A DNA stretch of 64,000 nucleotides. Source: Bordetella genomosp. 9. GTDB taxonomy: Bacteria; Pseudomonadota; Gammaproteobacteria; Burkholderiales; Burkholderiaceae_B. The notes under the pieces were generated by a model. The model was not told the origin of the DNA and did not search any database. It worked only from the letters and a program-made list of their open reading frames with translations. Shown piece after piece: positions 1 to 64,000 of this stretch. The DNA is taken from the NCBI RefSeq assembly GCF_002261425.1, contig NZ_NEVJ01000003.1, forward strand, positions 2,914,001-2,978,000, written 5' to 3'. The position numbers were made by a program, and so were the translations under genes. Every line of letters begins with the position of its first letter. Within the stretch, counting starts at the first letter, position 1.

Positions 1-1104
1 CCAGCCGAACAGTTCTTCCTTCAACTGGTATTCCAGGACCTGCCGCTTTTCTTCCACCACCAGGATTTCGTCCAGGCCCTCGGCGAAGCGCTGCATGCCG
101 GTGGCCTCCAGCGGCCATACCATGCCCACCTTGAACAGCCGCACGCCGATGCGGCGGCAGGTGTCGTCGTCCAGCCCCAGGTCGGAAAGCGCCTGGCGGG
201 TGTCCAGGTAGGCCTTGCCGGACGTCATGATGCCGAAGCGCGCGGCTTCCGCCGGCACGTGCCATAGCTCGCGATTCAGGCCGTTGGCCCGCGCATAGGC
301 CAGGGCGGCATACAGTTTGTAGTCCAGCAGGCGCGCCTCCTGTTCCAGGGGCGTATCGGGCATGCGGATGTTCAGGCCGTCCGCCGGCATCCTGAAATCT
401 TCCGGCAGGAGGATACGGACGCGCTCGGGGTCGACCTCCACCGACGCGGAGACTTCCACGATGTCGGTGATGCATTTCATGCCGACCCATACCCCCGCGT
501 AGCGGCTCATGGCCCAGCCATGCAGGCCGTAATCCAGGACTTCCTGGACGGTGGACGGGAACAGCACGGGAATCAGGCAGGCCTTGAGCAGATGGTCGCT
601 TTGATGCGGCAGCGTCGACGACTTGGCCGGGTGATCGTCGCCGGCCACGACCAGCACGCCGCCGTGGCGCGAGGTGCCCGCGCCATTCGCATGCTTGAAG
701 ACATCGCCGCAGCGATCCACGCCCGGGCCCTTGCCGTACCACATGCCGAACACGCCATCGTAGCGGGCGCCGGGGAACAGATTCACCTGCTGGCTGCCCC
801 ACACAGCGGTGGCGGCCAGGTCTTCGTTCAAGCCGGGCTGGAAGACGACGTGGTGGGCTTCCAGGTACTTGGCAGCCTTCCACATGTTCAGGTCCACCCC
901 GCCCAAGGGCGAACCGCGATAGCCGGAGATGAAGCCCGCCGTGTTCAGTCCGACCCGCATGTCCCGCGTGCGCTGCATCATGGGCAGGCGCACCAGGGCG
1001 TGGATGCCACTCATCCAGGCACGGCCGGTTTCCAGGGAGTATTTGTCGTCCAGCTGGACGGATTGGAGCGCGGCGCGCTGCGCCGGCGTCAGGGGGGCGT
1101 TCAT
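1..1104 (-). CDS. indolepyruvate:ferredoxin oxidoreductase family protein (partial, N-terminal part)
   Basis: The minus strand reads open from an ATG at 1104 to the window edge, 368 codons with no stop, so the C-terminus lies outside. The protein begins MNAPLTPAQRAALQS and carries GFISGYRGSPLGGVD near residue 56, the TPP-enzyme pyrimidine-domain signature of IorA-type 2-oxoacid:ferredoxin oxidoreductases. GDDHPAKSSTLPHQSD and EVSASVEVDP follow. The family oxidatively decarboxylates indolepyruvate or other aryl pyruvates to acyl-CoA with ferredoxin in the cytoplasm. In Bordetella-type bacteria it is usually one long fused alpha/gamma polypeptide of about 1,150-1,200 residues, so about a third is visible. 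It is divergent from mutY. The family is clear; the true substrate cannot be told from the sequence. Confidence 0.85.
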   Translation of the reverse strand, partial: MNAPLTPAQRAALQSVQLDDKYSLETGRAWMSGIHALVRLPMMQRTRDMRVGLNTAGFISGYRGSPLGGVDLNMWKAAKYLEAHHVVFQPGLNEDLAATAVWGSQQVNLFPGARYDGVFGMWYGKGPGVDRCGDVFKHANGAGTSRHGGVLVVAGDDHPAKSSTLPHQSDHLLKACLIPVLFPSTVQEVLDYGLHGWAMSRYAGVWVGMKCITDIVEVSASVEVDPERVRILLPEDFRMPADGLNIRMPDTPLEQEARLLDYKLYAALAYARANGLNRELWHVPAEAARFGIMTSGKAYLDTRQALSDLGLDDDTCRRIGVRLFKVGMVWPLEATGMQRFAEGLDEILVVEEKRQVLEYQLKEELFGW

Positions 1105-1332
1105 GCAGTCTCCGTTTGTCTTGGATGGCTCACGCCGGCTGGGCGTTTGCCTCTTGTGAAGGCGTGCCTGCCGGCATAAACAGTGAACCAGGCTTTTTCA
1201 TCCTTGCCTGTACCGGTCTTTTACTCCTGGCGCCGCGGCGGCGCAATTGGTGTTCCCGCCGAGATCCGGCCCAGGTTCCGCCCGCGGGCTCGCATTCGGA
1301 CGTTTACCCAGGGCGGAATGCAATAATCGCGC

Positions 1333-2406
1333 ATGGACTTTGCAACCCGTATTGCGACCTGGCAACAGCGCCATGGACGCCACGACCTGCCCTGGCAGAA
1401 CACCCGCGATCCGTACCGCATCTGGCTGTCGGAAATCATGTTGCAGCAGACCCAGGTGAGCACGGTCATCCCCTACTACCAGCGCTTCCTGGAACGCTTT
1501 CCCGACCTGCAAGCGCTGGCCGGCGCCGAACAGGAAGACGTCATGCCCTATTGGGCGGGCCTGGGCTACTACGCGCGCGCCCGCAACCTGCATCGCTGCG
1601 CGCAGGAGATCGTGCGCGACTGGGGCGGGCGCTTCCCGCCCGATGCGGCGGCCATCGCGACGCTGCCCGGCATCGGCCGCTCCACCGCGGCCGCCATCGC
1701 GGCCTTCGCCTACGGCGAACGCTCGCCGATCATGGACGGCAACGTCAAACGGGTGTTCGCGCGCCATTTCGGCATCGACGGAGACCCCACCCGCCGCGAG
1801 ACCGAGATCCGCCTGTGGAACCTGGCGGACGCGCAACTGGCGGACGGCGCGGGGCATGAGGTCGACATGGGCGCCTATACCCAGGGCCTGATGGACCTGG
1901 GCGCGACGCTATGCGTGCGCGGCAAGCCCTTGTGCGACCGCTGCCCCGTCAGCGAGACCTGTATCGCGCGCCGCGAAGGGCGCCAGGCCGAGCTTCCCAC
2001 GCCCAGGGCGCGCAAGGCGTCGCCGGAGCGCAGCACGGGCATGCTTGTGCTGCAACACCGCGATCGCATCCTGCTGCAACAGCGCCCGTCGCCGGGCATC
2101 TGGGGCGGATTGTGGAGCCTGCCGGAATTCGATCCCGCGCTGAACGCGGCGGCGGCCTGCCGCGAGCTGGGCGCGACGCCGGCCACGGTCTACGAACTGG
2201 CGGCGTTCGCGCATACCTTCACGCACTTCCGGCTGCACGTGCGGCCCTGGTACGTCGTCGTGGCGCAAGCGCCCGATCTGGACGGCAAGCCTTGGCAGTG
2301 GGTCGACGCGGCCGGCCTGGCCGCGGTGGCCCTGCCGGCGCCGGTGCGCAAACTGGTCGACGGTCTGTTCGCGGCCGACCTGGCGGCGCTGGCGCCTAGG
2401 TCTTGA
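1333..2406 (+). CDS. mutY: A/G-specific adenine DNA glycosylase MutY
   Basis: MutY removes adenine mispaired with 8-oxoguanine. The 357-residue length is typical. The catalytic Glu is E34 in SEIMLQQTQV. A helix-hairpin-helix follows (LPGIGRSTAAAIAAF, about 113-127) and the catalytic Asp sits in IMDGNVKRV. The [4Fe-4S] ligands fit C-x6-C-x2-C-x5-C in CVRGKPLCDRCPVSETC. The C-terminal third is the NUDIX-like domain that recognises 8-oxoG (QQRPSPGIWGGLWSLPEF), with the usual FTHFRL motif. The ATG at 1333 gives the normal N-terminus. The 3' end overlaps convergent rodA by 11 bp. Confidence 0.97.
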   Translation: MDFATRIATWQQRHGRHDLPWQNTRDPYRIWLSEIMLQQTQVSTVIPYYQRFLERFPDLQALAGAEQEDVMPYWAGLGYYARARNLHRCAQEIVRDWGGRFPPDAAAIATLPGIGRSTAAAIAAFAYGERSPIMDGNVKRVFARHFGIDGDPTRRETEIRLWNLADAQLADGAGHEVDMGAYTQGLMDLGATLCVRGKPLCDRCPVSETCIARREGRQAELPTPRARKASPERSTGMLVLQHRDRILLQQRPSPGIWGGLWSLPEFDPALNAAAACRELGATPATVYELAAFAHTFTHFRLHVRPWYVVVAQAPDLDGKPWQWVDAAGLAAVALPAPVRKLVDGLFAADLAALAPRS

Positions 2407-3532
2407 CCGAGCGATGGCGGTTGATGCTCATCAGCATCCCGCAGGCGATGCCCACGGTCAGCAGCGCGGTGCCGCCATAGCTCATGAAGGGTAGCGGCAC
2501 CCCCACCACGGGCAGGATGCCGGTCACCATGCCGATGTTCACGAACACGTAGATGAAGAACATCATCGTCAGCGAACCGCTCAACAATCGCCCGAACTGC
2601 GAGGTGGCGCGGGTCGCGATGGTCAGGCCGCGGGCGATCAGCAGGCCATACAGCACCAGGATCAACACCCCGCCGTAGAGCCCGAATTCCTCCGCATAGA
2701 CGGCGAAGATGAAGTCCGTCGTGCGTTCGGGAATGAAGTCCAGGTGGGTCTGTGTCCCCTTCATATAACCCTTGCCGTACAAACCGCCGGAACCCACCGC
2801 GATCATGGACTGGATTGTATGGAAGCCCTTGCCCAGGGGATCGGTACTGGGATCCAGCAGGGTGCACACGCGGTGCTTCTGGTAGTCGTGCAGGACGACC
2901 CAGTCGACTTCCGGCTGGCACAGCTGGTCTTCATAACTGACCAGCGTTCCGATGCCGATGACGGCCGCCAGCACCACCGGTATCAGCAGCTTGAACGACA
3001 GGCCGGCGAAATAGATGACGCAGAAACCCGCGCCGAACACCAGCAGCGCGGTGCCCAGGTCGGGCTGGCGCACGATCAGCAGGAAGGGCACGCCCAGCAG
3101 CAGGCCGGCGAACAGGAAATCGCGTATGCGGACCTGGCCTTCGTGGCGCTGGAAGTACCAGGCCAGCATCAGGGGCAGCGCGATCTTCATCATTTCCGAA
3201 GGCTGGATGCGCGTCACGCCCAGGTTCAGCCAGCGCGTCGCGCCCTTGCTGGTTTCGCCGAAAAGCTCGACGGCCAGCAGCAGCGCCACGCCCAGCACGT
3301 AGGCCGGCGGCGCCAGCTTCATCAGCCACTTGGGAGGCATCAGCGCCACCGCCCACATGGCGAAGAACGCGATGACGAAGTTGCGCGACTGGTCCGCGAA
3401 GCGCCAGTCGGTGCTGCCCACCGCCGAGTGCATCACCGTCAGCCCCAGGGCCGTCAACAGGACCAGGATGCACAGCAGGGGCCAGTCGAACGCCGTCACG
3501 ACGCGCAGGAGGATCAGGGCCAGGCGCTTCAT
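2396..3532 (-). CDS. rodA: peptidoglycan glycosyltransferase RodA
   Basis: RodA is the SEDS-family glycosyltransferase of the elongasome. It polymerises lipid II in the inner membrane in partnership with PBP2. The 378 residues form about ten membrane segments. SEDS hallmarks seen are IQPSEMMKIALP, RQPDLGTALL, KGTQTHLDFIPERTTDFIF (the large periplasmic loop) and LPFMSYGGTALL near the C-terminus. Its start codon overlaps the mrdA stop as ATGA (3529-3532), which suggests translational coupling. It is the last gene of mreB-mreC-mreD-mrdA-rodA. Confidence 0.96.
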   Translation of the reverse strand: MKRLALILLRVVTAFDWPLLCILVLLTALGLTVMHSAVGSTDWRFADQSRNFVIAFFAMWAVALMPPKWLMKLAPPAYVLGVALLLAVELFGETSKGATRWLNLGVTRIQPSEMMKIALPLMLAWYFQRHEGQVRIRDFLFAGLLLGVPFLLIVRQPDLGTALLVFGAGFCVIYFAGLSFKLLIPVVLAAVIGIGTLVSYEDQLCQPEVDWVVLHDYQKHRVCTLLDPSTDPLGKGFHTIQSMIAVGSGGLYGKGYMKGTQTHLDFIPERTTDFIFAVYAEEFGLYGGVLILVLYGLLIARGLTIATRATSQFGRLLSGSLTMMFFIYVFVNIGMVTGILPVVGVPLPFMSYGGTALLTVGIACGMLMSINRHRSVKT

Positions 3533-5646
3533 CGATCGGTCCCCGTGGTCGGCGTGGCTTCCGTGCGGACCGCGACCACCGGTTGGCGCGGCGGCGCGTC
3601 CGCCTGGTTGCGCGAGGCGTCCGGCCGGCGCGGCGGCGTGTCGGGCTGCCTGCCGGCGACGCGGGATGTGGCGGGAGGCGTGACGGGAGGCGTGGCGAGC
3701 GGCTTGGCGGGAGCCGCGGCGGATGGTTTGGCGAGAGGCGCGAGGGCCGGCGCGCCGGTCTCATTCGCCGCGACGCTGGGCTGTTTCGGGGGCATGTCGG
3801 GTTGATCCTGAAGCAGCCACGCATCGAATACCTTGCGTGCGATCGGTGCGGCGGCGCTGGCGCCCCAGCCGGCGTTTTCCACGATCAGGGCGACCGCGAT
3901 GCGTGGATGATCGGCCGGCGCGAAGCCCATGAACAGGGCGTGGTCGCGCAGCCGCTCGTCCACGGCGCTGGCGTGATAGCGCGCGCCACGCAGGCTGTAG
4001 ACCTGCGCGGTGCCGGTCTTGCCGGCGGCCTGGTAGGCCGCGCCGCGAAAAGGCTGCCGCGCCGTGCCCACACGCACCACGTCGGCCATGGCGCCCTTCA
4101 CCACGTCCAGGTTGGCCTGGTGCAACGGTATCTGGTAGTTCGGCGTGCTGGGCGTGGTGACGAACAGGCCCGTGCGCGGATCTTCCACCGAGTGCACCAG
4201 GTGCGGCTTGCGGTACAGCCCGTTGTTCGCCAGCGTCGACGTGGCTTGCGCCAGCTGCAGGATGGTAAAGGCGTTGTAGCCCTGACCCACCGCCACCGAC
4301 ACGGATTCGCCGGCATACCAGCGCTGCTTGTCCTTGTCCTTGTACGCGCTGCGTTTCCAGGCCGTGGACGGCAGCACGCCGCGCTTTTCGCCGTCCAGGT
4401 CGATGCCGGTGATCTGGCCGAACCCGAACTGCTTGGTGAAGTCGTGCAGCGCGTCCACGCCGATTTCAGGCCCGAGCGAAAAGAAATAGGTATCCGACGA
4501 CACCACCAGTGCCTTGTGCATGTCGGTGGGACCGAAGACCGCGCCCGCCGCGTTGCGGAATTTCTGTCCGCCGAATTCGAAATAGCCGGGATCCGGAATG
4601 CGATCGGTGGCGCGGCGCTTGCCCAGCTCCAGCGCGGCCATGGCGACGAAGGGCTTGTAGGTGGACCCGATGGGATAGGTGCCGTAGATGGGCCGGTTGA
4701 TCAAGGGATGATCCGGCGATTCGTTCAGCATGCGCCAGTTGTCGACGTCGATGCCGTCGACGAAGAGATTGGGATCGTAGGAAGGCTGCGACACGAAGGC
4801 CAGCACTTCCCCGGTGTCCGGGTCGATCGCCACCAATGCGCCGCGCTGGTCGCCGAAGGCTTCCTCGGCCACCTTCTCCAGCCGCATGTCGATGGACAGC
4901 TTGATGTCCGAACCCGGCACGGGATCGATGCGGCGCAAGGTGCGCACGGGGCGCCCGCCGGCGGTGACTTCCACTTCCTCCAGCCCGGTGCGGCCGTGCA
5001 GCTGCGTTTCCCAGCTTTTCTCTATGCCTTTCTTGCCGATGACGTCGGTGCCGCGGTAATTGCCCAGCTGGCCGCTGGCCTCCAATTCCTCGATATCGCC
5101 ATCGGAAATCCGGCCGATATAGCCGACGACGTGCGCCGCCGCCTTGCCTTCGGGGTATTCGCGCACCCAGCGGGCGCGCAGCTCCACGCCGGGAAACTGG
5201 AATGCGTGCGCGGCGAACCAGGCGGCTTCGGTGTCGTTCAGGTTGTCGCGCAGCGTCAGCGTGGCGTACCGGCTGTTTTCCGCGATGCGCCGCTTGAGCC
5301 GGCGCTGGTCGGTCGGGCTCAGGTACACCACCGGCGTCAGGGCCTTGAACAGCGCATCGATATTGCCCACCTGCGCGGGCACGATGTCCAGCGTATAGGT
5401 GCGGTAGTTGCGCGCCAGCACGACGCCGTTGCGATCCAGGATCTCGCCGCGGCGCGGCGGGATGGGCACCACCGCGATGCGGTTGCGGTCGGCGCGCTCG
5501 GACAGACCTTCGTAGCGGTCCACCTGCAGCATCCAGAAACGGCCGACCAGCAGGCCGAAGCACAGGATGGCGGCCGCGCCGCCCACCCATGCCCGCAACC
5601 TGAAGCGCTGTTTCTGCTGAGCGCCGGTTTTTTTGAATTCAAACAT
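3529..5646 (-). CDS. mrdA: penicillin-binding protein 2, peptidoglycan D,D-transpeptidase
   Basis: This is the class B PBP that cross-links peptidoglycan in the rod complex. It has an N-terminal membrane anchor (about 21-40), a dimerisation/pedestal domain beginning PPRRGEILDRNG, and a transpeptidase domain with the nucleophile S328 in GSTYKPF, SSD at 383-385 as the SxN-like motif, and KTG at 543-545. The protein is 705 residues against about 630 for E. coli PBP2. The excess is a Pro/Ala/Arg-rich low-complexity tail from about residue 617. It follows mreD by 15 bp and overlaps rodA by 4 bp. Confidence 0.96.
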   Translation of the reverse strand: MFEFKKTGAQQKQRFRLRAWVGGAAAILCFGLLVGRFWMLQVDRYEGLSERADRNRIAVVPIPPRRGEILDRNGVVLARNYRTYTLDIVPAQVGNIDALFKALTPVVYLSPTDQRRLKRRIAENSRYATLTLRDNLNDTEAAWFAAHAFQFPGVELRARWVREYPEGKAAAHVVGYIGRISDGDIEELEASGQLGNYRGTDVIGKKGIEKSWETQLHGRTGLEEVEVTAGGRPVRTLRRIDPVPGSDIKLSIDMRLEKVAEEAFGDQRGALVAIDPDTGEVLAFVSQPSYDPNLFVDGIDVDNWRMLNESPDHPLINRPIYGTYPIGSTYKPFVAMAALELGKRRATDRIPDPGYFEFGGQKFRNAAGAVFGPTDMHKALVVSSDTYFFSLGPEIGVDALHDFTKQFGFGQITGIDLDGEKRGVLPSTAWKRSAYKDKDKQRWYAGESVSVAVGQGYNAFTILQLAQATSTLANNGLYRKPHLVHSVEDPRTGLFVTTPSTPNYQIPLHQANLDVVKGAMADVVRVGTARQPFRGAAYQAAGKTGTAQVYSLRGARYHASAVDERLRDHALFMGFAPADHPRIAVALIVENAGWGASAAAPIARKVFDAWLLQDQPDMPPKQPSVAANETGAPALAPLAKPSAAAPAKPLATPPVTPPATSRVAGRQPDTPPRRPDASRNQADAPPRQPVVAVRTEATPTTGTDR

Positions 5647-5661
5647 GTCGAAAAAAAACGA

Positions 5662-6225
5662 TCAGACCGATGCCGACTCGGCATCGTCGGCACCGCGCGT
5701 CGGCAGGTGCAGCAGCCAGCCCGCGACGGGCCACAGGGCCGCGGTAATGGCCGCGCCCACGGCCCAGTCCCAGCCCGGCCATTTGCCGGCTATCCAGGCT
5801 TTGATCAGAACGGTCACGAGACGCGCGATCAGGAAGATGGGCAGCATGTGCATGGCCTGGCTCAGCAGGTCGAAGCGCTGCAGCCGGCGATGGAGAATGA
5901 CGGCGCCATAGGCAACCAGGGTATAGGAAAGCGCATTGCCGCCCAGCACGCCGGCGTCATGCACGTCCATCAACAGGCCGAACACGAACGCCGTCACCAT
6001 CCCGATGCGGCGCGGTTCGTGCACGCACCAGAACGCGATGACCAGGATCAGGATGTCGGGCGCCTGCCCCCACAGCCGCCAGGGCAGCAGGGAAATCAGC
6101 CAGACCAGCAGCACCGAGCCCCACACCATGACGGCGTGCGCCGGACGCGCGACCCGTTCGGGCTCCACCGTCCTGCGCGGGCGCAGCACCCCGCTTTGGG
6201 GTTCACTCCGGTTTATCGGACTCAC
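5662..6225 (-). CDS. mreD: rod shape-determining protein MreD
   Basis: MreD is a small inner-membrane protein that links MreB and MreC to the cell-wall synthases. The 187 residues hold about five or six hydrophobic segments. The typical conserved stretch VFGLLMDVHDAGVLGGNALSY lies near the middle. The start overlaps the mreC 3' end by 23 bp, as often seen in this operon. The N-terminal 30 residues are polar and would be cytoplasmic. Confidence 0.93.
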   Translation of the reverse strand: MSPINRSEPQSGVLRPRRTVEPERVARPAHAVMVWGSVLLVWLISLLPWRLWGQAPDILILVIAFWCVHEPRRIGMVTAFVFGLLMDVHDAGVLGGNALSYTLVAYGAVILHRRLQRFDLLSQAMHMLPIFLIARLVTVLIKAWIAGKWPGWDWAVGAAITAALWPVAGWLLHLPTRGADDAESASV

Positions 6226-7102
6226 TGGAGTCTGCCTCCTGGCGGTTGACTTCGGCGCGCTTGACGTCGACCTGCAGAACGAGGAAATGGCGATACCGCT
6301 CGGGGTGGGCCAGCGGTTCGCACAGCGCGCGGGCGAAGCCCGAGGCGGTATCGCGCTCCACCTTGGTTACTTTCGCCACCGGCAGGCCCGCGGGGAACAG
6401 ACCGCCCACACCGCTGGTGATAATAGTATCGCCCTCTTTGATGTCGGCGTTGGCGGCAAGGTAGCGCACTTCCATCTTGCCCGGCTGATTACCGCCGAAG
6501 GCAATCAGGCGCAGGCCATTGCGCAGGATCTGCACGGGGATGGAGACCTGCTCGTCGGTGACCAGCGCGGCCTCCGCCGTCATGGGCGTCGTGCGCACGA
6601 TCTGCCCGACCACGCCGCCTTCGTCGATGACCGGCATGCCGGGGGCCAGGCCCTGGCTGCTGCCCTTGTTGAAGACCAGGCGCTGGTTGAAGGCATTGGG
6701 CGGCTCGTACAGCACCTCCACCACCACCGCCTGTTGCGACAGGGTATCCGTCACGCCCAGCAGGCGGCGCAGCTGCGCGTTTTCGGCAGCCATCTGGGCC
6801 GCATGCGTGGCCACCTGCGCCAGTTCGATGCGCTGGCGCTGCAGCGCTTCGTTTTCCGTGCGCACCAGGTTGGCGGCGTTGTACCACTCGTTGACCTGCT
6901 GGACCATGTCGCGCGGCAGCAGGACGGCGCGCTGGAAGGGATACAGGGCGACGGAAACGTAGCGCCGCACGGGCTCCAGCACGCGCCACTGCGAATCGCC
7001 CACCAATAGCGCCAGGGCCAGAACGACCAGGATCGCCAGCTTCGCCTCGGCGGGCAGGCCGTGTCGGAACAGCCGCGGTGTGGTGGCGTTAAGTTGAGGC
7101 AT
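6203..7102 (-). CDS. mreC: rod shape-determining protein MreC
   Basis: MreC is a bitopic periplasmic scaffold of the elongasome that activates PBP2-RodA. The 299 residues contain one membrane segment (about 22-36), a helical coiled-coil region (about 70-115, rich in Glu, Gln and Arg), and the beta-rich MreC domain with NAFNQRLVFNKGSSQGLAPGM and DTIITSGVGGLFPAGLPVA. It lies 83 bp after mreB and overlaps mreD. The C-terminal 20 residues are acidic and probably disordered. Confidence 0.95.
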   Translation of the reverse strand: MPQLNATTPRLFRHGLPAEAKLAILVVLALALLVGDSQWRVLEPVRRYVSVALYPFQRAVLLPRDMVQQVNEWYNAANLVRTENEALQRQRIELAQVATHAAQMAAENAQLRRLLGVTDTLSQQAVVVEVLYEPPNAFNQRLVFNKGSSQGLAPGMPVIDEGGVVGQIVRTTPMTAEAALVTDEQVSIPVQILRNGLRLIAFGGNQPGKMEVRYLAANADIKEGDTIITSGVGGLFPAGLPVAKVTKVERDTASGFARALCEPLAHPERYRHFLVLQVDVKRAEVNRQEADSSESDKPE

Positions 7103-7185
7103 GGATACTCACGGGCGTAAGGCGCCCGGTGCCGGCCGCCCACCCGTAGCCACCATGATGCGGCGGCCGCGGCCAGGCGTAGGAA

Positions 7186-8362
<1,177 letters not shown>

Positions 8363-8445
8363 TTCCCGGCTATTCCAGGCTTTGTAACCACTGCTGGCCT
8401 GTCATGTAACGGCATCACCAGCAGCTCCACATTTTTTACACTCCC

Positions 8446-8754
8446 ATGGCGCTAAACGAAGAAGACGTGGCCCGCATTGCCCGGCTGGCCCGAATCGAGC
8501 TCACCCCGGAACGCCGCGCGCATGCGCTGCAGGAGCTCAACGGCATGCTCCACATCATCGAGCGCCTGCAGCAGGAAGACACCGCGGGTGTCGAGCCCAT
8601 GGCGCATCCCCTGTCCGCGCTGGACGAGGTCGAATTGCGCCTGCGTGAAGACAAAGTGACGGAATCCGGCTCCGAAGCCGAGCGCGTGGCCCTGATGAGC
8701 AACGCGCCGGAAGCGCAGGCCGGCCTGTTCCTGGTCCCCAAGGTGTTGGAGTAA
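8446..8754 (+). CDS. gatC: Asp-tRNA(Asn)/Glu-tRNA(Gln) amidotransferase subunit C
   Basis: GatC is the small belt subunit that stabilises the GatA-GatB amidotransferase, which turns Glu-tRNA(Gln) and/or Asp-tRNA(Asn) into the cognate amides. The 102-residue length is typical. The N-terminus [19 protein letters not shown] and the [22 protein letters not shown] region match the family. It is the first gene of gatC-gatA-gatB, is 2 bp from gatA, and is divergent from mreB across a 216-bp gap. Confidence 0.95.
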
Positions 8755-8756
8755 CC

Positions 8757-10316
8757 ATGAGCAAATCCGCCTTGCACACACAATTCGCCGACATCGCGGC
8801 CCTGCGCCAGGCGCTGGACCGGCGCGACGTCAGCGCCGTCGAACTGGCGTCCAGCGCGCTGGACGCCGCCCAGTCGGCCGCCAGCCTCAATGCCTTCCTG
8901 CACATCGACGCGGAACTCACCCTGGACCAGGCGCGCGCCGCCGATGCCGCCCTGGCGTCGGGCACGGCCGGGCCCCTGACGGGCGTGCCCATCGCGCACA
9001 AGGATGCCTTCGTGACGCGCGGCTGGCGCACGACCGCCGGCAGCCGCATGCTGGACGGCTACGTCAGCCCCTTCGACGCCACCGTGGTCGAGCGCCTGCA
9101 ACAGGCCGGCGCGGTGTCCATCGGCAAGCTGAACTGCGACGAATTCGCCATGGGGTCCGGCAACGAGAACTCCGCCTACGGCCCGGTACGCAATCCCTGG
9201 GACACGGATGCCGTGCCCGGCGGTTCGTCGGGCGGATCGGCGGCCGCGGTGGCGGCGCGCCTGGTGGCCGCGGCCACCGGCACCGATACCGGCGGCTCGG
9301 TGCGGCAGCCCGCCGCGCTGTGCGGCGTCACCGGCATCAAGCCCACCTACGGCACGGTATCGCGCTTCGGCATCGTGGCCTTCGGCTCCAGCCTAGACCA
9401 GGCCGGTCCGCTGGCAGCCAGCAGCCGCGACGCCCTGGCCCTGCTGGACGTTATGGCGGGCTTCGATCCGCGCGATGCCACCAGCGTCGAACGCTGCGGC
9501 AAGGACACCAACGAACCGGGCCGCGTGCGGCGCGACTTCGATACGGCCCAGACGGCCTATGACGCCGCCGGCGCCCGGCCCTTGGCCGGCTTGCGTATCG
9601 GCGTGCCGGCGGAATACCTGGGCGACGGCCTGGCCGACGACGTCCGCGCCGCCGTGGAAGCGGCCCTGGCGCAGTTCGTCGCGTTGGGCGCGCAGCGCGT
9701 GGATATTTCGCTGCCGCGCACCGAACTGGCGATTCCCGCCTATTACGTCATCGCGCCGGCCGAAGCGTCCAGCAACCTGGCGCGCTACGACGGCGTGCGC
9801 TATGGCCATCGCGCCGCGCAGTACGGCGACCTGACGGAAATGATCAGCCGTTCGCGCGCCGAAGGCTTCGGCGACGAAGTGCGGCGCCGCATCCTGATCG
9901 GCACCTATGTGCTGTCGCACGGCTATTACGACGCCTATTACCTGCAGGCCCAGCGCCTGCGCCGCCTGATCGCGCAGGACTTCCAGCGCGCACTGACGCA
10001 GTGCGACGTCATCATGGGCCCGGTGGCACCCACGGTGGCGAAGAACATTGGCGACAACCGCGACGATCCCACGGCGGACTGGCTGGCGGACGTTTACACC
10101 CTGGGTGTCAGCCTGGCCGGACTGCCCGCGATGTCGGTGCCTTGCGGCTTCGGCGCCGGCGTGCACGCCAGCCGGCCGGTGGGCCTGCAGATCATCGGCA
10201 ACTACTTCGACGAAGGCCGCCTGCTGGCGATCGCCGATCGCTATCAGCAGGCAAGCGACTGGCACCGCCGGTCCCCCGGCGATCAGCGCGCCGGCAGCAC
10301 GGTGGAGCACAACTGA
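8757..10316 (+). CDS. gatA: Glu-tRNA(Gln)/Asp-tRNA(Asn) amidotransferase subunit A
   Basis: GatA is the glutaminase subunit of the amidase-signature family. The catalytic Lys is K82 (PIAHKDAF). The cis-Ser lies in [14 protein letters not shown] (157/158) and the nucleophile is S181 in [15 protein letters not shown]. It releases ammonia from glutamine and channels it to GatB. The 519 residues are slightly longer than usual; an insertion near residues 235-260 ([15 protein letters not shown]) may account for it. The gene sits between gatC and gatB with gaps of 2 and 1 bp. Confidence 0.96.
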
Positions 10317-10317
10317 C

Positions 10318-11772
10318 ATGAACTGGGAAATCGTCATCGGACTGGAAACGCATACGCAGCTTTCCACCGAATCGAAAATCTTCTCCGGCAGCAGCACGCG
10401 CTTCGGCGCGGCGCCGAACACGCAGGCCAACCTGGTCGACCTGGCCTTGCCGGGCAGCCTGCCGGTGATGAACCGCGCGGCCGCGGAGCGGGCGATCCGC
10501 TTCGGGCTCGCCGTGGGCGGGCGCATCGCGCCGCGCTCGATCTTCGCCCGCAAGAATTATTTCTACCCCGACCTGCCCAAGGGCTACCAGATCAGCCAGT
10601 ACGAAATCCCGGTGGTCAGCGGCGGCTCGATCTCGTTCTTCGTCGGTGAAACGGCCAAGACCGTGCAGTTGACGCGCGCGCATCTGGAAGAAGACGCCGG
10701 CAAGTCGCTGCACGACGAGTTCCACCTGGCCAACGGCGCGCCGGCCAGCGGCATCGACCTGAACCGCGCCGGCACGCCTCTCCTGGAAATCGTCAGCGAA
10801 CCGGAAATGCGCTCGGCCGCGGAAGCCGTGGCCTATGCCCGCGCCCTGCACAGCCTGGTGGTCTGGCTGGGGATCTGCGACGGCAACATGCAGGAAGGCT
10901 CGTTCCGCTGCGACGCCAACGTGTCGGTGCGCCCGGTCGGGCAGAAGGAATTCGGCACCCGCGCGGAGATCAAGAACGTCAACTCTTTCCGCTTCCTGGA
11001 ACGCGCCATCGTCTACGAAGCGCGCCGCCAGATCGAACTGATCGAGGACGGCGGCACGGTGGTGCAGGAAACCCGCCTGTACGACGCCGACCGCGACGAA
11101 ACCCGCAGCATGCGCAGCAAGGAAGACGCGCACGACTACCGCTACTTCCCCGATCCGGACCTGCCGCCGCTGGTGATCGCATCGGCCTGGGTCGAAGAAG
11201 TACGCGCCACCATGCCCGAACTGCCGGCCGACAAGCGCGCCCGCTTCGAAACGCAGTATGGGCTGTCGGCCTACGATGCGGCGCAATTGACCACCAGCCG
11301 CGACATGGCGGACTATTTCGAGGCGGTCGCCCGCGCGCTGCCGGAAGGCCAGGCCAAGCAGGCGGCCAACTGGGTGATGGGCGAACTGGCCGCGGCACTG
11401 AACCGCTCGGAAATCGACGTCGCCGCGTCGCCCGTCGCCGCGCCCGCGCTGGCGGCGCTGATCGCGCGCATCCTGGACGGCACGATCTCCAACAAGATCG
11501 CCCGTGACGTGTTCGCGGGAATGTGGGCGGGCGAACAAGGCGGCCAGGCCGACGCGATCATCGAGGCGCGCGGACTCAAGCAGATCAGCGATACGGGCGC
11601 CATCGGCGCCATGATCGACGAGGTCCTGGCGGCCAACCCGGCCGTGGTCGACGAGTATCGGGCGGGCAAGCAGAAGGCCTTCAATTCCCTGGTGGGGCAG
11701 ATCATGAAAGCCGCCAAGGGCAAGGCCAATCCGCAGCAGGTCAACGACCTGCTGAAGCAGAAGCTGGGATAG
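10318..11772 (+). CDS. gatB: Glu-tRNA(Gln)/Asp-tRNA(Asn) amidotransferase subunit B
   Basis: GatB is the tRNA-binding, kinase-like subunit that activates the misacylated aminoacyl-tRNA and transfers ammonia. The frame is open upstream, but the family N-terminus [20 protein letters not shown] fixes the ATG at 10318, one base after the gatA stop. The protein is 484 residues. Visible motifs are [40 protein letters not shown] and DANVSVRP, then the C-terminal helical and YqeY-like tail. Confidence 0.96.
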
Positions 11773-11814
11773 CGGGCGGGCGCCGTCTTGCGCCGCCATC
11801 CCGCGGCGCCGGGC

Positions 11815-12495
11815 TCAGCCCGTCACGCCGTACTTCTGCCGGTATGCCAGCACGGCCTGCCGGTGTTCGGCGAATTCCGGCGCGTTTTCGAGCAGGGCCA
11901 GGATATCGGTCAGCGACGCGATGCTGACCACGGGGATGCCGTAGGTGCGCGCCACGTCCTGCACCGCCGAATGCGTGGACAGGGCGTCGTCCGGCCCCGC
12001 GCGTTCCATGCGATCCAGCGCGATCAGCACCGCCGCGGGCTCGGCGCCGGCGGCGCGGATGATGTCCACGGATTCACGAACCGACGTACCCGCGGTGATC
12101 ACATCATCGATGATGACGACCTTGCCCTTGAGCGGCGCGCCGACCAGCGTGCCGCCTTCGCCGTGGTCCTTGGCTTCCTTGCGGTTGTAGGCAAAGGGAA
12201 TGGCGCGGCCGCCGCCGCGCGGGTCGGCCGCCAGCGCCATGGCCGTCCCGGTGGCCAGGGGGATGCCCTTGTACGCGGGCCCGAACAGCATGTCGAAGGA
12301 CAGTCCGGAATCCAGCAAGGCGCCGGCGTAGAACGCCCCCAGCCGGTTCATCGACGCACCGTCGCTGAACAGGCCGGCATTGAAGAAATAAGGACTCATG
12401 CGTCCCGACTTGACCTTGAAGCTGCCGAAGCGCAACACGCCCTGATCCAGGGCGAAACGGACGAATTCGACGGACGGAGCGGCAGTAGCGGTCAT
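11815..12495 (-). CDS. pyrE: orotate phosphoribosyltransferase
   Basis: PyrE makes orotidine 5'-phosphate from orotate and PRPP in de novo pyrimidine synthesis. The PRPP-binding motif [13 protein letters not shown] is present. Earlier landmarks are [24 protein letters not shown] and [15 protein letters not shown]. The open frame extends to a TTG at 12513, but ATG 12495 ([14 protein letters not shown]) fits better and gives 226 residues. It is convergent with gatB and divergent from the exonuclease III gene. Confidence 0.95.
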
Positions 12496-12622
12496 ACGGT
12501 CACCGGGAAGCAAAGGGATAACGGGGCAAACCGGAATTATGCCTGCTCCCCGCCGGCGCCGCCGAGCACGTCCGCCCCCATTTCTAGTACCCTAGCGGCC
12601 ATCCCCAGATCGACAGGCAGCC

Positions 12623-13405
12623 ATGCTCCGCATCATTTCCGCCAACCTGAACGGTATCCGGTCCGCCGCCAACAAGGGCTTCTTTCCCTGGATCGCCAAG
12701 CAGAACGCCGATTTCATCTGCCTGCAGGAACTCAAGGCGCAGGCCGCCGACATGACCCTGGAAATGCTCAATCCGCCGGGGCTGTACGGGTACTTCCACT
12801 ACGCCGAGAAAAAAGGCTATAGCGGCGTGGGCGTCTACGCCCGCACGCAGCCGCTGCAGGTGATAGAAGGCCTGGGCGTGCCGGAAATCGACAGCGAAGG
12901 ACGCTACCTGGAACTGGTCTACGACCGGCTCTCGATCATCTCGGTCTACCTGCCATCCGGGTCCAGCGGCGAACACCGGCAGACCGCCAAGTTCGCCTTC
13001 ATGGAGCATTTCTACAGCCACCTGGCCTCGCTCGTGAAGTGCGGCCGGCAGGTCGTGCTGTGCGGCGACTGGAACATCGCGCACAACGAGATCGACCTGA
13101 AGAACTGGAAAGGCAACATGAAGAACAGCGGCTTCCTGCCGGAAGAACGCGCCTGGCTGACCAAGGTGTTCGCCGACCTGGGCTGGACCGACGTCTATCG
13201 CGGCCTGCATCCCGAGACCACGGGCGAGGCCTATACCTGGTGGAGCAACCGCGGCCAGGCCTGGGCCAAGAACGTCGGCTGGCGCATCGATTACCAGATC
13301 GCCACGCCGGACATTGCCGGCACCGCCAGGGCCGCGTCCATCTACAAGGACGAACGATTCAGCGACCACGCGCCGCTGACGATCGACTACGACACCACGC
13401 TGTAG
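12623..13405 (+). CDS. xth: exodeoxyribonuclease III
   Basis: This is an AP endonuclease/3'-5' exonuclease of the EEP superfamily acting in base-excision repair. The 260 residues carry the metal Glu in LQELKAQ, the DNA-binding CGDWNIAHNEIDLKN with catalytic Asp and Asn, GRIDYQIATP-like WRIDYQIATP and the C-terminal catalytic His in RFSDHAPLTIDYD. The N-terminal IISANLNGIRSA is typical. It stands alone between pyrE and a cyclic-di-GMP protein. Confidence 0.94.
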   Translation: MLRIISANLNGIRSAANKGFFPWIAKQNADFICLQELKAQAADMTLEMLNPPGLYGYFHYAEKKGYSGVGVYARTQPLQVIEGLGVPEIDSEGRYLELVYDRLSIISVYLPSGSSGEHRQTAKFAFMEHFYSHLASLVKCGRQVVLCGDWNIAHNEIDLKNWKGNMKNSGFLPEERAWLTKVFADLGWTDVYRGLHPETTGEAYTWWSNRGQAWAKNVGWRIDYQIATPDIAGTARAASIYKDERFSDHAPLTIDYDTTL

Positions 13406-13475
13406 GCGCCGCGCGCCTCCTGCCCCGTCCTCCCCCGTCCAAGCCCCATCCTGCCCGCCTTGCCGGCGTCCTGTC

Positions 13476-15566
13476 CTAAGCCAGGCGCAGGCCCTGCTGC
13501 ACCCCGACGGTTTCCATGAAGCGATCGGGCGACACCGGCCGGCCCAGCAGGAAGCCCTGCAGCGAGTTGCAGCCCAGGCGCGTCAGGAACTCCTGCTGTT
13601 CGCGGGTTTCGACGCCTTCGGCGACGATCTGCAGGTTCAGCGTCTGCCCCAGCGCGACGATGGCCGACACGATGGCGGCGTCTTCCGTATCGTTCTGCAG
13701 TTCGCGGACGAAGCCGCGGTCGATCTTCAGCTCGGTGGCGGGCAGGCGCTTCAGGTACATCAGGCTGGAATAGCCCGTGCCGAAATCGTCGATCGATATC
13801 CGCACGCCCATCTCGTGCAGCTGGCGCAGCGTGACCAGCGTGCTTTCCACATCGCGCATCGCGGTGGACTCGGTGATCTCCAGCGTCAGGCTGCTCGCCG
13901 CCAGGCCATGCCGGGCCAGGGCGCCGGCCACCGCCTGCACCAGCCCGGCGTGATTGAACTGCTGCAGGGACAGGTTCACCGCGACGGACCATTCGGTATG
14001 GCCTTCGTCGTACCAGATCTTCATCTGCCGGCAGGCTTCATCGAGCACCCAGTCGCCGATCTGGATGATCAGGCCGGTCTTTTCCGCCAAGGGGATGAAC
14101 ACCGCCGGCTGCACCAGGCCACGCGCCGGATGCTTCCAGCGCAGCAGCGCTTCGGCGCCAATCACAGCGCCCGTGCCGGCATCGAACTTGGGCTGGTACT
14201 GCAGCAGCAACTCGTCACGGGCCAGGGCATGGCGCAGGTCGCGCAGCAGCTCGACCTGGTTCTGCACGTCGCGGTTCATCGATGCTTCAAAATAGCAATA
14301 CGTGTTGCGCCCCGACGATTTGGCGAAGTACATCGCCGCGTCGGCGTTGGCCAGCAACTGCTGCTGGTTGTCGCCGTCGCCGGGGTAGACCGCGATGCCC
14401 ATGCTCGCGGACACATGCAACTGGTGGCCGTCGATATCGAAGTCGTTCTCCATGATCCTGACCAGCTTGGCCGCCACCGTCGACGCATCGGCGGGCTCGT
14501 CGATCTGGGCGATCAGCACGAATTCGTCGCCGCCCAGCCGCGCCACCGTATCCTGGGCCCGCACGTTGGCGCGGATGCGCGCCGCGACTTCGATCAGCAG
14601 GCGGTCGCCGGTGTGATGCCCATAGGCGTCGTTGACCGCCTTGAATCCATCCAGGTCCATGAACATCACGGCGAAATACCCGCGTTCGCGCGTCGCGGTG
14701 TGGATGGCCTGCTGCAGCCGGTCCTCCAGAAGCAGGCGGTTGGGCAGCTTGGTCAGGTTGTCGTGCAGCGCCAGATAGGTCAGTTCCTCGTTGGCTTCCG
14801 CCAGCGACGACGCCAGCACGGACGTGCGGGCCTCCATGCGCAGGTCCAGCACGGACGTGATCAGGGCGATGGCGATCACGGCCAGCGTGACGACGATGAT
14901 TACGATGGCCAGCCAGTTGTTGTCCAGGCCGCGTTCGGCGCCGCCGGCGGCCAGGCAGATGCTGCCCAAGGGGAATCGGGCGGCCGCCATGCCCGTATAG
15001 TGCATGCCGACGATCGCGCCGCCCATCACCAGCGACGCGCCCGTCCGCAGCAGGTGCGGGTGGCGTCGGTCATGGCGCAGCCGGAAGCCGATCCACATGG
15101 CGCAGCCCGATGCCACGACCGCGATCAGCACGGAAGCGATCACCAGCAAGGGCTGGTAGTCGATACCCGGCGACATGTGCAACGCGGCCATGCCGGTGTA
15201 ATGCATGCCCGCCACGCCCGCCCCCATCAACAGCGCGCCGCCGGCCAGGCGCCCCCAGGACAGCGTGGCCTGGCAGATCTGCCACAGGGCAAAGGCAGCC
15301 GACACGATCGCGATAAGCAGCGACAGCGCCGTCAGGCCGGGCGCGTAGTCCAGGGGGATGGGCAGGCTGAAGGCCAGCATGCCGACGAAATGCATGGACC
15401 AGATGCCGACGCCGATCGCGACGGCGCCGCCCGCCAGCCACCAGCGCGCGGCCGCGCCGCGTGCCGACGCGATGCGGGCGGTCATGTCCAGTGCCGCGTA
15501 GGAGGCAAGGACCGCCACCACCAGCGAACATAGCACCAGCGCGGTGTTATAGCTGCCCACGTACAT
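13476..15566 (-). CDS. MHYT-GGDEF-EAL cyclic-di-GMP signalling protein
   Basis: This integral membrane protein of 696 residues probably makes and breaks cyclic-di-GMP in response to a gas or metal ligand. The N-terminal seven-helix MHYT sensor has three motif copies (MHFV at 58-61, MHYT at 121-124 and 188-191), proposed in the family to bind copper. The GGDEF domain is intact (LGGDEF at 344-349) and preceded by the inhibitory-site residues RAQD at 336-339. The EAL domain is also intact, starting at 472-474, with DDFGTGYSS and AEGVET. Both activities could therefore be real. No regulated partner gene is adjacent; direction of net activity cannot be told. Confidence 0.93.
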   Translation of the reverse strand: MYVGSYNTALVLCSLVVAVLASYAALDMTARIASARGAAARWWLAGGAVAIGVGIWSMHFVGMLAFSLPIPLDYAPGLTALSLLIAIVSAAFALWQICQATLSWGRLAGGALLMGAGVAGMHYTGMAALHMSPGIDYQPLLVIASVLIAVVASGCAMWIGFRLRHDRRHPHLLRTGASLVMGGAIVGMHYTGMAAARFPLGSICLAAGGAERGLDNNWLAIVIIVVTLAVIAIALITSVLDLRMEARTSVLASSLAEANEELTYLALHDNLTKLPNRLLLEDRLQQAIHTATRERGYFAVMFMDLDGFKAVNDAYGHHTGDRLLIEVAARIRANVRAQDTVARLGGDEFVLIAQIDEPADASTVAAKLVRIMENDFDIDGHQLHVSASMGIAVYPGDGDNQQQLLANADAAMYFAKSSGRNTYCYFEASMNRDVQNQVELLRDLRHALARDELLLQYQPKFDAGTGAVIGAEALLRWKHPARGLVQPAVFIPLAEKTGLIIQIGDWVLDEACRQMKIWYDEGHTEWSVAVNLSLQQFNHAGLVQAVAGALARHGLAASSLTLEITESTAMRDVESTLVTLRQLHEMGVRISIDDFGTGYSSLMYLKRLPATELKIDRGFVRELQNDTEDAAIVSAIVALGQTLNLQIVAEGVETREQQEFLTRLGCNSLQGFLLGRPVSPDRFMETVGVQQGLRLA

Positions 15567-15812
15567 TTCCGATCCCTTTGAGAAACGGCTTGCAGCGTCC
15601 CGGGGCGCGCCCTCCGCACGCTTGGCGGGGATTACCGTTTACGGGATATCGGATGGAATCATGAAGAATTAAGGCGAATTTACAGAATGTAGTAATTCAG
15701 GCCGGCCCGGGAGCGGGTCACGGCGCGGGGTTCGCCTGCCGCGGCCCGCTGTCGGGCGCTGTGCCGGGCGCCGGGCGCTGCCGGGATCCGTGGCGGGTAC
15801 GCGGACCGAGGC

Positions 15813-16658
15813 CTAGCGCGCGGGCTGCCGCACCACCAGGACGTCGCACGGCGCCTTCTCCATCAGTGCATCCGCCACGCTGCCGATCGCCGTGCGGATC
15901 AGGCCGGTGCTGCCGTGCGTGCCGGTGACCAGCAGATCGCAATCCGTCTGCTCGGCATAGGCGATCAGGACCCGCTCCGCCAAGCCGGCCGCGACCTGGA
16001 TCTTCGGCTTTTCGGCGCCATGCAGCTCCGGCGTGTCTTCCAGGAACTGGGCCGCCGCCTCCTCCGCCGTCCGCTGGAAGCCCTTGGAATTCAGGTCGTC
16101 CCTGCGATTCCCCGGCAGATCGAAGGCATGGAACAGGGTCAGCCCCGACACCGGCAACAGCGACAGGGCCGCGCGCAGGGCCGGCCGCGAGGCCTCGGAA
16201 AAATCACTCGCGACCACCGCGTCGCGATACGGCCGCCGCGCGCGCCGCCTGACCACCAGCACCGGGGTCGGCGATTCCCGCACCAGCCGTTCGACCGTGG
16301 TCCCCAGCAGGATGCGGCCCAGGGTTTCGTCGCGCGCCACGCCCGCGACGATCAGGGAGCAGGCGTTTTCTTCCGCGGCCTGTCGCAGCAGCCGGACCGG
16401 TTCGCCGCAGCGCACCACGACGTCGACGTCGACATCGACGTCTTCCATATCCCTGAGCAGGGCGCGACGCGCCTGAGATTCACGCTGGGTGACGGAAGGC
16501 TGCGACGTCAGCCGCGCGCGGGACTGCGACTCGATGACGTGCAAGGCGATGACGGACGTTTCGAACTGGCGCGCCAGCAATATCGCGCGATCCAGGGCGC
16601 GGTCGCCACGCGCGCTCAGGTCCGTGGCAAGCAGGATAGGCCCCGCAAAGGTGTGCAT
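15813..16658 (-). CDS. two-domain universal stress protein
   Basis: The 281-residue cytoplasmic protein consists of two fused UspA domains. The first begins PILLATDLSARGDRALDRAI. The second begins YRDAVVASDFSEASRPALRA and ends with the ATP-binding motif GTHGSTGLIRTAIGSVADAL followed by DVLVVRQP. The G-2x-G-9x-G(S/T) pattern appears intact in the C-terminal domain. ATG 16658 is chosen over the upstream in-frame start at 16736 because GGGAGA lies just before it and homology starts there. The next gene upstream encodes a paralogue. Confidence 0.9.
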   Translation of the reverse strand: MHTFAGPILLATDLSARGDRALDRAILLARQFETSVIALHVIESQSRARLTSQPSVTQRESQARRALLRDMEDVDVDVDVVVRCGEPVRLLRQAAEENACSLIVAGVARDETLGRILLGTTVERLVRESPTPVLVVRRRARRPYRDAVVASDFSEASRPALRAALSLLPVSGLTLFHAFDLPGNRRDDLNSKGFQRTAEEAAAQFLEDTPELHGAEKPKIQVAAGLAERVLIAYAEQTDCDLLVTGTHGSTGLIRTAIGSVADALMEKAPCDVLVVRQPAR

Positions 16659-16757
16659 GATTGTCTCCCGGAATGGAATAATCCCCGCCCCCGCGTCCAT
16701 TCTCGTTTTTTGTCGCGCGGCGCCTGCCGTGAGCACGCCGCGCGCCCGGCACGCCTG

Positions 16758-17639
16758 CTAGGGTGCCGTCTGGCCACGCACCAGCATGACATCGCTAGGC
16801 AGCGACTCCAGCAGGCGTTCCGCCACGCTACCCACCATCGCGCCCATGATGCCCTTCATGCGCTGCGCCCCGGCGACCACCAGATCGCAGCGCTGCTGGA
16901 AAACATACTCCGACAAGACGGTTTCGGGCTCTCCGTACTGCACCACGGTGTCGGCCGGCACGCCGGGCGGCAGATCGCCATGGGCCTCGAGAAACCGGTG
17001 CATCTCGTTGTCCAGGTCCCGCTGCAGCGCCTCCGGCGCATGGGCGGCGTCGCCGGGCATGCCCAGCACCGTGTCGCAGGCGTGGAACAGCGTGAGCGGC
17101 GTGCCGGGCAGCAGCCCCGCCGCCAGCCGCAGCGCATGGCCCGATTCGGGCGAAAAGTCGGTGGCGACGATGCCCTTCGGATACGGTCCGTGCGGACGGT
17201 TCTTCACCACCAGCACCGGCGCGGCCGATTGGCGCACCAGCTTGCGCACGGTGGAGCCGAGCAGCAGCTTGCCCAGCGATTCGTTGCGCCCGACGCCGGT
17301 GACGACCAGGCCGCAGGACGATGCCTGCGCCGCCGCCAGTATCTGTTCCGCGGCATCGCCGCTTTCCACGCGGATATCGCAGTCGATGCCGGCGGCATCC
17401 AGGTCCAGGCCCAGGCGATAGCGTGCCCATGCCCGATGGTCTTCGCTCAGCCGATGCCAGGCCGGCGCGCCGCCGGCGCCAGCTGGCATGCCGGGCTCCA
17501 TCACGTGCACGGCGATCAGGCGGGCGCCCTGTATCCGGGCCAGCGCCACGGCGCGATCCAGGGCACGATCGCCCTGGGCGCTGAGGTCGGTAGCCACCAG
17601 GATGGGGGCGGCGGGCTGGGAATGCGCATACGTCGACAT
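16758..17639 (-). CDS. two-domain universal stress protein (paralogue)
   Basis: This is a tandem UspA-UspA protein of 293 residues, beginning MSTYAHSQPAAPILVATDLS with a GGAGG ribosome-binding site before ATG 17639. The second domain starts PKGIVATDFSPESGHAL. Its C-terminal motif is GAQRMKGIMGAMVGSVAERLL, in which the small-residue pattern for ATP is less clear than in the neighbour. It shares layout and many residues with the protein at 15813-16658 and reads the same way, so the pair arose by duplication. Such proteins usually respond to anaerobiosis or starvation, but no clear FNR/ANR box was seen upstream. Confidence 0.9.
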   Translation of the reverse strand: MSTYAHSQPAAPILVATDLSAQGDRALDRAVALARIQGARLIAVHVMEPGMPAGAGGAPAWHRLSEDHRAWARYRLGLDLDAAGIDCDIRVESGDAAEQILAAAQASSCGLVVTGVGRNESLGKLLLGSTVRKLVRQSAAPVLVVKNRPHGPYPKGIVATDFSPESGHALRLAAGLLPGTPLTLFHACDTVLGMPGDAAHAPEALQRDLDNEMHRFLEAHGDLPPGVPADTVVQYGEPETVLSEYVFQQRCDLVVAGAQRMKGIMGAMVGSVAERLLESLPSDVMLVRGQTAP

Positions 17640-17737
17640 GAATGGCCTCCGTGAGCAACGAAGCCATTATGACCGCGCAGGAATCAAAACGACAATGCGC
17701 CGAAGGAATCGGGGTGCGCGAAAAACCGATAGGGAGG

Positions 17738-18931
17738 CTAGGCCTGGTCCAGCGCCTGGATTTCACGCCGGCGCAGGTACAGCAGCACCAGCCCGGGCAG
17801 CGCGATCAGCACCGTGACCAGGAAGAACGGCGCCCAGCCCATCCGGTCGACCAGGACCGGCGTCAGCGGTCCGGCCAGATAGGTGCGGCCCACCGCCGCC
17901 ATCGCCGACAGCAGCGCGAACTGCGTGGCCGAAAATTCCTGCTTGCACAACGCCATGACCAGCGCCACGAAGGACGCCGTGCCCAGCCCGCCGCACAGGT
18001 TTTCCAGGCCCACGGCGGCCGCCATCAGGGGCAGGCTGCCGGGCTTGAGCGCGACCAGCCAGTAGCCCAGGTTGGACACCGCCTGCAGCACGCCGAACAG
18101 CATCAGCGACCGGTAGAGGCCCATGCGGGCCATGATGGATCCGCCAGCCAGCGCGCCCACGATGGTGGCCGCCAGACCCAGCAGCTTGTTCACCGTGCCG
18201 ACTTCGGTCGGCGTGAAGCCGCCCCCGCGCAGCAGGAAGGTGGTGGACAGGGCGCCGGCGAACGCATCGCCCAGCTTGTACAGCACGATCAGGACCAACA
18301 GGCTGATGGCGCCGCGGCGCGAGAAGAACTCCCGCAGGGGCTCCACCACCGCCTCCAGCAGCGAGGGCGGCGACGGCGCGGGACGCTCGGGCTCCGGCGC
18401 CCATAGCGTGGCCAGCACGCCGATCGCCATCAGGCCGCCCATCAGCACATAGGTATTGCCCCAGCCCAGCCAGCCATCGGCCAGGATCAGGGCCAGGCCG
18501 CCCGATACCAGCATGGCGATGCGGTACCCCAGCACCTTGACGGCCGCGCCGCCGCCCCGCTCGTCCTTATGCAGGACGTCGGTGCTGTAGGCGTCGAAGG
18601 CAATGTCCTGCGTCGCCGACAGAAAGGCGACCACCACCGCCAGCAGGGCCAGCGGCATCAGCGCGCTGTCCGGCGACAGCATGCCCATGGCGGCGATGCC
18701 CACCGCCAGGGCCAATTGCGTCGCAAGCATCCAGCCGCGCCGGCGTCCCAGGATGGGTACGGCATAACGATCGATCAGGGGCGCCCACAGGAACTTGAGA
18801 GTGTAGGCCGTGCCCACCAGCGTCAGGAAACCGATGTCCTGCAGCGATACGCCGGCCACCGTGGCCCAGGCCTGCAGCGTCCCGCTGGTCAGCGCCAGCG
18901 GCAGTCCGCTGGAAAAACCCAGCGCCAGCAT
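17738..18931 (-). CDS. ampG: AmpG-like muropeptide permease (MFS)
   Basis: This 12-TM major-facilitator permease should import anhydro-muropeptides for cell-wall recycling, which also governs beta-lactamase induction. Family features are LGFSSGLPLALTSGTLQAW, TYLFKFLWAPL-like TAYTLKFLWAPLIDRY, GRRRGWML, SATQDIAFDAYSTDVL and GYRIAMLVSGGLAL. The ATG at 18931 begins right at the conserved segment, and AmpG-like sequence (LYTSRRVAP) continues in frame upstream for about 15 codons. The true start is therefore probably upstream and not ATG; an ATT at 18974-18976 follows a GGAG. Function is inferred from family resemblance. Confidence 0.85.
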   Translation of the reverse strand: MLALGFSSGLPLALTSGTLQAWATVAGVSLQDIGFLTLVGTAYTLKFLWAPLIDRYAVPILGRRRGWMLATQLALAVGIAAMGMLSPDSALMPLALLAVVVAFLSATQDIAFDAYSTDVLHKDERGGGAAVKVLGYRIAMLVSGGLALILADGWLGWGNTYVLMGGLMAIGVLATLWAPEPERPAPSPPSLLEAVVEPLREFFSRRGAISLLVLIVLYKLGDAFAGALSTTFLLRGGGFTPTEVGTVNKLLGLAATIVGALAGGSIMARMGLYRSLMLFGVLQAVSNLGYWLVALKPGSLPLMAAAVGLENLCGGLGTASFVALVMALCKQEFSATQFALLSAMAAVGRTYLAGPLTPVLVDRMGWAPFFLVTVLIALPGLVLLYLRRREIQALDQA

Positions 18932-19013
18932 GGGCGCGACACGGCGGCTTGTGTAAAGGCGGGCGGCGGACGAAATACCTGGTCTCCGTGACAGCGGGCC
19001 TGCCGGCCGGCAT

Positions 19014-19616
19014 TCAACCGGCGGCGAAGCGATAGACCGCCAGCGTGCTGCGCCATCCGGGCAACAGCTTGACTTCGCGGTCGTCGTTGAACGTGGCCCG
19101 CTGCAGAATGCGCAGCCCCAGCTTGGCGGCCAGGTCCTCGAAATCGCGCAGCGTGCACAAATGAATGTTGGGCGTGTTGTACCACTCGTAAGGCATCTGT
19201 CCCGTCACCGGCATGCGCCCGCGCAGGATGGACCAGCCGTGCGGCCAATAACCGAAGTTGGGGAAGGATACGACGCCGTACTTCGCCACGCGCGCCATTT
19301 CCCGCAGGATATGCTCGCTGCGATGCATGGACTGCAGGGTCTGCGACAGGACCACCGTATCGAACTGGCCGGCGTCGAACAGCGCCAGGCCATCTTCCAG
19401 GTTTTGCTGGATCACGTCCACCCCGCGGCGCACGCATGCGATCACGTAATGGTCGTCGATTTCGACACCGGCGCCGCGCACCTGGCGCTGATCGCGCAGC
19501 CACGCCAGCAATTCGCCGTCTCCGCATCCCAGGTCCAGCACGCGCGAACCCGGGTTGATCCAACTGGCGATGCGCGCCAGGTCGGCGCGCAGTTCCGTGC
19601 GGGCACCCGCTATCAT
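19014..19616 (-). CDS. metW: methionine biosynthesis protein MetW
   Basis: MetW is a small SAM-dependent methyltransferase-like protein that supports MetX in proteobacterial methionine synthesis; its exact reaction is unresolved. The 200 residues show the SAM motif [15 protein letters not shown], then [22 protein letters not shown] and [13 protein letters not shown]. The ATG overlaps the metX stop as ATGA (19613-19616), so both are co-translated under the upstream riboswitch. Confidence 0.95.
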
Positions 19617-20917
19617 TCGGCCCCCCTGGGTTCGAGCGCGCGGGGCGGCAAGCCCAGCTCATGCGCGATCCGGTCGTAATAGGCGCGCACCACCGCGTGA
19701 TAGCGCGCGTCGTCCAGCAGGAAGGCATCGTGGCCGTGCGGCGCGTCGATCTCCGCATAGGTGACCGGGCGGTTGTTCTTCAGCAGGGCCCGCACGATCT
19801 CGCGCGATCGCTCCGGCGGGAAACGCCAGTCCGTGCTGAAGGACACCAGCAGGAAGCCCGCGCTCGCCGCCGCCAGCGAACGCGCCAGGTCGCCGCCATG
19901 CGTGCGCGACGGATCGAAGTAATCCAGGGCGCGCGTAATCAGCAGATAGGTGTTGGCGTCGAAATAGCGCGAGAATTTTTCGCCCTGGTAGCGCAGATAG
20001 GATTCGACTTCGAATTCGACGTCGTAACCGTAGCGGTACTCGCCATTGGCGCCGGGTTCGCGCTGCGTGCGGCCGAACTTCTCCGCCATGTCGTCCTGCG
20101 ACAGATAGGTGATGTGCCCGAGCATGCGCGCGACCGCCAGGCCCCGATGCGGCACCGTGCCATGGGCGTAATAATCGCCGCCATGGAAATCGGGGTCCGT
20201 GATGATGGCGCGGCGCGCCACTTCGTTGAACCCGATGTTCTGCGCCGACAGGCGCGGCGTGCTGGCGATGACCACGCAATGCGCCACGCGGTCGGGACAT
20301 GCGGTGGCCCAGCTCAGGGCCTGCATGCCGCCCAGCGAACCGCCCATGACGGCGGCGAACCGGCCGATGCCGAAATGGTCGGCCACGCGCGCCTGGGCGT
20401 GCACCCAGTCTTCGACCGTGAGCACCGGGAAGGCGGCGCCCCAGGGCTTGCCGGTTTCCGGATTGATGCTGGCCGGCCCGGTCGAACCGAAGCAGGAGCC
20501 CAGGTTGTTGATGCCGATCACGAAGAAGCGCTCGGTATCGACGGGCTTGCCCGGACCGACCATGTTGTCCCACCAGCCGATATCCTTGGGGTCGTCCGCC
20601 GAGATGCCGGCCACGTGGTGCGAGGCGTTCAGCGCGTGGCATACCAGCACCGCATTGCTGCGCTCGGCGTTCAAGGTGCCGTAGGTTTCCACCGCCAGTT
20701 CGTAGCTGGGCAGGGACTGGCCGTTGGCCAGCAGCAGGGGCTCGGTGAATTTCAGGAAGACGGGCGCCACCACTCCGACGGAATGGGACGCCGGGGGCGG
20801 CGCGGCGGGCGGGACGCCGGCGGCTACGGCCGACGTGGATACGGGGGCGGCAGCGCGTTGACCGGCAGGTTGCGCGGATACGCCCGCGCCAGCGGATTGC
20901 TCGATGGTTGCAGTCAT
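19613..20917 (-). CDS. metX: homoserine O-acyltransferase MetX
   Basis: MetX acylates homoserine, the first committed step of methionine synthesis. It is an alpha/beta hydrolase with the nucleophile Ser in [13 protein letters not shown], Asp in STDWRFPPE and His in [13 protein letters not shown]. The family includes both acetyl- and succinyltransferases; betaproteobacterial members are often assigned to the succinyl type, which cannot be settled by eye. The 434-residue protein has an Ala/Pro-rich extension of about 45 residues before the conserved [21 protein letters not shown] region. A SAM-II-type riboswitch precedes it. Confidence 0.95.
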
Positions 20918-20921
20918 GCAG

Positions 20922-20981
20922 ACCTCTTTAGCTGGATTTATCAGGCGCCCGCAAGCGGATCAGGCAAATCGGCGCCACCGA
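20922..20981 (-). promoter_or_regulatory. SAM-II (metX/SAM-alpha) riboswitch
   Basis: The metX leader on the minus strand matches the SAM-II consensus in order: GGTGGCGCC, then CGATTTGCC, GCTTGC, a GGCGCC that pairs back to the first element (P1), then the A-rich TGATAAATCC and GCTAAAGAGG. SAM-II folds as an H-type pseudoknot. Its 3' strand runs into the ribosome-binding site (AGAGG about 5 bp before the metX ATG), so SAM binding should block translation of metX-metW. A TAGAAT element at 20994-20999 may be the -10 of the promoter. Confidence 0.85.
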
Positions 20982-21204
20982 AATGAAGGGCTGATTCTAG
21001 CACTCGGCCGGAACCCTGCAGACCCAAGGGGCCCCGGTCGGCCGCGGGCCGCGCCCTCGGACCTGCCGCCACGGTCCCGCCGGAGCGGAATCGCCGCCGC
21101 AATTCCCATTCGGGTCATCGCTGGGCCGCGGCCGACGGCTATCGCACCATCGCCGGCATTCCCGCCTTCCCGCTTCATCCCGCCGTCACGGCAACGATGC
21201 ACCG

Positions 21205-21435
21205 ATGCCAGAAAAGAAGTTGTCAGAACGCGAGGCTGCCTGCCTGCAATGGGCGGCAGCCGGCAAGACCAGCCGGGAAACCGCCATGATCCTCGGCGTT
21301 ACCGAGCGGACCGTGAATTTCCACCTGCAGAACGCCTGCCGCAAGCTGTGCGCGCGCAACCGCCGCGCCGCCGTGGCCACGGCGCTGACCTGCGGCCTGC
21401 TGGCCGCCTGCCGCGTCGACGGCGGCGAGCACTGA
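21205..21435 (+). CDS. small LuxR-type HTH protein
   Basis: The 76-residue protein is little more than a GerE/LuxR DNA-binding domain: LSEREAACLQWAAAGKTSRETA, then GVTERTVNFHLQNACRKL and a short tail. There is no receiver or autoinducer domain in frame upstream. Such orphan domains can bind DNA alone or modulate full-length LuxR proteins. It lies between the metX leader and a convergent lipoprotein gene. Target genes are unknown. Confidence 0.75.
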   Translation: MPEKKLSEREAACLQWAAAGKTSRETAMILGVTERTVNFHLQNACRKLCARNRRAAVATALTCGLLAACRVDGGEH

Positions 21436-21451
21436 GCGGGCGCCCGGCCGT

Positions 21452-22012
21452 TCAACGGCCATTGAAACGCAGCGAGCCGACGAACTCGCGCGCCTGCGCC
21501 TCCGGCAGTCCCCGTTCCGACCCGGTGGCGACCGCTTCCACCAGCATCCCGTCGTGGACCCACACCCGCGCCAATGCCCATACGGGGTGGCCGCCCACCT
21601 GGCCGCGGACCGTCACGTCCACGCCATAGTCCGGCGCCACGGCCGGCGGCGTGGCGTGCAGGTTCTCATGCAGGGATCTCACCAGGTCCGCCGCCAGCGC
21701 GCGCTGGCCGGCCGGGTCGCCGGCCAGGTCCGGCGGCAAGGGGGCGTATCCCACGGCGAACACCGCGTCGTCCACCCTGGCCGACGTCAGGGAAAAGCGC
21801 AGCATGCGGCCGCCCAGGCCGATGCTGCGCGTATCCGTGTCGGGACGCGCGGGAAAATTGGCGCGGGCCGCGCCGTCGGCGATCTGCACTTCGCGCCAGT
21901 TGTAGGTCGGCGTGCAGGCGCCGAGCAGCGTCAGGCACAGCGCCACCAACGCCACGGACCAGCAGCCCTGCCCGGCCGGAAAGTGGCGCCTGTTGTATCG
22001 TCCTCGCGGCAT
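21452..22012 (-). CDS. putative outer-membrane or periplasmic lipoprotein
   Basis: From ATG 22012 the protein has 186 residues and a lipoprotein signal peptide: a basic start (MPRGRYNRRHF), a hydrophobic stretch and the lipobox LLGAC with C33. ATGs further upstream (22060, 22150) are open, but GGGGGAG lies directly before 22012. The mature part shows FPARPDTDTRSIGL, FAVGYAPLPPDLAG and VWVHDGMLVEAVATG; the last resembles small lipoproteins of unknown function. No enzymatic motif was recognised. It is divergent from gshA. Confidence 0.75.
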   Translation of the reverse strand: MPRGRYNRRHFPAGQGCWSVALVALCLTLLGACTPTYNWREVQIADGAARANFPARPDTDTRSIGLGGRMLRFSLTSARVDDAVFAVGYAPLPPDLAGDPAGQRALAADLVRSLHENLHATPPAVAPDYGVDVTVRGQVGGHPVWALARVWVHDGMLVEAVATGSERGLPEAQAREFVGSLRFNGR

Positions 22013-22199
22013 CGTTGTATCGCTCCCCCGACCGATCGGCGTATAACGGTCATGCGTCATTGTCGCCCAAGCCCGGGACCGGGCCGCCGCCAGCGGGCGC
22101 CAGGATAGGCCCTGGCCGGCACGGGTTACTCGACGCACCCATGGACGCAACCCGTAAAATCAGCCTCCATCAACCTGGATCATAAGAAAGAAGCCTGCC

Positions 22200-23768
22200 G
22201 TGACCGATATTTCCGCCCGTCGATACGCCCGCCTGGACGCCAACCGGGATCTGCTTACCCGTACCCTGCGCGGCATCGAAAAAGAGGGCCTGCGGGTCGA
22301 CGACCACGGGCATCTGGCGCGTACGCCGCATCCGGTCGCGCTGGGTTCGGCGCTGACCAACGAACACATCACCACCGACTATTCCGAAGCGCTGCTGGAG
22401 CTGATCACCGGCACCCACCGCGACATCGGCAGCCTGTTGGGCGAACTGGCGGACATTCATCGTTTCGTCAACGCCAACCTGGGCGGCGAACTGATCTGGA
22501 ACCAGTCCATGCCGGCGGCCCTGCCGTCCGAGGCGGACATTCCCATCGCCTGGTACGGCAAGTCCAATACCGGCATGCTCAAGCATGTCTACCGCCGCGG
22601 GCTGGCGCATCGCTACGGCAAGACCATGCAGTGCATCGCCGGCGTGCACTACAACTTTTCGCTGGACGACGGCATCTGGACCTTGCTGGAGCCGCCGGGC
22701 GCCAGCGAGCAGGAACGCCGCTCGGCCGGCTACATCGGCCTGATCCGCAATTTCACGCGCTATTCCTGGCTGTTGATGTACCTGTTCGGCGCCGCGCCGG
22801 CCCTGTCCAAGGACTTCCTGCGCGGCCGCGAACACCCCTTGCAATCGCTGGACGCCGATACCCTGTACCTGCCCTACGCCACCAGCCTGCGCATGGGCGA
22901 CCTGGGCTATCACAATCCGGCGCAGTCCCAGCTCAAGCCCTGCTACAACGATCTGTCGACCTTCCTGCAACGCCTGTACGCGGCGGTGACGATGCCCTGG
23001 CCCGCCTACGAGGCCATCGGCACCAAGCGCGACGGCGAGTGGATCCAGCTGAACACCAACGTCCTGCAGATCGAAAACGAGTACTACTCGAGCATCCGGC
23101 CCAAGCGCGCCACCGGCCGCTGCGAGCGCCCCATCACCGCGCTGGCCGAGCGTGGCGTCCAGTACGTGGAAGTCCGCTGCCTGGACATCGATCCCTTCGA
23201 GCCCGTCGGCATCGCCGCCGACACGGCGCGGTTCGCCGATGCCTTCCTGCTGTTCTGCGCCACCAGCGACAGCCCGTATTTCGACGACGCCGGCTTCTGT
23301 AGCACCAGCGCGGGCAACTTCAACCGTGTCGTCAACGAAGGCCGCCGGCCCGGACTGGAACTGGTGCGCGAAGGCGCGTCCGTGTCCCTGCGCATCTGGG
23401 GCAAGGAACTGCTCGACCGCATCCTGCCGTATGCCGAATTGCTGGACGCCGCGTATGGCGGGACGGCCTACCGGCAGGCGGTGGCCGCGCAAGCCGGCAA
23501 GCTGGACGAACCGCAGTCCACGCCGTCGGCGCGCCTGCTGGATGAGCTCAAGCGCAGCGGCGCCAGCTTCCTGGAATACACCTTGCGGCAGAGCCGCCAG
23601 CATGCCGATACCCTGCTGGCCTCGCCGCTGGAATCCGGCAAGGCGGCGCGGTACGCCGAAACGGCGCGCGCCTCGCTGGCCGACCAGGCCGCGATCGAGG
23701 CCGGCGACACGATGGATTTCGATACATACGTCGCACGCTACCACCAGGCCCTGAAGCCGCCCAAGTGA
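22200..23768 (+). CDS. gshA: glutamate-cysteine ligase
   Basis: GshA joins glutamate and cysteine with ATP, the first step of glutathione synthesis. The 522-residue protein belongs to the E. coli type (GCS family 1): GIEKEGLRV near residue 24, ITTDYSEALLELIT, MPAALPSEADIPIAWYGKSN, IAGVHYNFS and LQIENEYYSSIRPKR. It starts at a GTG (22200) preceded by AAGAAAG at suitable spacing; no ATG fits the conserved N-terminus. It stands alone. Confidence 0.95.
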   Translation: MTDISARRYARLDANRDLLTRTLRGIEKEGLRVDDHGHLARTPHPVALGSALTNEHITTDYSEALLELITGTHRDIGSLLGELADIHRFVNANLGGELIWNQSMPAALPSEADIPIAWYGKSNTGMLKHVYRRGLAHRYGKTMQCIAGVHYNFSLDDGIWTLLEPPGASEQERRSAGYIGLIRNFTRYSWLLMYLFGAAPALSKDFLRGREHPLQSLDADTLYLPYATSLRMGDLGYHNPAQSQLKPCYNDLSTFLQRLYAAVTMPWPAYEAIGTKRDGEWIQLNTNVLQIENEYYSSIRPKRATGRCERPITALAERGVQYVEVRCLDIDPFEPVGIAADTARFADAFLLFCATSDSPYFDDAGFCSTSAGNFNRVVNEGRRPGLELVREGASVSLRIWGKELLDRILPYAELLDAAYGGTAYRQAVAAQAGKLDEPQSTPSARLLDELKRSGASFLEYTLRQSRQHADTLLASPLESGKAARYAETARASLADQAAIEAGDTMDFDTYVARYHQALKPPK

Positions 23769-23800
23769 CCCGCGCGGGCAGCGACATTCCGCGCGTATGA

Positions 23801-23995
23801 TCGGAACCGGCGCCGGACGTTTCGTCCTGGCGCGCCTGCATCCTGGGCAAGTGGTACGAAATCGCCCGACTGCCTACGCCGCAGCTTCCCACGGCGGCGC
23901 TGGACAAGGCCAGGTCGATCGCCCGCGCCGAAGGCTATCCGGTTGATGAACTGGTCTACACCACGCAAAGCGACGCCAGGCTGAACGCCCGGTAA
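23801..23995 (+). pseudogene. remnant of a Blc-type lipocalin gene
   Basis: An open stretch between a TGA (23798-23800) and a TAA (23993-23995) has no plausible start. It encodes LGKWYEIARLP, the first-strand signature of bacterial lipocalins, followed almost directly by LDKARSIARAEGYPVDELVY, which resembles the C-terminal helix of the family. The roughly 100 residues of the barrel expected between them are absent. This indicates an internal deletion plus loss of the 5' end. The reading is by eye. Confidence 0.65.
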
Positions 23996-24066
23996 GCGGC
24001 GCGTCCCCAGCGGCCGCCACGTCGCGGGCGTGGCCGGCCACCATAAAAAGCAGAGGAGTCAGCCCC

Positions 24067-24453
24067 ATGAACCGCTATTCATCCATCGCCACCGGCATCA
24101 CGGCGCTCGCATTGCCGCTCGTGTTTTCCGCTTCGGCGCACGCCCATCACGGCTGGTCGTGGGCCGATACGGAGCAGATGACCCTGACCGGCGTCGTGCA
24201 GAAGGTGGTCGTCGCGCCGCCGCATCCCTATCTGGACGTGCAGACGCAGAATGACGGCGTGTGGCGGGTCGAACTGGGCAACCCCACGCAGACGCGCGAA
24301 TCCGGCTTCAATGACCAGTCCGCCAAGGCCGGACAAACCATCAAGGCCGTCGGCAACCGTGCCAGGGACCACGCGGAAAAGCGCATGAAGGCCGTGCAGA
24401 TATCCGTGGGCGGCAAGACCTACGACATCTATCCCGAACGCATCGGGCGATGA
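24067..24453 (+). CDS. DUF6152 family secreted protein
   Basis: The 128-residue protein has a signal peptide (cleavage likely after SASAHA, about residue 26) and a mature part starting HHGWSWADTEQMTLTGVVQ. That HHG(W/S) start and the DPHP/PPHPYLDV motif are typical of DUF6152, small periplasmic proteins of unknown function often next to copper or redox genes. GNRARDHAEKRMKAVQI and a C-terminal YDIYPER follow. Its stop overlaps the start of the next gene as ATGA, so both are probably co-translated. Confidence 0.8.
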   Translation: MNRYSSIATGITALALPLVFSASAHAHHGWSWADTEQMTLTGVVQKVVVAPPHPYLDVQTQNDGVWRVELGNPTQTRESGFNDQSAKAGQTIKAVGNRARDHAEKRMKAVQISVGGKTYDIYPERIGR

Positions 24454-24929
24454 CGCCGGACGACCTGGCGTCGTGGCTGGCCGGCCTGCCGCCCGCGCTC
24501 TTCCTGCGCGAATCGGCGCTCGGCTATCTGCTGGTGAATGCCGCGCACATCGCAGCCCTGGGAGTGCTGATCGGCGCCATCACGGCGCTGGACCTGCGCC
24601 TGCTGCGATCGCGCGCAACACCGCCGCTGCGCGAGGCCGGCCCTTACCTGTCGCACCTGGCGGCTGGCGGGCTGGCCGGTGCGGCCCTGACGGGGCTGCT
24701 GCTGTTCTCGGTGAAGCCCGACGAGTACCTGGGCAATCGGGCTTTCCTGATCAAGCTTGCAGTGATCGCCGCGGGCATCCTGAATGCGCTGTGGGTCCAC
24801 GCCGGACCGCACTGGCGCGCCGCGCTGCAAGGCGCGGGTGTCCCGCGCAGGCTGCGCGCGCATGCCGCGGCATCCCTGGCCTTGTGGCTGGGCGCCGTGG
24901 TGGCCGGCCGCTGGATCGGCTTCCTGTAG
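24450..24929 (+). CDS. DUF6644/DUF2214-like membrane protein
   Basis: The 159-residue protein has about four hydrophobic segments. It begins with SWLAGLPPALFLRESALGYLLV and has ALGVLIGAITALDLRLL, then LAAGGLAGAALTGLLLFSVKPDEYL and FLIKLAVIAAGILNALW. This pattern with the central His (VNAAHIAALG) fits the DUF6644 group, commonly paired with DUF6152. The role is unknown. It overlaps the preceding gene by 4 bp. Confidence 0.7.
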   Translation: MTPDDLASWLAGLPPALFLRESALGYLLVNAAHIAALGVLIGAITALDLRLLRSRATPPLREAGPYLSHLAAGGLAGAALTGLLLFSVKPDEYLGNRAFLIKLAVIAAGILNALWVHAGPHWRAALQGAGVPRRLRAHAAASLALWLGAVVAGRWIGFL

Positions 24930-24982
24930 TGCCGCTTCCGCCGCCACGCCACCCGTCGCCGTGACACCCGTCATCGCGCGTA

Positions 24983-26059
24983 TCAGCCCGACTTCTTCAC
25001 CGCCATTGCCACGGCATCGCCCATCTCCTCCGTGCCGACGCGCTGGCAGCCGGGCTGCATGATGTCGGGGGTGCGCAGGCCATCGGCCAGCACCTTGCGC
25101 ACGGCGGCCTCGACACGCTCCGCGTTGGCGGCCTGGTCGAAGCTGTAGCGCAGCATCATGGCCATGGACAGGATCGATGCAATCGGATTGGCCAGGTTCT
25201 TGCCGGCGATGTCCGGCGCCGTGCCGTGCACCGGCTCGTACAGCCCCTTCTGGCCATAGCTCAGCGACGCCGACGGCAGCATGCCGATCGAGCCGGTCAG
25301 CATCGCCGCCGCGTCCGACAGGATGTCGCCGAAGATATTGCCGGTGACCATCACATCGAACTGCCTGGGATTGCGCATCAGCATCATCGCCGCCGCGTCG
25401 ACGAACAGATGCGTCAGTTCGACGTCGGGGTACTGCTGGCCCACCTTGATCACTACCTCGCGCCACAGCTGGCCGACCTCCAGCACATTGGCCTTTTCGA
25501 CCGAGCAGACCTTGCGGCGCCGGCCGCGCGCCGCCTTGAAGGCGACGTGGGCGATGCGCTCGACTTCCGACTCGCTGTAGCGCATGGTGTTGTAGCCTTC
25601 GCGCTCGCCCTTCTCGTTCACGCGGATGCCGCGCGGCTCGCCGAAATACGCGTCGCCATTCAGCTCGCGCAGGATCAGCATGTCCAGGCCTTGGATCACT
25701 TCCGGCTTCAGCGTCGACGCGTCGATCAGTTCGGGGAACAGGAATACGGGGCGGAAATTGGCGAAGATTTCCAGCTCCTTGCGCAGGCGCAGCAGGCTGG
25801 CGCCGGGCCGCATCGCATAAGGGATGGCTTCGTCACCGGGGATGCCGGCGGCGCCGAACAGGATCGCATCGGCCTTGCGCGCGATTTCCGACGTCTTCGC
25901 CGGCAAGGGATCGCCGGCGGCCTCCACGCCGGCGCCGCCGATCGCGGCTTCGGTCAATTCGAGACTGGCGCTGGAGCCCAGCACGGCATGCAGTACCTTG
26001 ACCGCCTGCGCGGTGACTTCCTGGCCGATGCCGTCGCCCGGCATGACTGCGATTTTCAT
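24983..26059 (-). CDS. leuB: 3-isopropylmalate dehydrogenase
   Basis: LeuB oxidatively decarboxylates 3-isopropylmalate with NAD+ in leucine synthesis. The 358 residues begin [16 protein letters not shown]. They show [32 protein letters not shown] and the metal/substrate motif [24 protein letters not shown], then [20 protein letters not shown] with the NAD-binding region. It is the last gene of leuC-leuD-leuB, 25 bp after leuD. Confidence 0.97.
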
Positions 26060-26084
26060 GGATTTTCCTTCAGTGGTAAGCGTG

Positions 26085-26690
26085 TCAGCCCTGCGCGGCG
26101 GGCGTGGCGAGCCGGCGTTCGAAATCGGCGATGCGATCGCCCAGCGTCAGGGTGTAGTCGAGTTCGTCCATGCCTTCCAGCAGGCACTGCTTGGGGAAGG
26201 CATCGATCTGGAACGAGTAGATGCCGCCGTCCGGCGCGGTCACGGTCTGCGCCACCAGATCGACGACGATGTGTACGCCGGGCTGATCCTGGATCTGCTG
26301 CAGCAGCGACGCGACCGTCGTGTCGGGCAGCACGATGGGCAGCAGGCCGTTCTTCAGCGAATTGGAATAGAAGATGTCGCCGAAGCTGGGCGCGATGACT
26401 GCCCGTACGCCATAGTCGTACAAGGCCCACACCGCATGTTCGCGCGAGGAACCGCAGCCGAAATTGCGCTGCGCGACCACGATGCGCGACGCCCTGTAGG
26501 GCGGCTGGTTCAGCACGAAATCCGGGTTCTCCGAACCATCCTTGTTGAAGCGCATATTGCTGAACAGGTACGCGCCGAAATCGTCGCTGCGCGGCTTCTG
26601 CAGATAGCGCGCCGGCACGACCTGGTCCGTATCGACATTGCTGCGCAGCACCGGCAGCGCCACGGCGTCGAGTCGTTGGAAGGCTTCCAT
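26085..26690 (-). CDS. leuD: 3-isopropylmalate dehydratase small subunit
   Basis: LeuD is the swivel-domain subunit of isopropylmalate isomerase and works as a heterodimer with LeuC. The 201 residues contain [27 protein letters not shown] and [22 protein letters not shown], all family hallmarks. It lies only 3 bp after leuC. Confidence 0.97.
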
Positions 26691-26693
26691 GGA

Positions 26694-28118
26694 TCAGCTC
26701 CTGTCCAGCAAGGGGCGCGGGTCTGCCAGATGCCCGCTGACGGCGGCGGCGGCCGCCATGGCGGGGCTCATCAGGTGGGTGCGAGACCCCGGCCCCTGGC
26801 GGCCCACGAAATTGCGGTTCGAGGTGGACGCGCAGCGCTGTCCCGGGGCGACCTGGTCGCCGTTGGTGCCCAGGCACATCGAACAGCCCGCGAAGCGCCA
26901 TTCGAAACCCGCGTCACGGAAAACGCGATCCAGTCCTTCCTGCTCGGCCTGCAGCTTGACCTGCTGAGAACCCGGCACGACCCAGGCCTGCACGCCGGGC
27001 GCGACGCGCTTGCCGCGCGCCACCGCCGCGGCCTGGCGCAGGTCCTCGATGCGGCCGTTGGTGCAGGAACCGATGAACACGCGATCCACCGTCACGTCGG
27101 TCAGCGGCATGCCCGGTTTCAGGCCCATATAGTCCAGCGTGCGCGTCATCGCGGCGCGCCGACCCGCATCGGCGGCGCTGTCCGGATCGGGCACGCGGCC
27201 GGAGATCGGCAACGCATCCTCGGGGCTGTTGCCCCAGGTGACCATGGGTTGCAGCGCCGATCCGTCCAGCACCACTTCACGATCGAAGCTGGCGCCGGCG
27301 TCGGTGGGCAGCGTGCGCCACTGCGCCACCGCCTCGTCCCACGCGGCGCCGGACGGCGCGTAGGGCCGTCCGTGCAGCCAGGCGAAGGTCGTATCGTCCG
27401 GCGCCACCATGCCGGCGCGCGCGCCGGCTTCGATGGACATATTGCACACCGTCATGCGGCCTTCCATCGACAGCGCCGTGATGGCCGGCCCCGCATATTC
27501 GATGACATGCCCCGTGGCGCCGGCCGCGCCTATCCTGGCAATGATGCCCAGGATGATGTCCTTGGCGGCCACGCCGGGCTGCAGGCGACCTTCCACGACG
27601 ACCCGCATCGTCGGCGGCTTGCGTTGCCAGATGGATTGGGTGGCCAGCACATGGGCGACTTCGGACGCGCCGATGCCGAAGGCGAACGCGCCCATGGCGC
27701 CGTGCGTCGCCGTATGGCTGTCGCCGCACACGATCAGCATGCCCGGCAGGCTGAGTCCCTGTTCGGGACCGACCACGTGGATGATGCCCTGGCGGGGATC
27801 GTCCAGGCCGAAGAACTGCATGCCGGCTTCCTTGGCGTCCTGCTGCAAGGCATTCGCCATGGCGCGTTTCTCGGGATCGGCGATGGTCGACAGTTCACGC
27901 GTATCGGTGGGCACGTAATGGTCGGGCGTGGCGAAGCTGCGCTGCGGACTGCGCACCTTCAGGCCGCGGTCGCGCAGCATGGCGAAGGCGGGCGCCGAAC
28001 CGTCCTGGACCAGATGGCGGTCGACGTAAAGCAGGCTGGTGCCGTCGTCGCGCTGCAGGATCTGGTGCCTGGACCAGATCTTGTCGAACAGCGTGCGAGG
28101 CGCGGAGGCATTGGACAT
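26694..28118 (-). CDS. leuC: 3-isopropylmalate dehydratase large subunit
   Basis: LeuC is the aconitase-family [4Fe-4S] subunit that isomerises isopropylmalate. The frame is open upstream to 28334, but [19 protein letters not shown] fits the family N-terminus and puts the ATG at 28118, giving 474 residues. Cluster ligands are in [15 protein letters not shown] and the C-x2-C of [32 protein letters not shown] is the substrate motif. A Bug-receptor gene precedes it by 76 bp on the same strand. Confidence 0.97.
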
Positions 28119-28194
28119 GGATGTCGGCGGGTAAGTTGAGTGGTGGGTGGCTTCGAACGCTGTCTGCTGCCTTTTGTCGGGATGGCCTTGGCGC

Positions 28195-29154
28195 TCAATC
28201 CAGCTTGGCGCCGGACAGCTCCACGATGGGCTTGTAGCGAACGATCTCGTCGTTGATGAACTTCGTGAAATCGGCTGGCGTACCGCCGCCGATCTCGGCG
28301 CCGTAGTCCAGCATGCGCTGGCGGATCTCGGCATTCTTCAGCACCGCATTGGTGGCCTTGTTGAGCTTGTCGACGACGTCCTGCGGCATGCCCTTGGGAC
28401 CCATCAGGCCGTACCACGACGATGCGTAGACGTTCTTCACGCCCAATTCGTCCAGGGTCGGCACGTCGGGCAACTGGTCGTTCCGCTGGCGCGACGCCAC
28501 GGCCAGCGCGCGCAGCTTGCCGGCCTTGACCAGCGGCAGACAGGTCGTCGTGTCCAGCATCAGCGACACGTGGCCCGCCATCAGGTCGGCTTCCGCCGGC
28601 GACGTGCCCTTGTACGGAACGTGGACGATGTTGATCTTGGTGGCATCCATGAACTGCACCGCCGCCAGGTGCTGCGACGAGCCCACGCCCGCCGAGCCGT
28701 AGTTCAGCTTGCCGGGATTCGCCTTGGCGTAGGCGACCAGTTCCTGCATGGTCTTGAAGGGCGACGATGCCGGCACCACCAGGATGTTGGGCACGGCCGA
28801 CACGTAGGTGATGGGCGTGAAATCCTTGACCGGGTCGAAACCCAGATGCGAGTACAGATAGACGTTGATCGCGTTGGGGCTGATCGACCCCATCAGCAGG
28901 TTGTAGCCGTCGGCGGGCTGGCGCATGGCCAGTTCGGTGCCGATGTTGCCGCCCGCGCCCGAACGGTTGTCGACGATGACGGGCTGGCCGAGCTCCTGCG
29001 ACAGGCCCTGCGCGACCAGCCTGCCCATGGTGTCCACGCCGCCGCCGGGAGGCCACGGCACGATCATCTTGATGGGGTGGTCGGGATACTCGGCCTGGGC
29101 CACGCCGCAGGCGGCCAGCATCATGGCGGCCACCCAGACATGCAGTTTTTTCAT
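28195..29154 (-). CDS. Bug-family tripartite tricarboxylate transporter receptor
   Basis: This is a periplasmic solute-binding protein of 319 residues with a signal peptide ([21 protein letters not shown]). The mature start [24 protein letters not shown] is typical of Bug/TctC proteins, as are [32 protein letters not shown] and [16 protein letters not shown]. Bug proteins bind carboxylates or other small ligands; the ligand cannot be read from sequence. No TctA/TctB membrane genes are nearby, as is common in Bordetella. Its place before leuC suggests co-transcription or read-through. A LysR regulator is divergent. Confidence 0.9.
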
Positions 29155-29382
29155 GAATGTCTCCGTATTTTTGGTTTTGAATACGGCGCTATTCTTGGCT
29201 CGCCGCTCTCCGCGGGCAAGGCAAATTAAGGCATGTCAGCTATGATTAATAGTCATGCCTTGGGCCAGCCGGCGTTTCCGCGATTCTCTTCTGGCGTCCG
29301 GTGCAGCAGGCGCGGCCGGCACGGGCGCGGCCCCAGCCCGCCGCGCCCCGGCGCCTGCGCCCAAGCCGATCAGGAGCAGCAA

Positions 29383-30291
29383 ATGACTCGTCGACTGCCA
29401 CCATTGAACGCGCTGCGCGCTTTCGAAGCGTCCGCGCGCAACGCCAGCTTTACCCGCGCGGCCGAGGAGCTCTGCGTCACCCAGGGCGCCGTCAGCCGCC
29501 ACGTGGCCACGCTGGAAGACTGGACCAAGGCGCGGCTGTTCGTGCGCGGGCGCCACGGCATCGAGCTGACCGGACCGGGCCAGGCCTACTTCCGCACCAT
29601 CAAGGCCGCGCTCGACCAGATCGAACAAGCCACCCGCCAGTTGCAGCAGCAGCCCGACGAACGCTGCCTGCGCATCAAGCTGCCGCCGACCTTCGCCATC
29701 AAATGGCTGGTGCCGCGCCTGGCGCGCTTCCACGCCGCGCGCCGCGACATCGACGTGCAGATCACCACATCGCACCTGCGCGCCGATTTCGACCGTGAAG
29801 ACGTGGACATCAGCATCCATTCGGAAAGCCAGCCGCCCACCGGCCCCGGCTATCGGCGGCTGTTCGGCGAAATCCTGCTGCCGGTCTGCGCGCCGGGCCT
29901 GCTGAACAAGGAGCCCCGCCTGGAAACGCCTGATGACCTGGCCAACCACGTGCTGCTGTGTTCGTTGAACCGGCCCAAGGACTGGCCTACCTGGCTGGCG
30001 GCAGCCGGCGTCGGGCATATCGACGGCAACAGCGGACTGAAATTCGAAAACGCCGCGCTGGCCTACCAGGCCGCCATCGACCAGCTCGGCGTCATGGTCG
30101 CGCAACTGGCTTTCGTCAGCGACGACCTGCTCGCCGGCCGCCTGGTCGCCCCCCTGCCCCAGCGCACCGACACCGGCGGCGCGTACTACCTGGCGTACCG
30201 CAGCGACCGGCCCAAGCCGGAGCGCGTGCAGGCGTTTGAAGAATGGATCGCGAAGGAAGCGGAAGAGATGGAGTCGCGGCTGCTGCTGTGA
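29383..30291 (+). CDS. LysR-family regulator, GcvA-like
   Basis: The 302-residue regulator has an N-terminal winged HTH (LPPLNALRAFEASARNASFT, AAEELCVTQGAVSRHVATLE) and a LysR substrate domain. LPPLNALRAFEA and the C-terminal LAYR segment fit the GcvA subgroup. ATG 29383 follows CAGGAG; upstream in-frame starts encode no conserved sequence. It is divergent from the Bug-leuC transcription unit with a 228-bp gap and probably controls it, though this is inferred from position only. Confidence 0.88.
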   Translation: MTRRLPPLNALRAFEASARNASFTRAAEELCVTQGAVSRHVATLEDWTKARLFVRGRHGIELTGPGQAYFRTIKAALDQIEQATRQLQQQPDERCLRIKLPPTFAIKWLVPRLARFHAARRDIDVQITTSHLRADFDREDVDISIHSESQPPTGPGYRRLFGEILLPVCAPGLLNKEPRLETPDDLANHVLLCSLNRPKDWPTWLAAAGVGHIDGNSGLKFENAALAYQAAIDQLGVMVAQLAFVSDDLLAGRLVAPLPQRTDTGGAYYLAYRSDRPKPERVQAFEEWIAKEAEEMESRLLL

Positions 30292-30322
30292 TCCGGCGTC
30301 CCGTTTACGAGAACACCAGGGG

Positions 30323-31312
30323 TCAATCCGGCCGGATGGCGGCCTCCCGGATCACCTCACCCCAACGCAGATATTCCTGATGGATGTATCGCGCGTATTC
30401 GTCCGGCGTCGATCCAAGCACGTGTGCGCCGCGCGCGGCCAACTGCTCTTGCATATCCGGCAGCATCAATGCCTGCAGGATTGCGGTATTCAGGCGTTGG
30501 ACGACGGCAGCGGGCGTGCCCCGCGGAACCATCACGCCTTGCCAGGCCTGCACCTGAAATGCCGGGATGCCGTACTCCGCGATAGTGGGTACATCTGGCA
30601 AGGCGACGACTCGTTCCCGAGAGGTCACCGCCAGTGCCCGCAACCGGCCGGCACGGATATGCGGCAGCGCATCACCGACCGGGTTGACCATGAAGTGAGT
30701 CTGCCCGCCGTTCAAGCCGGCCAAGGCAGGCGCGCTTCCCCGATACGGTACGTGCATGGCCCGGACGTCCAGCGCTTGCAGGAGCAGAACCGCGGCCAGG
30801 TGCGTCACATTGCCACCCCCGGCTGAGGCGTACGCCAGGTTCCCCGACATCTGCCTGCCATACGCCACGAAGGCGTGAAGATCCGTCACGGGTACGTCGG
30901 AACGCACGAGCAACACCAAGGGCATCGCCACGGTGGAAGTCACCGCATCGAAATCCCTGCCGGCTTCAAAACCAGGATCCAGGTACAGGTGGGGAGCCAG
31001 GACCAGAGACGAGGTGTTGTAGAGAATGGTGTACCCATCCGCCGTCGCGGCGGCCACGCCTCGCATGCCGACGATCCCGCTGGCGCCTGCCAGGTTCTGC
31101 ACCACCACCGCCTGCCCAAGGAAGCCAGCAAGGCGATGGGCCAGCATCCGCGCCACCATATCGGTCGGTCCACCCGCTGGGAACGGCACGACCATGGTGA
31201 TCGGTCCAGTTGGCCATTCCGCGCCGGCCGCGGCATGGCCATCCCACGGACATGTCATTGCCGCCGCGCCTGCGAGCGCCGCAATGAAGACCTTGCGCCG
31301 ATGATTCCCCAT
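30323..31312 (-). CDS. Bug-family tripartite transporter receptor
   Basis: This is a second Bug receptor, 329 residues, with a signal peptide that starts MGNHRRKVFIAALAGAAAM and may use the twin-Arg/Sec route. The mature part shows WPTGPITMVVPFPAGGPTDMVAR, NLAGASGIVGMRGVAAA, VPYRGSAPALAGLNGGQ and a C-terminal tail typical of TctC proteins. It lies 23 bp after the MaoC gene and reads the same way, so a ligand metabolised through a CoA thioester is plausible. Codon use is less GC-rich than in neighbours. Confidence 0.88.
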   Translation of the reverse strand: MGNHRRKVFIAALAGAAAMTCPWDGHAAAGAEWPTGPITMVVPFPAGGPTDMVARMLAHRLAGFLGQAVVVQNLAGASGIVGMRGVAAATADGYTILYNTSSLVLAPHLYLDPGFEAGRDFDAVTSTVAMPLVLLVRSDVPVTDLHAFVAYGRQMSGNLAYASAGGGNVTHLAAVLLLQALDVRAMHVPYRGSAPALAGLNGGQTHFMVNPVGDALPHIRAGRLRALAVTSRERVVALPDVPTIAEYGIPAFQVQAWQGVMVPRGTPAAVVQRLNTAILQALMLPDMQEQLAARGAHVLGSTPDEYARYIHQEYLRWGEVIREAAIRPD

Positions 31313-31343
31313 GAGATACGGACTCCTTTGTTATCCGACGCCG

Positions 31344-31820
31344 CTACTGGCGGCTGTCCGGTTTGCCCGCCAACAATCGAACGGCGATATAACGCATCAC
31401 CTCCGCGCCGCGCTGGTTATTGACGCTGACCGCCGACGTCACGACGGCCCGGCCGCTCTTGGCGGTGCGCCGTATCCCCACGACTTCAACTTCCGCGCCG
31501 ATGGTGTCTCCGGCAACGACAGGCCCCACTATCTTTTTGTGGACTTCCAGCAGGGCCAGCCCGGTGCCTTGCACCATGGACTGCATCAAGATGCCCTCTA
31601 TCAGCCCATAGGTGAGTCCGCCGGGAACCGGTCGACCTTTGATGGCGCCGCCACGGAACGTCGTGTCGGTAAAGATCGTTTCCAGCATGCCGGTGGTATT
31701 GATGAAATTGATGATGTCGGCTTCGGTGATCGTACGGCGGAACGTCTGGAACCGTTGACCGAGCTTGAGTTCCTGCCAGTAAAACCCGCGACCCAAGGTG
31801 GGAAGTTCATCTGCGCTCAT
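31344..31820 (-). CDS. MaoC-like hotdog dehydratase
   Basis: ATG 31820 follows AGGAG at good spacing and gives 158 residues; the frame is open to 31880. The protein fits the MaoC/FAS1-type acyl-CoA hydratase fold: GQRFQTFRRTITEADIINF at the N-terminus, GRPVPGGLTYGLIEGIL in the middle (the loop carrying the active-site region) and VVGPVVAGDTIGAEVEVV. Members hydrate or dehydrate enoyl-CoA thioesters. The usual Asp-x4-His dyad is not obvious, so catalysis is uncertain. It is between a Bug receptor and a divergent LysR regulator. Confidence 0.75.
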   Translation of the reverse strand: MSADELPTLGRGFYWQELKLGQRFQTFRRTITEADIINFINTTGMLETIFTDTTFRGGAIKGRPVPGGLTYGLIEGILMQSMVQGTGLALLEVHKKIVGPVVAGDTIGAEVEVVGIRRTAKSGRAVVTSAVSVNNQRGAEVMRYIAVRLLAGKPDSRQ

Positions 31821-31878
31821 GATGTCGTCTCCTGGTTGATCCTTGCCACATACCGGCAAGTCCTTTGATCGTGATCCC

Positions 31879-32775
31879 ATGCATCTGGACCTTCGTCAGT
31901 TACGCCAATTCGTCACTATCGTCGAGCTGGGCGGCTTCGGTCGCGCGGCGCAGGCGCTCCATATCGCGCAGCCGGCCTTATCCGTATCCATACGGAAGTT
32001 GGAGCTCGCGGTAGGCGTCACGTTGCTCGAGCGACTTCCAAGGGGAGTAAGGCCCACGGCTGCTGGCCAGGCATTGCTCGTCGATGCCAGGCGAAGCGTT
32101 TTCCATGCGGATCAAGCGCGCATTTCAGCCCGGCGGATAGCCTTGGGAGAAATGGGCACCCTGCGTCTCGGTTTCGTCGGTTCGGCGACCTATTCCGTTC
32201 TGCCACAGAGGTTGCCGCGATTCCGGTCGCGCTACCCGGACGTACGAATCTCTTTACGCGAAGAGACCAGCCTGGGTTTACTGCGCATGCTGAACACGAA
32301 CGAACTCGACGCAGCGCTGGTACGAGGCACTCTCTCCCAGCACCCGGAGTTCGAATCGAACATCGTCGAGACCGACAACCTCGTTCTGTCGGTGCCCGCA
32401 TCTCATCCGCTTTCGCGTCGGAGGCGGGTACGGCTCATCGACCTGAGGGATGAGTGCTTCATCATGCACTCCGAAGAGGAAGTTCCGGGCCTGTATCACC
32501 TTGCAAGGAGAACGTGTGAGCAAGCCGGATTCACGCCTCGAACAGGTCAGCAAGCAATCCAGGTTCAAACCATCATTAGCGTCGTGGCAAGCGGCATGGG
32601 GATCGCCCTGGTGCCTGGCGCGGCTCGCGCGTACCCTAATCCCCACGTGCGCTTCATCGACCTGGCCGACCGACACGCTCGGGACGCCCTGCACTTGTCG
32701 CTCGTAGTGGCTCGTGGCTTCGGCAACCCAACGATCAAGAGGTTGCAGGACGTCATGCATCCTTTGGCGGAATAG
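31879..32775 (+). CDS. LysR-family transcriptional regulator
   Basis: The 298-residue regulator starts MHLDLRQLRQFVTIVELGGF with the HTH AAQALHIAQPALSVSIRKLE. The effector domain begins GTLRLGFVGSATYSVLPQRL, as in the CatM/BenM-like LysR branch. It is divergent from the MaoC-Bug pair with a 58-bp gap and should regulate it. The gene uses codons such as TTA, ATA, AGG, GGA and GTA that its neighbours largely avoid, which suggests recent transfer together with the MaoC-Bug genes. Confidence 0.88.
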   Translation: MHLDLRQLRQFVTIVELGGFGRAAQALHIAQPALSVSIRKLELAVGVTLLERLPRGVRPTAAGQALLVDARRSVFHADQARISARRIALGEMGTLRLGFVGSATYSVLPQRLPRFRSRYPDVRISLREETSLGLLRMLNTNELDAALVRGTLSQHPEFESNIVETDNLVLSVPASHPLSRRRRVRLIDLRDECFIMHSEEEVPGLYHLARRTCEQAGFTPRTGQQAIQVQTIISVVASGMGIALVPGAARAYPNPHVRFIDLADRHARDALHLSLVVARGFGNPTIKRLQDVMHPLAE

Positions 32776-32892
32776 AAACCCGCAGCACATGCTTGTCTCA
32801 CAGGCAAAAACGATGAGACGCACTATGCCGAGGATGTTGATCGCCGTCCAATAGGGATTTAGCCTTCACTGATAGCAATTCATTATCGATGC

Positions 32893-32982
32893 GTCGGCTT
32901 GGCGGGCGCCGCGTTGCTGGTGTCCTCGGTGCTGGTGCCGCTGGTGTGGCTTGCGCGGCAGCGATCACGGCGTGGGGTATAA
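32893..32982 (+). pseudogene. possible C-terminal remnant of a membrane transporter
   Basis: A 29-codon stretch ending at TAA 32980-32982 encodes VGLAGAALLVSSVLVPLVW then LARQRSRRGV. This looks like the last membrane helix and basic tail of an MFS permease. It has no start, and upstream sequence in the same frame is not transporter-like. High-GC codon use resumes here, right after the atypical LysR gene. It may be what is left of a gene cut by insertion of the 30.3-32.8 kb block. Short and unverified. Confidence 0.35.
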
Positions 32983-33019
32983 CGCTCAACGGCCCGCATC
33001 CGGGCCTCCGGGAGTTCAT

Positions 33020-33766
33020 ATGAAAAAAGTCATGATCGTTACCGGCGGCGGGCGCGGCATAGGCGCGGCGACGGCCAGGCTGGCGGCGCAGCGCGGCTAC
33101 GCGGTGGGCGTCAACTACCTGAGCGACGAGGCGGCCGCGTCGTCAGTGGTGGCGGCGATAAGAGATGCCGGTGGCGAGGCGGTCGCCTTGCAGGCGAACG
33201 TCGCGGTGGAAGCGGACGTGGTGGCGATGTTCCAGGAGTCGGACCGCAGGCTCGGCCCGCTCTCGGCCCTGGTGAACAACGCCGGCATGCTGCAACAGCA
33301 GATGCGCCTGGAGGACATGGACGCGGAACGCCTGCGGCGGATGCTGGACACGAACGTCGTCGGCGCATTCCTGTGCGCGCGTGAAGCGGTGCGCCGCATG
33401 TCCAGCCGTCATGGCGGCTCAGGTGGCGCGATCGTCAACGTATCCTCGGCGGCCGCCCGGACGGGATCGCCAGGTGAGTACGTGGACTACGCGGCCTCGA
33501 AGGGTGCGCTGGACACCATGACGATAGGACTGGCGCATGAGGTCGCGGCGGACGGCATACGCGTGAACGGCGTTCGTCCCGGGTTCATCTACACCGACAT
33601 GCACGCCAGCGGCGGCGAGCCCGGACGCGTGGATCGCGTCAAGCAGTTTGTTCCGCTGAAACGTGGCGGCACGGCGGAAGAAGTCGCGGCTGCGATACTT
33701 TGGCTGCTGTCGGACGAAGCTGCCTATACGACCGGCGGCTTCATCGACGTTGCGGGGGGAAGGTAG
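33020..33766 (+). CDS. SDR-family oxidoreductase
   Basis: This is a classical short-chain dehydrogenase of 248 residues, NAD(P)-dependent. The Rossmann motif is TGGGRGIG (about 8-15). NNAG occurs in ALVNNAGML. The catalytic Ser is in NVSSAAARTGS and Tyr-Lys in YVDYAASKG. PGFIYTDM is the usual loop after the active site. ATG 33020 with GGGAG upstream is preferred to an upstream open start. FabG-like proteins of this size have many substrates, so none is assigned. It stands alone. Confidence 0.9.
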   Translation: MKKVMIVTGGGRGIGAATARLAAQRGYAVGVNYLSDEAAASSVVAAIRDAGGEAVALQANVAVEADVVAMFQESDRRLGPLSALVNNAGMLQQQMRLEDMDAERLRRMLDTNVVGAFLCAREAVRRMSSRHGGSGGAIVNVSSAAARTGSPGEYVDYAASKGALDTMTIGLAHEVAADGIRVNGVRPGFIYTDMHASGGEPGRVDRVKQFVPLKRGGTAEEVAAAILWLLSDEAAYTTGGFIDVAGGR

Positions 33767-33869
33767 AGCCGCCCACAAAGGGAAAACCCAGAGCCGACGG
33801 GCGGCCCGAAAAGTGCAGGATATTGCTCATACTCGCGCCATTCCACTCAGAAAGTGCTAAATTACGCAC

Positions 33870-34139
33870 ATGACTCCAGACGAAATCGGCCATCTCATCG
33901 CTGAGCGGCGCCGCGCGCTGCGACTCACCCAGACCGACCTCGCCGCCCGCGCCGGCGTGGGACGCCGGACGCTGATCGAGCTGGAAAGCGGTTCTGGAAC
34001 CACCGACATCGGCTTTCGTAAATTTGAGCGTATCCTCAACGCGTTAGGCCTGACCCTGGCAGTCACGGAAGCGCATCGCCGCCCAACCGAAGACGAACTG
34101 CGCAAGATCTTCGACGACGAGGATAGCGATGTCGACTGA
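33870..34139 (+). CDS. hipB: HipB-like antitoxin, XRE-family HTH
   Basis: The 89-residue protein is an HTH_3 DNA-binding protein (GHLIAERRRALRLTQTDLAA, RAGVGRRTLIELESG) with an acidic C-terminal tail (DELRKIFDDEDSDVD). The length and the gene order fit HipB, which neutralises HipA and represses the operon. Its 3' end overlaps hipA by 11 bp. AGTGCTAAATTACGCAC just upstream of the start may include the operator and -10. Confidence 0.85.
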   Translation: MTPDEIGHLIAERRRALRLTQTDLAARAGVGRRTLIELESGSGTTDIGFRKFERILNALGLTLAVTEAHRRPTEDELRKIFDDEDSDVD

Positions 34140-35349
34140 GCGCCGAGCGCAGCAAAAATCCTTGGCGCGGCTCAAGCATCTTTACGTCCATACGTCTCAA
34201 GGCTTCGCTGGCATCCTCTCGCGAGAATCACAGATAGTCTTCGGCTACCGCACCGACGACCCCGCATGCGAAATCAGCCTCGTCTTGCCACTGCGCGCGC
34301 AGACATACTCGTCCAACATCTTGCCGGGTGTATTCCGGCAGAACTTGCCCGAAGGGTATTTGCTGAGTTGGATGCACGACCATTTCGGCAAGACGATGAA
34401 GATCGACGACTTCAACTTGTTGGCGCTCACGGGCGCGGACACCATTGGGCGTGTGAACGTAAGCGTCCAGGAGAAGCAGGTCGAGCCGGTCAAGCCGGAA
34501 GACCTTGGTGCGCTTCTCGCCTGGAAAGGCAGCGAGAGCCTGTTCGACCACCTGGCGGAAAGGTATGCGTCTTCTTCGGGCATTTCCGGTGTCCAGCCGA
34601 AGGTGCTCGTCCCGGCCACGGTGGATGAGGGCGCCAAGGACAAGGACACGGTCGAACGCGGTCATTTGAAGGACCGCAATCTGATCATCAAGGCCGGCGG
34701 CGCCGAATATGAAGGGCTCGCGGAAAACGAGTTCCATTGCATGACCATTGCCAGACAGGCGGGGCTGCAAGTTCCGCGCTTCTGGATTTCCGACAACAAG
34801 GAGCTGTTCATCGTCGAGCGGTTCGATATCGACCAAACGACAGGCCAGTACCTGGGCTTCGAAGACATGACGGCCCTGACTGGGAGGCAGAACCAGGAGA
34901 AGTACGATTCGAGCTACGAGAACGTCGCCAAGGCGATCAGCCTGATGGCCAGCCCGAGACGGAAGTCCGCGTCGCTGGCAGCATTCTTCAAGGCGCTGGC
35001 GCTTTCCGTGGCTGTAGGCAATGGCGACGCACACCTGAAGAACTTCGGGCTCCTGTACACGACGCCGCAATCCGACGACGTCCGGCTTTCTCCGTTGTAT
35101 GACATCGTGTGCACGACCACATACATTCCGAAGGACACCCTAGCCCTCAAGTTGAACAAGACGAAGGCCTGGCCAACTCGCGATGAACTAGTTGCATTCG
35201 GAAAGGCACATTGCCAGCTGGATCATCCCGCTGAAATCATCGATCAGATCGTGACGGCTGCGATCGAATATCGTCCGGCGGCGGACCCGGGAGCAATCTG
35301 GGCGGACATGCGCGTGGAAATCGAAAAAGGGGTTCGGCGATTGCAATAA
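34129..35349 (+). CDS. hipA: HipA-like serine/threonine kinase toxin
   Basis: HipA kinases phosphorylate a translation target (glutamyl-tRNA synthetase in E. coli) and promote dormancy. The 406-residue protein has the N-terminal couple_hipA domain (GRVNV near 107-111), the autophosphorylation/P-loop segment SSSGISGVQPK (148-158), K188 in NLIIKA, catalytic D300 in VGNGDAHLKNFGLL and the metal Asp D325 in SPLYDIV. All key residues look intact, so an active toxin is expected. It is preceded by its antitoxin gene. Confidence 0.9.
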   Translation: MSTERRAQQKSLARLKHLYVHTSQGFAGILSRESQIVFGYRTDDPACEISLVLPLRAQTYSSNILPGVFRQNLPEGYLLSWMHDHFGKTMKIDDFNLLALTGADTIGRVNVSVQEKQVEPVKPEDLGALLAWKGSESLFDHLAERYASSSGISGVQPKVLVPATVDEGAKDKDTVERGHLKDRNLIIKAGGAEYEGLAENEFHCMTIARQAGLQVPRFWISDNKELFIVERFDIDQTTGQYLGFEDMTALTGRQNQEKYDSSYENVAKAISLMASPRRKSASLAAFFKALALSVAVGNGDAHLKNFGLLYTTPQSDDVRLSPLYDIVCTTTYIPKDTLALKLNKTKAWPTRDELVAFGKAHCQLDHPAEIIDQIVTAAIEYRPAADPGAIWADMRVEIEKGVRRLQ

Positions 35350-35363
35350 GCCATCCCGGGTAG

Positions 35364-35567
35364 CGCTGGTACGGCGGTACCACGGAAGTGCTACAGGCAG
35401 CAGCCAACGAAGCGCGGCATTCCGGCGCTGATGTGGTTGCGAATGTGAAGTCCGGCCATCGTATTGGAACATTGGCATGGGCACGCCCGGTCGCTACCGG
35501 AGACAGCTATCGCCTCGACGAGGGTGTCACTATCGATTGCGTGAAGTTGGGCGGCACGCTGCGGTAG
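35364..35567 (+). pseudogene. remnant of an unidentified gene
   Basis: The frame is open between TAG 35361-35363 and TAG 35565-35567 with no ATG. It encodes WYGGTTEVLQAAANEARHSG, then ADVVANVKSGHRIG and SYRLDEGVTIDCVKLGG. This looks like the C-terminal half of a small conserved protein, and has ordinary codon use. It lies between hipA and tRNA-Arg. The family was not identified with confidence. Confidence 0.45.
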
Positions 35568-35627
35568 CGTCTGACGTGGATCGCCGGCACCGCGTGGGTA
35601 CCGACAACACCTAACCTGCTGATATTC

Positions 35628-35702
35628 TGGCGCGCCCGACAGGAATCGAACCTGTATCAAGAGCTTCGGAAACTCTCATTCTATCCATTGAACTACGGGC
35701 GC
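35628..35702 (-). tRNA. tRNA-Arg(CCG)
   Basis: The minus strand folds as a complete tRNA of 75 nt. The acceptor GCGCCCG pairs with CGGGCGC before the encoded GCCA end. The anticodon arm AGAGT-TTCCGAA-GCTCT has anticodon CCG, decoding the Arg codon CGG. The T arm CAGGTTCGATTCCTG is standard. Confidence 0.95.
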
Positions 35703-35843
35703 GAAGAGGCGGTATTGTACCTAAAACAGGAATCCCCGCTTGGCGCTGCTCTGGGCTCGTCTCGCCGCCCGATTGTTGCGCTGCGAAGGGACGCGCCGAC
35801 CGTGGGCAGGGCCATCGTGATAAAGGCCCGCACCCCTACGTTA

Positions 35844-35849
35844 TATAAT
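35844..35849 (+). promoter_or_regulatory. putative -10 element of the cytochrome gene
   Basis: A consensus TATAAT lies about 100 bp before the cytochrome start. No good -35 was found at normal spacing. Confidence 0.35.
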
Positions 35850-35951
35850 CCAGCGTTTGCACGCGCGCAGGTGGAGAGCTGAGGAGGTCTCCGCCCGCCG
35901 TAGTACTTTATCCGCCCCAGGCGCCCCGGTACCCGACAGCAGGATTAGGTT

Positions 35952-36869
35952 ATGAGCAAAGAGCAGGAATACGTACAAGAACACGCCTCACTCATCAAGA
36001 CCCCGAAGCAGTTGATCGTCACGGTCGTTCTGGCATTTCTAGTACCGATCATCATCATCCTGATGCTGGTCAATATGGTGGCCTCGTACGGCCGTGCCGG
36101 CGTCGGGTCCAACGCCCTGACGCCGGAATCCATCGACAAGCGGATCGCCCCGGTCGCCGGGTTCGAACTGGTCGACGCCAACGCACCCAAGGTATTCAAG
36201 ACCGGCGAACAGGTTTTTAGTTCCGTCTGTACGTCCTGCCATACGGCGGGCGTGGCCGGCGCCCCCAAGGTCGGCGATACGGCCGCCTGGGCGCCGCGCA
36301 TCAAGGAAGGCCTGGAAACGATGTTCAACATCGCCCTTCACGGCAAGGGCGCGATGCCGCCCAAGGGTGGCAATCCTTCGTTGAGCGATTACGAAGTGGA
36401 ACGCGCGGTCGTGTTCATGGCGAACAAGTCCGGCGGCAACTTCAAGGAACCCGAAGCCCCCGCCCAGCCGGCCGGCAATCAGGCCCAGGCTGGCGCAGCG
36501 CCGGCTGCGGCGGCTGCCGCGCCCGCGCAAGCCCAGGCGGCTGCACAGCCTGCCGCGCCGGCGCCGCAAGCCCAGGCCCAAGCTCAAGCCCCCGCCGCTG
36601 CCGCACCCGCCCAGCAGGCGGCCGTGAATCCGGCGGGCGAAAAGCTTTACAAGACCACCTGCTTCGCCTGCCATGCCGCGGGCGTGGCTGGCGCGCCCAA
36701 GTTCGGCAGCAAGGCGGATTGGGACAAGTACATCCAGACCGGCATGGATACCATGGTCAAGACGGCCATCACGGGCAAGGGCGCGATGCCGCCCAAGGGT
36801 GGCGCGGCGAACGCGTCCGAAGCCGATATCCGGGCTGCCGTGGAATATATGGTGCAGGCCGCCAAGTAA
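35952..36869 (+). CDS. membrane-anchored di-heme cytochrome c5 family protein
   Basis: The 305-residue electron-transfer protein has one N-terminal membrane anchor (about 20-45) and two similar cytochrome c domains facing the periplasm. Heme sites are C93-x2-C96-H97 (CTSCH) and C237-x2-C240-H241 (CFACH). Each domain ends with GKGAMPPKGG, supplying the axial Met (135, 279). An Ala/Pro/Gln-rich linker of about 60 residues joins the domains, which arose by duplication. A strong terminator follows. Its redox partner is unknown. Confidence 0.93.
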   Translation: MSKEQEYVQEHASLIKTPKQLIVTVVLAFLVPIIIILMLVNMVASYGRAGVGSNALTPESIDKRIAPVAGFELVDANAPKVFKTGEQVFSSVCTSCHTAGVAGAPKVGDTAAWAPRIKEGLETMFNIALHGKGAMPPKGGNPSLSDYEVERAVVFMANKSGGNFKEPEAPAQPAGNQAQAGAAPAAAAAAPAQAQAAAQPAAPAPQAQAQAQAPAAAAPAQQAAVNPAGEKLYKTTCFACHAAGVAGAPKFGSKADWDKYIQTGMDTMVKTAITGKGAMPPKGGAANASEADIRAAVEYMVQAAK

Positions 36870-37229
36870 GGCACTGGCAGGCGGCAGTCATTGGCGGCAA
36901 TCATCAGCGGCGATTGCAAGCCACAAACGAGCCGTTGACTCGCGCAAGCTTACCGATCCCTACCCGGCGTAGTCGCCCGGTAGGGATTTGTATTTTTGGG
37001 CTCGGGAATAGGCAACGAAGAAAAGCGGACGGACCGCCAGAGGACTTATGATCACGATCGTGGTTAAACAGCTGCTCGCGCGTGCGGTAATGCGTGCGGC
37101 AATGGGCCGATGAGGCGGCGGGCTAGCGGTAGGCGGGTGGGGAAACGGGCAGGCAGGAAGGAAAGAGGGGGCAACACTGGAAAACGGCAATAAGACGGGC
37201 GAGGCCGAGGACGGTGCTGACGGCGCTGA
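36870..37229. other. intergenic stretch without a gene
   Basis: No coding sequence was recognised between the cytochrome gene and the convergent winged-helix regulator. It holds the terminator at 36956-36997. The rest is purine-rich on the plus strand from about 37100 and shows no clear repeat or RNA. Confidence 0.5.
36956..36997 (+). terminator. rho-independent terminator of the cytochrome gene
   Basis: A 14-bp stem with one mismatch (ATCCCTACCCGGCG against CGCCCGGTAGGGAT) and a TAGT loop is followed by TTGTATTTTT. It lies about 90 bp after the cytochrome stop. Confidence 0.85.
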
Positions 37230-38465
37230 TCAGGCAGCAAGCAACTGGTATACGACCTCGTGAACGCTGAGATCGCATTGCAGGTCAGCATCGCGACAAT
37301 ACGGGCGATGCATGCGCCCGCTGTCCTCCAGCTTGTAAGGCGGACGCTGGATGGGCGGCAAGGTGACGGGTTTCGCTGCGGCATGCGGTTTCAGGTTGCC
37401 GGCGGCGCGGGGGGCGGGGGCTGATGGGGTTACCGTCAGGCATTCCGAGAACAGATAGCCGCAGCCCCGCACCGCCAGCAAGGGCAGTTCGATTCCGGCG
37501 CGCCGGGCCTTGCGGCGCAGGCGCGAGACCAGGACGTCCATGCTGCGGATGTCCATGGGCTGCGTGCCATGATCTTCGCCTTCTGCGGATGGCGCGGCAG
37601 GCGTGGGTGATGTTGGTGACGCTAGACCGCGCTGGCGGCGCAGCAGTTGGCCTTCGCAGGCGGCGATGCGCATGAGAAAGCTGTTTTCGGCTGCCGTTAC
37701 GAACAGGGTGCGGTCGTGGGGGCAGACCAGCACACGGCAGTTCGCATCCAGGCGCCATCCGCTACCAAGACGTGCGGTGCGTGGAATGCAGGGAGGCGGC
37801 GGCTGGACAATGGAGAGCGAGGACGGTGCCGACTGCGAGGCGGCCCGGGCCCGGCGCAGCACGTCGAAGGCTTGGTCGCTGGCAGCGCGGCCGAAGTCGC
37901 TGTCATGGCGACGATCGAGATCATCTCCGTCGTCGTCATCGTCGCGATCATGGTCCCCCGCATCGTCCGCAAGTTCAGCAGGTGCGTCCGGCAGAGCGGG
38001 TGCTGGAGAGAAGCCATGTTCGGCACGGGCATCGAAGCCACTGCCGAGCACACCGCCGAGGGCACGCGCATGGACAGGCAATTCAACGCTGAATCCACGC
38101 ACCGCCTGGCGGCCCCAGGCCAACAGGATGGCCATCAGCTCGGCGATGTCGATGGATGCCGAGTGGCAGGCATCCGCGCCCGCCGCCATGACGTGCGTGC
38201 GCCACGCCGTATCGGCCGACGTGCCCAGCGCGATGATGATGGCCGACGGCGCGGCCAGGCGTGCGCTCTGCGCATCGCAGGCCAGGTCGTCGGAGTCGCC
38301 GGTCAATACCAGCAGCGGCGCCGGCTGGGTGGCATACAGATGCCGCAACCCCGCCAGGCTGCCGCAAGAGCGCACCGCGAAATCCCGCTTGGCGAGTTCT
38401 TCCGCCAGGTTGTCTCTTACCGCGCGCGCATCCTGCAGCACGATGACGTCCAGGTAATCGATCAT
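37230..38465 (-). CDS. OmpR/PhoB-type winged-helix regulator with degenerate receiver
   Basis: From ATG 38465 (AGGAGG upstream) the protein has 411 residues; the frame is open to 38534. Residues 1-120 resemble a receiver domain (IDYLDVIVLQDARAVRDNLA to GADACHSASIDIAELMAILL). However, the phosphoacceptor position reads LLVLTGDS and the conserved Lys is replaced (HSAS), so phosphorylation is doubtful. An Asp-rich stretch (about 165-195) follows. The winged helix lies at about 245-350 (NSFLMRIAACEGQLL, MDVLVSRLRRKARRAGI, VRGCGYLF) and has a Pro/Ser/Glu insertion. A 60-residue C-terminal extension is unassigned. No sensor kinase is adjacent; an XRE regulator is divergent. Confidence 0.75.
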   Translation of the reverse strand: MIDYLDVIVLQDARAVRDNLAEELAKRDFAVRSCGSLAGLRHLYATQPAPLLVLTGDSDDLACDAQSARLAAPSAIIIALGTSADTAWRTHVMAAGADACHSASIDIAELMAILLAWGRQAVRGFSVELPVHARALGGVLGSGFDARAEHGFSPAPALPDAPAELADDAGDHDRDDDDDGDDLDRRHDSDFGRAASDQAFDVLRRARAASQSAPSSLSIVQPPPPCIPRTARLGSGWRLDANCRVLVCPHDRTLFVTAAENSFLMRIAACEGQLLRRQRGLASPTSPTPAAPSAEGEDHGTQPMDIRSMDVLVSRLRRKARRAGIELPLLAVRGCGYLFSECLTVTPSAPAPRAAGNLKPHAAAKPVTLPPIQRPPYKLEDSGRMHRPYCRDADLQCDLSVHEVVYQLLAA

Positions 38466-38548
38466 GTTTTTCCTCCTGCAAACGACAAAACCACGAATGT
38501 GATTCATATAAACACCAACGTGGCATCCGTGCAAGCTTCAATCGTCTC

Positions 38549-39010
38549 GTGAAGAAATTTTCAGACCGTTTGAGGCACGCCCGCGCCCTGCGCGGCTACA
38601 CCCAGGCCGAATTGGCGCGCCTGGCGGGTTTGTCGCAAAGCGCGGTGGCCAGCTACGAGAGCGGTGAGCGCAAATCCAGCCGGGGCCTGTTCAAGCTGGC
38701 GGCGGCGCTGCGGATAGAAGCGCAGTGGCTGGATACCGGCAAGGGCCCGATGGAGCGCCCCGCGGACCTCTACGCCAACGCCATGGCCGGCCAGCGCTAC
38801 GCCTTGATGGAAGACGGCGCGCAAGCGTCGTTCGGGCTGTCCGGCAAGGACCTGGACTGGCCCTTCCCCAACATTCCGCGCGGCCGCTACGAAGGCCTGG
38901 CCACGCGCGACAAGCGGCATCTCGAAAACATGGTCGCGGCGTTCATCGACGCCTGCCACAGCAACTACACGCTGTCCAAGCCCAAGCCGCGGACGCGACG
39001 CGGCGACTGA
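38549..39010 (+). CDS. XRE-family HTH transcriptional regulator
   Basis: The 153-residue protein starts at a GTG (38549) and has a phage-repressor-like HTH at 1-65 (FSDRLRHARALRGYTQAELA, LAGLSQSAVASYESG). The rest, with WLDTGKGPMERP and LDWPFPNIPRGRYEGLATRD, has no peptidase signature. It is divergent from the winged-helix regulator, with only 83 bp between them, and the shared region likely holds both promoters. A perfect-stem terminator follows. Confidence 0.85.
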   Translation: MKKFSDRLRHARALRGYTQAELARLAGLSQSAVASYESGERKSSRGLFKLAAALRIEAQWLDTGKGPMERPADLYANAMAGQRYALMEDGAQASFGLSGKDLDWPFPNIPRGRYEGLATRDKRHLENMVAAFIDACHSNYTLSKPKPRTRRGD

Positions 39011-39041
39011 TCCCGCCGCGCGGCCCGACCCGCGGCTAGGC

Positions 39042-39077
39042 AAAAGCAAAGCGCCCCGTCTGGGGCGCTTTGCTTTT
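39042..39077. terminator. bidirectional rho-independent terminator
   Basis: A perfect 16-bp stem (AAAAGCAAAGCGCCCC / GGGGCGCTTTGCTTTT) with a GTCT loop separates the convergent XRE and lipoprotein genes. Runs of A and T at both ends allow termination in both directions. Confidence 0.9.
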
Positions 39078-39092
39078 CAACACTGCCAGCGA

Positions 39093-39746
39093 TCAGCGCG
39101 CCGGCGCCGCGGTGCCGGAAGCCGGCGCCGCGCGATCCGAAGCGGGCGGCACGGCCGGCGCGCCATTGGCCGGAGAAGCGGGCGGACGCGCGCCAGCCGC
39201 GGGCGCGTCGCCGCGCACGCGGGCGGCGATCTCGGTCGCGGTCTGCGCCGAATCCACGCCGAAGGCGAGCACGCCGCGGTTCAAGGGCTCGGCGATACGC
39301 GGCGCCGCCACCAGTTGTCCGTTGATGACCAGCACGAGCAGCTTGCCGACGTTCTGCGAGCTGACCTGCGCCAGCTTGCGCGCGCCTTCCGGGCTGAAGC
39401 GCAGGCCGACGAAGTTCTGGCCCTGGCGATCCACCAGGGCGGCGGCTTCGGTCAGGTCGGCGCGCGACAGGACGGGCTGGCGCTGCACGTAGACGGTGGC
39501 GTCGCTGAGCTTGACTTCCATCAGGTCCGGGGCGGACTCGGTCTGCGCGATATAGAAGCCGACGGAGGACGCCGCGGGCGTAGCCGACGGCGCCGGCGTG
39601 CCAGGCGTGGCGGCGGGCGCGGCGGTGCCGGCGCCATTGGCGGGCGTGGATCCTGTACCGCCCTTGTTGCCAGGCGTCTGGCACCCCGCCAGGAGGATCG
39701 TAGCCATCAATACCACTGGTGCGATCGAACGGAAGCTGATGTGCAT
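39093..39746 (-). CDS. lipoprotein with SecD P1-head-like domain
   Basis: The 217-residue protein starts at ATG 39746, and the lipobox LLAGC (C22) marks a lipoprotein. An Ala/Pro/Thr-rich spacer of about 45 residues follows. The folded domain has YVQRQPVLSRADLTEAAALV, VGLRFSPEGARKLAQVSSQN, KLLVLVINGQLVAAPRIAEP and a last strand FGVDSAQTATEIAARV. This matches the SecDF P1 head region, normally part of the SecD translocase. The C-terminus is again Ala/Pro-rich. Whether it assists Sec export is unknown. Confidence 0.75.
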   Translation of the reverse strand: MHISFRSIAPVVLMATILLAGCQTPGNKGGTGSTPANGAGTAAPAATPGTPAPSATPAASSVGFYIAQTESAPDLMEVKLSDATVYVQRQPVLSRADLTEAAALVDRQGQNFVGLRFSPEGARKLAQVSSQNVGKLLVLVINGQLVAAPRIAEPLNRGVLAFGVDSAQTATEIAARVRGDAPAAGARPPASPANGAPAVPPASDRAAPASGTAAPAR

Positions 39747-39869
39747 AACAGGTGTTCCTATTGGTGGAGGTTGCAAAAAAAGTGTACAGGGCGCGCAAGG
39801 CGGGGCACAACGCAGACTGCTTCCAGATGTAATGGAGTCATCCTGTCTCCGTCTTCTATACTGTCGCAT

Positions 39870-41966
<2,097 letters not shown>

Positions 41967-42010
41967 CGCGGTGGCCGGTCGCGCGGAGACCGGCCGCTTG
42001 CCTGGACATC

Positions 42011-42041
42011 GGCGCGCCGGACATGGACCGGCGCGTCTTTT
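42011..42041 (+). terminator. rho-independent terminator after thiC
   Basis: GGCGCGCCGG pairs with CCGGCGCGTC (one G-T pair) over a 7-nt loop and is followed by TTTT, about 45 bp after the thiC stop. Confidence 0.7.
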
Positions 42042-42101
42042 ATGCACCGGCGGCCTGGCCTGGCCGCCCGGCCGCCGCGCCGGCCGTCGATGGACGATGC
42101 G

Positions 42102-42947
42102 ATGAGCTTATTGAAACGCCTGTTGACCCCGCGCACCTCGCGCACGCTGGACGCCGCACAGTTCGCCCAGGCCTATGCCGAGGCGGCACGCGCGCGCTTT
42201 CCCAAGGACGGCGTCAGCGTCGAGCCTGACGTGGCCGGCGATGCCGTCCAGGTGCGCTGGTCGCTGCCCGGGGGCGCGCAGGTGACGCAGTCGCTGGGGA
42301 ATGCCTACACGGCCTATACCAAGGCGCCGGCCGATCTGGATGCCATCCTGGCGGCGCACCTGGACGCCGCGCCGGCGGCCGCCAAGCCGGATGCCGCGAG
42401 CCGCCGCGCCGCCATCCTGCCGGTGGTCAAGACCAGGATGTGGCTGACCGCCAGCACGCGCCAGCTTCAGGCAGCCGGCGCTGGAGACGGCGATCGTTTC
42501 GTCGCCGAACCCTTGACGGACGAATTGATGACGGTCTACGTGGAAGACCGTCCCGACGCGATGAGCTACGTCGCGCCGGATCACCTGGCGGACCTGGAAG
42601 TGGCGCGCGACGCGCTGATGCCGCTGGCCCGGGAGAACCTGCGCCGCCTGCTGCCGCAGCTGACCATCGAAGGCGACGAAGGCTGCTACGGCGTGCGCCT
42701 GGACGGCAACTACGACGCCAGCCTGGTATTCCTGACCGAGGACTGGCGCGACCGCGTGCGGATCGACGGCGAACCGGTGGTGGCGATACCGGCGCGCGAG
42801 GAACTGCTGGTGTGCGGGTCGAACGATCGCCACGGCCAGAACCGTATCCGCAACATCGCCGCCCACATCATGGCGCGCTCGCCCTATGGCTTGTCGGCGT
42901 TGCTCTACGTCTGGCGCGACGGCGTGCTGACCCGTTACGATGACTGA
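42102..42947 (+). CDS. DUF1444 (YtpQ-like) family protein
   Basis: From ATG 42102 the protein is 281 residues and begins MSLLKRLLTPRTSRTLDAAQ. ATGs at 42090 and 42042 are alternatives. DUF1444 features are FAQAYAEAARARFP near the start, PVVKTRMW in the middle, FVAEPLTDELMTVYVEDRPD and FLTEDWRDRVRIDGEPVVAI towards the end. The cytoplasmic protein is of unknown function. The C-terminus overlaps the convergent HTH regulator by 13 bp. Confidence 0.75.
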   Translation: MSLLKRLLTPRTSRTLDAAQFAQAYAEAARARFPKDGVSVEPDVAGDAVQVRWSLPGGAQVTQSLGNAYTAYTKAPADLDAILAAHLDAAPAAAKPDAASRRAAILPVVKTRMWLTASTRQLQAAGAGDGDRFVAEPLTDELMTVYVEDRPDAMSYVAPDHLADLEVARDALMPLARENLRRLLPQLTIEGDEGCYGVRLDGNYDASLVFLTEDWRDRVRIDGEPVVAIPAREELLVCGSNDRHGQNRIRNIAAHIMARSPYGLSALLYVWRDGVLTRYDD

Positions 42948-43771
42948 CCGGGCGGCTCGGCCAGCAACATGATCAGCTTCAGGTCGGCGTGCGTCGCCAG
43001 CCTGAAGGTCACTTGCTGGAAGCGCAGCAGCCCCTGGCGCGGATGCTGGAATTCGCGCAGGCCGCCTTCGCGCTCGACCACCGCGTGGCGTGTCCACCAA
43101 TGCTCGAAGGCGGAGCTGTCCCGCAACAGCGGGTCCAGCAGGTCGCGCACGTCCTGTTCATCCAGGTGCGGGCCGGCGTCGTGGCGGAATTCGGCGACGG
43201 CGCGGCGCGCGCGCTGCTCCCAGTCCACCACCAGTCCGCGGGCCGCCGGGTCCAGGAAGATATAGCGCAACAGATTGGGCGCCGGGTCGACCACGGGCCA
43301 GTTGTCGAACAGGTCGCGCATGGCTTCGTTGTAGGCCATGACGTTCCAGGCGCGGTCCAGCACATAGGCCGGCGCATCGATGGCGTCCACACAGGCCGCC
43401 AGGATGCCGGACACGCCGGACGGTTCATCGCGGGGATGCTGCGGATCGGCGCATTCCGCCAGCTCGAACAGGTAGGCGCGTTCCGCGCGCGCCAGCTGCA
43501 GGACGCTGGCGATACGCGCCCACACGGCGGGCGACACCGAGACCTCGCGGCCCTGTTCTATCCAGGTGTACCAGGTCACGCTGATGCCGCAGAGCTGGGC
43601 GACCTCTTCCCGCCGCAGGCCGGGCGTGCGGCGACGCAGGCCGGCGGGCAGGCCGGCCATCTGCGGCGTAATGCGCGCGCGCGCGTTGCGGACGAAATCG
43701 CCCAGGGTGCGGCGCCGCAGCGTGGCGCCTTCGGCGGCCGTGACGGAGTGAGCAAGGGTGGCAGGCGTCAT
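42935..43771 (-). CDS. XRE-family regulator with MmyB-like ligand domain
   Basis: The 278-residue protein starts at ATG 43771; the longer open frame to 44236 belongs to the antisense of other sequence and lacks homology. The HTH lies at about 20-85 (LGDFVRNARARITPQ, RRTPGLRREEVAQLCGISVT, YTWIEQGREVSVS). The rest fits the PAS-like MmyB domain: APAYVLDRAWNVMAYNEA, NLLRYIFLDPAARGLVVDWE and EFQHPRQGLLRFQQVTFRL. Members in actinobacteria and proteobacteria regulate adjacent oxidoreductase genes or bind fatty acids. Here no partner gene is evident. Confidence 0.88.
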   Translation of the reverse strand: MTPATLAHSVTAAEGATLRRRTLGDFVRNARARITPQMAGLPAGLRRRTPGLRREEVAQLCGISVTWYTWIEQGREVSVSPAVWARIASVLQLARAERAYLFELAECADPQHPRDEPSGVSGILAACVDAIDAPAYVLDRAWNVMAYNEAMRDLFDNWPVVDPAPNLLRYIFLDPAARGLVVDWEQRARRAVAEFRHDAGPHLDEQDVRDLLDPLLRDSSAFEHWWTRHAVVEREGGLREFQHPRQGLLRFQQVTFRLATHADLKLIMLLAEPPGQSS

Positions 43772-43839
43772 ACCAGGATAAGTAAGGGCGGGTACCTGTA
43801 TCGAACGCCCTATCTTACCCGGGTGCCTGCCCGGTCGGT

Positions 43840-44505
43840 TCAGTACTTCGGGCTCTGCAGGTCGTGATACCGGTACTTCTTGCGCGCCTCGTCCATGCGC
43901 ATGCCGCCGCGGATGGCATCGCGCAGCTGCTTTTCCTGGCTGGCGATGTGCTCGGCCACGTCCAGCAGCTCGTTTTCGCGCACCTTGGGCAGGACCACCA
44001 CGCCGTCGGCGTCGCCGCGCAGGATGTCGCCCGGATTGACCACCACGCCGCCGATGATGACGGGGACTTCCAGCGCCTTGAGCTGGATGCGGCCCTTGCC
44101 GGTGCGCATCCAGGTGTCGTGGCTGAAGATCGGATAGCCCAGTTCGCGGCACAGGGCGACGTCGCGGTTGTTGCCGTCGATCACCGTGCCGGCCATGCCG
44201 CGATGGTGCGCCAGCTCGGTCAGGATGTTGCCCCACGTACCCATCTCGTCGCGGCCGCGGTTGTCGATCACGATGACGCGCCCGGGCGGCACGTCGTCCA
44301 TGTACTCGCCGACGTTGCCGGTTTCGATGGTGGTGGGCTCATACAGCACCGTGTAGGCGCGGCCGGCCAGCCGGAACGACGGATCGCACGGCTTGATCTT
44401 GTAGCACTGCCCCACGATGCCCAGGCGATCCAGCGCATCGCTCAAGGCGCCGCAGTCCAGCCTGGAGGCCCGTACGACATTGGCGTCGTTGGTATCGATA
44501 TTCAT
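43840..44505 (-). CDS. RraA family protein (aldolase/decarboxylase-like)
   Basis: The 221-residue protein belongs to the RraA/HMG aldolase superfamily. Family members cleave 4-hydroxy-4-methyl-2-oxoglutarate or decarboxylate oxaloacetate, or bind RNase E. The substrate loop GxxxR-D occurs as VIDGNNRDVALCRELG, and the metal-binding DxxxD-like segment as LRGDADGVVVLP. The N-terminus SRLDCGALSDALDRLG is typical. It is co-directional with a Bug receptor located 26 bp upstream, which supports a catabolic role for an imported carboxylate. Confidence 0.85.
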   Translation of the reverse strand: MNIDTNDANVVRASRLDCGALSDALDRLGIVGQCYKIKPCDPSFRLAGRAYTVLYEPTTIETGNVGEYMDDVPPGRVIVIDNRGRDEMGTWGNILTELAHHRGMAGTVIDGNNRDVALCRELGYPIFSHDTWMRTGKGRIQLKALEVPVIIGGVVVNPGDILRGDADGVVVLPKVRENELLDVAEHIASQEKQLRDAIRGGMRMDEARKKYRYHDLQSPKY

Positions 44506-44531
44506 GCATGACTCCCTGGGCGTCTCGCCCG

Positions 44532-45509
44532 CTATTCAATGGTGATGTTGGCTTTACGGATGACCGGCTGCCAGTAATCGATGTCCTTGCGGACCTGCTG
44601 GTCCAGCCCAGGAGGGTTCAGGTACCAGGCCGAGACGCCGGCGGCGGCCAGCGCATCCTTGACCTTGTCGGTCTGCAGCGACTTGCGGGCGGCGTCGCTC
44701 AGGGCCGCGACCACGTCCTGCGGCGTGCCGGCAGGGGCGAACAGCGCGACCCACGCTTCCAGCTCGAACCCCGGGAAGCCGGCCTCCGCGGTGGTCGGCA
44801 CATCGGGCAGCATGGGGATGCGGGACTTCGCGGCGATGGCCAGCGGACGCAGGCGGCCGTTCGTGACGAAACCGGCCAGCGACGGCGGCGTGGCCACGGT
44901 CATTTGCACGTTTCCGCTCAGGACGTCCTGGATGGCCGGGCCCGCTCCCTTGTAGGGGACGTGCGTGATCTGCACGCCGGTGCGCTGCTTGAACAGCTCC
45001 ATCCCGATGTGGGGTACCGATCCATTGCCCGATGTCGCGTAGTTCAGCTCATTGGGATGGGCCTTGGCATAGTCGACCAGTTCCTGCAGGGTCTTGACCG
45101 GCAGCTTGGGATTGACCGCGATGACGTGCGGCGAAGACACCAGCATGGCGACCGGCGCGAAATCCTTGACGGGGTCCCAGTCCAGCTTGTGGAACATGAC
45201 CGGGTTGCCGACGTGGAACATGGAGTAGCCCGCCAGCATGGTGTAGCCGTCGGGCGTGGAGCGGGCCACGAAGGACGCCGCGATATTGCCGCTGGCGCCC
45301 GGGCGGTTTTCGACGACGATGGGTTGTTTCAGCATTTCCGCCATGGGTGGCGTAATGATGCGGACGACCTGGTCGATAATGCCGCCCGGGGGCACTGGCA
45401 CGACGATGCGGATCGGCCGCTCGGGAAAGGCCGCGTAGGCGGCGGTGGGCGGCAGGCTGCCCAGTAAGGCAGCAACGGCCGCCACGGCCGTGGTCAGGGC
45501 GCGTCTCAT
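44532..45509 (-). CDS. Bug-family tripartite transporter receptor
   Basis: The 325-residue receptor has a signal peptide (LTTAVAAVAALLGSLPPTAAYA region) and the mature start FPERPIRIVVPVPPGGIIDQ. VVENRPGASGNIAASFVAR and YATSGNGSVPHIGMELF follow. It should bind the substrate that RraA-type enzyme processes. Divergent from a GntR regulator across 70 bp that contain a perfect AT-rich palindrome. Confidence 0.9.
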   Translation of the reverse strand: MRRALTTAVAAVAALLGSLPPTAAYAAFPERPIRIVVPVPPGGIIDQVVRIITPPMAEMLKQPIVVENRPGASGNIAASFVARSTPDGYTMLAGYSMFHVGNPVMFHKLDWDPVKDFAPVAMLVSSPHVIAVNPKLPVKTLQELVDYAKAHPNELNYATSGNGSVPHIGMELFKQRTGVQITHVPYKGAGPAIQDVLSGNVQMTVATPPSLAGFVTNGRLRPLAIAAKSRIPMLPDVPTTAEAGFPGFELEAWVALFAPAGTPQDVVAALSDAARKSLQTDKVKDALAAAGVSAWYLNPPGLDQQVRKDIDYWQPVIRKANITIE

Positions 45510-45543
45510 CTTGTCTCCTCGTTTGGTAATAATTTATGTGTTT

Positions 45544-45557
45544 TTCATAATTATGAA
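45544..45557. promoter_or_regulatory. palindromic operator candidate for the GntR regulator
   Basis: TTCATAATTATGAA is a perfect 14-bp palindrome between the divergent bug/rraA and gntR units. It stands out as AT-rich in GC-rich DNA. GntR regulators bind such short palindromes. Confidence 0.55.
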
Positions 45558-45579
45558 GTCGGGGTCTAAAATTATCAAC

Positions 45580-46251
45580 ATGGAGCAAACCCACGGTCCC
45601 GCGGTCAACACCCCCGAGCGCATCCGTGCGCTGATCGAGCGCGATATCGCCGAAGGCGTTCTGCCGCCGGGCATGCCGCTGGACGAAAAAGCCCTGGCCG
45701 CCCGGTTCGAGGTGTCCCGCACCCCGATCCGGGAAGCCCTGCTGATGCTGGCCGCGCGTAAACTGGTAGCCATCGTTCCGCGCGCCGGGACCTTCGTCTA
45801 CAAGCCGGACGCCGCCGAACTGATCGCGCGGCTGGAATACCTGGGCGAACTGGAAGGGGTGGCGGCGCGGCTGGCCGCGCAACGCATGAGCGCGGCGCAG
45901 CGTGATGAATTGGGCGCGCTGCACGAGCGCGCGTCCGCCCAGGCTGGCGACAATGACCGGCCGGGCTATGAGGAGACCAACCTGGCCTTGCATCAGCTGA
46001 TCTACGCCGGCAGCGGCAATACCATCGTGCGCGATGAAATCGAGGACGCGCGCCTGCGGCTGGCGAACTTCCGCCGCAACGTCTTCGACCAGCCGGGCCG
46101 GCTGCGCGTGTCCTGCGCCGAGCACGAAGCCGTCGTGCGGGCGATACGCGCGGGCGACGGCGAGGCCGCCGCGCAGGCGATGCGGGATCACATCATAGGC
46201 AAGGGCAAGGCCTACGCCGATCTGGTGCTGGGGCCGGGCCCCCGCCCATGA
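45580..46251 (+). CDS. GntR-family regulator, FadR/FCD subfamily
   Basis: From ATG 45580 the protein is 223 residues (a start at 45553 is possible). The N-terminal winged HTH shows RIRALIERDIAEGVLPPGMP, FEVSRTPIREALLMLAA and VPRAGTFVYKPDA. The C-terminal FCD domain has HQLIYAGSGNTIVRDE and the metal-binding SCAEHEAVVRAIRAGD with His. It likely senses the carboxylate handled by the divergent Bug-RraA pair. The stop overlaps the next gene as ATGA. Confidence 0.9.
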   Translation: MEQTHGPAVNTPERIRALIERDIAEGVLPPGMPLDEKALAARFEVSRTPIREALLMLAARKLVAIVPRAGTFVYKPDAAELIARLEYLGELEGVAARLAAQRMSAAQRDELGALHERASAQAGDNDRPGYEETNLALHQLIYAGSGNTIVRDEIEDARLRLANFRRNVFDQPGRLRVSCAEHEAVVRAIRAGDGEAAAQAMRDHIIGKGKAYADLVLGPGPRP

Positions 46252-47168
46252 ACGCGCGCCTGTTCCTGGCCCTGCTGATCCCGCCTTTCCTGTGGGGCAG
46301 CAACGCCATCGTGGGCAAGATGGCGGCCGGCCATATCCCGCCGGTCACGCTGAATACCTTGCGCTGGACGATGGCGCTGTTTGTGCTGCTGCCCTTCGTC
46401 GCGCGCCGCGTGGCGCGCCATCGCGAGGTGCTGCGCGCGGAGTGGCGGGACATCATGGTGGCGGGCTTCTGGGGCATCACCTGCTACAACGCGCTGCAAT
46501 ACCTGGCCCTGACGACCTCCAACCCCATCAATACGTCGCTGATCGGCTCGTCCGCGCCGGTCTTCATCCTGCTGCTGGGCCGCCTGCTGTTCGGCGCGCC
46601 CATCGGCGTGCGCAGTGCCTGCGGCGCCGCGCTGTCGGTGATCGGCGTCGCCTGGGTGATGCTGGGCGGCCGGCTGGGCGGCCTGGACGCCATCCATTTC
46701 GTGCGCGGCGACCTCTTCATGCTGGCCGGCACCTTCGCGTGGAGCCTGTACACCTGGCTGCTGAAACGGCGTCCATCGCGGCTGCCGACCGATGTGCTGA
46801 TGTGCGTCCATATAGTCGCGGGGCTGGCCTGGAGCCTGCCCTTCGTGCTGGCCGAACAGGCGTGGGGCGCCTACGCGCCTATCGTGTTCGATTGGAAGAC
46901 GGCCGCCATCGTCTGCTACATCGGCATTTTTCCGTCGCTGGTGGCGTTCTTCTGCTGGCAGACGGCGGTGGCGCGCACCAATCCGCAGCTGCCGATCTTC
47001 TTCATGAACCTGACGCCGATTTTCACCGTGCTGTTGTCGGTGCTGATGCTGGGCGTGGCGCCGCAGCCCTACCATGCCGTGGGGCTGGTGCTGATCCTGG
47101 CCGGGATCTTCCTGGCACGGCCGCGCGCCGCGAAGCCCGCATCGGCCGCGGCATCGCCGGCCGAGTAG
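46248..47168 (+). CDS. EamA/DMT-superfamily transporter
   Basis: The 306-residue inner-membrane protein has ten hydrophobic segments and two EamA repeats: FLWGSNAIVGKMAAGHIPPV in repeat 1, and FAWSLYTWLLKRRPSRLP and LTPIFTVLLSVLMLGVAPQPY in repeat 2. Such carriers export or import small metabolites; the substrate is unknown. It is co-translated with the GntR regulator (4-bp overlap). Confidence 0.9.
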   Translation: MNARLFLALLIPPFLWGSNAIVGKMAAGHIPPVTLNTLRWTMALFVLLPFVARRVARHREVLRAEWRDIMVAGFWGITCYNALQYLALTTSNPINTSLIGSSAPVFILLLGRLLFGAPIGVRSACGAALSVIGVAWVMLGGRLGGLDAIHFVRGDLFMLAGTFAWSLYTWLLKRRPSRLPTDVLMCVHIVAGLAWSLPFVLAEQAWGAYAPIVFDWKTAAIVCYIGIFPSLVAFFCWQTAVARTNPQLPIFFMNLTPIFTVLLSVLMLGVAPQPYHAVGLVLILAGIFLARPRAAKPASAAASPAE

Positions 47169-47305
47169 CCGGACGCGCCGCCGCGCCCAGGATGGTGCAC
47201 GACGCACCGTCTCGGCGCATCCCCCGCCCACCGCGGGGCATCGCCGGATCATCCCCGCCCCTTCCCCCAAAGGCGCAAAGTTGGCATGCATGTTGCTTGC
47301 TATGC

Positions 47306-47322
47306 ATGCAAGTGACTTGCAT
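47306..47322. promoter_or_regulatory. 17-bp palindrome, operator candidate of the ABC/hydrolase operon
   Basis: ATGCAAGTGACTTGCAT is a perfect palindrome with a central G, 71 bp before the receptor gene. Related half sites (GCATGCATG, CTTGC, CACTTGC) flank it at 47284-47340. The XRE-cupin regulator inside the operon (52624) is a natural candidate to bind it. Confidence 0.55.
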
Positions 47323-47392
47323 GGAAAACATGCCACTTGCACCAACTAACGTCTCCCGCCCGTCGGCGGGCATCGCTATCAAGGGGTTACTC

Positions 47393-48223
47393 ATGCTGCG
47401 CAGTCGTTCGATCCTGGCCATGCTGGCTTTCGTCGCGGCCGGTGCCGCGCACGCGGACCTGCTGGACACCGTCAAGCAGAAGAAGGAAATCGTCATAGGC
47501 ACCGAAGCGCAATTCGCGCCCTTCGAGTATCTGCAGGACGGCAAGATCGTCGGCTACGGCCCCGATCTGATGAATACCATCATGGCCGGCCTGCCCGGCG
47601 TCAAGGTCAAGCAACTGGACGTGCCCTTCCAGGGCATCCTGCCCGGCCTGGCCACGCGCAAGTTCGATTTCATCGTGACCTCGGTGACGATGACGAAGGA
47701 ACGCGCCGACAAATTCGCCTTCACCGTGCCGATCGCCGATGCCACCACCGCCCTGGTCAAGCGCAAGGCCGATACCGGGCTGACCAGCACCGATGGCATC
47801 GCCGGCAAGACGGTGGGCTCGCAGACCGGCTCGGCGCAATTGAAGGCATTGCAGGCCTACGCCGAGAAGCTGAAGGCGGCCGGCAAGCCGGCGGTGAACA
47901 TCCGCGAATACGTCAGCTTCGACGAAGCCTACGCCGACCTGGCGGCGGGCCGCCTGGATGCGGTGGCGCAATCCCTCGCCAACCTGGCCACGCTGGTCAA
48001 GACGCGCGGTGACGTCTATGCGGTGATGGACGGCCCCATCGGTCCCAAGACCTACTTCGGCTGGGTCGGCCGCAAGGACGCCGACAGCGCCAGCCTGGTG
48101 AAGTTCTTCAGCGACGGCATCGCCCGCGCGCAGCAGAGCGGCGAACTGCAGAAGCTGCAGATGAAGTGGTTCGGCTTCACCATGGACGTGCCCACCGACA
48201 AGGTTCCCACGCCCGAGATGTGA
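47393..48223 (+). CDS. amino-acid ABC transporter substrate-binding protein
   Basis: The 276-residue periplasmic protein has a signal peptide (cleavage after GAAHA, about residue 21). The SBP_bac_3 fold is clear: KKEIVIGTEAQFAPFEYLQD, GYGPDLMNTIMAG, FDFIVTSVTMTKERADKF (binding loop) and GSAQLKALQAYAEK. Polar amino acids are the usual ligands of this class. A much longer open frame upstream has no homology. It opens an operon with two permeases and an ATPase. The ligand may be a ureido or guanidino amino acid, given the downstream enzymes. Confidence 0.9.
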   Translation: MLRSRSILAMLAFVAAGAAHADLLDTVKQKKEIVIGTEAQFAPFEYLQDGKIVGYGPDLMNTIMAGLPGVKVKQLDVPFQGILPGLATRKFDFIVTSVTMTKERADKFAFTVPIADATTALVKRKADTGLTSTDGIAGKTVGSQTGSAQLKALQAYAEKLKAAGKPAVNIREYVSFDEAYADLAAGRLDAVAQSLANLATLVKTRGDVYAVMDGPIGPKTYFGWVGRKDADSASLVKFFSDGIARAQQSGELQKLQMKWFGFTMDVPTDKVPTPEM

Positions 48224-48233
48224 GCACGCGGCG

Positions 48234-48947
48234 ATGAACGGTCCCACCCTGCTCGAGCGCCTGGCCGCCTATGCGCCCATCCTGGGCCACGGCGCCGCCA
48301 CCACCCTGCTGGTCGCGGTGGTGGCGATCGTCGGGGGCTTCCTGCTGGGCGCCCTGCTGTTGGGGTGCACGCTGACGGGCGGCAAGCGCAGCCCCCTGCG
48401 CCTGGCGGTCATCGCCTATATCAGCTTCTTCCGCGGCACGCCCATGCTGGTGCAGATGTTGATGCTGTTCTACCTGCCCAGCGCGCTGGGCGTGGACCTG
48501 CCGCCGCTGCTCGCGGCCATGGCCGCGATGGCGATGAATTCCGCGGCATTCCAGTGCGAGATCCTGCGCAGCGGGCTGGCGGCGGTGAGCCGCGGCCAAC
48601 TGGAAGCGGGCGCGGTGTTCGGGCTGACGCCGCGCCAGGTTTTCCGCCATATCCAGCTGCCGCAGATGGCCCGCGCGGTCTGGCCCGCGGTGGTGTCCGA
48701 AGCCATCGACGTGATCAAGAACTCCGCCATCGTATCGGTGATCGCCGTCGCCGACCTGGCGCGCGGCGCGCGGCAGATCGTGGCCGGCAACTACCGGCCG
48801 CTGGAAGTCTACGTGACTACCGGCGTGGTGTACCTGGCCCTGACGACCGCCGTGTTCTTGCTGGGAACCTGGCTGGCGCACCGCATGGCGGGTAGCGGCC
48901 ACGCCAGCCGCGCCATCATCCGCCGCAACGCCATCCGGAAGACATGA
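48234..48947 (+). CDS. amino-acid ABC transporter permease
   Basis: This 237-residue HisM/GlnP-type permease has about five membrane segments. It has the EAA loop near the C-terminal half (SRGQLEAGAVFGLTPRQVF, HIQLPQMARAV), which docks to the ATPase. AYISFFRGTPMLVQMLM is the usual early motif. It starts 10 bp after the receptor and overlaps the next permease gene by 4 bp. Confidence 0.93.
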   Translation: MNGPTLLERLAAYAPILGHGAATTLLVAVVAIVGGFLLGALLLGCTLTGGKRSPLRLAVIAYISFFRGTPMLVQMLMLFYLPSALGVDLPPLLAAMAAMAMNSAAFQCEILRSGLAAVSRGQLEAGAVFGLTPRQVFRHIQLPQMARAVWPAVVSEAIDVIKNSAIVSVIAVADLARGARQIVAGNYRPLEVYVTTGVVYLALTTAVFLLGTWLAHRMAGSGHASRAIIRRNAIRKT

Positions 48948-49600
48948 TGGATATCGACCTGATGCTATCGCTGCTGCCGGACTTCGGCGCGGGCGTCCTG
49001 CACACCATGGGCCTGGTGATCGCCGCGCTGGCGGGCGGCCTGGCGTGCGGGTTTATCGCGCACATGCTGCGCGAAACGGGACGGCGGCCCTTCGTCTGGC
49101 TGTACTGGGCCTACACGGTGGTGTGGCGCGGGGTGCCCTTCCTGATCCATCTGTTCATCGTCTATTTCGGCCTGCCCAGTATCGGGGTCTCGCTGGATCC
49201 CTATGCGGCGGCCGCCATCACGCTGTCGATCTACAGCGGCGCCTATTTCGCCGAGATCTTCCGCGCCTGCTGGGAATCCATCCCGCCCGGGCAGATCGAG
49301 GCCGCGCAGGTGATGGGCATCGATCGCCGCCGGATCTTCCGCCATATCCAGCTGCCGCAGGCGCTGCGCGCGGCCGTGCCGCTGGTCGCGCACCAGACCG
49401 TGCTGCTGGTGAAGGAATCGGCGCTGGCCTCGGTGATCACCTATCCCGAACTGACGCTGACGGCGTCGCGCATCGTGTCCGCGCAATTCGTCTACGTCGA
49501 ACCATACATCCTGCTGGCGGGCTGCTACTGGCTGCTGGCCCTGGCCATCGGCCGCATCGGCAGGCTGCTGTCGCGACGGCTGGCGCGGGGGCTGGCATGA
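48944..49600 (+). CDS. amino-acid ABC transporter permease
   Basis: This second permease of 218 residues should form a heterodimer with the preceding one. It has [20 protein letters not shown], the EAA-type motif [20 protein letters not shown] and [18 protein letters not shown]. It starts within the previous stop (ATGA). Confidence 0.93.
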
Positions 49601-49646
49601 AGGCGCCCATCCCATCCATGCACGCTTCATCCACCCGGATCTATCC

Positions 49647-50471
49647 ATGACCGACACCACTCCCACCGGCGCCGCCCTGCCGATGATCTCGCTGCGCGGC
49701 GTCGGCAAATCCTTCGGCGACCATCGCGTGCTGTCCGGCATCGACCTGGACATCGCCCGCGGCGAAGTCGTCACCCTGATCGGCCCGTCCGGCTCGGGCA
49801 AGACCTCGCTGTTGCGATGCATGAATTTCCTGGAAGTCTATGACGAGGGCGAAGTCGATATCCGCGGCGCGCTGCTGGGCTACCGCCGCGCCGCCGACGG
49901 CACGCTGGTGCGCGACAGCGATCGCGCCGTCGCCGAAGTGCGCGCGCCGCTGGCGATGGTGTTCCAGCACTTCAACCTGTGGCCGCATATGACGGCGCTG
50001 GCCAATGTGATGGCGCCGCTGACCCTGGCGCGCGCCAAGCCGGCCAGCCAGGCGCGCCAGATCGCCCTGCAGGCGCTGGAACGGGTCGGCCTGGCCGACA
50101 AGGCCGACGCCATGCCGGCCAGATTGAGCGGCGGGCAGCAGCAGCGCGTCGGCATCGCCCGCGCGCTGGCGGTGTCACCCGAGGCCATGCTGCTGGACGA
50201 GCCGACGTCGGCGCTGGATCCGGAGCTGGTGGACGAAGTGCTGGAAGTCATCAAATCGCTGTCGCGCGAGGGCATGACGATGGTCATGGTGACGCACGAA
50301 ATGAGTTTTGCCGCGGAAGTGTCGGATCGCATCGTGTTCATGGAGCAGGGACGCATCCTGGCGACCGGCGGGGCCGACGACATCATCCGCCGGCCCACCC
50401 ATCCGCGCATCCGCGCCTTCCTGCAACCCTGGATACGGCGCAGCCTGGCGCCGGCGGGGGCCGAACGATGA
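49647..50471 (+). CDS. amino-acid ABC transporter ATP-binding protein
   Basis: The 274-residue ATPase has Walker [11 protein letters not shown]-loop [14 protein letters not shown], signature [15 protein letters not shown], Walker [14 protein letters not shown] and the H-loop MVTHEMSFA. It is typical of the HisP/GlnQ family. It contains a small insertion ([18 protein letters not shown]) between the A and Q loops. It overlaps the M20 hydrolase gene by 4 bp. Confidence 0.94.
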
Positions 50472-51901
50472 GCGATCCGGGCCACCCCAAGCGCGAATCG
50501 CCCCCCGGGGAGGGAGTCACGCAGCGCCAGGATGGCACGCGCATCGCCAGCCTGGCCATGCGCGCGGCCCAAGCCGTCGACCCCGAGCGCCTGCAGGCGC
50601 GCTTGCGGGGGTTGGCGTCCTTTGGCGCCGCCCGTCCCGGCGACATCCATGGCGGTGTCGCGCGCCAGGCGCTCACGCCGCAGGAGTTGCTGGCGCGCCG
50701 CTGGCTGGCCACCGAATTCGCCTGCCGCCCGGGATACTCCGTGGGCATCGATGCCGCGGCCAATGTCTACATCCGGCGCCATGGCGAGAACGCCAACGCC
50801 GCGCCGGTCCTGACCGGCAGCCACGTCGACACGCAGCCGCTGGGCGGCTGGCTGGACGGCGCCTTCGGCGTGGCCGCCGGCCTGGAAGTCTTCGCCGCGC
50901 TGGACGCCGCCGGCCTGCGCACCCACCGTCCCATCGACACCGTCATGTGGACCAACGAGGAAGGCTCGCGCTTCGCGCCCGGCCTGATGGGCTCGGCCTC
51001 CTATACCGACCCGGCGCGCCTGGCCACATTCCGCGATACCGCCGACGCCCAGGGCGTGACCTTCCTGCAGGCCTGCAACGACGCCCGCGAGGACTTCTCC
51101 ATGGCCGCGCGCGAGGCCGGCTGGCGCTGGTTCGACGCACCGCTGGCGCGCCCGCTGCACGCCTATATCGAAGCCCACATCGAACAAGGCCCCATCCTGG
51201 AAGCGCGCGGCCTGCAGGTCGGCTGCGTCACGGCCATACAAGGCGTGCGCTGGTACCGCGTCACGGTGCCGGGCCGCAGCGCGCACGCCGGCACCACGCC
51301 GGATGCCGCGCGCGACGACGCGCAGGCCAAGGCGATCGCGCTGGCGCACGCGCTGCTGGAATACGGCCGCGCCCAGGACGACGCCGCCCTGCGCCTGACC
51401 ATAGGCCGCTGGCAATGCCGGCCGGACTCGATCAACACCATCGCCGACCAGGTCGTGTTCACCATCGACGCGCGCCATCCCGACGCATCGGTACTGGACG
51501 CGCTGCACGCCCGGCTGCAGGCCCTGCTGCCCGCCGGCGCCGCGATCGAGGTCCTGCAGCACAAGCCGACGGTGGCCTTCGACCTGGGCCTGGTCGAACT
51601 CGCAAGGCAGGCCTGCCGGTCGCTGGCGCTGCCGCACGCGGACATGCTGTCCGGCGCCTTCCACGACGCCATGCCGCTGGCCGGCTTCTGCCCCACGGCC
51701 ATGCTGTTCGCGCCCAGCATCGGCGGCGTCAGCCATCACCCCGACGAGCACACCGGCATCGAGGACCTGGCCGCGTGCACGCGGGCGCTGGCCTGGTGCC
51801 TGGCCGAACTCGCGCAGGACGGCAATGTCGGCGCCGCCGATGGAGCCGACGCCGGATCGCCCGCTATCCCTACCCCCGATTTATCCACCCCCACCCGCTA
51901 G
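50468..51901 (+). CDS. M20-family amidohydrolase (N-carbamoyl/allantoate-type)
   Basis: The protein is 477 residues from ATG 50468, overlapping the ATPase stop. It belongs to the Zn-dependent carbamoylase subfamily of M20 (allantoate amidohydrolase, N-carbamoyl-L-amino-acid hydrolase, ureidoglycolate-type enzymes). Metal-ligand motifs are [22 protein letters not shown] and [17 protein letters not shown] is the subfamily signature. It should release ammonia and CO2 from a ureido or carbamoyl group. The first 28 residues (before [12 protein letters not shown]) are not conserved, so an internal start at about 50558 is possible. Confidence 0.85.
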
Positions 51902-51912
51902 GAATCAACACG

Positions 51913-52614
51913 ATGCAAACCGCAACCAGCATCCCGCAGGTGGCCGACAACGGCGAACCGGTCGGCCTGAACAACACCCATCTGGAACCCATCTCGGCCG
52001 ATGGCCGCGCCGAGCCGGGCAAGGTGTACGAAGTCCCCGCCCGCAACGGCCGCGCCGTCCGCCTGTCCAAGGGCCAGGTCATCCGCATCATCAACACCCA
52101 TGGCAGCCAGGTATGCGACACCTGGGCTTTCAAGGCCGACGACCTCAGCGAGTTCATGTCCATGGAACATGCGCGCGCCATGATCGACCGCATCATCCCG
52201 AAAGTGGGAGACCCGCTGGGCAGCAACCGCCGCCGCCCCATCATGACCCTGACGGCCGATACCTCGCCGGGCGTGCACGACACCCTGATGGCGGCCTGCG
52301 ACGCCTATCGCTACCGCAACCTGGGCGTCGAGCACTACCACGACAACTGCGCCGACAACATGCGCATGGCGCTGAAAGCCATCGGCCTGCGCGCGCGCGA
52401 AGTCCCGCAGCCGCTGAACCTGTGGATGAACATCCCCGTGAACGCGGAAGGCGGCGTGCAATGGCTGGCCCCCGTATCGAAGGCGGGCGACTACGTGGAC
52501 CTGCGCGCGGAAATGGACTGCGTGGTCGTGATGTCGGCCTGCCCGCAGGACATCATTCCGATCAACGACAACCGTCCCGTCGAAGTGCACTTCCAGGTGC
52601 TCGACCAGGCATAG
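51913..52614 (+). CDS. DUF1989 protein (urea-carboxylase-associated / carboxyguanidine-deiminase family)
   Basis: The 233-residue cytoplasmic protein fits DUF1989, the family that includes the CgdA/CgdB subunits of carboxyguanidine deiminase. Possible metal ligands are C68 (SQVCDTWAF), H122 (SPGVHDTL), H143 and C146 (YHDNCADN) and C210 (SACPQD). NLWMNIPV is a typical segment. A single copy is present and not two subunits. It lies 11 bp after the M20 gene and 9 bp before the regulator. By relation to the Cgd proteins it may hydrolyse a guanidino-type C-N bond; this is inference. Confidence 0.8.
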   Translation: MQTATSIPQVADNGEPVGLNNTHLEPISADGRAEPGKVYEVPARNGRAVRLSKGQVIRIINTHGSQVCDTWAFKADDLSEFMSMEHARAMIDRIIPKVGDPLGSNRRRPIMTLTADTSPGVHDTLMAACDAYRYRNLGVEHYHDNCADNMRMALKAIGLRAREVPQPLNLWMNIPVNAEGGVQWLAPVSKAGDYVDLRAEMDCVVVMSACPQDIIPINDNRPVEVHFQVLDQA

Positions 52615-52623
52615 AATTCCGCC

Positions 52624-53226
52624 ATGGCTACCCGCAGACCTTCCCCTTCGACTCCCGAGCGCGGGCTTGCCGCGCTGGGACCGCGCGTCAAGCATGCCCG
52701 CATGGTGCACAACCTGACGCTGAAGGCGCTGGCGGAGGCCGCCGAGTGCTCGGAAAGCCTGCTGTCACGCATCGAACGCGGCCAGACGATGCCATCGTTG
52801 AACACCCTGCACCGCCTGGCCCATGCGCTGGACACCAACGTGGCCGAGCTGACCGCCGCCGACGCCCCGCCGGCCTCGCCCGTGACACGGGCGGCCGACC
52901 GCCCCGTCCTGGCGTTCAGCCAGGCGCGCGGACGCAAGGGCGGCGTCAAGCTGGAGCGCGTCATCGTGCCGATGCGCGGCCAGTTGCTGCAGGCGGACAT
53001 CCACGTGCTGGAGCCGCTGGCGGAAAGCCTGGAACAGATCGCGCACGCCGGCGAGGAAATGGGCTACGTGATCGAAGGCCGCTTCGAGCTGCGCCTGGGC
53101 GAGGAAATCCACCTGCTCGACGCTGGCGACTCCTTCTATTTCTCCAGCGATGTTCCGCATAGCTATCGCAATCCGGGCAAGACGGTGACGCGGGTGCTGT
53201 GGGTGAACACGCCCACCACCTTCTGA
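52624..53226 (+). CDS. XRE-cupin transcriptional regulator
   Basis: The 200-residue regulator has an N-terminal HTH (LGPRVKHARMVHNLTLKALA, AAECSESLLSRIERG) and a C-terminal cupin (AHAGEEMGYVIEGRFELRLG, YFSSDVPHSYRNPG). The cupin binds the effector, typically an amine, amino acid or polyamine. It is inside the operon (8-9 bp to both neighbours), so it probably controls the operon, perhaps through the palindrome at 47306. Confidence 0.9.
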   Translation: MATRRPSPSTPERGLAALGPRVKHARMVHNLTLKALAEAAECSESLLSRIERGQTMPSLNTLHRLAHALDTNVAELTAADAPPASPVTRAADRPVLAFSQARGRKGGVKLERVIVPMRGQLLQADIHVLEPLAESLEQIAHAGEEMGYVIEGRFELRLGEEIHLLDAGDSFYFSSDVPHSYRNPGKTVTRVLWVNTPTTF

Positions 53227-53234
53227 ACGCCCCC

Positions 53235-54185
53235 ATGCATTCCGCCACGGACACCCGCGCGCAGGCGCAGCCGCGCTACAGCGGCATCCCGACCTTCATG
53301 CGCGTCCCGTACACGACGCGGCTGGAGGATTTCGATATCGGCATCGTCGGCGTGCCGTTCGATGGCGGCGTCACGGCGCGGCCCGGCGCCCGCTACGGTC
53401 CCCGGGAAATCCGCAATATGTCGTCGATGACGCGCGCGATCCATCACGTGACCCGCTTCAACCCGTTCGCCGCCTGCCGGGTGGCCGACGTGGGCGACGT
53501 GCCGTTCACCGACGTGTTCCACCTGGAGAATTCGCACGCGGATATCCGGCGCTTTCTTGAGCCGATCTACGCGGCCGGCAAACGGACCCTGGTCGCGGGC
53601 GGCGATCATTCGATCACCTTTCCCATCTTCCAGGCCATGGCGCCGCGCGAGCCGCTGGGCATGGTGCATATCGATGCGCATACGGACACCTGGGATGATT
53701 TCATCGGCTCCAAGTTCAGCCACGGCTCGCCCTTTCGCCGTGCGGTGGAAGCCGGGATGCTGGATCCGAAACGGACCGTGCAGATCGGCATCCGCGGGGC
53801 GCAGAACTCCGACGAAGGCTGGCGTTATTCTCTCGAATCCGGCATGAGAGTGATCTTCATCGAGGAATTCGATCGCATGGGCGTCGAGGCCGTCATCGCC
53901 GAGGCGCGGCGCGTTGTCGGCGGCGGTCCGAGTTACCTGTCCGTGGACGTCGACGGGCTGGACCCCGTATACGCGCCGGGGACCGGGACGCCCGAGATAG
54001 GCGGCCTGTCCACGCGCGAGACCCTCACGCTGCTGCGCGGCCTGGAAGGCCTGGACCTGCGCGGCGCCGACGTGGTGGAAGTCGCGCCGCCGTATGACCC
54101 GAGCGGGAATACGGCGCTGCTGGGCGCGACCTTGATGTATGAGTGCCTCTGCTTGCTGGCGCGGGCTTGGGAGATGGGAAGGTAA
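53235..54185 (+). CDS. ureohydrolase (agmatinase/guanidino-acid hydrolase family)
   Basis: The 316-residue enzyme has all Mn-binding motifs of arginase-like hydrolases: AGGDHSIT, HIDAHTDTWDD and SVDVDGLDPVYAPGTGTPE. GVPFDGGVTARPGARYGPREI is the usual N-terminal part. It hydrolyses a guanidino group to urea and an amine. Agmatinase, guanidinobutyrase, guanidinopropionase and Ni-dependent guanidine hydrolases all share this fold, so the substrate cannot be set from sequence. ATG 53235 is 8 bp after the regulator stop. It is the last gene of the eight-gene operon. Confidence 0.88.
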   Translation: MHSATDTRAQAQPRYSGIPTFMRVPYTTRLEDFDIGIVGVPFDGGVTARPGARYGPREIRNMSSMTRAIHHVTRFNPFAACRVADVGDVPFTDVFHLENSHADIRRFLEPIYAAGKRTLVAGGDHSITFPIFQAMAPREPLGMVHIDAHTDTWDDFIGSKFSHGSPFRRAVEAGMLDPKRTVQIGIRGAQNSDEGWRYSLESGMRVIFIEEFDRMGVEAVIAEARRVVGGGPSYLSVDVDGLDPVYAPGTGTPEIGGLSTRETLTLLRGLEGLDLRGADVVEVAPPYDPSGNTALLGATLMYECLCLLARAWEMGR

Positions 54186-54786
54186 GGCGGTGCTGGTGGT
54201 GGTGCTGGTAGTGCTTGTGTTTGTGCCGTCCGTCGGGGCGGTCACCCTGTCGTGTCCATCCCGCCAGACTCCGGTTTGCCTTATTCACGGACGCCGCAAC
54301 CATCTGAGTGCTTGGCGCTTCGTGGCTCTGTAGTTTGAGTAGAGAAGGATTTGCTGCGGCCCGGCGTTGCGTGGCCGCCCAGCGCGGCCACGCAGCGCCG
54401 GGCACTGCACGATCCTTCTTGAGTCAGATCACTCAGCCACGAAGGGCCAAGAAAACCACCGTTCGCAGCATCCGTGAATAAGGCAAACCAGAGTCCGGCG
54501 GGGCGGTCACCCTGTTGGGTCCAGCCCGTTGAGGCCGCGCGAGGGCTGACGAAGGGAGGACGGCCGGGCAAAAAAGACGCAAGAACGCTGACGACGTTCG
54601 GCCGCCGGACGAGGCAGACGACGCGGGAGTCCGGCGCCCGCGCGCCGGACCGGCCGATCGGGATGGACACGACAGGGTGACTGCACCGACGGACGGCACC
54701 AGCACCATGACCGGCAAGAGCGCCATTACCACCGCCGGCTAAAGACCAGCCAGCCACCAACGCCAAACCCAACGGTCAGCGAAAAC
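54186..54786. repeat. non-coding region with nested imperfect inverted repeat (about 480 bp)
   Basis: No gene was recognised. Arms pair around a centre near 54380. Outer arms: 54223-54262 with 54660-54699 (38/40 identical). Middle arms: 54267-54294 with 54468-54495 (26/28). Next: 54311-54327 with 54435-54451 (16/17). Inner: 54344-54377 with 54384-54417 (high identity with GC-rich tip). A third, direct copy of the outer arm's inner part sits at 54500-54527. Segments 54528-54659 are unpaired. This may be a mobile or dispersed intergenic element or encode a structured RNA. Confidence 0.8.
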
Positions 54787-58563
<3,777 letters not shown>

Positions 58564-58660
58564 GGGCGTTCCTGCAGGGAAGGCGGATGGATTGCAAAGA
58601 AGCAACCTGGAATGGTAACAAAGCCCGCGAAATCCTGGGGCCGTGATACATTCCGGGCCC

Positions 58661-58868
58661 TCGAACCGGTGCTTTCAACGCAAACGCGCGCAAGCGCGCC
58701 GCGTGGTGAAAGGTAAACGGGAAACAGGAACGCGCCGCCGGACCGTCCATGAGACGGCCCGCGACGGCGCCAGGCCTGTGCTGCCCCCGCAACGGTCATC
58801 CCGCCCCATTATTCCAGGCCGCGCCACGGCGCCTGGAACCGGGTGGGACAGCCCGATACCGGCCGGTT
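58661..58868 (+). promoter_or_regulatory. cobalamin (AdoCbl) riboswitch of btuB
   Basis: The leader has the class-I cobalamin elements in order: GGTGC at 58668, AAACGGGAAAC at 58714-58725, GCCTGTGCTGCCCCCGCAAC around 58774-58793 (the B12 box), and the final GGGTGGGACAGCCCGATACC ending near 58860. The btuB start is 117 bp downstream. Adenosylcobalamin should repress btuB and btuF. Confidence 0.9.
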
Positions 58869-58984
58869 CGTCCGGGGAAGACGACAAGTGACGCCAGCCT
58901 TGCCGTGCCTGCGGCGCCGGCCGCCAGCCGTCTTCCGCTTCCTTGAACGACGTGCGGGGTCGCGCGTCATCACCAGGTCTCGCT

Positions 58985-60928
58985 ATGAAGCCCCTCTTTA
59001 CCCGGCGCAGCGCCGGGCTGCTCGCCTGTCTGGCCCCCATGGGGTTGGCCCCGATGTGGGCCGCTGCTCAACAGAATCCGGCTGCCCAGCCGCCCGTCGC
59101 CCAGCTCGACACCGTGGTCGTCACCGCCACGCGGTCGCCCGAGCCGTTGAAAGACGTGCTGGGCGACGTCAGCGTCATCGACCGTGCCACCCTGGAAAGC
59201 GCCGGACAGAGCAGCCTGGCCGAAGTCCTGTCGCGCACCCATGGCATCGAGTACGCCAACAATGGCGGCCCGCAGACGGTCACCAGCCTGTTCATGCGCG
59301 GCGCCAACAGCAACCAGACGCTGGTGCTGGTCGACGGCCAGCGCGTGAACAACGCCACCAACGGCCTGGCGGCGCTGAACGCCATTCCGACCAACAGCAT
59401 AGACCGCGTGGAAATCGTGCGCGGCGCGGCCAGCAGCCTGTACGGCGCCGACGCGCTGGGCGGGGTGATCAACATCATCACCAAGCGCGAAGCGGATCGT
59501 CCGCTGTCGGCCTATGCATCGGTGGGCGGCGGCACCTATGGCACGAGCAGCTACAGCGCCGGGCTGTCCGGCGCGGCCCAGGGCTGGACCTACAGCCTGT
59601 CCAGCAGCTACCAGCAGAGCCGCGGCTTCGACGCGACCAACGACAAGAACTTCCTGCACAACCCGGACCGGGACAGCTACTACGAGAACAACGTGGCCGG
59701 CTCGCTGGGCTATGAATGGATGCGCGGCCAGACGCTGACCGCGCAGTTCTACCAGACCCACGTGAACGGCGGCTACGACAACGGCACGCCGTATTTCAAC
59801 GACCGCTCGATCCAGGACCTGCAGGGCTATTCGCTGACCAGCACCAACCGCCTGACGGACATCTGGACCAGCACCCTGCGCGTCGGCAGCACGCTGGACC
59901 GCAACCGCAACGAAAACGTCCCCGGCGACGAAAATCCGTTCAATACGCCCGACGGCAAGAGCACCTTCCGCACGCGGCAGAATCAGTACCTGTGGCAGAA
60001 CGACCTGCAGCTGACGAAGGACCAGAAGCTGACCCTGGCCTACGAGCACCTGGAGCAGCGTGTCGAAGGCGACATCGGCAACTTCAACAACTTTCCGGTC
60101 ACCTTCGGCGACTATGCGGAAACCCGCCGGCACGTGAATTCGTTCACCGGCGTCTACCTGGGCGATTTCGGCGCGCATCACCTGCAGGCCAGCCTGCGCA
60201 ATGACGACAATTCGCAGTTCGGCAACCGCACCACCGGCGGCCTGACCTACGGCTACGACATCACCAACCGGATCCGCGCCACGGTAGGCGCCAACACCGG
60301 CTTTCGCGCGCCGAACTTCAACGAACTCTACTGGCCCAACGACGGCGGCTTCGTCGGCAATCCGGACCTGAAGCCGGAGACCTCGCGCAATATCGAGGCC
60401 AGCCTGCGTTACCGTGACGACGATAGCGAACTGGGCGCGACCTACTATCACAACAAGGTCAAGAACCTGATCATCAACCAGGCCATCGACCCGAACGATC
60501 CCTTCAGCGTGTTCCAGCCTTTCAACGTGTCGCACGCCCTGCTGGAAGGCGTCAGCCTGACCGGCATGAAGAAGTTCGGCGCCACCCGCCTGCGCGCCAG
60601 CGTGGACCTGAGCGACCCGCGCAATACGGATGAGGACACCCGCCTGCCGCAGCGCGCGCGCAAGGTGTTGCGCGTGTCGGCGGACCATCGCTTCGGCGAC
60701 TTCCTGCTGGGCGCGGAAATGTATGCCAGCGGCGATCGCATCGATGCGCTGACCGGCGATCGCCTGGGCGGCTATACGCTGTACAACCTGTTGGCCTCCT
60801 ACGACCTGACGCGCAACCTGCAGGTCCAGGTACGCTGGAACAATGTGTTCGACAAGGAGTACACCTTGGTCAAGGGCTACAACACGCCGGGTTCGAACGC
60901 CTTCGTGAACCTGACCTGGCGGATGTAG
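58985..60928 (+). CDS. btuB: TonB-dependent vitamin B12 outer-membrane receptor BtuB
   Basis: The 647-residue receptor imports cobalamin through the outer membrane with TonB energy. A signal peptide (LFTRRSAGLLACLAPMG... cleavage after about residue 27) precedes the TonB box LDTVVVTATR. The plug domain has VLSRTHGIEYAN, LVLVDGQRVNN, IPTNSIDRVEIVRGAASSLY and GADALGGVINIIT. The barrel ends FVNLTWRM, with a terminal aromatic/Met. ATG 58985 is used because the earlier in-frame TTG (58943) lacks a ribosome-binding site. It follows a B12 riboswitch. Confidence 0.93.
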   Translation: MKPLFTRRSAGLLACLAPMGLAPMWAAAQQNPAAQPPVAQLDTVVVTATRSPEPLKDVLGDVSVIDRATLESAGQSSLAEVLSRTHGIEYANNGGPQTVTSLFMRGANSNQTLVLVDGQRVNNATNGLAALNAIPTNSIDRVEIVRGAASSLYGADALGGVINIITKREADRPLSAYASVGGGTYGTSSYSAGLSGAAQGWTYSLSSSYQQSRGFDATNDKNFLHNPDRDSYYENNVAGSLGYEWMRGQTLTAQFYQTHVNGGYDNGTPYFNDRSIQDLQGYSLTSTNRLTDIWTSTLRVGSTLDRNRNENVPGDENPFNTPDGKSTFRTRQNQYLWQNDLQLTKDQKLTLAYEHLEQRVEGDIGNFNNFPVTFGDYAETRRHVNSFTGVYLGDFGAHHLQASLRNDDNSQFGNRTTGGLTYGYDITNRIRATVGANTGFRAPNFNELYWPNDGGFVGNPDLKPETSRNIEASLRYRDDDSELGATYYHNKVKNLIINQAIDPNDPFSVFQPFNVSHALLEGVSLTGMKKFGATRLRASVDLSDPRNTDEDTRLPQRARKVLRVSADHRFGDFLLGAEMYASGDRIDALTGDRLGGYTLYNLLASYDLTRNLQVQVRWNNVFDKEYTLVKGYNTPGSNAFVNLTWRM

Positions 60929-60935
60929 GACGGCG

Positions 60936-61817
60936 ATGCGTGCGCACGGCCGCGTGATCGCGATCGCCGCCCTGCTACTGGCATGCGCGGTTGCCACGGC
61001 CGGCCCCATCGCGCTCAAGGACGATGACGGCCGTGCCGTCGATCTGCCGCATCCGGCCCGGCGCGCCATCTCGCTGGCGCCGCACGCCACCGAGCTGGCC
61101 TACGCGGCGGGCGCCGGCGACAGGCTGGTCGGCGTGGCGCGTGGCAGCGACTATCCGCCGCAGGCCCGCGCGCTGGCTTCCGTCGGCGACGGCCTGGCGC
61201 CCGATGCCGAACGGGTGGCGGCGCTGCGGCCCGATCTGGTGCTGGGCTGGCTGCCGGGCGGCGCGGCGCCCCTGCTGCCTGTCCTGCGCGCGCTGGACGT
61301 CCCGGTGTACTACAGCGACCCGCGCACGCTGCGCGACATCCCGCGCGCCGTCGAACGCATGGGCGTGCTCTTCGGCACGCAGGCGGTCGCCGCCCCCGCC
61401 GCCGCGGCCCTGCAGGCGCGCATCGACGCGCTGGCCGCGCGCTATGCCGGGCGCCCGCCGGTCCGGGTCTTCATCCAGGCCGGCCGCGATCCTGTCTACA
61501 CCCTGAACGACAGCAGCATCGTCAGCGACGCCCTGCGCGTCTGCGGCGGCCTGAATGTGTTCGCCAACGCGCCCGTCACTGCGCCGCAGGTCACCCGCGA
61601 AGCCGTGCTGGCGGCGCGCCCCGACGTGGTGGTGACCGGCATGGCCGACGCGGCCAGCCTGGCGGCCACCGAGCAGGCCTGGCGCGCGCTGGGGCTGCCG
61701 GCGGCGCTGTCGGGCAATGTCGTCGGTATCGACGCGGACGTGCTGTATCGCCCGGGCCCGCGCCTGATCGAGGCTGCGGAAACGCTGTGCGCGGCCCTGG
61801 ATCGGGCGCGGCATTGA
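60936..61817 (+). CDS. btuF: BtuF-like cobalamin-binding periplasmic protein
   Basis: The 293-residue protein has a signal peptide (cleavage after ATA, about residue 22) and a type III binding-protein fold (two lobes joined by a helix): RRAISLAPHATELAYAAGAG, VGVARGSDYP, LRPDLVLGWLPGG and VFIQAGRDPVYTLNDSSIVSD. GGLNVFANAPV is the usual second-lobe motif. It lies 7 bp after btuB and shares its riboswitch. BtuC and BtuD are not in the window. Confidence 0.88.
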   Translation: MRAHGRVIAIAALLLACAVATAGPIALKDDDGRAVDLPHPARRAISLAPHATELAYAAGAGDRLVGVARGSDYPPQARALASVGDGLAPDAERVAALRPDLVLGWLPGGAAPLLPVLRALDVPVYYSDPRTLRDIPRAVERMGVLFGTQAVAAPAAAALQARIDALAARYAGRPPVRVFIQAGRDPVYTLNDSSIVSDALRVCGGLNVFANAPVTAPQVTREAVLAARPDVVVTGMADAASLAATEQAWRALGLPAALSGNVVGIDADVLYRPGPRLIEAAETLCAALDRARH

Positions 61818-61907
61818 CCGCTCCGGCCAGGGACGGTCACCGTTGGCTGTGGTGCCCCGCGATCCTTGCGTGGGCCCTCACCTTCGGCCACCCGGCCGGC
61901 CCCAGCC

Positions 61908-63293
61908 TTACTTCGACGCCGTGCAGTAGTCCGGATCCTTGAGCGTGACGGCGGCGACACGGCCGTTGTCCAACAGCGGGACGTAGGGGCATTCCATGCG
62001 CTTGCCCTTGATCTCGACGGTCTCCATCTGCACTTTCTCGGAATACTCGTGGGATATGTCTCCGTTGCGGGTATCGCGCAGGTAGACCTCCATATGCACA
62101 CGTTCCCAGGATTCGGGCGGATCGGCCTCGCATTCAGACGGGTTGCGCGGCAGCAACCGGTCACCCGCGTTCCAGGTGACGTCCGGATATTCGACGTGAC
62201 CATTGCGATAGGTCGGCATCACGTAGCAATAACGGATCTTGCCGTTGGTCCGCACAGGCTGGAAAAAGCTCTCGCCCTGCTCCACCTGGACCAGTTCCTT
62301 GCCCTTCCATTTCGCGATGGTCACATAGTGATCGCAGCAACCGTCGCGTTGAAAATCCCACACCAGTTTGTTGGCGGCATCGAAGTTCGGCGACGTCATG
62401 TTTTCCATGGTGGCGCTGACGTCGTCGAACTTGCCCGTCGCGGGCTCGTAGATCCATGCGCTAGTGGGAATATTGGGACCGGCGGGCAGGAACTGGGCCA
62501 GCGTCAGATCCGGCCAGCCATCGAAATTGATGTCCGGGGTTTCCGGCACGAAGATGCGGCACGTGCCAACCGAATCGGTGGGCAGCGCCTGCACCAGCCT
62601 GCCGTCCTTGTACAAGCGGACCTGGGTCACATGCGGCACGTCGGTGGCGCAGCCGCCGCCAGAGTCGGGCATGCGGTCCGCGGCCAGGCGGATTTCATAA
62701 GGGAAGGCATGCGCGCCCGGCGCGGGGCCCAAGGTTAAGGGCAGACTGCGCTTGCCATCGGGGCTGGCCCAGGTTCCCGTCCAGCCGGCGCCATCGGGAC
62801 GCATCTCCCAACGCCCGGTCACGGGCTCGTCCTTGCCGGCGGCGGTCTGGTCGTATTCCTGCATGCCCACGCCATTGGCTTGCCAGCTGCCATCGAGCCG
62901 CAGCTTCAATATCTTGTTCGAATCGCAAGGCTCGTAGCAGTAGTTGCCGGACACGTGATCGGCGACACGCTTGAATTCGACGCGGATCTCGCGACCGGAG
63001 ATCGCGCCCTGATAAGACGCCGACCAGGCAGGGAATTCGACAGCCGGCGATGTGGGCATGGTCGTCGTCGCGGCCGGAACGACGGGAGGAGCAGCAGCCG
63101 GCGCCGTGGTCGGACCGGTGGGCGAGGCTGGAGCCGGCACATAGGCGTGAGCCGCCGCGCCCTGGGCCTGTGCATGCGCGGCCGGCAGTGCCAGCATGGC
63201 GGCGGCCAACAGCACCAGCTGGGCGCAACGGCCCGCGCGGCGTATTGGAGCCAAGTCCCGCCTGGAACGGCGGCGAAAAATCGGGCTGCTCAT
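61908..63293 (-). CDS. secreted protein of unknown function (XAC2610-like)
   Basis: The 461-residue protein has a signal peptide (basic start SSPIFRRRSRRDLAPIRR, then LVLLAAAMLALPAAHA). A Pro/Ala/Thr-rich spacer (about 45-85) leads to WSASYQGAISGREIRVEFK, CYEPCDSNKILKL and DGCCDHYVTIAKWKGKEL, so several cysteines could form disulfides. DINFDGWPDLTLAQF is reminiscent of XAC2610/VCBS-like Asp-rich loops. No enzymatic motif is visible. It stands alone. Confidence 0.75.
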   Translation of the reverse strand: MSSPIFRRRSRRDLAPIRRAGRCAQLVLLAAAMLALPAAHAQAQGAAAHAYVPAPASPTGPTTAPAAAPPVVPAATTTMPTSPAVEFPAWSASYQGAISGREIRVEFKRVADHVSGNYCYEPCDSNKILKLRLDGSWQANGVGMQEYDQTAAGKDEPVTGRWEMRPDGAGWTGTWASPDGKRSLPLTLGPAPGAHAFPYEIRLAADRMPDSGGGCATDVPHVTQVRLYKDGRLVQALPTDSVGTCRIFVPETPDINFDGWPDLTLAQFLPAGPNIPTSAWIYEPATGKFDDVSATMENMTSPNFDAANKLVWDFQRDGCCDHYVTIAKWKGKELVQVEQGESFFQPVRTNGKIRYCYVMPTYRNGHVEYPDVTWNAGDRLLPRNPSECEADPPESWERVHMEVYLRDTRNGDISHEYSEKVQMETVEIKGKRMECPYVPLLDNGRVAAVTLKDPDYCTASK

Positions 63294-63581
63294 GGTGACT
63301 TATCTTTGTGGTTGAGCATGCGGATATATCACGCCGCCACTGTTGAGAGTTCGACAAATTGTCAGCGTTGCTGCGGACTGCGCCCACACACAGGTTGCCG
63401 CGTCCGGTTGGTCGGCCAACACCTGCGCCACGGGCTTCCTTGGCCTGCCGGTACCCCGAGCCTCCCAACTGTCTCGTATTTTGGCTGCGTGTCTCACCGC
63501 CCGTAGCCACGGACTGAGCTGCTTTATCATGGCGGTGTATGCCGCGCCATCCGGGCGACCGGCAGTTTTTCCTCATCCGCC

Positions 63582-64000
63582 ATGCCATCACAAGACACCT
63601 TCACTGTCGCCGGCCGCACCTTCCGGTCCCGCCTGCTCGTCGGCACGGGCAAGTACAAGGATTTCGAGCAGACCCGCCAGGCGCTGGACGCCAGCGGCTG
63701 CGACATCGTCACGGTGGCCATCCGCCGCGTGAACCTGGGCCAGAACGCCAACGAGCCCAGCCTGCTGGATTTCGTGCCGCCGTCGCGCTTCACCTACCTG
63801 CCCAACACCGCCGGCTGCTACACGGCGGATGAAGCCGTGCGCACGCTGCGCCTGGCGCGTGAACTGCTGGACGGCCACGACCTGGTCAAGCTGGAAGTGC
63901 TGGGCGATCCGCACACCCTTTTCCCCAACATGCCGGAAACGCTGAAGGCCACGGAAGCCCTGGTCAAGGATGGCTTCAAGGTCATGGTCTACTGCACCGA
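63582..64000 (+). CDS. thiG: thiazole synthase ThiG (partial, N-terminal part)
   Basis: The gene starts at ATG 63582 and runs off the window after 139 codons. It begins [20 protein letters not shown], with [15 protein letters not shown] and [12 protein letters not shown], family features, and [20 protein letters not shown] and [14 protein letters not shown]. ThiG makes the thiazole phosphate of thiamine from deoxyxylulose phosphate, the ThiS thiocarboxylate and dehydroglycine. No thiS was seen directly upstream and no riboswitch was recognised in the 288-bp gap. Confidence 0.95.

Follow-up and report, generated by a model that had tools for sequence, protein, structure and literature searches.

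Within the literature covered, DUF1989 proteins have only two known reactions: that of carboxyguanidine deiminase and, in another DUF1989 enzyme, the demethylation of TMAO. Carboxyguanidine deiminase acts ahead of an allophanate hydrolase (PMC11410670) and belongs to the DUF1989 family (PMC11271267). Among ureohydrolases, GpuA of Pseudomonas aeruginosa (PDB 3nip) is a 3-guanidinopropionase. The octopine and nopaline receptors bind N-substituted ligands and carry Asn and Ser, respectively, at the position where LAO has Asp161 (PMC5740067). Finally, the M20 hydantoinase/carbamoylase family comprises N-carbamoyl amino acid and allantoate amidohydrolases.

Here, we analyze an operon that brings members of these families together. 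Specifically, eight genes, all on the + strand, span 47393-54185 of the window (the whole 64-kb stretch of DNA that was analyzed), with intergenic gaps of 46 bp or less and two 4-bp overlaps. The ORFs and their starts bear out the layout proposed in the first-pass annotation, and Pfam places each protein above the curated cut-off of its main family, the families being those named there. The promoter and the palindrome listed below, both preceding the first gene, were absent from that annotation. The features are as follows.

47282..47297, + strand: sigma54-type (-24/-12) promoter motif, TGGCAY-N5-TTGCW, the sole match in the window
47306..47322, no strand assigned: perfect palindrome ATGCAAGT-N-ACTTGCAT, covering roughly +1 to +15 relative to the sigma54 promoter, the candidate XRE-cupin operator
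47393..48223, + strand: SBP_bac_3 periplasmic substrate-binding protein (Pfam), with Arg104 kept and Ser194 replacing the amino-binding Asp
48234..48947, + strand: first ABC permease subunit (profile models)
48944..49600, + strand: second ABC permease subunit (profile models), overlapping the first by 4 bp
49647..50471, + strand: ABC ATPase of the polar-amino-acid type (profile models), 46 bp after the second permease gene
50468..51901, + strand: M20 hydantoinase/carbamoylase-family amidohydrolase (TIGR01879), overlapping the ATPase gene by 4 bp, a predicted N-carbamoyl (ureido) acid hydrolase
51913..52614, + strand: stand-alone DUF1989 metalloprotein (Pfam), a putative guanidino-acid deiminase
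52624..53226, + strand: XRE-cupin regulator (profile models), a predicted substrate-responsive repressor
53235..54185, + strand: ureohydrolase nearest to the 3-guanidinopropionase GpuA (56% identity)

Upstream GntR and EamA genes were considered as operon members and rejected: the promoter lies after both, a GntR relative occurs just upstream in three related loci (L001, L004, and L027), and an EamA relative in none.

We propose, with a probability of roughly one half, that the operon scavenges nitrogen from a short guanidino acid; 3-guanidinopropionate, or an isostere of it (creatine, for example), is the likeliest substrate. The notion is that nitrogen limitation would activate the sigma54 promoter, probably via NtrC, and that the substrate would release the XRE-cupin repressor from an operator located where transcription starts. 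Uptake of the guanidino acid would fall to the ABC importer, and the ureohydrolase would cleave the acid to urea plus an amino acid (with 3-guanidinopropionate as substrate, beta-alanine). The urea would then be consumed by an enzyme encoded elsewhere in the genome, either urease or urea carboxylase. In a parallel branch, of which we are less sure, the DUF1989 protein would remove ammonia from the guanidino group to yield an N-carbamoyl acid, and the M20 enzyme would convert that product to the amino acid, CO2, and ammonia.

A DUF1989-centered scan gathered 78 related loci, in each of which the contiguous + strand run around the DUF1989 gene was read for gene order, with plasmid loci excluded from the count. 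The same eight families stand in the same order as in the window in 22 of the 78, and 13 further loci, from Halomonadaceae, hold seven of the families, arranged differently, and have a LysR gene where the window has the XRE-cupin gene. Thus, the gene set is more than a chance assembly. The first-pass annotation had made its proposal hinge in part on whether relatives keep the gene order, and this number of them does; its view of a single conserved operon that pairs import with C-N hydrolysis is supported. Departures that count against the proposed pathway also occur: M20 is absent from the operon in L007, L019, and L022, and the ureohydrolase is absent in L021, L036, L049, L050, and the Klebsiella plasmid locus L079. 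Among the literature matches listed, a scope outside which most subscription papers fall, no description of this eight-gene set was found, in keeping with the first-pass annotation, which knew of no described pathway with exactly this set.

Candidate control elements lie upstream of the receptor gene. A sigma54-type site occurs in 26 of 26 upstream regions scored as XRE-bearing (22 strict and 4 loose matches, with 0.008 expected per region), and so does the palindrome. Two regions, L036 and L029, bear an XRE gene that was missed in the ORF calls and shown by tblastn, and were scored otherwise: L036 has the sigma54 site, and L029 has no match to the pattern but does have the palindrome. Within the window, the palindrome is the sole match even when up to two mismatches are allowed. 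A search of 22 whole genomes gave 20 exact palindromes; the operon accounts for 19, and the pattern read backwards has a single site. Across 50 upstream regions, the palindrome is present with an XRE-cupin gene and absent without one, and there are no copies in the 13 Halomonadaceae genomes whose operon carries LysR instead. An exact copy turns up roughly once in each genome and goes with the XRE-cupin gene, so the palindrome is very probably the operator of that regulator. The sigma54-type promoter also lends weight to the nitrogen-harvesting role suggested at first pass. NtrC-like half-sites (GGTGC/GCACC, after the NtrC consensus) number 73 upstream versus 23.8 in shuffled sequences. A clean NtrC site was rejected: despite the enrichment of half-sites, most of the best matches to a full site are weak, and only 7 of 28 upstream regions have a best match that is significant by itself.

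The receptor narrows the class of ligand. The carboxylate-binding Arg is present in 49 of 49 receptors, whereas the alpha-amino-binding Asp is present in none and is Ser in all 49 (residue counts here and below exclude ORFs shorter than 80% of the window protein; this count also drops the low-identity proteins L036_23, with Ser, and L047_29, with Asp, and the reference AncQR). The window receptor consequently fails the family 3 signature for alpha-amino acids, with Arg present and Asp replaced. Given that Ser replaces the amino-binding Asp while Arg is kept, the signature suggests that the ligand is an acid without a free alpha-amino group. The ligand of the first-pass annotation, a guanidino or ureido amino acid, therefore calls for revision: an ordinary amino acid of that kind is probably not what the receptor binds, and a guanidino or N-substituted acid is the better fit. 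OccJ and NocT belong to the same receptor family and likewise lack Asp where LAO has Asp161, but they are far from the best-scoring solved receptors for the window protein, and the eight genes of the window operon include no opine oxidase. In the octopine receptor OccJ, introducing Asp at this position left binding unchanged, and OccJ also binds arginine weakly (PMC5740067), so the argument from the receptor stays short of conclusive. Free guanidine was rejected as the substrate, since the receptor keeps the carboxylate-binding Arg and the window's three Rfam matches include no guanidine riboswitch and all lie away from the operon; 14 chosen loci likewise gave no guanidine riboswitch, the one match being a tRNA.

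The ureohydrolase points to the same class of compound. It is 56% identical to GpuA and 47% to GbuA, and among solved structures it lies closest to these two and to proclavaminate amidinohydrolase. The metal-ligand positions (D124, H125, D147, H149, and D151) are intact in 37 of 37 operon ureohydrolases, a count that drops L064, L065, three Mesorhizobium enzymes, and three references. Analogous to GpuA, the window enzyme has these metal ligands and an aromatic recognition residue, a residue whose role is stated in PMC10833137. Specifically, the position of GpuA Tyr157 is Phe in 35 of the 37 and His in 2, and Phe also occurs in proclavaminate amidinohydrolase. The window enzyme differs from GpuA in having Trp for Asn154, as do all 37, and in its surroundings of ABC importer, DUF1989, M20, and XRE-cupin genes. 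A tree of ureohydrolases, made to look for a single origin, lacks a resolved backbone and neither joins the Burkholderiales and Halomonadaceae enzymes in one clade nor separates them. It is very improbable that we are looking at an ordinary agmatinase or an arginine-related polyamine operon: the protein does pass the NCBI agmatinase model TIGR01230 (197.1 bits versus a cut-off of 174.3), and many close relatives named guanidinopropionase by JGI are named agmatinase by NCBI, but an agmatinase ranks only fourth among the solved enzymes, the receptor Arg would be needless for agmatine, and the model is broad, since a Mesorhizobium ureohydrolase (35% identical) passes as well. Given the Trp, the Phe shared with proclavaminate amidinohydrolase, and the agmatinase match, GpuA specificity is not simply transferable.

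Creatine and 3-guanidinopropionate are isomers. If creatine, including creatine derived from creatinine, were the actual substrate, the ureohydrolase would yield sarcosine and urea, and the DUF1989 and M20 enzymes would act via N-carbamoylsarcosine. Two loci speak for this: L064 encodes a creatininase above the curated cut-off (353 versus 235 bits), L065 encodes one 95% identical to it, and both lie beside a GpuA-like gene, ABC genes, and a DUF1989 gene; a relative is present in L068 as well. Yet of 35 operon-bearing genomes only 3 have a creatininase over the cut-off; these are all Halomonadaceae, none being among the 22 of the XRE type, and weaker hits appear in another 17 of the 35. Moreover, human guanidino acid hydrolase and the comammox guanidinase did not act on creatine (PMC9772407, PMC11410670). 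We judge creatine distinctly unlikely as the dedicated substrate, and the same 3 of 35 led us to reject creatinine as a general one.

For the preferred guanidino-acid pathway, the M20 enzyme is predicted to be an N-carbamoyl (ureido) acid hydrolase. It scores 320.2 bits against TIGR01879 (cut-off 204), so the family model is passed; it falls below the cut-off of every narrower model listed, including AllC and ErtE, and in its tree it groups with other operon M20s. One importer and promoter could instead serve two unrelated nitrogen sources, with the ureohydrolase acting on a guanidino acid and M20 plus DUF1989 on an allantoate-like or N-carbamoyl compound from purine or pyrimidine breakdown. 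In 3 of 78 loci, M20 and DUF1989 do form a pair that lacks transporter and ureohydrolase; in L018 they are followed by genes of the oxalurate (HpxZ), amidase, and molybdenum-hydroxylase types, neighbors common to the other two loci. More distant DUF1989 genes lie near a deacetylase (matching the PuuE model below its cut-off), an amidase, and once a cytosine permease. Likewise, within about 3 kb downstream of the operon, 4 of 18 Halomonadaceae loci carry a beta-alanine-type aminotransferase, a semialdehyde dehydrogenase, and a RutR-like regulator, and 2 more carry two of the three; this neighborhood also speaks for the 3-guanidinopropionate pathway that we prefer. Against such a division, all eight families occur together in 22 of 78 loci, in the creatininase-linked L064 and L065 an operon-type M20 gene lies near the ureohydrolase and DUF1989 genes in a different arrangement, and M20 of the window scores far below the cut-off for the allantoate deiminase AllC (TIGR03176, 219.9 versus 597.75 bits). 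We regard two sources as unlikely, although less so than creatine.

The DUF1989 protein, as part of the proposed guanidino-acid pathway, resembles CgdA/CgdB in family and in sharing a route with a C-N hydrolase. It differs in being a single gene, in its separate tree group, in its full metal-ligand set (Cys129, His143, Cys146, Cys210, and Asp213), and in the lack of a carboxylase in the operon; Azospirillum UAAP1, in comparison, keeps one Cys of the set, and UAAP2 is without Asp213. UAAP1/UAAP2 (one pair used) group with L056_b and L058_b (100/95), while the window's side of the tree, at 93/94, is not fully supported, and the tree is midpoint-rooted with long branches flagged. A second DUF1989 match occurs in only L056, L058, and L076 of the 78 loci. 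Membership in CgdAB was rejected, as the protein falls outside the CgdA/CgdB-like group in this tree and has no partner gene; it is not one of the carboxyguanidine deiminase subunits that the first-pass annotation mentioned for the family. Tentatively, we suggest that the stand-alone clade may represent guanidino-acid deiminases of a new family, partnered with an adjacent carbamoylase (M20 here, an amidase elsewhere), that would form a second, urea-free route beside that of the ureohydrolase, with sigma54 and XRE-cupin jointly in control. No experimental precedent for a deiminase role of a stand-alone DUF1989 protein was found in the literature searched. If true, this branch would extend the known pathways of guanidino nitrogen by a further route, and the conserved cassette, with its probable ligand class, near genome-unique operator, and two candidate partner enzymes, makes the function of the clade directly testable.

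Two parallel routes for one substrate look redundant. Regarding the urea that the ureohydrolase would release, urease was sought in the genomes of 35 of the 78 loci and urea carboxylase in 15 of those 35. Urease exceeds the cut-off in 29 of the 35, and 5 of the other 6 encode a urea-carboxylase-type enzyme.

The eight genes at 47393-54185 form a genuine operon that is conserved and has a nitrogen-type promoter, and the first-pass annotation described their layout correctly: all lie on the + strand, spaced by 46 bp or less, with a 4-bp overlap at two gene pairs. The operon probably serves to take up a short guanidino acid and break it down. Sequence evidence supports the importer class, promoter, and operator well; the ureohydrolase step is likely, and the DUF1989 step, the M20 step, and the exact substrate are proposed more tentatively. 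The titles and abstract openings of the literature matches listed contain no account of this gene set, a weak absence, subscription papers lying mostly outside that scope.

47282-47297, upstream of the first gene: sigma54-type site TGGCATGCATGTTGCT, the single match to its core pattern in the window
47306-47322, upstream of the first gene: perfect palindrome, the single match to its core pattern in the window
47393-54185 (+): family 3 substrate-binding protein (the receptor), two permeases, ATPase, M20 amidohydrolase, DUF1989 protein, XRE-cupin regulator, ureohydrolase

A scan with the DUF1989 protein, using one genome per species, yielded 78 loci; its short patterns derive from the window's own protein and so favor close relatives. 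Gene order in relatives, which the first-pass annotation had made decisive, is conserved: in 22 of the 78 loci the eight families follow the window's order (19 are exact, 2 have an additional ATPase upstream, and 1 has an additional XRE gene downstream), and these loci are spread across Alcaligenaceae, Comamonadaceae, Burkholderiaceae, and Oxalobacteraceae. In thirteen Halomonadaceae loci the order is receptor, permeases, ATPase, DUF1989, M20, ureohydrolase; a divergent LysR gene accompanies them, and there is no match to XRE-cupin. Of the other 43, seven are missing the ureohydrolase (a contig end truncates three of them) and three are missing M20; three have M20 and DUF1989 alone, four combine DUF1989 with nothing but transporter genes, and 26 show a lone DUF1989 in the contiguous same-strand run, a count that misses members farther away or on the opposite strand at some loci, such as L064 and L065. 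The cassette's distribution is patchy. A DUF1989 match of 1e-60 or better is present in 10 of 200 genomes drawn from an Achromobacter genome's family, and in six of these the identity is at least 81%. The closest other ureohydrolase in a protein search, labelled Bordetella bronchialis, is 93% identical, which makes a Bordetella origin probable for the window. Plasmids also carry these genes: a Caballeronia plasmid has the eight-gene form, a Klebsiella pneumoniae IncFII/IncR plasmid (L079) has the operon minus the ureohydrolase, flanked by insertion sequences, and several Paraburkholderia plasmid records show ureohydrolase and DUF1989 matches about 1 kb from each other.

We compared 50 receptor upstream regions, counting the window and three plasmid loci; 26 were scored XRE-bearing. 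The sigma54 site is present in all 26, matching the strict pattern in 22 and the loose pattern, expected 0.008 times per region, in 4; so is the palindrome, which is exact in 20 and has a single mismatch in the rest. Two of the other 24 regions, L029 and L036, also contain the palindrome, and tblastn reveals an XRE gene at both; L036 has a sigma54 site, and no site in the L029 upstream region fits the pattern. At L007, where XRE has no match, the sigma54 site occurs and the palindrome does not. Genome-wide, the exact palindrome occurs 20 times in 22 XRE-type genomes (one copy in 18, two in 1, none in 3), and the control, the pattern read backwards, occurs once. The operon is the location of 19 of the 20, including one of the pair in the two-site genome (L008). 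The exact palindrome is absent from 13 Halomonadaceae genomes. From this distribution, we predict with good confidence that XRE-cupin is a near single-site regulator of the operon promoter. By usual sigma54 promoter spacing, the palindrome would span approximately +1 to +15.

Sigma54 promoters require an activator, and none is encoded among the eight genes; NtrC is therefore the natural candidate. GGTGC/GCACC, which we take to be the NtrC half-site consensus, occurs upstream 73 times versus 23.8 expected, in genomes that are related and not independent. The best full NtrC-like site is significant by itself in just 7 of 28 regions.

Regarding the ligand, a receptor study reports that the receptor LAO holds the ligand's amino group with Ser72 and Asp161, that Arg77 is among its binding residues, and that the Asp position is Asn in the octopine and Ser in the nopaline receptor (PMC5740067). 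All 49 operon receptors, including the window's, retain the Arg and replace the Asp with Ser. The simplest reading is that the ligand would possess a carboxylate and lack a free alpha-amino group. This pattern is not proof, because, in the same study, placing Asp at that position in the octopine receptor OccJ left ligand recognition unchanged and OccJ binds arginine weakly (PMC5740067). A Mesorhizobium plasmid locus (L080:8003-16128), which has no M20 match, encodes a receptor that shares this Arg/Ser signature, together with three ureohydrolases, DUF1989, and LysR.

The solved relatives of the window ureohydrolase rank as GpuA, the Pseudomonas aeruginosa 3-guanidinopropionase (56% identity), GbuA (47%), proclavaminate amidinohydrolase (40%), and then an agmatinase. 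The metal-ligand positions checked are complete in all 37 operon ureohydrolases. At the substrate recognition position, which GpuA fills with Tyr157 and GbuA with Met161 (PMC10833137), 35 of 37 have Phe, like proclavaminate amidinohydrolase. GpuA Asn154, by contrast, is Trp in all 37, so GpuA function is not simply transferable. The agmatinase name that a model gives the window enzyme is weak evidence, since human AGMAT, long annotated as an agmatinase, hydrolyzes guanidino acids (PMC9772407). L007 combines an importer and a DUF1989 protein similar to the window's with a ureohydrolase that clusters with an Aminobacter enzyme (100/99), which suggests that such ureohydrolases were recruited more than once.

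The window's M20 protein passes the carbamoylase-family model and none of the narrower models listed. In a midpoint-rooted tree with few outsiders, the operon M20s form one group (48 rows, 99/99) comprising Burkholderiales, Halomonadaceae, Pantoea/Klebsiella, and the divergent L064/L065 M20; six other M20s from these loci fall outside, including a distant one near the L022 operon. In a metagenome-assembled genome (L057:7820-9913), ATPase and M20 share one 697-residue frame, either a fusion or a sequencing slip.

The DUF1989 protein contains the three Cys, one His, and one Asp that correspond to the TMAO demethylase metal site discussed in a published report (PMC12560246).

Conservation of the metal-site residues among 87 DUF1989 rows
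Cys129: 86/87
His143: 85/87
Cys146: 86/87
Cys210: 87/87
Asp213: 85/87

In one Azospirillum UAAP1/UAAP2 pair, the Asp is missing from UAAP2, and UAAP1 retains just a single residue of the set. This pair joins L056_b and L058_b (100/95), and the window protein and 86 other rows fall on the opposite side (93/94), with incomplete support in a midpoint-rooted tree whose bootstrap has not settled and whose long branches are flagged. Two DUF1989 genes occur at L056 and L058: one falls on the window side, the other joins the UAAP pair, and a Rieske oxygenase gene follows each. The carboxyguanidine deiminase subunits CgdA and CgdB have been defined as two clades with one ancestor inside the family (PMC11410670). 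With this one characterized relative and adjoining C–N hydrolases (M20 in the window operon; an amidase and a deacetylase near more distant DUF1989 genes), the window protein may be a deiminase.

Two linkages offer substrate clues. In the roughly 3 kb downstream of four Halomonadaceae operons (L037, L043, L045, L046) lie genes for an AptA-type omega-aminotransferase, a methylmalonate-semialdehyde dehydrogenase, and a RutR-like regulator whose score falls short of the RutR cut-off; at L048 and L052, two of these genes are present. The assignments come from a scan of the L037 proteins and, at the other loci, from clustering. These genes, at 6 of 18 Halomonadaceae loci, all close relatives, fit beta-alanine as product. 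In L064, a true creatininase sits with DUF1989 and with a GpuA-like gene of 75% identity to GpuA, and L065 is similar, an arrangement that fits creatine, an isomer of 3-guanidinopropionate, as substrate. Creatininase over cut-off is rare among operon-bearing genomes (3/35). Urease exceeds its cut-off in 29 of 35, and five of the six urease-less genomes have a urea-carboxylase-type enzyme over cut-off; by this gene content, operon-bearing genomes can use urea. The urea-carboxylase-type enzymes could alternatively be guanidine carboxylases.

Finally, the window contains other elements:

20907-20985 (-): SAM-alpha riboswitch aptamer (Rfam, 40.3 bits), in an apparent betaproteobacterium
54787-58605 (-): large gene beside the Cobalamin riboswitch, presumably encoding B12-dependent methionine synthase
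58650-58881 (+): Cobalamin riboswitch (Rfam, 32.8 bits), preceding genes for a TonB-dependent receptor and a periplasmic binding protein
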